Virus record (IMG/VR): IMGVR_UViG_3300010157_000194
Location: 1-28,822 of that record
Length of the DNA stretch: 28,822 bases
From: a virus
Direction: 5' to 3' (one strand)
Shown here: piece after piece, positions 1 through 28,822 of the stretch
How the letters are laid out: each line of letters begins with the position of its first letter
How positions within the stretch are numbered: position 1 is the first letter of the stretch
Notes under the pieces: model-generated
The model's input: only the letters and a program-made list of their open reading frames with translations
What the model was told of the DNA's origin: nothing
The model's database searches: none
Translations under genes and position numbers: made by a program

Positions 1-18
1 ACAGAATTACGAGAGATA

Positions 19-354
19 ATGGTATATCAGAGTCCACCTGAATTGGGTGCTTTACATAGTGAAGTAGAAGACATGATGGAAATTATGGGGAAACAACAAA
101 AAGTCCTCATGGTTAAACAAATTCAAAAAGATTATGCGGACAAACAAAGAAAAAAAAGAAGAATACAAAAATTAAAAATAGAGGTTGCTCTAGGGTTTGT
201 AGCTATGATGTTAGCATCAACTTTTGGATTAATGATTGCTTATGTTGTGGAAGATAGAATCAAAAAATATCCAGAACTTGGTACAGAATGGCGACCAAAA
301 ACAGAAGCTCAACGCCAACGAGAAGCAATACCACAAAAATATACAGGAAGATAA
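19..354 (+). CDS. Small membrane-anchored protein, unknown function
   Basis: I do not recognise a family. The 111-residue product has a charged, coiled-coil-like N-terminal half rich in Lys, Gln and Glu, then one hydrophobic segment at about residues 57-76, then a charged Pro/Gln-rich tail. This suggests a single-pass membrane protein. A GAGAGAT ribosome-site-like stretch precedes the ATG. The same frame stays open to the left edge of the window, so the true start could lie outside. The next gene starts immediately after the stop codon, so the two are probably co-translated. Confidence 0.6.
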   Translation: MVYQSPPELGALHSEVEDMMEIMGKQQKVLMVKQIQKDYADKQRKKRRIQKLKIEVALGFVAMMLASTFGLMIAYVVEDRIKKYPELGTEWRPKTEAQRQREAIPQKYTGR

Positions 355-495
355 ATGCTAAGTTTATTCAAAGACACTTTTGAATGGTTATTAGACAAAG
401 GAATAGTAACTGCTTTGTTGATAGTGAATTTAGTTTATGTTTTGATATTTGTTGTTGTGATGTATGTACTAAATTGGTACCATAAAAACCATTAA
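355..495 (+). CDS. 46-residue single-pass membrane protein
   Basis: The ATG directly follows the TAA of the upstream gene. The product has a short amphipathic start (MLSLFKDTFEWLLDKG) and one long hydrophobic segment at about residues 18-39, then a short basic tail. Small transmembrane proteins of this kind are common in phage operons. Function is unknown. The next gene begins one base after the stop, which supports an operon of three genes on the plus strand. Confidence 0.55.
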   Translation: MLSLFKDTFEWLLDKGIVTALLIVNLVYVLIFVVVMYVLNWYHKNH

Positions 496-496
496 T

Positions 497-730
497 ATGA
501 AAAATATTATTGTGTTAGTTTTATGGTTTTATACCATTTTAGCCATAGCTTTGCCTCCGCATGGAGGAGAAAAACATCACTATGATAAATCAGCTGTGGC
601 AAAAGAATTACCAGCTAGAGAACAAGAAGTTAAACTAAACTATGGAACAGCTGAGTGTGTCAGAACGGCTTGGATCGGTGATATCAATAATAGAAAATTA
701 ATTTGTGTTGAATATCGTCACAAAAAATAA
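497..730 (+). CDS. Small exported protein, unknown function
   Basis: The 77-residue product begins with a typical signal peptide: Lys near the start, a hydrophobic core, and a likely cleavage site near ALA/ALP at residues 17-20. The mature part is His/Lys-rich with two Cys (about residues 54 and 70) that could form a disulfide, consistent with a periplasmic location. It is the last plus-strand gene and is convergent with the metallophosphoesterase gene, with only six bases between the two stop codons. No terminator hairpin is visible in that gap. Confidence 0.6.
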   Translation: MKNIIVLVLWFYTILAIALPPHGGEKHHYDKSAVAKELPAREQEVKLNYGTAECVRTAWIGDINNRKLICVEYRHKK

Positions 731-736
731 TCTATA

Positions 737-1318
737 TTACATTATTGGCCCGTTACCATTGTGAAAGCCTACATCACCACCTTCTGCTTTGATTCGCTTG
801 ATAACATCTTCAAATAGAATTGGTCTAAAATCAGTTTGCTCAACACAAACACAATGATATCTTGGATCAATTTCTGGTGTAGCTTTGGCGTGTTTTTGTA
901 TCATCACACGATTTGCGTGGAGATGGCCATGAATGTTTGTACCAAAACGACCAAGACTTTCTGTATGAATTGGAATATGAGACATAATCATTCCGTTCAT
1001 TACATGATATGCACGAAGCTCACGGAAGTGTTGTCTGTATTCATCATCACGGAAGATATCGTGATTACCACGAATCAATACTTTATCACCATTTAAACGG
1101 TATAGAGTCTTCAATGCTTTGCGGTTAATCACCACATCACCAAGATGATATACTTTATCGTTAGGCCGAACTGTTTCGTTCCAACGCTTAATCATTTCTT
1201 CATCCATTTCGTCAGCATTATCCCATGGACGTAACTTTGTCACTCCATCATTTCTTGTGAATTTGCAAACACCGGTATGACCGAAATGTGTATCACTAAC
1301 TAAAAATATCGCTGGCAT
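737..1318 (-). CDS. Calcineurin-like metallophosphoesterase
   Basis: The 193-residue protein carries the ordered motifs of the calcineurin-like phosphoesterase fold: SDTHFGH (residues 8-14), LGD (59-61), GNHD (84-87), a SHIPIH motif and HGHLH near residue 131. These supply the Asp, Asn and His ligands for two metal ions, so it should hydrolyse phosphomonoesters or phosphodiesters. The natural substrate is not evident. Similar stand-alone phosphoesterases occur in many T4-like phages. A TATAAATA late-promoter motif lies 23 bases upstream of the start, suggesting late expression independent of the upstream tRNA array. Confidence 0.9.
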   Translation of the reverse strand: MPAIFLVSDTHFGHTGVCKFTRNDGVTKLRPWDNADEMDEEMIKRWNETVRPNDKVYHLGDVVINRKALKTLYRLNGDKVLIRGNHDIFRDDEYRQHFRELRAYHVMNGMIMSHIPIHTESLGRFGTNIHGHLHANRVMIQKHAKATPEIDPRYHCVCVEQTDFRPILFEDVIKRIKAEGGDVGFHNGNGPIM

Positions 1319-1340
1319 ATTAAACTCTCAATTATCTAAA

Positions 1341-1348
1341 TATTTATA
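1341..1348 (-). promoter_or_regulatory. T4-type late promoter motif (TATAAATA)
   Basis: On the minus strand the sequence reads TATAAATA, the consensus -10 element recognised by the T4 late sigma factor gp55 with gp33/gp45. It lies 23 bases upstream of the metallophosphoesterase ATG, a suitable distance. I noticed no other exact copy in the window. Whether this phage has a gp55-type factor cannot be seen here. Confidence 0.5.
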
Positions 1349-1503
1349 TGTCATCAATTAACAAAACAGGCGTAACCAATTTATTGGTAATTGCACAACA
1401 ACTTCCATATATTGAATATACATTTTGCACTACAAATAGAAAATTTACTCCGTCTTTTATAGAAATAGAAAAACCTTTTGTAATAGATGAAATGTTAACT
1501 GTG

Positions 1504-1576
1504 GGCAGAAGTAAGGGGATTGAACCCTTGATATCGGAATCACAATCCGAGGTTTTACCACTAAACTAACTTCTGC
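1504..1576 (-). tRNA. tRNA-His (GTG)
   Basis: The minus strand folds into a cloverleaf: acceptor GCAGAAG/CTTCTGC, anticodon stem TCGGA/TCCGA closing the loop TTGTGAT (anticodon GTG), and T arm with TTCAATC. The base after the acceptor stem is C, as expected for position 73 of tRNA-His. CCA is not cleanly encoded. It is the last tRNA of the array. Confidence 0.93.
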
Positions 1577-1579
1577 ATT

Positions 1580-1655
1580 TGGCTCCCCGAGATGGGCTTG
1601 AACCACCGACCTGCGGATTAACAGTCCGTCGCTCTACCAACTGAGCTATCAGGGA
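1580..1655 (-). tRNA. tRNA-Asn (GTT)
   Basis: Cloverleaf with acceptor TCCCTGA/TCGGGGA, D arm with AGTTGGTAGAGC, anticodon loop CTGTTAA (anticodon GTT) and T loop TTCAAGC. The 3' GCCA is encoded. Only three bases separate it from tRNA-His. Confidence 0.95.
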
Positions 1656-1660
1656 ATATT

Positions 1661-1734
1661 TGGCACGGGAACCAGGACTTGAACCTAGAATAACAGAGTC
1701 AAAGTCTGCGGTGTTACCATTACACTATTCCCGA
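1661..1734 (-). tRNA. tRNA-Gln (TTG)
   Basis: Anticodon stem GCAGA/TCTGT closes the loop CTTTGAC (anticodon TTG). The T arm is CTAGG, TTCAAGT, CCTGG, and GCCA is encoded at the 3' end. Acceptor CGGGAA pairs with TTCCCG, but the first pair (T1 with T72) does not form. Weak first pairs are a known identity feature of tRNA-Gln, where it is normally U1-A72. Confidence 0.92.
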
Positions 1735-1740
1735 ATAATT

Positions 1741-1815
1741 TGGCGGTCTCAAGGAGAATTGAACTCCTGCCTAAGGCGTGACAAGCCTTTATACTAACCA
1801 CTATACTATAAGACC
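1741..1815 (-). tRNA. tRNA-Asp (GTC)
   Basis: Acceptor GGTCTTA/TGAGACC, anticodon stem AAGGC/GCCTT with loop TTGTCAC (anticodon GTC), T arm AGGAG, TTCAATT, CTCCT, and encoded GCCA. Its 5' end abuts the long inverted repeat of the neighbouring structured element with no spacer. Confidence 0.95.
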
Positions 1816-1935
1816 ATTTGTTTTGCTGACGCACTATTTGCTACGCTCAACGGAATTGGTGGCCACACTACCGTTTATGTACGCAGTTACTCAGGGTTGA
1901 CGTTTCCCCCATGGCTTACGTCAGCAAAACAAATG
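1815..1935 (-). ncRNA. Candidate structured RNA 1 in the tRNA array (17-bp terminal stem)
   Basis: The 121-base spacer between tRNA-Asp and the second element is bounded by perfect inverted repeats, 1815-1831 and 1919-1935 (CATTTGTTTTGCTGACG and its complement). There is no plausible coding frame. Inside, AACGG at 1849-1853 can pair with CCGTT at 1871-1875. TGACG at 1898-1902 can also pair with CGTCA at 1919-1923, which would compete with the outer stem. The tRNA-like folds I tried do not work. Phage T4 makes two stable non-tRNA RNAs from its tRNA cluster, which is a precedent; homology to those is not claimed. The strand is inferred from the flanking tRNAs. Confidence 0.6.
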
Positions 1936-1936
1936 A

Positions 1937-2152
1937 TACCATATTAAAATACATTAGGGTGTGATTGTCGTTCCAGAACTTCATCTGGCTTCTCACGGCT
2001 TCGTCTGCCGATAAGACAATCTCCACATTACAGACCAATTTGGTTTCTAGCGCCATCGGAAGGCTTCATGTAAACTTAGCGAGATGATGCGGCCATCAAG
2101 TGCTCCTAAGTTACCTACTAGAATTGGTAACCCAATGTATTTTAATATGGTA
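1937..2152 (-). ncRNA. Candidate structured RNA 2 in the tRNA array (19-bp terminal stem, branched)
   Basis: Bases 1937-1955 and 2134-2152 are perfect 19-base inverted repeats. The helix continues for four more pairs (1957-1960 with 2130-2133) across one bulged base. Internal helices visible by eye: 1963-1969 with 2015-2021 (GATTGTC/GACAATC) enclosing 1973-1977 with 1984-1988 and 1996-1999 with 2007-2010; and 2073-2079 with 2106-2112 enclosing 2085-2089 with 2094-2098. A further hairpin pairs 2110-2115 with 2126-2131, partly in competition with the outer helix. This many nested helices in 216 bases is unlikely by chance. No coding frame fits. The right arm overlaps the encoded 3' ACCA of tRNA-Glu, so the two RNAs must be separated by processing. 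Confidence 0.65.
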
Positions 2153-2223
2153 CTCGGTACCGGATTTGAACCGGTGTGAATGCCGTGAAAGGGCACTATC
2201 CTAGGCCGCTAGATGAACCGAGC
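2148..2223 (-). tRNA. tRNA-Glu (TTC)
   Basis: Acceptor GCTCGGT/ACCGAGT (first pair G-T wobble), anticodon stem GTGCC/GGCAT with loop CTTTCAC (anticodon TTC), T arm CCGG, TTCAAAT, CCGG, and encoded ACCA. The last five bases are shared with the terminal stem of structured RNA 2. Confidence 0.94.
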
Positions 2224-2269
2224 ATTTAAAATTTAAAGAACAATGATTGATTTCTCAATCTATGGAAGT

Positions 2270-2297
2270 ATTATAACACAACCAACAAATTTGTCAA
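2270..2297 (-). promoter_or_regulatory. Consensus sigma70-type promoter of the tRNA array
   Basis: Minus strand: TTGACA (2292-2297), 16-base spacer, TATAAT (2270-2275). It lies between tRNA-Cys and tRNA-Glu, so it drives tRNA-Glu and everything downstream. The initial transcribed sequence resembles the leader CCATAGATTGAGAAA seen at the early promoters near 9.8 and 10.3 kb. Confidence 0.85.
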
Positions 2298-2329
2298 CAT
2301 ATTTTTTCAATCTGTTGTTTCGGCACAAA

Positions 2330-2406
2330 TGGAATGGGTGACAGGATTTGAACCTGCATGATACGGATTTGCAATCCGTTGCCTAACCATTCAGCTACAC
2401 ACCCAT
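2330..2406 (-). tRNA. tRNA-Cys (GCA)
   Basis: Anticodon stem ACGGA/TCCGT closes TTGCAAA (anticodon GCA). T arm GCAGG, TTCAAAT, CCTGT. U at position 73 followed by encoded CCA fits tRNA-Cys. The best acceptor pairing is ATGGGTG with CACCCAT, but this leaves four bases rather than two between the acceptor and D stems. The geometry is therefore slightly irregular. Confidence 0.88.
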
Positions 2407-2417
2407 ATAAATCAAAA

Positions 2418-2708
2418 TTAGTCTGGAACTCTCATTTGTTTGCTTTCAGCAATTTCACCGTTTGAATGAATATACGCAACAAATCCATCTTTATCTTTCA
2501 TAGCAGTTCCTTCCCAAAAGAAGTCTTTTTTACGAAATAGATTAATATGTTCTTCAGTATATTCTTGGCAATCAATCTTTAATTGTCCCATAAATTCTTG
2601 CCAATTGTCATCAGCGACTGAAGCAATTTTTAATGCTTCATCTTCACTTTCCGCTTCTACAACATGTATATGGCGGAAACTTTGCATTGTTTCAACGATA
2701 TATTTCAT
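2418..2708 (-). CDS. Conserved phage protein of unknown function
   Basis: A 96-residue protein beginning MKYIVETMQSFRHIHVVEAE, with a pattern (xxAxSEDEALKIA) like small alpha/beta domains that occur in many aquatic T4-like phages. I cannot give a function. It is soluble and mildly acidic. It follows the 126-residue gene by two bases and is the last protein gene before the tRNA array. Confidence 0.7.
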   Translation of the reverse strand: MKYIVETMQSFRHIHVVEAESEDEALKIASVADDNWQEFMGQLKIDCQEYTEEHINLFRKKDFFWEGTAMKDKDGFVAYIHSNGEIAESKQMRVPD

Positions 2709-2710
2709 TT

Positions 2711-3091
2711 TTAATCTTCCAATTTTTCAAACGCTGGATCACAATCAATAATCATCTCTGTATCACCTTGTGTCCAACCATCTTCTTCTAAATCAAGCCA
2801 AGAATTTTCATCCAACCACTCAATCATTGCTTCTTCCTCTTCTTCGGTAAATCCAGTAAACTCATGTTCTTCCCAGCAACCATCGGTACACTCAACCATT
2901 TCAACATCATAACCACAAGAATATAAATCGTCACCAGCTTCAATTTCTGGCGGATTATCATCTTCTGTTTCACAAGTAAACTGTCCCCAGCGCCAACCAG
3001 TTTCAATTACAATCGTTTTACCATCTTTATGATAGTAACACCTCTCTTTTAGAGATTTTTTCCATGTCGGTTCAATTTGCCAAAGTGCCAT
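2711..3091 (-). CDS. Acidic conserved phage protein, unknown function
   Basis: The 126-residue protein is strongly acidic and Trp-rich, starting MALWQIEPTWKKSLKERCYY. The opening 'EPTWKKS' and later 'RWGQFTCETEDDNPPE' pattern recalls a small family common in marine myoviruses, still uncharacterised as far as I know. Residues after about 75 are dominated by Glu and Asp. It is one base from the upstream Api92/WYL_2-type gene and is probably co-transcribed with it. Confidence 0.7.
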   Translation of the reverse strand: MALWQIEPTWKKSLKERCYYHKDGKTIVIETGWRWGQFTCETEDDNPPEIEAGDDLYSCGYDVEMVECTDGCWEEHEFTGFTEEEEEAMIEWLDENSWLDLEEDGWTQGDTEMIIDCDPAFEKLED

Positions 3092-3092
3092 T

Positions 3093-3956
3093 TTATTCTC
3101 CTAGCGAAAAATTAATAGTTTTTACAGAGTCCCAGCGAAAACTACGCCAACCTTCTGCTTCTGTATCCCACACAGCTAACGCTTCATCTGATTTTTTGCG
3201 TGTCGTAGCAGATTTTTCTGCTTTAGGAATTAATTCTTCATTTAAAGTAGCTTGCATTGCACGCTCTGTGCCGTCTTTTTTCGTAAAAACAACACCAACA
3301 ACATGGTGACGCAATAATTCTCTTAACCATTCACGGCCAGTTTCATCATCAAGCGCATGTTTTGTAGGTTCGTCACTCACACTTAGTGCTTCAAATTCTT
3401 TTTTCAATTCTTCTAGTCCTTCAAGTAAATCAGTATCGGATTCTTCTTCAGTTTCCACATCTTCTTCCCAATCTTCCATTTGCTCACGGATATTATATTC
3501 TTCAAGCAATTCTTCTGGCACATTATCAAGTGCTTCAAGATTTTCAATAGTATAGCAATCATCATAACCACCAACATTTGAACCAACAAATGACATGCCT
3601 GGCTCATAGTAAGTAGCAGTAACATACCACTCAGTATTTGCTGCTAAGAATTCATAGAGTGCTGTTGGCGGTGACCATGCTGTATCAAAATTCATTGTGA
3701 TGGAATTATCATTCACTTTTGTCCATGAATAAATTGAAGCTTCCCATTTGGTTCCCCAATTAGAAACATTCCACTCATACCAAGATTCACCTTCATCAAA
3801 TTCTGGTGGTCGTGGCACAAAATACCCAAATAAACCTGCTTCAATATTATCAGTTTTATCTTTTTCGTCTAGGTATTTTAGGTGTGCTTCTAGTTTTGCA
3901 ACTTCTGCAACATCATCATTATGAAACTCAACATTATTAGAACACCAATTAGGCAT
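3093..3956 (-). CDS. Api92/YubB-like protein with C-terminal WYL_2-type domain
   Basis: The 287-residue protein begins MPNWCSNNVEFH, the hallmark start of the Api92/YubB (DUF1281-like, ferredoxin-fold) family found in phages and plasmids. A Glu/Asp-rich linker occupies about residues 145-200. The C-terminal part (about 208-287) reads REWLRELLRHHVVGVVFTKK, then DGTERAM and later WRSFRWDSV, which matches my memory of the small WYL_2 (SH3/Sm-like) family of T4-like phages. That domain is often a stand-alone protein, so this looks like a fusion. The molecular role is unknown for both domains. Confidence 0.7.
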   Translation of the reverse strand: MPNWCSNNVEFHNDDVAEVAKLEAHLKYLDEKDKTDNIEAGLFGYFVPRPPEFDEGESWYEWNVSNWGTKWEASIYSWTKVNDNSITMNFDTAWSPPTALYEFLAANTEWYVTATYYEPGMSFVGSNVGGYDDCYTIENLEALDNVPEELLEEYNIREQMEDWEEDVETEEESDTDLLEGLEELKKEFEALSVSDEPTKHALDDETGREWLRELLRHHVVGVVFTKKDGTERAMQATLNEELIPKAEKSATTRKKSDEALAVWDTEAEGWRSFRWDSVKTINFSLGE

Positions 3957-3968
3957 ATATGATTTCCT

Positions 3969-4328
3969 TCACTTTAAGTAATTTAATTTCTTCATTATAA
4001 CACTACCTAACACATCTGTGAGGTAATTTTCAATCCATTTGCCTGAATTCTTCGTTTTTCGCAAAACACAACCGTAAATTTCTGTGCCAATCAAGTTTTC
4101 AACATATTTTGTCGGATCACCCAAGATTGCTTCAAACAAATCATCAAATACCGGCGTTCCATCTTCACCTTCTTTGAACATAACGACATGGTACTTGTCA
4201 CCAACTTCATTTCCTTCAATCGGTTCACCGTGACTGTCACCTTTAACTTTAAAATATGTAAAATTCAAAGAATCCACATCATCTTCATACGGTAAAAAGT
4301 AAAAACCGTCATATTTTAAATCTTCCAT
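3969..4328 (-). CDS. Unknown acidic protein (119 aa)
   Basis: Starts MEDLKYDGFYFLPYEDD. It has a mixed alpha/beta-looking composition, no membrane segment and no motif I recognise. It lies 12 bases upstream of the Api92-like gene on the same strand and probably shares its transcript. Confidence 0.6.
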   Translation of the reverse strand: MEDLKYDGFYFLPYEDDVDSLNFTYFKVKGDSHGEPIEGNEVGDKYHVVMFKEGEDGTPVFDDLFEAILGDPTKYVENLIGTEIYGCVLRKTKNSGKWIENYLTDVLGSVIMKKLNYLK

Positions 4329-4343
4329 TGATTTCCTTGTGTT

Positions 4344-4520
4344 TTAGAAGCGACTCATCATAGCTATTAGCATAAAAATTACTGCGCCGAGCAAATCTCC
4401 GAATAAAAATGAGTAAAAACTCATAAAAATTAAAATTCCAAAGATAATCCGAGAAATTTGTGACTGATTTAGAATCACAAATTCACGAAATTTATCTAAA
4501 AAGTCATATTTTTCACTCAT
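4344..4520 (-). CDS. 58-residue membrane protein
   Basis: Begins MSEKYDFLDKFREF, followed by two hydrophobic segments (about residues 24-40 and 44-55), ending MMSRF. Probably a two-pass inner-membrane protein. Its ATG overlaps the stop of a tiny upstream frame in an ATGA arrangement. Function unknown. Confidence 0.55.
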   Translation of the reverse strand: MSEKYDFLDKFREFVILNQSQISRIIFGILIFMSFYSFLFGDLLGAVIFMLIAMMSRF

Positions 4521-4585
4521 GTCATGTTTCCAATGCCATTATTTACGATTTCAACAATCAAAATTATCACCATAGCAAAATTCAT
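4517..4585 (-). CDS. Possible 22-residue hydrophobic leader-like peptide
   Basis: The frame encodes MNFAMVIILIVEIVNNGIGN then MT. It starts two bases after the stop of the upstream conserved gene and ends with a TGA overlapping the next ATG (ATGA). This placement favours translation, but the peptide is so short that it could simply be a spacer. Confidence 0.3.
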   Translation of the reverse strand: MNFAMVIILIVEIVNNGIGNMT

Positions 4586-4586
4586 A

Positions 4587-4865
4587 TCAACTCCAAGTCC
4601 TATGACGTTCAGCTACATGTTCCATACCATCATATTCTTCAATGTACCAGTTCACATCATCTGGAACTTCAACAATTTTTAATTCCGAAAACTGGCCGTC
4701 AAGATTTACACCTTCTTCAACCATTGCGATAAGGTGCTCATTATCTCTAGGAATTTGCCAGTATCCAAAATTAGGGTCGGTTATACCAGCACGCTTTTTA
4801 TAATCTTCTAATGCAGCCTCAGATAAACCAAAACCACCATAACAAGTATTAATTACAACTTTCAT
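4587..4865 (-). CDS. Conserved phage protein, unknown function (92 aa)
   Basis: The start MKVVINTCYGGFGLSEAALE is a well-known opening of a small protein family widespread in tailed phages, for which I know no function. It contains a WQIPRDNEHL segment and an acidic C-terminal half ending in a Trp-Tyr-rich region. No membrane segment. It lies three bases after the stop of the upstream lipoprotein gene. Confidence 0.75.
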   Translation of the reverse strand: MKVVINTCYGGFGLSEAALEDYKKRAGITDPNFGYWQIPRDNEHLIAMVEEGVNLDGQFSELKIVEVPDDVNWYIEEYDGMEHVAERHRTWS

Positions 4866-4868
4866 TTT

Positions 4869-5027
4869 TTATCTTTCGTTACAATAAAGAAAAGAACCGA
4901 CTTCACGGCATATTGGGTTTCTCATTGATTTCATCACTTCTATTTTTTTCTTGGTCATATCATCTAGCGGCTGATTCTGAGCACAGCCAGTAAATATAAC
5001 CAAAAAAATTATAAAAATTTTATTCAT
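4869..5027 (-). CDS. Small lipoprotein (52 aa)
   Basis: Starts MNKIFIIFLVIFTGCAQNQ: a hydrophobic signal segment followed by the lipobox FTGC (Cys15), so it should be lipidated and membrane-anchored. The mature part is 38 residues and has two further Cys (in ICRE and YCNE). The start overlaps the end of the upstream gene by eight bases. Function unknown. Confidence 0.6.
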   Translation of the reverse strand: MNKIFIIFLVIFTGCAQNQPLDDMTKKKIEVMKSMRNPICREVGSFLYCNER

Positions 5028-5223
5028 AATCTAAAGAAGAACCAACATCAAACTGATAACCAAACATCTTGGTTAATTCAGAACTAGTGTCATATTTTAA
5101 TGACATTTCAAGCTCACGATATTCCTGCTCAGCATTCTCTCTGGTAATATCATAGCCTTGCATGTTATAATTATCACGGATAATTCTTTTAACCACCGTT
5201 GATTGTAATTTTCTTTTATCCAT
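5020..5223 (-). CDS. Unknown small protein (67 aa)
   Basis: Starts MDKRKLQSTVVKRIIRDN. Charged and soluble with no recognised motif. It begins in the last base of the upstream gene's stop codon, so translation is likely coupled within the operon that starts at the 5738-5765 promoter. Confidence 0.6.
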   Translation of the reverse strand: MDKRKLQSTVVKRIIRDNYNMQGYDITRENAEQEYRELEMSLKYDTSSELTKMFGYQFDVGSSLDYE

Positions 5224-5411
5224 TAGAACACCAATTCCATCTCTGTCTGCTTAAACATTTCTGCATCCTGAATAGCAAAGGTAAGATAATCACAAAGGCT
5301 TTCACCAACTGAGCCAGAAAGAATAAAGGCTAACTTCTGTAATTCTTCATTGCTCATTTGTGTGATATTATAAGCTACAGAGGTGACAACAAAATCATTT
5401 ATTTTACTCAT
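5223..5411 (-). CDS. Unknown small protein (62 aa)
   Basis: Starts MSKINDFVVTSVAYNITQMS and looks helical and amphipathic (EELQKLAFILSG). No recognised family. It abuts both neighbours with one-base overlaps, and the arrangement supports its being real. Confidence 0.6.
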   Translation of the reverse strand: MSKINDFVVTSVAYNITQMSNEELQKLAFILSGSVGESLCDYLTFAIQDAEMFKQTEMELVF

Positions 5412-5707
5412 TATGCAACCTCACGATTCTTTTCCATCATTTCTGAAAGGATGTATTTAGCGACATTCAATTGTTTGCGGATATCATCTTTGGTAAAATA
5501 ATTACGCTCAAGCATTTCCTGACAATCAGATAAAATACCCATCACAACCATTTCATTACCAGAAAATTTAGCAGTTAAAGAATTCATATATTCTTCACGG
5601 ATATCTGCTTCAGATATTCCGTAGCATTTTTTCTCAAAGTCGGTCATCATAGGCATTTTAGTTTCCACACATTTTCCAGTATCCAACAAGCACTCTTCAA
5701 TTGACAT
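5411..5707 (-). CDS. Unknown protein (98 aa), first gene of a short operon
   Basis: An upstream ATG at 5725 is in frame, but the ATG at 5707 has AAGGG eight bases upstream and gives MSIEECLLDTGKCVETKM, so I chose it. The protein is helical and charged with three Cys in the first half. A strong sigma70-type promoter lies directly upstream (5738-5765). Function unknown. Confidence 0.65.
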   Translation of the reverse strand: MSIEECLLDTGKCVETKMPMMTDFEKKCYGISEADIREEYMNSLTAKFSGNEMVVMGILSDCQEMLERNYFTKDDIRKQLNVAKYILSEMMEKNREVA

Positions 5708-5737
5708 TTTGTAACCCTTTTTCATTTCAATAATGAA

Positions 5738-5765
5738 AGTATAACATAACCACGATAATTGTCAA
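5738..5765 (-). promoter_or_regulatory. Sigma70-type promoter
   Basis: Minus strand TTGACA (5760-5765), 16-base spacer, TATACT (5738-5743). It drives the genes from 5707 leftwards to at least the lipoprotein gene. It has the same spacing as the other early promoters in the window. Confidence 0.8.
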
Positions 5766-5803
5766 TAGCCCTGTTGTATTTTTGCAACAGTAATACTTTT
5801 GTA

Positions 5804-5911
5804 TTAATCTGTGATGTGGACAATAAATGCCAAGAACATCAAAAAGATAATAATATATTCTATAACACCTTTTATTTTTTTCTCACGCTTTAGAATTTCA
5901 CTTTCAATCAT
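5804..5911 (-). CDS. 35-residue single-pass membrane protein
   Basis: Encodes MIESEILKREKKIKGVIEYI followed by a hydrophobic stretch IIFLMFLAFIV. The start overlaps the preceding gene by eight bases. It is the last member of a long overlapping gene string. Function unknown. Confidence 0.45.
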   Translation of the reverse strand: MIESEILKREKKIKGVIEYIIIFLMFLAFIVHITD

Positions 5912-6098
5912 AGTCCACCTTCAAACAAATATAAACTTTGGTGTTGCTTGGTTTCTTCTGTATTCTGTTTTTCTCTGTGTTACAGGCTTGCATTGTTCTA
6001 AAATGATCCAAAGGAACATAGTTCAATTCAAGTGCTTCGGTATTTGGATTCTTCACAACCATCACAGCAACTAAAACAAATTCCAGTGGTGATATCAT
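5904..6098 (-). CDS. Small membrane-associated protein (64 aa)
   Basis: I chose the ATG at 6098 (MISPLEFVLVAVMVVKNPNT) because it forms an ATGA overlap with the upstream gene; a longer frame exists. A short hydrophobic N-terminus is followed by a polar, basic part. No family recognised. Confidence 0.5.
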   Translation of the reverse strand: MISPLEFVLVAVMVVKNPNTEALELNYVPLDHFRTMQACNTEKNRIQKKPSNTKVYICLKVDYD

Positions 6099-6250
6099 AG
6101 TAAAACTGCCATTAATGATGCAAAGTTGTATGCCGAGAAAAACACAAAGAACCAACCAGCATGATTGGCACCTTGATTAAATGCTTCGGTTGAAGCTCGC
6201 CAGAATAGTATTGTAAAGAAGGTATTTAATGCTAAAAACAAATCAGTCAT
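6095..6250 (-). CDS. Small membrane protein (51 aa)
   Basis: Encodes MTDLFLALNTFFTILFWRAS, then a polar turn, then AGWFFVFFSAYNFASLMAVL. Two hydrophobic segments suggest a hairpin membrane protein. Both ends overlap the neighbours by four bases. Function unknown. Confidence 0.5.
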   Translation of the reverse strand: MTDLFLALNTFFTILFWRASTEAFNQGANHAGWFFVFFSAYNFASLMAVLL

Positions 6251-6471
6251 TTAATTCTTTCAATCAATTCTTTAGCTTCGGTACAATCTACCCGTTCACT
6301 AAATTCTTCTATAACGGACATTTTTATCAGCTCTAGAATACCTTCACAATCAATCCTATCCTTCTTAGATAGAGAAGCGATAAAGATTTCCACCTGGTCC
6401 CATTCTTCAATACTCCAAATAATATCAGCGAGAATCTTTTGCCTAGGTGTTAGACCAACAATTTCAATCAT
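6247..6471 (-). CDS. Unknown soluble protein (74 aa)
   Basis: Starts MIEIVGLTPRQKILADIIWS and appears all-helical with conserved-looking Trp residues. Similar 70-80-residue proteins occur in other T4-like phages, but I know no function. It overlaps the following membrane gene in an ATGA arrangement. Confidence 0.6.
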   Translation of the reverse strand: MIEIVGLTPRQKILADIIWSIEEWDQVEIFIASLSKKDRIDCEGILELIKMSVIEEFSERVDCTEAKELIERIK

Positions 6472-6510
6472 TTTTTTCCTTCAAAGGATTTCCTAGGTTC
6501 CGAGGACTTT

Positions 6511-6696
6511 TTATACCCATTCGTCAACCTCTTTAAAGTCAAAGTATTCACAAATTTCCAACATAACCGCATTAACCAATACGCTCTTAATCTCTTCATC
6601 CGATGGGTTATCGTTATACTTATGAGAGCGACTTATTCCCATTGTGATGCCACGCTCTACACAATCCATCAATACGGTATATTCTTTTACTTTCAT
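6511..6696 (-). CDS. Unknown acidic protein (61 aa)
   Basis: Starts MKVKEYTVLMDCVERGITMG and ends EYFDFKEVDEWV. Soluble, with no recognised motif. Its ATG overlaps the TGA of the upstream gene by four bases. Confidence 0.6.
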   Translation of the reverse strand: MKVKEYTVLMDCVERGITMGISRSHKYNDNPSDEEIKSVLVNAVMLEICEYFDFKEVDEWV

Positions 6697-6926
6697 ATAT
6701 CATTTCCAAAATAAGTGCTACGATTCCGTAGATTTTCATTTACATCAGGTTCAATTCCAAAATGTTGTTTAATCTGGTGTCCAGGATCAGCCCATCCACC
6801 ATCAGCAACTTTAGCACATTCCTGCACAATCAACTCAGCGAATTTTTCTGCGTGTTCTACACCCATCCATTTGCCACTAGAGTCTGTGCCAGCTTGTTTC
6901 ATCAATTGTTCAATTACTCTATTCAT
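6693..6926 (-). CDS. Conserved small phage protein with a FAELIVQEC motif
   Basis: The 77-residue protein (MNRVIEQLMKQAG...) has the motif FAELIVQECAKVAD followed by GHQIKQHFGIEP, a combination seen in many phage hypothetical proteins. It has two relatives in this window: the N-terminus of the protein at 7435-7926 and the 13069-13281 protein. Function unknown, probably soluble and helical. It overlaps both neighbours by four bases. Confidence 0.7.
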   Translation of the reverse strand: MNRVIEQLMKQAGTDSSGKWMGVEHAEKFAELIVQECAKVADGGWADPGHQIKQHFGIEPDVNENLRNRSTYFGNDI

Positions 6927-7087
6927 ACTTTTTCATCCACATTGGCGCCTTTGATTTCAGTTTCAACCTCACTTTGGCGGTCTTTGATGTATTTAATCTG
7001 CTGTTGCTTAATCACTTCTTGTTGGACAAGCTTCTGTAATTCTATTCTATGGTTTAGTGCAGCCAGTGCTATAGGGTTAATTTTCAT
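6923..7087 (-). CDS. Small helical, Gln/Lys-rich protein (54 aa)
   Basis: Encodes MKINPIALAALNHRIELQKL and continues with a Gln/Lys/Glu-rich helix likely to form a coiled coil. The start lies inside the end of the RHH-like gene and the stop overlaps the next ATG. No family recognised. Confidence 0.5.
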   Translation of the reverse strand: MKINPIALAALNHRIELQKLVQQEVIKQQQIKYIKDRQSEVETEIKGANVDEKV

Positions 7088-7247
7088 TTTTTATATACTC
7101 TCTTAATATAGTCTCTATTAACTGGTTCAAGGTTATATCCCGCTCATGTGCCATAAGCATCAATTCATAGAGAAGGTCTTGCTCAAGATCCAATACAACA
7201 TCCACTTTACCATCTGATACTGATAAGGTATGTTCAATATCTATCAT
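7077..7247 (-). CDS. Ribbon-helix-helix-like small protein (56 aa)
   Basis: The sequence pattern is a beta strand (GKVDVVLDL), then a helix (EQDLLYELMLMAHERD), then 'ITLNQLIETILREYI'. This is the layout of Arc/CopG-type ribbon-helix-helix DNA-binding proteins; 'DITLNQLIE' is typical of the second helix. It could be a phage transcription regulator, but no operator is identified. Its start overlaps the upstream gene in an ATGA arrangement. Confidence 0.55.
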   Translation of the reverse strand: MIDIEHTLSVSDGKVDVVLDLEQDLLYELMLMAHERDITLNQLIETILREYIKNEN

Positions 7248-7438
7248 ACATCTTCCAGTTCAGACAATGCATCCGAGATACAACCATCAGCCACACTCAT
7301 TAGAGATTCAATCTCCGAATTAGTGGACAATGGTAATACCTGTAGACCATTCGTCATAGGCGTTGAAGCCCAATGGTATACATCCGAAAGCAACTCTTGT
7401 GCTTGTTCCAATTTTTGTTTCAATTCTGAATTTGTCAT
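7244..7438 (-). CDS. Unknown soluble protein (64 aa)
   Basis: Starts MTNSELKQKLEQAQELLSDV, a helical, coiled-coil-like N-terminus, followed by a Ser/Leu-rich part. No recognised family. Four-base overlaps on both sides fix its place in the operon. Confidence 0.6.
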   Translation of the reverse strand: MTNSELKQKLEQAQELLSDVYHWASTPMTNGLQVLPLSTNSEIESLMSVADGCISDALSELEDV

Positions 7439-7926
7439 ATATTCTTATCCTTGAGTTTGGCTTTAGTTAATTCAACCGCTTGTTCGTAACAAGTGCTGAT
7501 TTTTTGAATTTCAACGCTTTCCTCATCTGTCAGGTCTACCCATGTGCGTTGTTGTGGTATTTGAAAAAAGAATCCAGTTGGCTTTGTTTCATTTTGAATA
7601 CCAGCAGTCCCATTTCCTGCATATTGGGTGTCGGTGGAAACCTGCGTCAACAGTTCAGAGGCGTGTACAGGCACATTCTCTTTATATCCACCGACAAACT
7701 TTTCGGCACACCTTACGCAGTACAGCGCATGGCCCCCTCCAATCCCACATTCAGAACAACCAATTTCTATTTCTTCTTCATTCGTCAGCCCAACCCATGT
7801 GTGTTGTTGTTTCTCTGCTACCAGTTTGGCAAAGGCTTCAAGTTCTTGCGATGTAAAGTAAAACACTTGGTGTTTCTCAAAACATCCAGCCTGTCTAGCC
7901 ATCTCAATGATTTCATTCTGTGTCAT
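7435..7926 (-). CDS. Phage protein with a CxxC zinc-ribbon-like core (163 aa)
   Basis: The N-terminus (MTQNEIIEMARQAGCFEKHQ, then LEAFAKLVAEK) resembles a family frequent in phages. A Cys cluster (GCSEC near residue 58 and CVRC near 71) could bind zinc. The short motif WVGLTNEEE near residue 44 returns as WVDLTDEES near residue 131, suggesting internal duplication. Function unknown. It overlaps both neighbours by four bases. Confidence 0.65.
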   Translation of the reverse strand: MTQNEIIEMARQAGCFEKHQVFYFTSQELEAFAKLVAEKQQHTWVGLTNEEEIEIGCSECGIGGGHALYCVRCAEKFVGGYKENVPVHASELLTQVSTDTQYAGNGTAGIQNETKPTGFFFQIPQQRTWVDLTDEESVEIQKISTCYEQAVELTKAKLKDKNI

Positions 7927-8150
7927 TCTTCTCTCGCTTTCATCATTGCGTCTGCCATTGTAAAAGATAGATACGAAACATAACTATCTAATTTTGGATA
8001 TTCATCAGATAAACCATTTGACAATTCTTTGGCAGGTATTGTTAGTAAACCTTGCATAGCCTTTGCCGCAAAGTAATCACGCAAGGTCATGCCTTTATCT
8101 TTTATTTGTGACCAATCACCGCTTACTGGAAATGCTGGTATATCTTTCAT
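7923..8150 (-). CDS. Conserved phage protein with GMTLRDYFAAKAMQGL motif (75 aa)
   Basis: I chose the ATG at 8150, which overlaps the stop of the upstream membrane gene (ATGA). The result, MKDIPAFPVSGDWSQ followed by GMTLRDYFAAKAMQGL, matches the usual start and core of a very common phage and prophage family of unknown function. The longer open frame upstream is occupied by the membrane-protein gene. Confidence 0.75.
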   Translation of the reverse strand: MKDIPAFPVSGDWSQIKDKGMTLRDYFAAKAMQGLLTIPAKELSNGLSDEYPKLDSYVSYLSFTMADAMMKAREE

Positions 8151-8254
8151 ATCAAATAACCTATAATAAACGCTAATGCAAAACCCACTATACAAAAGTA
8201 TAGGGTACCAATAGAGAACAAAAAAGCATCATCAAAAAAATCATTTAGTTTCAT
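8147..8254 (-). CDS. 35-residue membrane protein
   Basis: Encodes MKLNDFFDDAFLFSIGTLYF followed by CIVGFALAFIIGYLI, a single hydrophobic segment. It overlaps both flanking genes by four bases, which strongly favours it being translated. Function unknown. Confidence 0.5.
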   Translation of the reverse strand: MKLNDFFDDAFLFSIGTLYFCIVGFALAFIIGYLI

Positions 8255-8415
8255 TCCGCATAAACCAGACTTCTGGCCTCCAATTTAGTCACAGGGCATT
8301 CAAAGTGCATAATGTCACGACCTTGTATGTCCTCTTCCACATTTAAAAATTTGATGCTATTCATATCATGCTCTTCGGAACACTCAGTACAAATCACGAT
8401 AAAATTTCTATTCAT
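8251..8415 (-). CDS. Small Cys-containing protein (54 aa)
   Basis: Encodes MNRNFIVICTECSEEHDMN, with a CxxC pair, later HFEC, and ends SLVYAE. The Cys/His set could bind one zinc ion. It is the first gene of the overlapping string running left to 5804 and sits just downstream of the GGATCC repeat block. No promoter with a good -35 was found directly upstream. Confidence 0.5.
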   Translation of the reverse strand: MNRNFIVICTECSEEHDMNSIKFLNVEEDIQGRDIMHFECPVTKLEARSLVYAE

Positions 8416-8454
8416 ATAATACATCCTAACATAAACACAAGTACCTTAGTGGCA

Positions 8455-8660
8455 AACTAAGGATCCTTTGCCTGAAACACCTCCAGAGAATGACGGGGGG
8501 CTGTATATAAAGTAAGGATCCTTTGCCTCAATTACTTCCAGAGGGAGACGGGGGTCTCTCGGATAATTAATTAAGGGATCCTCATGTGGTTCCCAGAGTC
8601 TCCTTTCTAAGGATCCTTACCACTTAATATAACTGCTCTCCAGTCTTGACGGGGGGCTGC
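8455..8660. repeat. Gene-free block with four GGATCC-centred repeats
   Basis: The stretch from 8416 to 8663 has no convincing gene. It contains GGATCC at 8461, 8516, 8576 and 8611, mostly within AAGGATCCTT-like palindromes. Three copies of a GACGGGGG(G)-containing segment lie at about 8492, 8547 and 8648, with CCAGAG or CCAG elements between them. The unit order is GGATCC, CCAGAG, GACGGGGG, repeated with drift at roughly 55-60 bases; the third and fourth copies are rearranged. It separates two operons. It could be a structured RNA, an array of protein sites or a recombination site. Confidence 0.6.
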
Positions 8661-8663
8661 TAA

Positions 8664-8813
8664 TCACTCACTCAGTTTAAACACTCTCAGAATTTCAGGG
8701 CATGCTTCACGAGGCACACCTTCCATCACCATCAGTTCAATTATGGATTCATCCGACAAACCTGTCTCCAGTGATTCAACCAACAAAATATTTAACTCAC
8801 TCATCCTGCTCAT
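8664..8813 (-). CDS. Unknown small protein (49 aa)
   Basis: Encodes MSRMSELNILLVESLETGLS and ends EILRVFKLSE. A GAGAGGA ribosome site lies upstream of the ATG. Soluble and helical. It is the last gene of the operon that starts at the 9782-9809 promoter. The repeat block follows its stop. Confidence 0.5.
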   Translation of the reverse strand: MSRMSELNILLVESLETGLSDESIIELMVMEGVPREACPEILRVFKLSE

Positions 8814-8823
8814 GTTTTTCCTC

Positions 8824-9135
8824 TCAAAAGGTGTTCAAACTTGGTTCAAATTCGGCAATATACTGGCGCTCCCTTTGGTGTGCAGGTTTGCGACCTCTCA
8901 CCACCTCAAGCACCTCATAGCGCCACTCTGCATCAGCATTGGCTCTCAGAGCATTACAGAATGACCATTGCTTGTCTTCCTTCATGGCACGGGACACATG
9001 CTTCTGCCATCTGACCTTAACTGAGCGCAAGAAGGCTTGTCCCTGTGCTACTGTTAGACCAATGTAATTATCACCAGTGTCCACACAGGTCACTTGGTAT
9101 ATCACATGGTTACGGTCAGAGCGCTTTTTTCTCAT
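8824..9135 (-). CDS. GIY-YIG nuclease domain protein (103 aa)
   Basis: I chose the start at 9135 (MRKKRSDRNHVIYQVTC), just after the stop of the upstream small gene. A longer frame runs through that gene. The pattern VIYQVTC, DNYIGLT, then RWQKHVSRA, and a Glu-containing helix 'HQRERQYIAEFEP' fits a minimal GIY-YIG nuclease domain. Such proteins act as homing endonucleases or as DNA-nicking enzymes. No separate DNA-binding domain is present. Confidence 0.65.
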   Translation of the reverse strand: MRKKRSDRNHVIYQVTCVDTGDNYIGLTVAQGQAFLRSVKVRWQKHVSRAMKEDKQWSFCNALRANADAEWRYEVLEVVRGRKPAHQRERQYIAEFEPSLNTF

Positions 9136-9136
9136 A

Positions 9137-9256
9137 TTAATTAGGCAGTAACTCGCTGATTTTCTCTTGCAAATCCATAATGAAGTCTTGAGCATCCTCT
9201 TCATTCATTTCAGCTATTTGCGCTTCTACTAGCGCTACTATTTCATTTAAACTCAT
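9137..9256 (-). CDS. 39-residue acidic helical protein
   Basis: Encodes MSLNEIVALVEAQIAEMNEE and ends EKISELLPN. It starts inside the stop of the upstream gene (ATGA) and ends one base before the start of the GIY-YIG gene. No family recognised. Confidence 0.5.
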   Translation of the reverse strand: MSLNEIVALVEAQIAEMNEEDAQDFIMDLQEKISELLPN

Positions 9257-9519
9257 ATGTAAAAATCCTCTGTAAATCGGCAAGCATCGTATACCATCTC
9301 ACGCACAGCTGTATCCATTGCTTCACCATAGCGCTCAGGTTCACTCTTGGCGAGGTCTTTCAAACTCTGATAAACAACCGTCCAAGGATTGTTATTTGCT
9401 CTATGATAGTCTACAATGAAAGCAACAGCGTTGTTACCTTCATCGGTGAACATTCCAAAGTAGCGTGGTTCAATAGGCAATGCCATTGTAACTGTGGTTT
9501 CATTTTGCGATACTATCAT
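9253..9519 (-). CDS. Unknown soluble protein (88 aa)
   Basis: The ATG at 9519 is preceded by GGAGATAAT, so MIVSQNETTVTMALPIEP is preferred over an upstream in-frame ATG. The product contains DEGNNAVAFIVDYHRANNNP, suggesting a compact alpha/beta domain. Function unknown. Confidence 0.6.
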   Translation of the reverse strand: MIVSQNETTVTMALPIEPRYFGMFTDEGNNAVAFIVDYHRANNNPWTVVYQSLKDLAKSEPERYGEAMDTAVREMVYDACRFTEDFYI

Positions 9520-9520
9520 A

Positions 9521-9604
9521 TTATCTCCAGAAAAACAAATCAAGCACTAATACCACCATAGCGATACTATACACGGCAATTATCACGGTTTTTTCTAATG
9601 TCAT
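9521..9604 (-). CDS. 27-residue membrane peptide
   Basis: Encodes MTLEKTVIIAVYSIAMVVLV and ends LDLFFWR, a single hydrophobic segment. AAGGAAAC lies upstream as ribosome site. Its stop TAA sits within the ribosome site of the next gene. Confidence 0.45.
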   Translation of the reverse strand: MTLEKTVIIAVYSIAMVVLVLDLFFWR

Positions 9605-9613
9605 TTTGTTTCC

Positions 9614-9754
9614 TTAAGCTAAATCAATAACCACTTCACCGTCATCATCCATGAAAACGGTTGGTTTACAATAACCATAATCGCTGTCGTTCACAATCAC
9701 GGGAGCATCAGCTGGCATTTTGTTCAATAGGGCGATTAAATCTTTTACTGTCAT
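9614..9754 (-). CDS. Unknown 46-residue protein, first gene of an early operon
   Basis: Encodes MTVKDLIALLNKMPADAPVI followed by a hydrophilic part with DDDGEVVIDLA. This 'LIxxLxxMPxDAxV' opening is common in small phage proteins. The leader (CCATAGATTGAGAAAGCAAC) has only a weak ribosome site. Transcription should start from the 9782-9809 promoter. Confidence 0.55.
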   Translation of the reverse strand: MTVKDLIALLNKMPADAPVIVNDSDYGYCKPTVFMDDDGEVVIDLA

Positions 9755-9781
9755 TTTGTTGCTTTCTCAATCTATGGATGG

Positions 9782-9809
9782 AGTATATCAGAACCAAGGC
9801 AATTGTCAA
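9782..9809 (-). promoter_or_regulatory. Early sigma70-type promoter
   Basis: Minus strand TTGACA (9804-9809), 16-base spacer, TATACT (9782-9787), followed by CCATCCATAGATTGAGAAAG. The -10 region and leader nearly match those at 10283-10310. Confidence 0.85.
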
Positions 9810-9837
9810 TGGTAGATAAAAGTCTTACTTTATTCCA

Positions 9838-9917
9838 CTCAACTAATGTAAGCACTCTAGCACTTACATTAGTTGCCAGTATTCTTTCAACTGGCACCAT
9901 CAGGGATACGATCCCCT
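9838..9917 (-). other. Three tandem hairpins downstream of a basic-protein gene
   Basis: In the 3' region of the gene ending at 9921, three inverted repeats follow each other. They are a 12-bp stem AACTAATGTAAG with its complement around a 10-base loop (about 9840-9873), a 7-bp stem TGCCAGT/ACTGGCA (about 9875-9897) and GGGAT/ATCCC around ACG (about 9902-9914). None has a following U run on either strand, so a simple intrinsic terminator is unlikely. They could stabilise the mRNA end, be processing sites, or be a small RNA. Confidence 0.5.
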
Positions 9918-9920
9918 CGG

Positions 9921-10238
9921 TTAAGCAATTTTCTTAACTGTAACCTTAGAAGGTTTGCGGTTCGCTTTTAGTGCTTTGATACCAACGGGGCCGGTTTTCA
10001 AAGCAAGCAATTTTGCTTCTAGTTTGACAATGCGAGCAGCTTTTTTCTCTGCACGGTCAATTGCTTTCAACTCTTTAGCAGCAGCTTTCTCTGCACGGAT
10101 TTGAATACGAGCATCTTTACGAGCACGGCGGAGGTCAGCAACTTCTTTACGAATAGCGACAACTACTGCTTTAGCTGCAGCGAGGTCTTCTTTTTTAGAA
10201 GTGATGGCGAGAGAGGTGAGACCTGTGGGTTTTGACAT
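9921..10238 (-). CDS. Highly basic Lys/Ala-rich protein, possible nucleic-acid binder (105 aa)
   Basis: The start at 10238 (MSKPTGLTSLAITSKKEDLA) has AAAGGAAAT upstream and is preferred over an in-frame upstream ATG. The middle (about residues 17-82) is a long helix or coiled coil dominated by Ala, Lys, Arg and Glu. The end is basic (ANRKPSKVTVKKIA). The composition suggests binding to DNA, RNA or another acidic partner, but no family is recognised. It has its own strong promoter and is followed by three hairpins, so it forms a single-gene unit. Confidence 0.65.
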   Translation of the reverse strand: MSKPTGLTSLAITSKKEDLAAAKAVVVAIRKEVADLRRARKDARIQIRAEKAAAKELKAIDRAEKKAARIVKLEAKLLALKTGPVGIKALKANRKPSKVTVKKIA

Positions 10239-10282
10239 TTTATTTCCTTTAAAAATTTGTCTGTTTTTCAATCTATGGATGG

Positions 10283-10310
10283 AGTATATCACAATGGGCA
10301 GATTTGTCAA
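10283..10310 (-). promoter_or_regulatory. Early sigma70-type promoter
   Basis: Minus strand TTGACA (10305-10310), 16-base spacer, TATACT (10283-10288), then CCATCCATAGATTGAAAAAC. It belongs to the same promoter cassette as 9782-9809. Confidence 0.85.
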
Positions 10311-10342
10311 GCACTATTTTAATACTTGACTAATTTGGTCAG

Positions 10343-10750
10343 TTATACTTTCATGGATGTAACTAATTCGTATACAGCGTCACGAATAGCATTAATTGAA
10401 TCTCTCATGCAAACAAAAGAATCAATCACTTCTGGATTTGTAGAACTTTCGTTTTCGGAAAGAGCATCATAGGGTGGGGTTTCAATATTATCAAAACTGT
10501 ATTTGATATTTTGGTACAATTGAATACTTTCGTTTTCAAGGTTATCTAGCATATTGTTACTAATGTATTCAGATTCTTCAATCATTAATATTAAAGTTTG
10601 CACATTTTCAGCACTAATACGAATTTCTAACAATTCTTCAGCAAACGATTCTAAATCTATTACTTCTGTAACATTTTCAGTTTCAGATATAATACTTTCG
10701 CACTCATTAACGATTGTTTCAACTATAGTATTCATTTGTTCAATATTCAT
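10343..10750 (-). CDS. Acidic helical protein, unknown (135 aa)
   Basis: Starts MNIEQMNTIVETIVNECESI. The whole protein is Glu/Asn/Ile-rich and looks alpha-helical, with no membrane segment. It has no strong ribosome site (AGAAAGCAACAAA before the ATG), like the first gene behind the 9782-9809 promoter. It is a single-gene unit with its own promoter. Its acidic nature beside the very basic 9921-10238 protein is notable, but a link is unproven. Confidence 0.6.
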   Translation of the reverse strand: MNIEQMNTIVETIVNECESIISETENVTEVIDLESFAEELLEIRISAENVQTLILMIEESEYISNNMLDNLENESIQLYQNIKYSFDNIETPPYDALSENESSTNPEVIDSFVCMRDSINAIRDAVYELVTSMKV

Positions 10751-10775
10751 TTTGTTGCTTTCTCAATATGTAGCC

Positions 10776-10803
10776 AGTATATCATAACTGGCAATAATGT
10801 CAA
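10776..10803 (-). promoter_or_regulatory. Early sigma70-type promoter
   Basis: Minus strand TTGACA (10798-10803), 16-base spacer, TATACT (10776-10781). The leader ATTGAGAAAGCAACAAAATG matches that of the 9614-9754 gene. Confidence 0.85.
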
Positions 10804-10833
10804 GCGTAGAGAATAGTATTACAACCAATCCGG

Positions 10834-11064
10834 TCAAGTATCAAACTCGCAGGCTGTAGTGCTTTCGTATTCAACAAAGGCCACCTCATTAGCATCTAGT
10901 AATACGGTGGTTCGCTCTTCGCCAAACATAGTAATAGGAAAGTACAAATCCACATTGTGTTGTACTTTACCGCCAAATTTAACCCTAGAATTAGTTACTA
11001 CTCCCTCTACAGGAGTAGTACCAAGGTAGTAACCCTTAACTGTAAGACCTTCTAAATTCCACAT
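10834..11064 (-). CDS. Unknown beta-rich protein (76 aa)
   Basis: Starts MWNLEGLTVKGYYLGTTPVE and has alternating hydrophobic residues typical of small beta-barrels, with 'EGVVTNSRVKFGG' in the centre. I think of an SH3-like fold, without certainty. GAGAGGGTAAC serves as ribosome site. It is a single-gene unit behind the promoter at 11094-11121. Confidence 0.55.
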   Translation of the reverse strand: MWNLEGLTVKGYYLGTTPVEGVVTNSRVKFGGKVQHNVDLYFPITMFGEERTTVLLDANEVAFVEYESTTACEFDT

Positions 11065-11093
11065 AATGTTACCCTCTCAACTAATAAGAATCC

Positions 11094-11121
11094 AGTATAT
11101 CACAACCAATAAAAAAGTCAA
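11094..11121 (-). promoter_or_regulatory. Early sigma70-type promoter
   Basis: Minus strand TTGACT (11116-11121), 16-base spacer, TATACT (11094-11099). Its -35 faces the -35 of the plus-strand promoter 34 bases away, forming a divergent pair with GCTTGAC shared as an inverted repeat. Confidence 0.8.
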
Positions 11122-11154
11122 GCATCTATGTTGCTTTTACACAACAACGAATGC

Positions 11155-11183
11155 TTGACAAAACGGCAATTATATGATATACT
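11155..11183 (+). promoter_or_regulatory. Plus-strand promoter, no gene downstream in its sense
   Basis: Plus strand TTGACA (11155-11160), 17-base spacer, TATACT (11178-11183). All genes to the right lie on the minus strand, so a transcript from here would be antisense to the zinc-finger/NUMOD-like gene (11264-11590) or a short RNA covering the direct repeats. Confidence 0.65.
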
Positions 11184-11212
11184 TTAGGGGTGGTTACGGG
11201 GCGGGATATATC

Positions 11213-11268
11213 TGATACCCATAGGTTTCATTATAGTATAACAATTGATACTCATAGGTTTCATTATA
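11213..11268. repeat. Two 23-base direct repeats, offset 33
   Basis: The unit TGATACYCATAGGTTTCATT plus ATA occurs at 11213-11235 and 11246-11268 with a single difference. The second copy overlaps the last codons of the 11264-11590 gene. They lie about 30 bases after the -10 of the plus-strand promoter. Tandem operator or iteron function is possible. Confidence 0.7.
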
Positions 11269-11590
11269 ATCTGAGATTATCATCATCATCAAAAGTGGGT
11301 ATCTCAACAGCCCAATCGTCTGGCTCTAGTATATAATGACCTTCTTTTATTTTCTGATTAATCTCAGCACGCTTAGTATTCTGTCTTGCAACCATATGAC
11401 CCGTTGCAATACCCTCTGGCGTTTGAAAATACTCATTTACTGTATTAGTTATTTTCTCTCTGGTCTCTTCGGATTGCTCTCTGCCCGTATTATTAACTGT
11501 TGAAGCACAAGACTGAGAACAGTAATTACCTTTCTTCCTGTGTTCGGTATCGCAATTGGGACATCGTTTTAATCTATACACGCCTGGCAT
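11264..11590 (-). CDS. Zinc-finger, NUMOD-like homing-endonuclease-associated protein (108 aa)
   Basis: The N-terminus CPNC...HRKKGNYCSQSC (residues 9-29) is a CxxC/CxxxC zinc-finger-like motif like those at the start of many phage homing endonucleases. A NUMOD3-like stretch (SEETREKITNTV) follows, and then a region resembling the start of related HNH proteins. The catalytic HNH core is not evident, so it may be a truncated homing endonuclease or a stand-alone DNA-binding protein. It lies directly downstream of a GIY-YIG endonuclease gene. Confidence 0.55.
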   Translation of the reverse strand: MPGVYRLKRCPNCDTEHRKKGNYCSQSCASTVNNTGREQSEETREKITNTVNEYFQTPEGIATGHMVARQNTKRAEINQKIKEGHYILEPDDWAVEIPTFDDDDNLRL

Positions 11591-11596
11591 ATATTA

Positions 11597-12382
11597 TCAT
11601 CGGTTCAGGTTACTACCACTTTTTTGCACTTTATTGCACTTATATACATCTGGTGCCTTTATAATTTCTCTTATTCTGTTTCTATCAATATTATATTTTC
11701 TCTGTAATGCTGACTTGGTTGCACCATTATTATGCTCTCTTATGATAGTCTCTATTAATTCTAAACTATACTTTACTTTAATAACACCGGTTAATCGGTC
11801 TTTTATCGCTTGGCAAAACTCTTTAGACCTTTTCTTATCCTTATTTGATAATATTCTTTTTTCTATTGTAGACTGTGATTGTTTTTTACCAGTTAAACTT
11901 TTACTAATTTTCGCCTTCACCTCATCACTAGGTGATACTCCTTTATTAATTGGCCCGCCATATCTCTCCAACATGGTGACTTTTCTTTTCTCTATTGCAT
12001 CCTTTGATTGTTTACGCCCTATTAAGGATATTCTAATTTTTTCTCTCATTTCAGGCGTAAATCCTTTAGAAGACTTACGCATTTTATTTTTAGTTTCTTC
12101 TGATAATTTACGACCACTTGCACCCTCACCACCATCTGTTAGGTTTCTTAGTATTCCTGTGTTATTATCTTTTCTGCCATAAAATAGGATAAAATCTCTC
12201 TCATTAGAAAACGCTTGTTCCTCTGTAAGGTTCTGTAATATTATCTTAATTTTATCTCTATTATTTGGTGGTAATATTTCTCTATCTCCTTTTCTATACG
12301 CTCTTTTACCCTTGCCCTTACCAATATAATACGGTGTGCCGTTTTCTCTCAGGTATGCATAAACATAATAGTCTTCGGTCAT
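11597..12382 (-). CDS. GIY-YIG homing endonuclease with NUMOD3 repeats (261 aa)
   Basis: The N-terminal GIY-YIG domain shows YYVYAYL (residues 5-11), PYYIGKGKGKRAYRKG (about 17-32), and a later Glu-containing helix (EEQAFSNERDFILFYG). LRNLTDGGEGASGRKLSEET then leads into several NUMOD3 modules (GRKLSEETKNKM, GRKQSKDAIEKR, GKKQSQSTIEKR), which bind DNA. The C-terminal ~40 residues (TIIREHNNGATKSALQRKY) look like a helix-turn-helix. This is the standard layout of free-standing phage homing endonucleases. The start overlaps the upstream DruA-like gene by four bases. Confidence 0.85.
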   Translation of the reverse strand: MTEDYYVYAYLRENGTPYYIGKGKGKRAYRKGDREILPPNNRDKIKIILQNLTEEQAFSNERDFILFYGRKDNNTGILRNLTDGGEGASGRKLSEETKNKMRKSSKGFTPEMREKIRISLIGRKQSKDAIEKRKVTMLERYGGPINKGVSPSDEVKAKISKSLTGKKQSQSTIEKRILSNKDKKRSKEFCQAIKDRLTGVIKVKYSLELIETIIREHNNGATKSALQRKYNIDRNRIREIIKAPDVYKCNKVQKSGSNLNR

Positions 12383-12948
12383 ACTCTCTCCGTTATTAAT
12401 ATCTTTTTTCTGTTCTCACCTGTGGGTTTCATATACTTTTCTTTTATATCCTCTTTACTATCCCACTTCATTGATACTGATTTTCTATTGGGCGGTAGAC
12501 CAGCAGTTTCGCCTATATTCTTCCAGTTATCAGCAAGGTATACTGACCCATTATGATTTGCACCTATTGTAGTGACTATGGCTAATAATTCATCGCCATA
12601 TCTATTGTTCCAGTCTGTTTTGGCACGGTTTCTGATTGTCTTTAATATCTGACTACCAATGTTTGGTATTCTTTCACTCATACAAAATCTCTTATTATCG
12701 GCAACCTTATTGAATATCATATCATATTGCTTCTGATTAAGGTTGAAATGATTTAATATTGCTTTGGGTGTGGGTTTGAAGCCTGACCCTATCCAGAATG
12801 TGCCAATAATACGGTCTTCATAGTGAATTAGGTACTTCAAGCATCTACCTACAGTTCTGGCTGATTTGACATAACTATGATGGTTTATCACAATATTATC
12901 AGCAATTTTCTTGTCTTGCGGAGTATTGGCAATTTCAATTCTTAACAT
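12379..12948 (-). CDS. DUF4338/DruA-like protein (189 aa)
   Basis: The layout matches my memory of the DUF4338 domain (DruA of Druantia systems): VGRCLKYLIHYEDRIIGT (33-50), then NKRFCM...IPNIGSQILKTI (85-105), DWNNRYGDELLAI (112-124), then GSVYLADNWKNIGETAG (134-150). In DUF4338 the corresponding landmarks are N-RF, DW--RYG, and Y-A-NW---GET-G. The fold may be acyltransferase-like. A Mom-type modification enzyme is another possibility. It sits between homing-type genes and is not accompanied by other Druantia genes in this window. Confidence 0.5.
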   Translation of the reverse strand: MLRIEIANTPQDKKIADNIVINHHSYVKSARTVGRCLKYLIHYEDRIIGTFWIGSGFKPTPKAILNHFNLNQKQYDMIFNKVADNKRFCMSERIPNIGSQILKTIRNRAKTDWNNRYGDELLAIVTTIGANHNGSVYLADNWKNIGETAGLPPNRKSVSMKWDSKEDIKEKYMKPTGENRKKILITERV

Positions 12949-13072
12949 CTAACTCTTTTATATACTTATAGAGTTTAACATAATACTCAAACTCTTTGGG
13001 ACAATGCTCTGGATTTGGCAGTCTGTCACCATACATCTCCAAAAATTCTTTTATCTGTTCTTCAACTGTCAT
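12935..13072 (-). CDS. Unknown 45-residue protein
   Basis: Encodes MTVEEQIKEFLEMYGDRLPN then PEHCPKEFEYYVKLYKYIKE. It overlaps the DruA-like gene start by 14 bases and the upstream gene stop by four. Helical and soluble. No family recognised. Confidence 0.5.
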   Translation of the reverse strand: MTVEEQIKEFLEMYGDRLPNPEHCPKEFEYYVKLYKYIKELDVKN

Positions 13073-13281
13073 TTCAATAATAATTGTCTAATCATATTGG
13101 CTGCACCGCCACTGGTTGTTTGAGTATCAGTACCACTCTCGCATATAGCGATACATTCATCAATAATAAGAGAGGCAAATTTCTCTACATCAAATGTCCT
13201 ATCAACCATGAATTTATGCGGGTTATATACTTGTTCCCATGCATTACATTCTATTGCTAATTGTTTCAATTTTTCATTCAT
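13069..13281 (-). CDS. Conserved small phage protein with FASLIIDEC motif (70 aa)
   Basis: Starts MNEKLKQLAIECNAWEQVYN and contains FDVEKFASLIIDECIAICES, the same pattern as the protein at 6693-6926. This is a common phage hypothetical family. Four-base overlaps at the stop. Function unknown. Confidence 0.65.
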   Translation of the reverse strand: MNEKLKQLAIECNAWEQVYNPHKFMVDRTFDVEKFASLIIDECIAICESGTDTQTTSGGAANMIRQLLLK

Positions 13282-13453
13282 TTGGTTCTCTTATAATAAT
13301 AGGTACAGGTGGTTTTCTTAACGCCTCTTCTATTGCCTCTGTAAGGGACTTAGAGGGTTTTCTTTTCTGTGGGTTTCGGTGTGTTTCTGCCAACATCCAA
13401 TCAGGTAATGGCTCAATATCGTCCGGTTCACCCCAAAAGTTTTTGTTGTTCAT
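13274..13453 (-). CDS. Unknown Pro-rich protein (59 aa)
   Basis: Encodes MNNKNFWGEPDDIEPLPDWM and continues with a basic stretch (NPQKRKPSKSLTEAIEEAL) and a Pro-rich end. It overlaps both neighbouring genes. No recognised motif. Confidence 0.5.
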   Translation of the reverse strand: MNNKNFWGEPDDIEPLPDWMLAETHRNPQKRKPSKSLTEAIEEALRKPPVPIIIREPNE

Positions 13454-13607
13454 TTTTTCTTTTCCTTCCTTCTACTATCATCTTTGCATACCATTCTGCC
13501 TGTGATATGGTACTCTTATTCAATCTAATAACCTCATTATCAATCAGCAAAACATAATCCCACAATTGGACATTGAAATCTATACTATAACCATCTTTAT
13601 TGGTCAT
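13428..13607 (-). CDS. Unknown protein (59 aa)
   Basis: Encodes MTNKDGYSIDFNVQLWDYVL, then a helical basic C-terminus (AKMIVEGRKRKNEQQ). It overlaps the next gene by 26 bases. The start overlaps the previous stop by one base (TAATG). No recognised family. Confidence 0.5.
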   Translation of the reverse strand: MTNKDGYSIDFNVQLWDYVLLIDNEVIRLNKSTISQAEWYAKMIVEGRKRKNEQQKLLG

Positions 13608-13825
13608 TAATGCACAATACCTGCACTATCTGGTATTTGCATCTTAGGCGGTATGACTGATAATAACTTGCGAAAGTCATCACCTGACCCAGCATAATCG
13701 TTAGTCATTACTAACCTTGCCAACATAATGGCGGTTAAACTTAATGGGTCTATCTCATACTTAATAGCCAAAGCTGCAATATAATTATCAACTTCGTATG
13801 CTATTTCTTCTAGTTTATCACTCAT
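13607..13825 (-). CDS. Unknown helical protein (72 aa)
   Basis: Starts MSDKLEEIAYEVDNYIAALA and contains PLSLTAIMLARLVMTND, a typical helical pattern shared by small phage proteins of unknown function. Soluble. It overlaps the upstream coiled-coil gene by eight bases. Confidence 0.6.
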   Translation of the reverse strand: MSDKLEEIAYEVDNYIAALAIKYEIDPLSLTAIMLARLVMTNDYAGSGDDFRKLLSVIPPKMQIPDSAGIVH

Positions 13826-13976
13826 AATGGTTCTTTAGGTTGACAAAATTTGATGGTTGTTTATTCTCTAGCTCTTCAATTCTAGCCTTTGCATCGGCTA
13901 ATTTTTGCTCAAGTGTTTTAATCAATTCAACCATTGATAGTATCGCTTCGGTTTCTTGTTGTTGCATAGTTTTCAT
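13818..13976 (-). CDS. Small coiled-coil protein (52 aa)
   Basis: Encodes MKTMQQQETEAILSMVELIK and continues TLEQKLADAKARIEELEN, a clear heptad coiled coil, with a polar tail. Overlaps neighbours at both ends. Function unknown, perhaps an oligomerisation module. Confidence 0.5.
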   Translation of the reverse strand: MKTMQQQETEAILSMVELIKTLEQKLADAKARIEELENKQPSNFVNLKNHYE

Positions 13977-14278
13977 TTTACAGTTTCTTTTAGTTGACGC
14001 ATTTGATCCTCAGATAAAGGACCATCATCTTGTTCATAATAAGGCTCTTTCTGTTTCACTCTTCGCTCTTGTATGGTCTCTTCTTTCCATATCTTACGGG
14101 GTGATGCACACATAATACAGTTCGGTTGACCACAATCCATTGCATGATGCTTTGCAAATTTATGCGGTTCTTTTACCTCTATGCCATGTGTCTTTGCAAT
14201 CTTTGTTTGTTTTATAATTGCAGTATTTTCTTTATGTATTCGCTTTGAATGTTTTACCTTAGAATTCTCATCGCTCAT
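13973..14278 (-). CDS. Conserved phage protein with HAMDCGQPNCIMC motif (101 aa)
   Basis: A GTG at 14284 is in frame, but the ATG at 14278 (MSDENSKVKHSKRIHKEN) has AGGGAG at the right distance and is preferred. The protein is basic at the N-terminus and has a conserved HAMDCGQPNCIMCASPRK segment (about 46-63), which with its Cys/His set probably binds a metal. This segment is frequent in aquatic T4-like phages. Function unknown. Confidence 0.7.
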   Translation of the reverse strand: MSDENSKVKHSKRIHKENTAIIKQTKIAKTHGIEVKEPHKFAKHHAMDCGQPNCIMCASPRKIWKEETIQERRVKQKEPYYEQDDGPLSEDQMRQLKETVK

Positions 14279-14287
14279 ATGCACTCC

Positions 14288-14905
14288 CTAGTTAAGTAAT
14301 TCTGTCAGCATCTGTTTATCACCAATTGCACCTCTCAAAAATGAATTGAATGCTAAACTAGTTCTAATGTTATTACCAGCCTTCTGTTCAACCATATGTA
14401 TTAATGATGAAGGGAATATGACAATATCGCCTGGTTTTACAGTAAAGTACCAACTCTCGGCATTATAAAGATTCCATTCTTTTGGAAATAATTTGATTTG
14501 TCTATACATGCCATCATTAAAGAATGTAATCTTATCTTTTTCAGGATCAGCATTAACGTACAACACACCAGATAGGAAACTGTTAGGATGTGCGTGTTTG
14601 TGATGGTGTTGGTTCTCGGCTGTATAGTTCAACCATGATTGTGTGATATATGGTTTTACATCATCTTTTGGTTTTATGATGTTATCCAGATACATTTGTA
14701 ATGCGGAAGTAATTTCTTGTTTGATGGTGGTCATTGGATCATGCCTCATCAAATAATTATCCAGGCTCGTAATATTACCTTCATTCTTGTAGGTGGTCTT
14801 ACTCTGCTCATCAAAGAATTCTAACTCTTCTTTAGTGAATTCTCTCTCAATATTGGTAAATATTAATGGTGTTGGAAATATTCCATGTATTACTGGATTT
14901 AACAT
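14288..14905 (-). CDS. Putative 2OG-Fe(II) oxygenase (205 aa)
   Basis: I chose the ATG at 14905 (MLNPVIHGIFPTPLIFTNIE), which has GTGAGAG upstream. The core fits the phage 2OG-Fe(II) oxygenase family: SWLNY, HHHKHAHPNSFLSGVLYVNA (iron-binding first half), then GDIVIFPSSLIHMVEQ (distal His) and IRTSLAFNSF (2-oxoglutarate-binding Arg). Such enzymes hydroxylate proteins or nucleic acids; the substrate is unknown here. The region upstream holds TATAAT (14931-14936), but the best -35 (TTGCCA) is 20 bases away, so the promoter is weak or atypical. A terminator of the previous gene precedes it. Confidence 0.8.
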   Translation of the reverse strand: MLNPVIHGIFPTPLIFTNIEREFTKEELEFFDEQSKTTYKNEGNITSLDNYLMRHDPMTTIKQEITSALQMYLDNIIKPKDDVKPYITQSWLNYTAENQHHHKHAHPNSFLSGVLYVNADPEKDKITFFNDGMYRQIKLFPKEWNLYNAESWYFTVKPGDIVIFPSSLIHMVEQKAGNNIRTSLAFNSFLRGAIGDKQMLTELLN

Positions 14906-14962
14906 ACTCTCACTTTCATTTAGTTTTGTAATTATAACATAATATAACTCATTATGTGGCAA

Positions 14963-14990
14963 TAATAAAAAACCCACCAATAGGTGGGTT
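14963..14990 (-). terminator. Rho-independent terminator
   Basis: Minus strand: AACCCACC, loop TATT, GGTGGGTT followed by TTTTATTATT. A perfect 8-bp stem with a U run just after the stop of the 83-residue gene. It is the clearest intrinsic terminator in the window. Confidence 0.9.
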
Positions 14991-14992
14991 AT

Positions 14993-15244
14993 TTAAGGTC
15001 TGATTGTTTCATCAGCATCTTTTTCAATTATGAAATTGATAAAATTAACTGCCTCGTCTTCATCGGTAAAGTACCGAACAATTGTTTGCCCAGTAAAGGT
15101 TGAAGTAAATACTAGAAGTATGTTTACTTCCCTATGTATAGACAGTTTAATAAACCAACCGTTACGCTCACAGATATTCCAAGAGCGTAGGCTGTTTATT
15201 ATACTCCACTGCACCCAATGTGCTTTTGACAGTTTATTTTGCAT
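14993..15244 (-). CDS. Unknown protein (83 aa), monocistronic
   Basis: Starts MQNKLSKAHWVQWSIINSLR. Mixed alpha/beta with FIKLSIHREVNILLVFTST in the centre and an acidic end. The gene is isolated: a long inverted repeat lies upstream (15249-15300) and a strong terminator immediately follows the stop. That organisation suggests independent regulation. Confidence 0.65.
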   Translation of the reverse strand: MQNKLSKAHWVQWSIINSLRSWNICERNGWFIKLSIHREVNILLVFTSTFTGQTIVRYFTDEDEAVNFINFIIEKDADETIRP

Positions 15245-15248
15245 TTCC

Positions 15249-15300
15249 TAAAGTTGTTGGTTATACTATCCATCATGGTATGTAGTATATCCAACACTTT
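15249..15300. other. Long imperfect inverted repeat in the leader of the 83-aa gene
   Basis: About 18 base pairs (15249-15268 with 15283-15300) with one mismatch and one bulge around a 14-base loop. TATACT occurs in both arms, one on each strand, so the repeat may be an operator overlapping promoters, or a hairpin in the leader RNA. Confidence 0.5.
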
Positions 15301-15309
15301 TAGAATGCT

Positions 15310-15393
15310 TTAACGACCTTTTATGCCCGGTTCCGACTTGTATTTCTTGATAGCTGCAATAGCTTCTAGAATACTTTGTAAGAATTTCTTCAT
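15310..15393 (-). CDS. 27-residue basic peptide
   Basis: Encodes MKKFLQSILEAIAAIKKYKS followed by EPGIKGR. Amphipathic and basic. It starts in the stop of the DUF3563-like gene (ATGA). Function unknown. Confidence 0.45.
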   Translation of the reverse strand: MKKFLQSILEAIAAIKKYKSEPGIKGR

Positions 15394-15575
15394 ATCATAC
15401 CTCTCCGTTGTAAGGTTCGTACTCTGTTTTCATAGTCCACAAAATCAACCGATTGATTTAGATAATGACTTATCTCATCTTGGTATGATATTGTAAAGGT
15501 TTTTTTAACCCATTTCCAAAAATTGGTCAAACTAGGAGTTTCTACTCCGCTGAGAGCGTCTAACTCATTTGACAT
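15390..15575 (-). CDS. DUF3563-like small protein (61 aa)
   Basis: The ATG at 15575 (MSNELDALSGVETPSLTNFW) follows the phasin stop by one base and is preferred over an upstream in-frame ATG within the phasin gene. The C-terminal half, DEISHYLNQSVDFVDYENRV followed by RTLQRRG, matches the DUF3563 signature (xxYLxxAxDxxDLExRxRxL) found in proteobacteria, especially betaproteobacteria. Function unknown in hosts. Placement next to a phasin gene suggests both were acquired from a host. Confidence 0.6.
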   Translation of the reverse strand: MSNELDALSGVETPSLTNFWKWVKKTFTISYQDEISHYLNQSVDFVDYENRVRTLQRRGMI

Positions 15576-15576
15576 A

Positions 15577-15789
15577 TTAGGCCTTTGCTGACTTAGCAAA
15601 CTTCTCAAATGTAGCCAATGATTGCTCTGCTAATGCTTGGTTGGTTTTAACGATTTGCTTAACGAATTCTGTTTGTGTATCAACAAAAGCGTTAAGTGGT
15701 TTTTGGATTTCTTTGTCGGTTACGAATGTATTAACAAAGTATTTTTTTGCACCTTGAACGGTGTCAATGAATGAATCTACTGCAAACAT
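15577..15789 (-). CDS. Phasin-family protein (70 aa)
   Basis: The pattern VKTNQALAEQSLATFEKFAK at the C-terminus, together with FVNTFVTDKEIQKPLNAFVD, fits phasin (Phasin_2-like) proteins that coat polyhydroxyalkanoate granules and can act as chaperones. At 70 residues it is shorter than typical phasins (roughly 100-190), lacking much of the usual protein. A strong AAGGAGAT ribosome site lies at the start. A phage might use it to alter carbon-store granules or as a stress chaperone. That is inference. Confidence 0.6.
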   Translation of the reverse strand: MFAVDSFIDTVQGAKKYFVNTFVTDKEIQKPLNAFVDTQTEFVKQIVKTNQALAEQSLATFEKFAKSAKA

Positions 15790-15811
15790 ATTATCTCCTT
15801 AGACGAATAAA

Positions 15812-15836
15812 GTGAGCCTCATTATTGAGCGCTCAC
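15812..15836 (-). terminator. Possible weak terminator or leader hairpin before the phasin gene
   Basis: Minus strand GTGAGC, a bulged G, CTCA, loop ATAA, TGAG, GCTCAC followed by TTTATT. This is a 10-bp stem with one bulge and a weak U-rich tail. It may partly terminate PhoH transcripts or affect phasin translation. The U run is poor. Confidence 0.45.
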
Positions 15837-15880
15837 AATTATATATGCTCTATCTAAGTGTTTCTACTAGTATGCCATGT

Positions 15881-16621
15881 CTAAAGATTCATATCCTCAT
15901 AATGCATCTTGGCAAGAATGTAATCCTTCACTAATGATGAGCGCACAATGTCATCAGCCGTAAACTCAATGCGGGTAAATGCCTGCATCCCATCGGCAAT
16001 GTCAAAGAATTTTAATATGCCTGACATATCGTTTCTCTTCTTGTTCAGGTCGGTTTGTCTGTAGTCACCGCACCACAGAATCTTTGAGCGATAACCAACC
16101 CGTGTCATTACGGTATCAATCTCTTCAAAGGTCATGTTTTGCATCTCATCCACAATGATAATGGCATCATCAAATGACATACCACGAATGAATGAAGTAG
16201 ATATAAACTCCACATGGTGTTGTTCTTCTAATCTATCCCATGCATCACGGCGACCAAATAATGTCTCACAGATTTGGCGATAGGGTTGTTGATATATGTC
16301 CATCTTTTCGTTTACATCGCCTGGCAGGTGGCCAATCTCACGGGATTGTACGGCAGAACGAACAACAATGATTTTGTTGAATGGATTTGATTTATCAAGG
16401 ACTTCTTGTATTGCCTTGTATAATGCACAGAATGTTTTGCCTGTACCTGCAACACCATGTAATGCTACAAAATAATCACCTCGTTTGTATGCATCAAAGA
16501 ATAGTTTTTGATTCTCTGTTAATGGTTCAAAATGTTTAAGGTCATCAATTCTTATCTTCAATTGATTGGTTGTCTTGGCTACTGTTATTGTTTCGTTGTT
16601 TGCTGTTTGTTTGCGAGCCAT
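15881..16621 (-). CDS. phoH: PhoH-like P-loop ATPase (246 aa)
   Basis: Walker A GVAGTGKT at residues 56-63, Walker B IIIVDE at 154-159, and the PhoH signature around IIVVRSAVQSREIGHLPGDV (84-103) and a late CGDYRQTDL. This identifies the PhoH family, cytoplasmic ATPases or RNA helicase-like proteins common in marine and aquatic phages. The role in infection is unsettled. AGGAAAAATCA lies upstream of the ATG. The gene start lies inside the 3' end of the upstream GIY-YIG frame (77-base overlap). Confidence 0.9.
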   Translation of the reverse strand: MARKQTANNETITVAKTTNQLKIRIDDLKHFEPLTENQKLFFDAYKRGDYFVALHGVAGTGKTFCALYKAIQEVLDKSNPFNKIIVVRSAVQSREIGHLPGDVNEKMDIYQQPYRQICETLFGRRDAWDRLEEQHHVEFISTSFIRGMSFDDAIIIVDEMQNMTFEEIDTVMTRVGYRSKILWCGDYRQTDLNKKRNDMSGILKFFDIADGMQAFTRIEFTADDIVRSSLVKDYILAKMHYEDMNL

Positions 16622-17027
16622 TGATTTTTCCTATTACATGAGATTTATGGATTTTACAGGTCACCCATGAGTTATAATAAGAGTCACTTAAAAGAGCTTG
16701 TCTACTGAATATCTCAAAAGTCTCCCAATAACTACATTCTGACCTAGATTTGCATAGATGTAGAATTTCCCTTGTGTATTGATCCTCTCCATTCTGTTTC
16801 ACCTCTGTTTGTAGTTCTGTATTAGAACCCCAATAAGATTCCCAATCAGAGGTCTTGCGAATCTTTTTCTTTTTGCCTTTTATTTGCCGAGTACCAGCCT
16901 TGGTAAAAAACTTCTTACCAATATACTTTCTGCCGGTTTGGTGATGCGTAATAAGATAGACGAAACCAAAGTATCCTTCGGCATCGTCAAGTTTGAATTC
17001 TTCTGGTGTATTATAATAAAACCACAT
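16545..17027 (-). CDS. GIY-YIG (Seg-like) putative endonuclease (160 aa)
   Basis: The N-terminal region shows GFVYLITHHQTGRKYIGKKF (residues 21-40), the GIY-YIG core, then KKKKIRKTSDWESYWGSN and SECSYWETFEIFSRQALL, a conserved block I associate with T4-like phage putative structure-specific or homing nucleases. Family members normally end near 'KIHKSH'. Here the frame continues for another 30 polar residues and overlaps phoH by 77 bases. Whether that tail is really translated is uncertain, but no earlier in-frame stop exists. Confidence 0.75.
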   Translation of the reverse strand: MWFYYNTPEEFKLDDAEGYFGFVYLITHHQTGRKYIGKKFFTKAGTRQIKGKKKKIRKTSDWESYWGSNTELQTEVKQNGEDQYTREILHLCKSRSECSYWETFEIFSRQALLSDSYYNSWVTCKIHKSHVIGKINGSQTNSKQRNNNSSQDNQSIEDKN

Positions 17028-17173
17028 TAATAATCATCATCCTGTTCCACTTCTTCTTCATTTATATATGCTGAACAGAAGGGACAGAACTTAGGATCAT
17101 CTTCACAATCCTCTAAAATAAATTCAAGTGTGTATTTTGATTCACAATCAGGACATTGATGTTTTATAATCAT
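17027..17173 (-). CDS. Small zinc-ribbon protein (48 aa)
   Basis: Encodes MIIKHQCPDCESKYTLEFIL and later CPFCSAYI followed by an acidic tail. The two CxxC knuckles (residues 7-10 and about 33-36) indicate one structural zinc ion. Such mini zinc ribbons are common in T4-like phages. It overlaps both neighbours by a base or so (TAATG at its end). Confidence 0.65.
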   Translation of the reverse strand: MIIKHQCPDCESKYTLEFILEDCEDDPKFCPFCSAYINEEEVEQDDDY

Positions 17174-17985
17174 TATTCTGCTTTACCACACTTAGCACGC
17201 TTAGCGTTTGTTAATGCACCAAAATCAACTGGCCATTCTTGGCCTGGTTTTAATTCAACTGCACCAGCTGGAAATTTATACTCAACACCTGCTTGTTTTT
17301 GAATATCAGCAATACTCATGCGAAATTTAATTAGGTCATTACCTAGATTAGGATATGGTGCATTGTGTGGAAAACCCCAGCCTGCAACTTGTTTGGTTGT
17401 ATTGTTAATGACAATCTTATAATAACCTTTTGGTACAATTACACCATTACCAATGCTTTTATCACCTTGACCATAAATTGCACCAACATAGATTGTGAAT
17501 GGTTGATTCAATTGAACTGCCCAACCACGGACAGATGTTTCTAATAGTTTCCAGATGCCACGATTCAATGAACCTGCCTGTGGGTACATATTGGTCATTA
17601 GAAATGATTCATATTCTACTTGTTGTGACCAAGACAAATCACCATCTGGTGCGGCATGACCTTTATCGTAACCTGTGGCTGCATAATCATCAGGTCTTGC
17701 ACCTGTACCACCTAAACTTGCATCAGCAACAAATGCATTAGTGCGTGGAAAACAACCTAATGCGTTCTGTGGCATTAAGGTGTAAGAAACATAGACTGGA
17801 ATCTTAACTGGTGCGTCATATGCAACAAAGTATGCTTCACGGCAGATAGGTTGTGCTTGTCGTACAGTTTGTGCAAACCCATAAGGGTTGTGTACTGCAC
17901 ATTGTTGTGGAGGTAATGGTGCCCGTTGGTCCCATGCAAATACGGCACTTGTAAATAGTGCCAATAAAACTAATAACTTTTTCAT
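17173..17985 (-). CDS. Exported DNA/RNA non-specific endonuclease (270 aa)
   Basis: A signal peptide (MKKLLVLLALFTSAVFA, residues 1-17) precedes a beta-beta-alpha-metal nuclease domain. The catalytic motif is DKGHAAPDGD (107-116), a variant of the usual DRGHxxP. It is followed by SFLMTNMYPQ and NRGIWKLLE, where Asn residues bind the Mg ion. This is the NucA/Serratia nuclease family. The exported form would act in the periplasm or outside the cell. It could degrade competing DNA or block superinfecting genomes. AAGGAT lies upstream. Confidence 0.85.
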   Translation of the reverse strand: MKKLLVLLALFTSAVFAWDQRAPLPPQQCAVHNPYGFAQTVRQAQPICREAYFVAYDAPVKIPVYVSYTLMPQNALGCFPRTNAFVADASLGGTGARPDDYAATGYDKGHAAPDGDLSWSQQVEYESFLMTNMYPQAGSLNRGIWKLLETSVRGWAVQLNQPFTIYVGAIYGQGDKSIGNGVIVPKGYYKIVINNTTKQVAGWGFPHNAPYPNLGNDLIKFRMSIADIQKQAGVEYKFPAGAVELKPGQEWPVDFGALTNAKRAKCGKAE

Positions 17986-17993
17986 TTTAATCC

Positions 17994-18374
17994 TTAACAG
18001 TTACATTTTAATTTATAATCTTCTATTGCGGCTTTGATAGCATCTTCTGCAAGTATGCTACAATGTATTTTAACCGGTGGTAAGGAAAGTTCTTCAGCAA
18101 TTGTTGAATTGCTAATTTTTCCCGCTTGGTCAAGTGTTTTTCCTTTGACCCACTCGGTGACAAGGCTTGAACTTGCGATTGCGGATCCACATCCGTATGT
18201 TTTGAATTTTGCATCTTTTATTATTCCGTCTTCTACTTTAATTTGAAGTCTCATAACATCTCCACAAGCAGGTGCGCCAACCATACCAGTCCCAATGGAA
18301 GTATCACTAGAGTTAAAACTACCCACATTCCTGGGGTTTTCATAGTGGTCTAATACTTTTTCTGAATATGCCAT
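17994..18374 (-). CDS. iscU: IscU-type Fe-S cluster scaffold (126 aa)
   Basis: The ATG at 18374 gives MAYSEKVLDHYENPRNVGSF, the classic IscU start. A longer frame upstream overlaps the A-type carrier gene. The three cluster-ligand Cys are present: GAPACGD (Cys37), YGCGSAIASS (Cys62) and KIHCSILA (Cys105). The HscA-recognition motif LPPVK (98-102) is intact, suggesting it can use host chaperones. Length is that of bacterial IscU (about 128). It is immediately downstream of the A-type carrier gene, a two-gene Fe-S unit. Confidence 0.92.
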   Translation of the reverse strand: MAYSEKVLDHYENPRNVGSFNSSDTSIGTGMVGAPACGDVMRLQIKVEDGIIKDAKFKTYGCGSAIASSSLVTEWVKGKTLDQAGKISNSTIAEELSLPPVKIHCSILAEDAIKAAIEDYKLKCNC

Positions 18375-18378
18375 GCGT

Positions 18379-18708
18379 TTATACTGCGAATGATGAACCG
18401 CAACCACATTTATTGGTTGCATTTGGGTTCTCAATAACAAAGTTAGAGCCCATCAATTCTGTTTTAAATTTAATCGTTGAACCTTGTAGGTATTGCATAC
18501 TCAAGGCATCAACAAACACTTGTATTTTATCATCAATGGGAATTTCAAAGTCATCTTCATTCTTCTCTGATTCCCATGTGAAACCATAAGAAAAACCAGA
18601 ACACCCACCGCCTTGGACGAATACTCTCATGCCTTTGATGGATGCATCATTATCATCTATATATAGGTCTATAATTTTTTCTCTTGCGGTTTCGTCTAGT
18701 GTTATCAT
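18379..18708 (-). CDS. A-type Fe-S carrier (IscA/ErpA-like, 109 aa)
   Basis: The three conserved Cys are present: GGGCSGFSYGF (Cys36) and NKCGCGSSF (Cys101 and Cys103), the defining set of A-type carriers. This protein receives [2Fe-2S] or [4Fe-4S] clusters and passes them to target enzymes. I cannot separate IscA from ErpA, so no symbol is given. It overlaps the desaturase gene by four bases and precedes iscU by four bases. Confidence 0.9.
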   Translation of the reverse strand: MITLDETAREKIIDLYIDDNDASIKGMRVFVQGGGCSGFSYGFTWESEKNEDDFEIPIDDKIQVFVDALSMQYLQGSTIKFKTELMGSNFVIENPNATNKCGCGSSFAV

Positions 18709-19409
18709 TTTAACCTTGCTAGTTTTAATGTTTCAAATATCTTGAACCACATCCAACCTATATCAAATTCATACCAGTTCTTTGAGAGGCGAGCACTCGC
18801 TGGTGCCAAATGGTGGTTGTTATGCAACTCTTCACCGCCAATAACAATACCCCAAGGACTAATATTATGACTATTATCTTTAGTTTCACCATTTCTATAA
18901 CCCACCCAATGACCTAAACCATTGATAACGCCTGCAGCCCAAAATGGGATCCAAATCATTTGAATAACCCATATTAATAGACCTAACCATCCAAATAATA
19001 GTGTGTTAATGATTAACATAATCACAACACCGACCCATGTGTATGGAGTATATATCTTATTTTCAACCCAATCATCAGGTGAACCTTTACTAAACTGTTC
19101 AACCATATCTTTATCTTTTGATGCTTGGTGATATAGTTGCACACCACCAAATAAAACTCTTAAAATACCATAAACATGTGGTGAATGTGGGTCACCAGGT
19201 TTATCACTTCTGTGATGGTGCATACGATGTATTCCAACCCATTCTTTTGTTTTCATTCCAGTTGTTAACCACAACCAAAAACGCATGAAGTGTGATAGAA
19301 TTGGACTAAAAATGATGGCACGGTGTGCTTGGCCACGATGTAGAAAAAGTGTTACGCATATAATGGTGATATGTGTTACTATTAAAGTGTATATGATTTC
19401 TAACATCAT
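18705..19409 (-). CDS. Membrane fatty-acid desaturase (234 aa)
   Basis: Three histidine boxes typical of acyl-CoA/acyl-lipid delta-9-type desaturases are visible: HRGQAH (24-29), HRMHHH (61-66) and HNNHH (196-200), with hydrophobic membrane segments around residues 5-23 and 110-155. The enzyme would put a double bond into fatty acids using a di-iron centre, O2 and an electron donor. It is shorter than cellular enzymes of about 280-400 residues. Overlaps with nrdB and the Fe-S carrier gene place it in one translational unit. Cyanophages also carry desaturases. Confidence 0.88.
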   Translation of the reverse strand: MMLEIIYTLIVTHITIICVTLFLHRGQAHRAIIFSPILSHFMRFWLWLTTGMKTKEWVGIHRMHHHRSDKPGDPHSPHVYGILRVLFGGVQLYHQASKDKDMVEQFSKGSPDDWVENKIYTPYTWVGVVIMLIINTLLFGWLGLLIWVIQMIWIPFWAAGVINGLGHWVGYRNGETKDNSHNISPWGIVIGGEELHNNHHLAPASARLSKNWYEFDIGWMWFKIFETLKLARLK

Positions 19410-20401
19410 GCGGCCTTAGCCCAAACATCTTCACCCCAATCACCAGACAATGCACCTTTGGCATAATCTGTTACACGATTTTCAAAGAAGTTGCCGTGAA
19501 TTGGTGCGTTAATCATTTCTTCAACCCATGGTAGTGGATTCTTTTTAACTTTAAAGATACCTTTGAGGCCAAGACTAATCAATCTGCGGTCAGCAATGTA
19601 ACGAATGTATTTCTTAACATCTTCACTTGATAGACCTTCCATTGCACCCATAGAAAATGCAAGGTCAATAAACTTATCTTCCAATTCAACCATTTTCTCT
19701 GCAATAGTGTATATGCGACTCTTGAGGTCATCATTCCATATTTCATTGTTCTCCTGTATGTAGGTACGGAACAATTTAATCATTGACTCTGCATGTTGTG
19801 TCTCATCAACAATAGACCATGTAACAATTTGACCCATGCCTTTCATTTTGCCTGTGCGTGGGAAATTCAATAACATAATGAATGAGCTAAACAACTGCAT
19901 ACCTTCTGTAAAGGCACTAAACACAGCAATGTGTGTTGCAGTATTTTCTTTAGTTGTATTTTGACCAGAAATATCCATGACATACTGGTGTTTATCTTTC
20001 ATCGCTTGATATTCCATGAACTGATTGTATGTTGTATCGGGCAAACCAAGGGTTTCAATCAAATGTGAATATGCCGCAATATGCAATGCTTCACGAGCTG
20101 CAAAACCTAACAACATCATACGAACCTCTGGTTGAGGAAAATATGGTAGATAGTTTGTTACATAACCACCCGCAACATCAATATCACCTTGTGTGAAGAA
20201 ACGGAAGATATGCGTTAAAAATTGTTTCTCTTCTGTAGATAACTTATTCTTCCAATCTTTTACATCTTCAGCCATTGGTACTTCTGTATGCAACCAATGT
20301 GACTGCTCATGTTTCAACCATGATTCATATGCCCATGGATAGTTGAAAGGTTTAAAACTTGTGCGTTCTTCTGTTAATTTTGAGGATACTTTCTTAATCA
20401 T
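19406..20401 (-). CDS. nrdB: Ribonucleotide reductase, class I small subunit NrdB (331 aa)
   Basis: I chose the ATG at 20401 (MIKKVSSKLTEERTSFKPFN), which overlaps the upstream stop (ATGA). A longer in-frame start lies inside the Trx-like gene. Di-iron ligands and radical site are intact: Asp73, Glu104, His107, the tyrosyl-radical Tyr111, Glu166, Glu200 and His203, with the same internal spacing as in E. coli NrdB. It makes the tyrosyl radical used by NrdA to reduce ribonucleotides. The neighbouring thioredoxin-like gene may supply electrons. Confidence 0.95.
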   Translation of the reverse strand: MIKKVSSKLTEERTSFKPFNYPWAYESWLKHEQSHWLHTEVPMAEDVKDWKNKLSTEEKQFLTHIFRFFTQGDIDVAGGYVTNYLPYFPQPEVRMMLLGFAAREALHIAAYSHLIETLGLPDTTYNQFMEYQAMKDKHQYVMDISGQNTTKENTATHIAVFSAFTEGMQLFSSFIMLLNFPRTGKMKGMGQIVTWSIVDETQHAESMIKLFRTYIQENNEIWNDDLKSRIYTIAEKMVELEDKFIDLAFSMGAMEGLSSEDVKKYIRYIADRRLISLGLKGIFKVKKNPLPWVEEMINAPIHGNFFENRVTDYAKGALSGDWGEDVWAKAA

Positions 20402-20640
20402 ACTGCCCATTCTCTTATCTGTCCTGCTGGTTTTGAACCAATCATACGCTTGACTTCTATATTTCCATCTAACATAATCAAGCAAGGCACAGAACGAATT
20501 CCATACTCATTAGCAATTTCTTCATGCACATCTATATCAATAACCTCAACTGGCATTTTAAGTTGTGCTCTTTCTAAATTCTCTGCCAATGTTTTGCATG
20601 GTTGGCACCATGACGCTGTAAATCTTAATATTCTTTTCAT
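20398..20640 (-). CDS. Short thioredoxin-like protein (80 aa)
   Basis: Starts MKRILRFTASWCQPCKTLAE. The WCQPC active site (residues 11-15) and a later cis-Pro (RSVPCLIML) are typical of thioredoxin and glutaredoxin folds; the length (80) is like phage glutaredoxin/thioredoxin (T4 NrdC is 87). It overlaps nrdB and is likely its reductant partner. Confidence 0.88.
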   Translation of the reverse strand: MKRILRFTASWCQPCKTLAENLERAQLKMPVEVIDIDVHEEIANEYGIRSVPCLIMLDGNIEVKRMIGSKPAGQIREWAV

Positions 20641-20649
20641 TTTATTTCC

Positions 20650-20940
20650 TCATTGTGTACAGGTTCTTGTTACAGTTACAGTTCCATCTGGATTACGAAT
20701 TTCAGTCCAAGGACTACAATTTTGTTGTTGTACTACCTGTGGTTGTTGAATGATGATTGGTGGTTGTTGTGTTACTACAACAGGTGGCCTTGGTTGTGCA
20801 ATTTCATAACCAATCACACCACCAATAACAACTGGTGCAACCCAACCCCATCCACCACCACGGCGTTCCCAATGGCCATGGTGTTGTGCCATAACTGTTG
20901 TTGAAATTAATAGAGTAAGTGTTAGTAAAAGTTTTTTCAT
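20650..20940 (-). CDS. Exported His/Gly/Pro/Gln-rich protein (96 aa)
   Basis: A signal peptide (residues 1-18, cut near VMA-QHH) is followed by HGHWERRGGGWGWVAPVVIG, then a Pro/Gln-rich stretch (PPVVVTQQPPIIIQQ), and a Cys-containing end. Low-complexity surface-type protein; function unknown. It ends ten bases before the start of the thioredoxin-like gene. Confidence 0.65.
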   Translation of the reverse strand: MKKLLLTLTLLISTTVMAQHHGHWERRGGGWGWVAPVVIGGVIGYEIAQPRPPVVVTQQPPIIIQQPQVVQQQNCSPWTEIRNPDGTVTVTRTCTQ

Positions 20941-21137
20941 TTCTTTTTTTCCATTTTAGGGTCTTCAATGACCGGTTCTTGTTTTTGCATATACATTGGA
21001 AATAAATTCCATCCGAAACTTTTCCAGTATTTGTGTATGATATTATTAATCACAACAGCTGTTGCAATAATAACAATAAAACCTAATGCGGTTAAAATAC
21101 TACCTGCTAAAAATACTGCCGCTTGATCCATATCCAT
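20937..21137 (-). CDS. Membrane protein (66 aa)
   Basis: Starts MDMDQAAVFLAGSILTALGF, with one long hydrophobic segment (about 6-34) and a short basic, Lys-rich tail. It overlaps the exported protein gene by four bases. Function unknown. Confidence 0.6.
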   Translation of the reverse strand: MDMDQAAVFLAGSILTALGFIVIIATAVVINNIIHKYWKSFGWNLFPMYMQKQEPVIEDPKMEKKK

Positions 21138-21259
21138 TATTTCGTCTCCTTCTTTTCAATAGGTGGTGGAAAATGAGGTTCAATCACATAATGGTTGGCA
21201 CCATACCAACCTATTGCTGAAAAAAATCCCACCGTAACCCAAGTTGCAACCAATATCAT
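21137..21259 (-). CDS. Single-pass membrane protein (40 aa)
   Basis: Encodes MILVATWVTVGFFSAIGWYG, then ANHYVIEPHFPPPIEKKETK. The ATG directly follows the stop of the amidotransferase-like gene, and the stop overlaps the next start by one base. One hydrophobic segment. Function unknown. Confidence 0.5.
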   Translation of the reverse strand: MILVATWVTVGFFSAIGWYGANHYVIEPHFPPPIEKKETK

Positions 21260-21907
21260 TCATCTCTCCATCAATTCATTTACAAAATCTAATAATAACT
21301 TATGCTGTGTACCATTATGGTACTTACCTTTTAACCAACTGTAACCATCATACCAAAACTGTTGGCTTTCTGGATGACAACCAATTAGACCGATGTTTTT
21401 CTGTATGATTGCCATAGCGTCGCCATTTGCATATGTAGCGATTGTTTCGTAGTCTCCATCGCCAACCATAGCACAACCATCGTAAAAAAACATCGTTGTG
21501 TTAGTTCCTTGCCAGTTGATTTTAATGTCTTTCGCATGAGGCCTCCTTGTATCCGTATTCGGTCTTTTTATATATTGTAAACTATCAACATCATCCAGTA
21601 TATCAAAGTAGTCTTTACCAGCCCAATATGCACCCATACAGATACCTAGATACTTGCCACCTCTTGTAACAAAATCAACCACAACATCTTTATTATTTTT
21701 CAGTATAGTATCATATGAATCGGAATCACCGATACCACCTGGAAATACAACCATATCAATATCATCAAAGAAACCATCTTCTACTTCATTTTTTGAAAAT
21801 AGTTTAAAGTCATAATGTGATGATAAGGCATTCATTACACCATTACTAGATTGTACAGAACATTTAGGGTCACATACAAACAAAGCAATTTTAGTTTTAT
21901 TTGTCAT
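21260..21907 (-). CDS. Class I glutamine amidotransferase-like protein (215 aa)
   Basis: The nucleophile elbow GGKYLGICMGAYWAG (Cys90) and a later GCHPESQQFWYDG (His/Glu) fit the class I GATase / BPL_N (biotin-ligase N-terminal-like) family. VVFPGGIGDSDSYD (53-66) is the typical oxyanion-loop region. Such proteins are frequent in T4-like phages. The partner enzyme and substrate are unknown. It lies between nrdA and nrdB and partly overlaps a tiny membrane gene. Confidence 0.75.
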   Translation of the reverse strand: MTNKTKIALFVCDPKCSVQSSNGVMNALSSHYDFKLFSKNEVEDGFFDDIDMVVFPGGIGDSDSYDTILKNNKDVVVDFVTRGGKYLGICMGAYWAGKDYFDILDDVDSLQYIKRPNTDTRRPHAKDIKINWQGTNTTMFFYDGCAMVGDGDYETIATYANGDAMAIIQKNIGLIGCHPESQQFWYDGYSWLKGKYHNGTQHKLLLDFVNELMER

Positions 21908-21992
21908 TTTGTAAGTAATTTATAGCATATACTATTACGCCTAAGACTACTATAAAAATAACTGATAATACTATTATAGGTAATATTGTCAT
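21897..21992 (-). CDS. 31-residue single-pass membrane peptide
   Basis: Encodes MTILPIIVLSVIFIVVLGVI then VYAINYLQNDK. A hydrophobic helix with a short polar tail. The stop overlaps the start of the amidotransferase-like gene by 11 bases. Function unknown. Confidence 0.45.
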   Translation of the reverse strand: MTILPIIVLSVIFIVVLGVIVYAINYLQNDK

Positions 21993-22018
21993 AATTTTCA
22001 CTCACAAACAAGAAACAT

Positions 22019-23824
22019 TTATCCCTCACAAGCCAAACATTCATTTCCTTGTGCAATAGCAGTCATATCTAATTCTTTAATGACTTCTCTCTCAATGCGC
22101 TTAGATACTTTATCAGCCTTAGCCAATTTCTCTGAACGGCAGTAGTAAAGTGTTTTTAATCCTTTTTTCCATGCCAAGAAATGAATTGCATGAAGATACT
22201 TAATGTTAACATCTGGTCTAAAGAATAGATTCAATGACTGTGCTTGGTCAATATATTGTTGACGGTCAGCAGCTAATTCAATTACCCATCGTTGGTCAAT
22301 CTCCATGCCAGTTTTGAATACATCTTTATCATGTTGTGACATCCAATCCAAATGTTGACATGAACCATCATTTGCAATAATTGATGACCAAATTTGATTA
22401 TACTCATCCTGATTAATGAGATGATTGTCACCTGATAAATGTTTTTGAATAACTTCATCAAGCCATTTGTTCTTGTTTAGAAATGAGCCCGATAAAGTAT
22501 CTTGACGATATGCATTAGCACGATAAGGTTCAATACTAGGGCTAGTATTTCCCATAATGATAGACGAAGAAGCATTTGGAGCAATAGCCATAAGATGGCT
22601 GAAACGTTGACCAGAGCCAACGGCATCAGGAGCTTCTCCCCTTTCGGTACCCAACTGAACATTCGCATCGTTTAATCCTTCTCTAATTGTTTTAAAGATT
22701 CTGTTGTTTGCGACCTTGGCCATAACGCCTTCAAAAGCAATACCGTTGCGCTGTAGATAAGCATGGAACCCAAGAGCACCGATACCAATAGAACGCTCTC
22801 TTTCTGCACTATACTTTGCACGGCTGATAGCATCAGGAGCATTAGCGATGAAGTAATTAAGCACATTATCAAGCATTTCGGCAACATCTCGCAGAAATAG
22901 TTTGTTATCTTTCCATTCATCATAAGTCTCCAAGTTTAAACTAGACAAACAACATACAGCAGTTCGTTGTTCATTTGTTGGTAAAATAATTTCAGAACAA
23001 AGATTAGATTGGTGTACTTTCAAACCTTTATCTTTTAGAAATTGTGGCATTTTACGATTTGATTCATCAATAAAATGTAGATATGGTTCACCTGTCATCA
23101 TACGCATTTCAAGAATTCGTTGCCATAATTCTTTGGCTGAAACAGTTTCACGCACCACACCTGAATGTGGATCAACCAAGTTCCAGTCATCGTTTGCTTC
23201 TGGATCCAACATACACCGTTCAATGATTTGCATAAAGTCATCGGTGATATTAACACCGTGATGTAAATTCAGACAACGCACATTTGGGTCGCCTGTTGGT
23301 TTACGCATCTCTAAGAAAGGAATGATATCAGGATGACTAATGTCAAGATAAGCGGCATAAGAACCACGGCGAGTACGACCTTGACGGTACGCCAAAGAAC
23401 TAGCATCATAAATTTTAAGATGCGGCATAACACCAGTAGACTTATCATCAGCAGACCTAATACCAAAACCAATACCAACTCCACCGCCGAGCATAGAAAG
23501 CCAATTAGTTTCTGAAAGATTATCAACTAAACCCTCCGCTGTGTCTTCAACATAATTAAGGAAGCATGATATAGGCAGACCACGCTTACTCCGACCAAAA
23601 GAAAGGATGGGAGTAGAATAAGACAACCAATGTTTACTGCTGTATTCATATAATCTTTGTGCATGTTCATCGTTAGTTCCAAATTTACTTGATACAAATG
23701 CGAATCTCTCCTGTGGAGAATTCTCATCATCTTTCATGTAACTTTCTTTTAATCTCTTTAAACCTAATTCATCAAACAAACTATCTCTTGTATAGTCTAC
23801 CTTAATACCATGAACAATATCCAT
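22019..23824 (-). CDS. nrdA: Ribonucleotide reductase, class I large subunit NrdA (601 aa)
   Basis: Catalytic residues are visible: Cys87 (SCFLN), Asn274, Cys276 and Glu278 (NLCSE), Cys291/Cys292, Tyr560-Tyr561 (LYYC) for radical transfer, and the C-terminal CxxC (ECLACEG, Cys596 and Cys599) that is re-reduced by thioredoxin. The protein is much shorter than E. coli NrdA (761) and starts without an ATP-cone-like N-terminus, so activity control by dATP is probably absent. GGAGTAAAG lies upstream of the ATG. Confidence 0.95.
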   Translation of the reverse strand: MDIVHGIKVDYTRDSLFDELGLKRLKESYMKDDENSPQERFAFVSSKFGTNDEHAQRLYEYSSKHWLSYSTPILSFGRSKRGLPISCFLNYVEDTAEGLVDNLSETNWLSMLGGGVGIGFGIRSADDKSTGVMPHLKIYDASSLAYRQGRTRRGSYAAYLDISHPDIIPFLEMRKPTGDPNVRCLNLHHGVNITDDFMQIIERCMLDPEANDDWNLVDPHSGVVRETVSAKELWQRILEMRMMTGEPYLHFIDESNRKMPQFLKDKGLKVHQSNLCSEIILPTNEQRTAVCCLSSLNLETYDEWKDNKLFLRDVAEMLDNVLNYFIANAPDAISRAKYSAERERSIGIGALGFHAYLQRNGIAFEGVMAKVANNRIFKTIREGLNDANVQLGTERGEAPDAVGSGQRFSHLMAIAPNASSSIIMGNTSPSIEPYRANAYRQDTLSGSFLNKNKWLDEVIQKHLSGDNHLINQDEYNQIWSSIIANDGSCQHLDWMSQHDKDVFKTGMEIDQRWVIELAADRQQYIDQAQSLNLFFRPDVNIKYLHAIHFLAWKKGLKTLYYCRSEKLAKADKVSKRIEREVIKELDMTAIAQGNECLACEG

Positions 23825-23840
23825 CTTTACTCCAACTTTA

Positions 23841-24872
23841 TTATATTCTTTTCCAACTCACGAATCTCATCTGTGCTTTGAGACCGGAGAGGGAGTTACT
23901 ACTTATGATTCTCTCAATTTCGTCCGGTGATATACCTGACATTACCATCTCATTAATGTCTTTCTCTTCAATTGTAGAGGGCCAAATTACAACATCATAG
24001 TTTAAATTGATTGCATCTTGCATCATCTTCACCAATTCTTTGTTTCTTGGTTGATTATCAAATATTAATATTTTTTTATTTGCTGAAATATTTTTTGCTA
24101 TCAATGAAAGATTAGCATCACCACTTGCAATACAATTAGAAAGAAACAAACTATCTATCGGCCCCTCTACAATCTTAACTGGTTCGTGAACACTCACTCT
24201 ATCCATACCAAAAACAAGTTTCTCTTTGCTGTCATCTGTTCTTAAAGTTACATATCTTAGTTTATAATCAGATGTTTCCAATGCACGACCTGATACTGCA
24301 ATTAGATTATCATACACATCATAGAATGGTATAATGAGTCTTGCATCATCAGATATCTGCTTGCCATGATTTGGAATCAGAGCGTCACAGAATTGTTTAT
24401 AGTGTTGTGTGAATAATAATTTAGAATACCATTGTTGTGGTATTTTACGCTTCTGCAAATACTCTAAGCAGAAATGTCCACTAGGCAGTTTGTCACACCA
24501 TTCGGCATGTTCAAACAGTTTTGATTTCTCAAGCTTACCAAATCTTTGAGGTGGGATATTGAATGATGGGTCTTTGAAATTAGAATTACTAGATTCACCT
24601 TCTTTATATCTTTCAAGAATGTATTCTTTATATATGTTGGCGTCAATGAACTTTATTAAATTTCCAAGACTTGTGCCTGCATTGCAATTGTGGCACTTAT
24701 AGAATAAGTTATTCCCTTTGCGGTAGATATAACCCCGCATCTTGGATTTATTCTTCTTTGAATCACCGCAAAGAGGGCATCTAACATTGAATAGGTAGTT
24801 GTCCTTGCGAGCGAATTTCTCAAACCGGTGAGAGAGTAAGTTTGTGTATTTTAAATCTATGTGTATTGACAT
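23841..24872 (-). CDS. DNA primase, T4 gp61-like (343 aa)
   Basis: The N-terminal zinc ribbon RCPLCGDSKKNKSKMRGYIY (Cys32, Cys35) with CHNC (Cys60, Cys63) and a TOPRIM core (IVEGPIDSLF, then KILIFDNQPRNKE) match T4 gp61 primase in order and length (gp61 is 342 residues). It should make short RNA primers with a gp41-type helicase, which is not in this window. It has a consensus promoter whose predicted start site falls on or next to the ATG, so the mRNA may be leaderless. Confidence 0.9.
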   Translation of the reverse strand: MSIHIDLKYTNLLSHRFEKFARKDNYLFNVRCPLCGDSKKNKSKMRGYIYRKGNNLFYKCHNCNAGTSLGNLIKFIDANIYKEYILERYKEGESSNSNFKDPSFNIPPQRFGKLEKSKLFEHAEWCDKLPSGHFCLEYLQKRKIPQQWYSKLLFTQHYKQFCDALIPNHGKQISDDARLIIPFYDVYDNLIAVSGRALETSDYKLRYVTLRTDDSKEKLVFGMDRVSVHEPVKIVEGPIDSLFLSNCIASGDANLSLIAKNISANKKILIFDNQPRNKELVKMMQDAINLNYDVVIWPSTIEEKDINEMVMSGISPDEIERIISSNSLSGLKAQMRFVSWKRI

Positions 24873-24878
24873 TCAACC

Positions 24879-24907
24879 ATTATACAACAAACTTCTTCAC
24901 TTGTCAA
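24879..24907 (-). promoter_or_regulatory. Consensus sigma70-type promoter of the primase gene
   Basis: Minus strand TTGACA (24902-24907), 17-base spacer, TATAAT (24879-24884). The predicted start site lies at about 24872, the first base of the primase ATG. The -35 overlaps the TGA stop of the upstream gene. Confidence 0.9.
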
Positions 24908-25215
24908 AAGATTTTTAGAATTTTACCTAAAGTATCAGCATGAGCAGAAGCCCACGAGAGAACGACCAACCCACCGGCAACACTCCATACCCACTTATCT
25001 CTTTGAGCTTTAAGTGATGATATTTCTTTTGCCAAAGCTGAATGTTGAGAACATGATGCATCATACATCTCATTGAGCTTGTCTGTCAAGCCGTTCCTTG
25101 TTTTATCAAGGCAATTATGCATATCTTTTACATCAACTTTAAGGTCATCTAGTTTTTCGTCTAGATTCTGTACCTTAGTCTCAACAATACCAATTCGTTC
25201 TGCCGTAGTAGCCAT
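24904..25215 (-). CDS. Coiled-coil protein with C-terminal membrane anchor (103 aa)
   Basis: Starts MATTAERIGIVETKVQNLDE. Residues 1-75 form a heptad coiled coil. A hydrophobic segment (about 77-88) and a short tail follow. Similar small tail-anchored coiled-coil proteins (sometimes called Bdr-like) are found in phage lysis regions. It could be a holin-like or inhibitor protein; not established. Its stop codon overlaps the -35 of the primase promoter. Confidence 0.6.
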   Translation of the reverse strand: MATTAERIGIVETKVQNLDEKLDDLKVDVKDMHNCLDKTRNGLTDKLNEMYDASCSQHSALAKEISSLKAQRDKWVWSVAGGLVVLSWASAHADTLGKILKIF

Positions 25216-25437
25216 TTACTTTTTCACAGGAACTTCTGTGCCTTCTAGTTTTTTGTGGACTTTGATTTTTTTACAATCTTGTACAACTTTACCATCTTTA
25301 CCAGTTACTGGTTTCCCGTCTTTGCCTACTTTATCATGGCACACTTCTTTTACTTGTGCTTCTGCGTAGGCTGTTGTTGGGGCAACATTAAGACAAACCA
25401 TCATGGTTATAAGCAAGATTCGTGCAAGCGTTTTCAT
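25216..25437 (-). CDS. Exported Lys-rich small protein (73 aa)
   Basis: I chose the ATG at 25437 (MKTLARILLITMMVCLNVAP), preceded by AAAGGAACAAAT, over an upstream ATG. A signal peptide with cleavage near TTAYA-EAQ is followed by a Lys/Asp-rich mature part with two Cys and internal Gly-Lys-Asp repeats (KVGKDGKPVTGKDGKV). Probably periplasmic. Function unknown. Confidence 0.6.
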   Translation of the reverse strand: MKTLARILLITMMVCLNVAPTTAYAEAQVKEVCHDKVGKDGKPVTGKDGKVVQDCKKIKVHKKLEGTEVPVKK

Positions 25438-25450
25438 ATTTGTTCCTTTT

Positions 25451-25681
25451 TTACCAAGCAATTGCGCCAGTGGATATCTTACGAAGACCCATGTTTACTA
25501 AACTGAGTGCTAACATTTGATATTCCATTGGAAACACGAAACCGTAGCTAGTTTGTGCAACTACTGCTACGCCTGCAATGATATTAGCCCAAAATGTTTT
25601 GCTGTAATACCATTTCTTACCAGTCATTTCTGCTTCAATGACTTCTGCTACTGCTTCTGTAATTTTTTGATTAGATGACAT
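25451..25681 (-). CDS. Small membrane protein, holin candidate (76 aa)
   Basis: The N-terminus is polar (MSSNQKITEAVAEVIEAEMT), then GKKWYYSKTFWANIIAGVAV starts a hydrophobic part ending in LSLVNMGLRKISTGAIAW. The pattern 'KTFWAN...  NMGLRKIST' is common in phage membrane proteins near lysis genes. A holin role is possible from context only. Confidence 0.6.
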   Translation of the reverse strand: MSSNQKITEAVAEVIEAEMTGKKWYYSKTFWANIIAGVAVVAQTSYGFVFPMEYQMLALSLVNMGLRKISTGAIAW

Positions 25682-25690
25682 TTTACTTCC

Positions 25691-26161
25691 TTAGATTAAT
25701 GGTTGTGATGCAGGTGGTGGTGCTAACTTACCACCAAAACCTGCTGCTGGTGCTGGGGTTGTATCAAAACTTGAACCGAATGGGTTTGCTGCTGGTGCAG
25801 AAAAGCCAGTTGTTGAAGGCACGCTTGATGAAAAGGATGAACCTGTGTCACTCTTTGGTGCTGGTGAAACTGGTGTTGGTTTAGTTGCTGCATCAATTGC
25901 TTTACCTCTTAGGTCTTTATCGTTGCCTGCTAACATAATGCCTGATAAAGTACCAGTCAAAAATGTTGCGATAGGAATAATTAATTCAAAGAATTTTTGG
26001 TCAATTGGAGAAATTGCATTTAGCGGTTGAGTAACAAAGATAATTGAATACAATACAACAAAGACAATACCTGTCAATGTTAATGCCAAACAAATACCAA
26101 TGAAAAACTTCAAACGAGCCATCAATTGTTCTTCAGTATACATTGTATTATTATTTTCCAC
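25691..26161 (-). CDS. Membrane protein with Ala/Pro-rich C-terminal tail (156 aa)
   Basis: The start is a GTG at 26161, seven bases after an AGGAG ribosome site, and lies 11 bases inside the upstream gene. Two hydrophobic segments (about 18-40 and 57-76) are followed by a Pro/Ala/Ser/Gly-rich tail (about 95-156). A two-pass inner-membrane protein. Class II-holin-like topology is possible, but the long low-complexity tail is unusual for a holin. Confidence 0.55.
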   Translation of the reverse strand: MENNNTMYTEEQLMARLKFFIGICLALTLTGIVFVVLYSIIFVTQPLNAISPIDQKFFELIIPIATFLTGTLSGIMLAGNDKDLRGKAIDAATKPTPVSPAPKSDTGSSFSSSVPSTTGFSAPAANPFGSSFDTTPAPAAGFGGKLAPPPASQPLI

Positions 26162-26450
26162 AATTTGCTCCTTTTGGTTGTGTACATTGTGCCGGTGCAG
26201 GTGTAAATGTAGAAGTTACTGCTGGCGTTGATTCGGGTTTTGGTGGTCCAAGTCTTGGATCTCTTTGGCCTTTAAAAATATGTTCTGGACAAGTTCTTGT
26301 CACATCACAAATTGGAAACTTACAAAAATCTTTTTCCCAGTTTGCTGGGTCTTGGCATGGATAACGAAATTTATCACCGCCAAAAAAACCTAATGTGAGT
26401 GGCAAAATAATTAGAGCAATTGCTCCATAAAAAAGGTGTTTATCATTCAC
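26151..26450 (-). CDS. Membrane-anchored or exported Cys-rich protein (99 aa)
   Basis: A hydrophobic segment (YGAIALIILPLTLGFF, about 8-23) is followed by a mature part with seven Cys (KFRYPCQDPANWEKDFCKFP and others), suggesting a disulfide-rich periplasmic domain. AGGAGCATA is the ribosome site. It follows the endolysin gene by one base. Function unknown. Confidence 0.55.
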   Translation of the reverse strand: MNDKHLFYGAIALIILPLTLGFFGGDKFRYPCQDPANWEKDFCKFPICDVTRTCPEHIFKGQRDPRLGPPKPESTPAVTSTFTPAPAQCTQPKGANCGK

Positions 26451-26451
26451 A

Positions 26452-27075
26452 TTATGCTCCTAAAACATGTAGTGCGTGTTCATAATGTTTGATGCGGTCT
26501 TCAAGACCAATAGTACCGCCATTGATTCGTTTTGTAAGTGTGAGAATATCACCTTTATCTGCCCATTGGTTCAAGTTGTTTGTTTCCCAAAACCAACATG
26601 CAGATTGAGCTGCACCTTCAAATGTTGCAAGGTACTCAGATGCTTCTTCTGGTGATATTTCTAGTGAGTCAGCAAATGCAACATAGTTTGATTTACCAGT
26701 CAATTGGATTAGACCACGACCACAATACTTGTAACCATCACCAGATGCCTCATCACCATTGCCCATGCGTGATGCATAGATTCTACTAGCGATTGCTTCT
26801 TGTTTGTTTGGTTTGGCACAATACTCTTCCGCCAGAGCATCAGTTGGGAAATACTTAGAGAACAACTTACGTAAAGTTGCTGGTTTGTAATTTAGATTTT
26901 CTTTGAGTGCTGTAAATCCACCAGATTCGTGAGCACATTGTGCCATGAAAGCAGCAATACGATTTGATGTATTGATTTCATAATCTGGTAGTAGTTTAGA
27001 CAATGCATCATACCAATGATCCAAATATGGGTTATTTGGAAGTAATTGTTTTAGTTGTTCTTTTGTTAATTCCAT
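26452..27075 (-). CDS. GH19-family endolysin (207 aa)
   Basis: I chose the ATG at 27075 (MELTKEQLKQLLPNNPYLDH), with AGGGATAAT upstream; a longer frame exists. The core AAFMAQCAHESGGFTALKEN (41-60) holds the catalytic Glu residues (Glu50 and Glu59), followed by YKYCGRGLIQLTGKSNY, typical of glycoside hydrolase family 19 chitinase-like lysozymes used by phages to cut peptidoglycan. No signal peptide, so a holin is needed for export. Its neighbours include a spanin pair. Confidence 0.9.
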   Translation of the reverse strand: MELTKEQLKQLLPNNPYLDHWYDALSKLLPDYEINTSNRIAAFMAQCAHESGGFTALKENLNYKPATLRKLFSKYFPTDALAEEYCAKPNKQEAIASRIYASRMGNGDEASGDGYKYCGRGLIQLTGKSNYVAFADSLEISPEEASEYLATFEGAAQSACWFWETNNLNQWADKGDILTLTKRINGGTIGLEDRIKHYEHALHVLGA

Positions 27076-27076
27076 A

Positions 27077-27235
27077 TTATCCCTGATGTTTAAAATACTG
27101 AACTTGTCGTTCTCTTTTTTCCGCACCTTCTTTTGAAGGATAGGTTCCAAGATTACGGCCAGTGGACTTTGATACTAATCTATATTTATCGCCTACTTTT
27201 ACTATATGTTCAACGAATTGTCTAAATGTTTTCAT
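27077..27235 (-). CDS. Conserved small basic protein (52 aa)
   Basis: Encodes MKTFRQFVEHIVKVGDKYRL, then VSKSTGRNLGTYPSKEGAEK and RERQVQYFKH. The phrase 'GAEKRERQVQYFKH' is frequent in T4-like phage small proteins. It is basic and may be nucleic-acid or virion associated; no function known. It overlaps the next upstream gene by four bases. Confidence 0.65.
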   Translation of the reverse strand: MKTFRQFVEHIVKVGDKYRLVSKSTGRNLGTYPSKEGAEKRERQVQYFKHQG

Positions 27236-27420
27236 ACTAGATACATTCCTGCATTACAGGCTTGTACAATATATCTAAACAATTGTTCATTCTCGGCACA
27301 AGTTATGCCGGCCTTAACATCTCTGATTTCTGTCAGTAAATAATCACGCTCTTCAGCAGTAATGTTACCTAATTGACATTGTTCTACGATTGCTTGGATT
27401 TCTTGTTCTAATGGGTGCAT
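27232..27420 (-). CDS. Unknown helical protein (62 aa)
   Basis: Starts MHPLEQEIQAIVEQCQLGNI and contains TAEERDYLLTEIRDVKAG, all helical. It has three Cys. No membrane segment. No recognised family. Confidence 0.6.
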   Translation of the reverse strand: MHPLEQEIQAIVEQCQLGNITAEERDYLLTEIRDVKAGITCAENEQLFRYIVQACNAGMYLV

Positions 27421-27421
27421 T

Positions 27422-27781
27422 TTATCTTCCTTGCCATGCGGATTTTGCAGCTTCTATTCTTTGTAGAGCAGTATTTTTACCTAACTCACAAAAGGTTTTA
27501 CTACTACCTCTACTCATGCGTTCTGTGTGTGCAAACAAACCTTTAATGTTTATTGCTTGTGGGTCTTTGCGCCATTCTGTATATCTTGCCAATATTTCTG
27601 CATTACGATGTGCTTCAGACCAATCAGGTTTATCACAGTTAATGTGATTGATTGATACATCTGTTACAACCAAGTAATTGAACATCACAGGGTCATGGTC
27701 TCTTGGAAAATATTGTTTCAATTCCTGTAAAGAACTACAACCACTTAGAAATACTGCGACTACTAATAACAGTTTTTTCAT
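27422..27781 (-). CDS. Lipoprotein (119 aa), unknown function
   Basis: Starts MKKLLLVVAVFLSGCSSLQE with lipobox LSGC (Cys15), so it should be lipidated and sorted to the membrane. The mature protein has further Cys (in NCDKP and FCELG). It overlaps the o-spanin-like gene by four bases. A role in lysis or envelope modification is plausible from position. Confidence 0.65.
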   Translation of the reverse strand: MKKLLLVVAVFLSGCSSLQELKQYFPRDHDPVMFNYLVVTDVSINHINCDKPDWSEAHRNAEILARYTEWRKDPQAINIKGLFAHTERMSRGSSKTFCELGKNTALQRIEAAKSAWQGR

Positions 27782-28044
27782 TTCTTAATGTCCTCATGTA
27801 TCTTTTTCTGTATTTGATACCATTCAATCCATGCATCAGTCTTAACTGCACATTCATAATAAGTGTTATAGTTTATAGTAATGGTTTTAGTTAACTCACT
27901 CAACTTGACACCATTCTCTACTGTTGCCAACTGTGGACATTTTTCCATAGAAAATTTAGTTGGTGCATCAGGAAACTTATTAACTACAGGTAAAGAACCA
28001 CAAGCTGATAACAGCAATACTAATGTAATTAATAGATATTTCAT
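27778..28044 (-). CDS. Outer-membrane lipoprotein, o-spanin (Rz1-like) candidate (88 aa)
   Basis: Starts MKYLLITLVLLLSACGSLPV with lipobox LSAC (Cys15). The start overlaps the end of the upstream i-spanin candidate by four bases, the standard overlap or adjacent arrangement of Rz/Rz1-type pairs. The mature part contains FPDAPTKF and CPQLAT, in the Pro-rich manner of o-spanins. It would fuse outer and inner membranes in the final lysis step. Confidence 0.65.
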   Translation of the reverse strand: MKYLLITLVLLLSACGSLPVVNKFPDAPTKFSMEKCPQLATVENGVKLSELTKTITINYNTYYECAVKTDAWIEWYQIQKKIHEDIKK

Positions 28045-28490
28045 TTGATTGCCTCATTCTTTGCTGCAGCATTGTGTGCTTTAACTACTACATCAGGAAT
28101 CTTACAAGTCTCATCATACTTGATAACTTCACGGTCAATATATTGTTTTATAATAGTGGCATTTTTGTATATAACCTTAACTCGTTCTTTGGCATCATTT
28201 TCTATTTTGGCATTGGCACTCTTACTTTGTTCAAATGCTTTTTCAATTGCAGTTGTTTGTTCTGCCATTTTACCACGCCATGACATTTCAGTATCATAAC
28301 TGCCATAAAAATATACACCTGCAACAACAAGTAATGTACCAATAATTCTAATCGGTTCTTTAGCGGGTATTAATGTCGGAATAAATGCAACAAAGTAACT
28401 AAGAACATAAATTAATACACCTGCACCTAGTATACTCAATACTGCTAGATTCAACCATGAATCAGGAATAAACGATAGAAACCACATCAT
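28041..28490 (-). CDS. i-spanin-like (Rz-like) inner-membrane protein (149 aa)
   Basis: Two hydrophobic segments (about 12-36 and 45-64) are followed by a periplasmic coiled coil (AEQTTAIEKAFEQSKSAN and on) and the ending CKIPDVVVKAHNAAAKN, which is a characteristic Rz-like C-terminus. The lipoprotein gene overlapping its 3' end is the likely o-spanin partner. A classical Rz has one N-terminal membrane segment; the extra segment here is worth noting. Confidence 0.7.
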   Translation of the reverse strand: MMWFLSFIPDSWLNLAVLSILGAGVLIYVLSYFVAFIPTLIPAKEPIRIIGTLLVVAGVYFYGSYDTEMSWRGKMAEQTTAIEKAFEQSKSANAKIENDAKERVKVIYKNATIIKQYIDREVIKYDETCKIPDVVVKAHNAAAKNEAIK

Positions 28491-28702
28491 TGGGGTTTCT
28501 TTCTACGAATAAAACTAATGAATGATGTGATACCTTTTTTCTTATTGATGCCGGGTTCACCTTTAGGACCAACACCAACACCTGCAATTTGACCACCACC
28601 AACTGCATTGACTGGTGCATCTTCTTGTATGGGTTTACATTTGTTATCGGTATTACACCAATACATTCCTAATCCACATTCTTTTTTTAATTCGTTTGAC
28701 AT
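28487..28702 (-). CDS. Small Cys/Gly-rich protein with collagen-like GPKGEPG motif (71 aa)
   Basis: Starts MSNELKKECGLGMYWCNTDN, with CGLGMYWC and CKPI, then GGGQIAGVGVGPKGEPGI, then a basic end. The pattern 'MYWCNTD-KCKPI' is frequent in small proteins next to structural genes of T4-like phages. Likely virion or tail-related, but unproven. It starts one base inside the stop of the lectin-like gene. Confidence 0.6.
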   Translation of the reverse strand: MSNELKKECGLGMYWCNTDNKCKPIQEDAPVNAVGGGQIAGVGVGPKGEPGINKKKGITSFISFIRRKKPQ

Positions 28703-28822
28703 TATAGTCCGTAAATAGATTTTGTGTTGTTGAAATTTGTTGTTATCTCACCAGCAGTTAATGTTGTATTATAAATTGCTATTTGTGAAATGCCACCAAT
28801 AAAATTTCTATATCCGCCACCA
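28702..28822 (-). CDS. C-terminus of a LamG/concanavalin-like virion protein (partial)
   Basis: The window ends inside this gene. The last 39 codons read GGGYRNFIGGISQIAIYNTT, then LTAGEIT and NFNNTKSIYGL. 'IGGISQIAIYNTTLTAGEI' is the usual final strand region of a LamG/concanavalin-type lectin domain, common in phage tail fibres and adhesins. The rest of the gene lies beyond the window. Confidence 0.65.
   Translation of the reverse strand, partial: GGGYRNFIGGISQIAIYNTTLTAGEITTNFNNTKSIYGL

Follow-up and report, generated by a model that had tools for sequence, protein, structure and literature searches.

A phage-borne GNAT-fold protein of the Mom/DUF4338 superfamily, beside a GIY-YIG endonuclease gene, as a proposed DNA-modification enzyme

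The gene under study, here P0001, lies at 12379..12948 on the minus strand of the window, by which we mean the whole 28.8-kb virus contig that was analysed, and runs from an ATG start to a TGA stop, encoding 189 aa. An earlier note on this DNA had placed an ORF with three DUF4338 landmarks here, and both the position and the landmarks were found exactly as described (N85-x-R87-F88, D112-W113-N-N-R116-Y117-G118 and Y137-x-A139-x-N141-W142-K-N-I-G146-E-T-A-G150). Because its dN/dS against a 92%-identical relative is 0.11, P0001 is a functional coding gene under purifying selection. Its start overlaps a 45-aa ORF directly upstream (12935..13072, minus strand), and its stop overlaps the start of the next gene as ATGA (12382-12379; minus-strand junction ...GAGAGTATGACC...), which bears out the suggested translational coupling to an endonuclease gene. 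This downstream gene (11597..12382, minus strand) encodes a GIY-YIG/NUMOD3 endonuclease of 261 aa that matches the homing endonuclease PHROG 314 (E = 6e-11) and Pfam NUMOD3 (E = 7e-7, above the cut-off), with Y-I-G-K recognized by eye. The following ORF, of 108 aa with CxxC pairs (11264..11590, minus strand), shows a weak HNH match (1.3e-3). The homing-endonuclease cluster described earlier therefore stands as one clear GIY-YIG/NUMOD3 gene, and the word cluster was an overstatement. The neighbours of P0001 are otherwise small phage ORFs. Phage records searched with the nucleotide sequence of the window gave no match, and a scan of bacterial genomes for close relatives of P0001 found none. Six tRNA genes (His, Asn, Gln, Asp, Glu, Cys) occur elsewhere in the window (1502-2406, minus strand).

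P0001 and the body of the nuclease gene form a variable cassette of ~1.3 kb (11641..12947, minus strand), a swappable block with conserved edges. The cassette is absent from a sister phage, L258, in which blocks of 92.5-92.9% identity carrying the same genes bracket the cassette site (4180-5886, 7888-9473) and 1.1 kb of unrelated DNA, including a different 172-aa ORF, occupies the site itself; the cassette is thus an inserted block with an alternative occupant in a sister genome. The 45-aa ORF constitutes the conserved left flank and the 108-aa ORF, 97% identical in L258, the right flank. By eye, the 172-aa ORF (L258:7413-7931) has the look of a GIY-YIG-clan nuclease (T5orf172-like), and the site that of a hotspot for swapped nucleases. 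In L001, the nearest relative, P0001 is kept (92% aa identity) and a 192-aa ORF replaces the GIY-YIG gene; the downstream ORFs of the window, L258 and L001 share a similar ending of ~40 bp, corresponding to the last ~42 nt of the GIY-YIG gene. For the 192-aa ORF, searches of PADLOC, NCBIfam and PDB and for further viral relatives found nothing and the best Pfam match (0.026) was unrelated, so that we do not claim it as a PD-(D/E)XK nuclease on a by-eye likeness (PDLLINDIPCEIK). A further contig, L010, matches the P0001 gene at 98.3% identity but its flanking DNA mostly at 82-87%. A GIY-YIG neighbour was found at 0/107 other family loci among the matches listed, and none of the 37 contigs with relatives of the window GIY-YIG gene carried a family gene nearby, the closest of them, L319, starting inside the GIY-YIG gene and thus not covering the upstream side. 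Because neither set shares the pairing, the association of P0001 with its GIY-YIG neighbour is local and recent, and a GIY-YIG linkage as a family trait was ruled out.

To define the family, viral contigs were scanned for Y.A.NW..[IL]G.T.G, which yielded at least 120 loci; this sample is motif-selected and its contigs are redundant. The recovered proteins make up a large, coherent set of phage proteins, mostly of ~190-250 aa. On its own, P0001 reached 21.8-21.9 bits (E = 1.2e-4) against Pfam DruA/DUF4338 (PF14236), below the gathering score of 27 bits, and E = 5e-5 against PHROG 1384, a 'Mom-like DNA modification protein', with no match to Pfam Mom (PF25680) at E ≤ 10. Some relatives do exceed the PF14236 cut-off on their own, e.g., L102:2543-3253 with 60.6 bits. 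Among the matches listed, Pfam DruA was matched by 36 of the 43 aligned family members (best 2e-27), the Mom-like PHROG by 38 of 43, and Pfam Mom weakly by 5 of 43 (best 4.8e-4). A PF14236 search of whole records gave no match, the first pass probably being too coarse. At the profile level, the family aligned with cellular DUF4338 over 184 columns (hhalign E = 2.1e-28) and with the Mom profile at E = 2e-13, and DUF4338 aligned with Mom at E = 3e-14. Because one motif had recruited both sets, the recruiting motif was removed from the profiles as a control, which left 4e-24 for the family vs DUF4338, 3.5e-7 for the family vs Mom and 4e-6 for DUF4338 vs Mom; a second control with shuffled columns gave E = 0.2-0.65. 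A chance likeness through the recruiting motif is thereby ruled out, and the family is placed in the DUF4338 superfamily, with the landmarks common to P0001 and cellular DUF4338 lying on the DUF4338 core. The earlier assignment to DUF4338 accordingly stands as superfamily membership, although P0001 itself falls under the Pfam cut-off and lacks a PADLOC DruA match. DUF4338 has previously been termed a GNAT domain (PMC10853773).

The predicted structure agrees with this placement. The AlphaFold2 model of P0001 (mean pLDDT 92.9), compared by Foldseek with 350,542 PDB chains, has a GNAT fold, with Mom of phage Mu as its nearest solved structure (8bv8, E = 8e-6), followed by GNAT acetyltransferases; a sequence search of solved structures with either P0001 or the family profile returned chance matches only. 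Mom of phage Mu (Pfam PF25680, PDB 8bv8) is a methylcarbamoylase of adenine. P0001 retains five of the Mom active-site columns, namely H24 (codon 12877..12879, minus strand, as are all codons given here; Mom H48), R87 (12688..12690; Mom R101), S99 within N96-I-G-S99 (12652..12654; the catalytic Ser of Mom), Y137 (12538..12540; Mom Y149) and N141 (12526..12528; Mom N153). Among the matches listed, H occupies the first of these columns in 45/45 family members and S or T the serine column in 45/45, and the Y and N columns are invariant. S99 aligns with Ser114 (numbering of our Mu record), the residue changed in the inactive mutant of 8bv8. The sixth column, Mom D139, is replaced by G129 (12562..12564). 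In the phage family this column is mostly G, A, Q, E or V, with Asp in 0/45 of the matches listed; elsewhere it is acidic, being Asp in 18/19 Mom proteins and 22 D plus 6 E among 29 cellular DUF4338 proteins. Because this Asp is missing, the chemistry of the P0001 family may differ from the Mom reaction. Among the matches listed, the pattern-recruited set mostly reads TFVG/TFVA at this site and P0001 is of the TTIG type; the endonuclease-coupled members that we inspected are of the TFVG/TFVA type, unlike P0001.

The relationship of P0001 to DruA of the Druantia defence system was assessed against five DruA sequences from genomes of one bacterial class, which match the PADLOC model at 5e-81 to 5e-196. 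A PADLOC scan of P0001 matched no DruA model, the protein has 189 aa vs ~400 aa for Druantia DruA, and no ORF in the window approaches the size of the giant helicase among the Druantia operon partners, the largest having 601 aa. The family and Druantia DruA profiles are nonetheless related (E = 9e-11). A separate phage protein of ~400 aa aligns with Druantia DruA over almost its entire length (profile E = 2e-29, 258 columns), and its copy in L107 matches PADLOC DruA at 1e-20. Such proteins (L107:11916-13118, L056:4575-5795, L103:543-1769, L044:1-1065, L017:560-1837) recur near P0001-family genes in phage contigs; in them the Mom active-site columns are gone, and Druantia DruA carries the same replacement motifs. 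In the tree, the ~400-aa phage proteins group with Druantia DruA as its sister clade (SH-aLRT 99 for the two together), both the P0001 family (SH-aLRT 90) and the cellular DUF4338 sample (91) stand apart, and Mom is split from the P0001 family at 100%; the branching order of the P0001 family, cellular DUF4338 and the DruA clade is weak (SH-aLRT 85), as is the support for the order at the root. The phylogeny thus sets the P0001 family as its own clade, apart from both DruA and Mom-like enzymes, and we rejected P0001 as an orthologue of Druantia DruA. The proposed link of P0001 to DruA did not hold in this form: DruA belongs to another lineage, whose nearest phage kin in our sample is the ~400-aa protein. 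The literature searched gave no description of a biochemical role for Druantia DruA, and DruA-like proteins have been noted in six Synechococcus phages (Phold paper, PMC12774648). One phage DruA-like protein of 551 aa (L092:3-1655) weakly matches intein-splicing and LAGLIDADG profiles (E 0.02-0.03) and possibly contains an intein.

P0001 had also been called stand-alone, which is correct in that Druantia genes are lacking around it; it is not a peculiarity, since 26/76 loci in the cellular DUF4338 sample have a transposase family directly downstream, and 17/76 have another conserved gene upstream. Single members of these neighbours were identified by Pfam as IS66 transposase (downstream) and IS66 TnpB (upstream), and no giant Druantia-like helicase was present among the neighbours checked. 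Because stand-alone DUF4338 genes are common in the cellular sample, standing alone is not a mark of Druantia. Genes of this kind lie within IS66-type transposons at cellular loci (L131-L249, e.g., L168:673-2415 and L155:3583-4260).

The neighbours of P0001-family genes are mostly T4-like replication genes, and many members are without a nuclease partner (among the matches listed). One direct neighbour recurs at 9 loci with gaps of -7 to +12 nt (among the matches listed), and its structural model matches only R.HinP1I structures (2fkc, 1e-7, probability 1.00; then 9e-7), the third hit falling to 0.14. A reciprocal scan of viral contigs, seeded with this HinP1I-like endonuclease alone, recovered 52 loci, and in 43/52 a P0001-family gene is the immediate same-strand neighbour, preceding the endonuclease in one of its subfamilies and following it in the other. 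The survey of neighbours in other phages thus shows P0001 relatives paired with a restriction-type endonuclease. In 5/52 loci (L314-L318), a DNA methyltransferase occupies the slot just after the endonuclease, and the three that were scanned match Pfam N6_N4_Mtase (PF01555) at 1e-44 to 2e-47. At L309 a methyltransferase lies two genes upstream of the endonuclease, at L294 and L295 the ORF downstream carries an SPPY motif, by pattern only, and at L288 neither a GNAT nor a methyltransferase gene was seen near the endonuclease. A methyltransferase profile run over the endonuclease loci matched only L309 and L314-L318, and 0/43 of the loci with a GNAT gene; a crude motif search indicated one possible distant DPPY ORF in L307. 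When the endonucleases were clustered at 80% identity, 11/18 clusters were accompanied by the GNAT, 3 by a methyltransferase and 4 by other genes. The cultured cyanophages S-CAM22 and S-RIM12 likewise have an annotated methyltransferase after the endonuclease. HinP1I-like enzymes are present at L299-L318 and in NC_055710 (S-CAM22, 32917-34262), and the cultured-cyanophage pairs are annotated only as a hypothetical protein and a methyltransferase. Because the GNAT stands next to a restriction enzyme where a methyltransferase is otherwise found, it is most simply understood as the modification enzyme.

Mom-family genes also abut or overlap P0001-family genes at approximately six independent loci (L012, L036/L093, L039, L070/L080, L102 and L107). 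At L102:1-3253, five consecutive same-strand GNAT genes occur, three Mom-type, one P0001-type and one longer and DruA-like, a run resembling a multi-enzyme DNA-modification array. The coupling to a restriction enzyme and the exchange with a methyltransferase are seen in relatives of P0001 only: the window has no HinP1I-like gene, its nuclease being GIY-YIG, and the partner in L001 is only PD-(D/E)XK-looking.

Taken as a whole, the sequence comparisons lead us to consider it likely that P0001 is a GNAT DNA-modification enzyme that shields phage DNA against a companion nuclease and possibly against host restriction. Of the roles raised earlier, the evidence from relatives (restriction-enzyme pairing and the methyltransferase swap) favours that of a phage-borne modification protein. 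Because relatives adjoin a nuclease where other phages keep a methylase, P0001 probably marks the virus's own DNA. The enzyme would use acyl-CoA to place a non-methyl group, presumably of the acyl or carbamoyl type, on bases of phage DNA, and would act as the modification half of a restriction-modification-like pair. The nuclease half would be swappable, being HinP1I-like in numerous relatives, GIY-YIG in the window and, in L001, an ORF that looks like PD-(D/E)XK, and the DNA so modified would resist the companion nuclease and perhaps host restriction too. In the window, the nuclease guarded against may be, or may have been, the product of the downstream GIY-YIG gene.

GNATs can acylate proteins, RNA or small molecules as well. 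P0001 might accordingly acylate a host protein, e.g., a defence or transcription factor, and serve as a counter-defence effector and not as a DNA modifier. Protein acylation is common for GNATs, the Asp of Mom is absent from P0001, and Iyer et al. 2024 (PMC10853773) proposed proteins as possible targets of the DUF4338 GNAT domains that are fused to DndF; we nevertheless regard this as unlikely, for it leaves unexplained the pairing with restriction enzymes in 43/52 loci, the exchange of position with methyltransferases and the pairing with Mom genes. The organization of the window invites a different reading, in which P0001 travels with the GIY-YIG enzyme in a mobile homing cassette, either as its helper, guarding the site, or as a hitch-hiker. 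NUMOD3 together with GIY-YIG is typical of phage homing enzymes, the two genes are joined by the ATGA overlap and are missing en bloc from L258 despite ~93% identity on either side, and the GNAT gene of L010 is far closer to P0001 (98.3%) than its flanks (mostly 82-87%). A GIY-YIG neighbour, however, accompanies 0/107 of the other family loci among the matches listed, 0/37 contigs with GIY-YIG relatives have a family gene nearby (L319 starting inside the gene), and in L001 the retained GNAT gene is followed by another ORF, which makes such a role rather improbable.

That P0001 is degenerate and catalytically dead, with a structural or DNA-binding role such as DruA may have, appears very unlikely. 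The Asp column is indeed lost in the P0001 family, and because the ~400-aa phage proteins and Druantia DruA are without the Mom active-site columns, loss of activity is probable within the superfamily. Against this, the five other active-site columns are retained across very divergent phages, those of H, S/T, Y and N in 45/45 aligned members among the matches listed, and the dN/dS of 0.11 also speaks for function. Modification of phage DNA thus remains our preferred reading of P0001. More tentatively, and at somewhat less than even chances, some phage restriction-modification modules may constitute a class that employs a DUF4338/Mom-type GNAT instead of the methyltransferase, introducing a non-methyl modification, with DruA and its ~400-aa phage counterpart as catalytically dead offshoots.

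P0001 can be set beside several known systems. With Mu Mom it shares a phage-borne GNAT fold, the H48/R101/Ser/Y149/N153 columns, the top Foldseek PDB match and the match to the Mom-like PHROG; unlike Mom, it has no Pfam Mom match, lacks the D139 acid, belongs to a different clade and bears the DUF4338 signatures NxRF, DW..RYG and GETAG. Cellular stand-alone DUF4338 proteins (PF14236) have the same landmarks and active-site columns (profile 2e-28, 184 columns), but are ~290-300 aa long with an extra N-terminal region, keep the Asp/Glu and adjoin transposase genes, often in IS66-type transposons, whereas P0001 adjoins a nuclease gene. Druantia type I DruA (PADLOC PDLC00002) is of the same superfamily (profile 9e-11) and differs in its ~400 aa, lost active-site columns and operon. 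Mom-REase fusions have been described in jumbo phages (PMC7824862), and these, as well as R-M systems of the R.HinP1I type, resemble the P0001 family in tying a modification enzyme to a restriction-type nuclease; in the P0001 family, by contrast, modification would fall to a DUF4338-like GNAT encoded by its own gene in the methyltransferase slot, and the nuclease of the window is GIY-YIG, unlike that of R.HinP1I-type systems. Our literature search, which covered few subscription papers, found no separate DUF4338-like GNAT replacing a methyltransferase. The methyltransferase swap is new, while DUF4338 as a GNAT, the association of Mom with a REase and DruA-like proteins in phages were already known.

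Here, a large uncharacterised phage family gains a testable function, and the results point to a non-methyl modification enzyme in the methyltransferase slot of restriction modules. If this is true, a DNA modification may have been missed by methyl-based sequencing pipelines. Our results also place Druantia DruA in a superfamily of DNA-modifying enzymes and name the residues that it has lost, so that whether DruA is an enzyme or a dead DNA sensor becomes testable.
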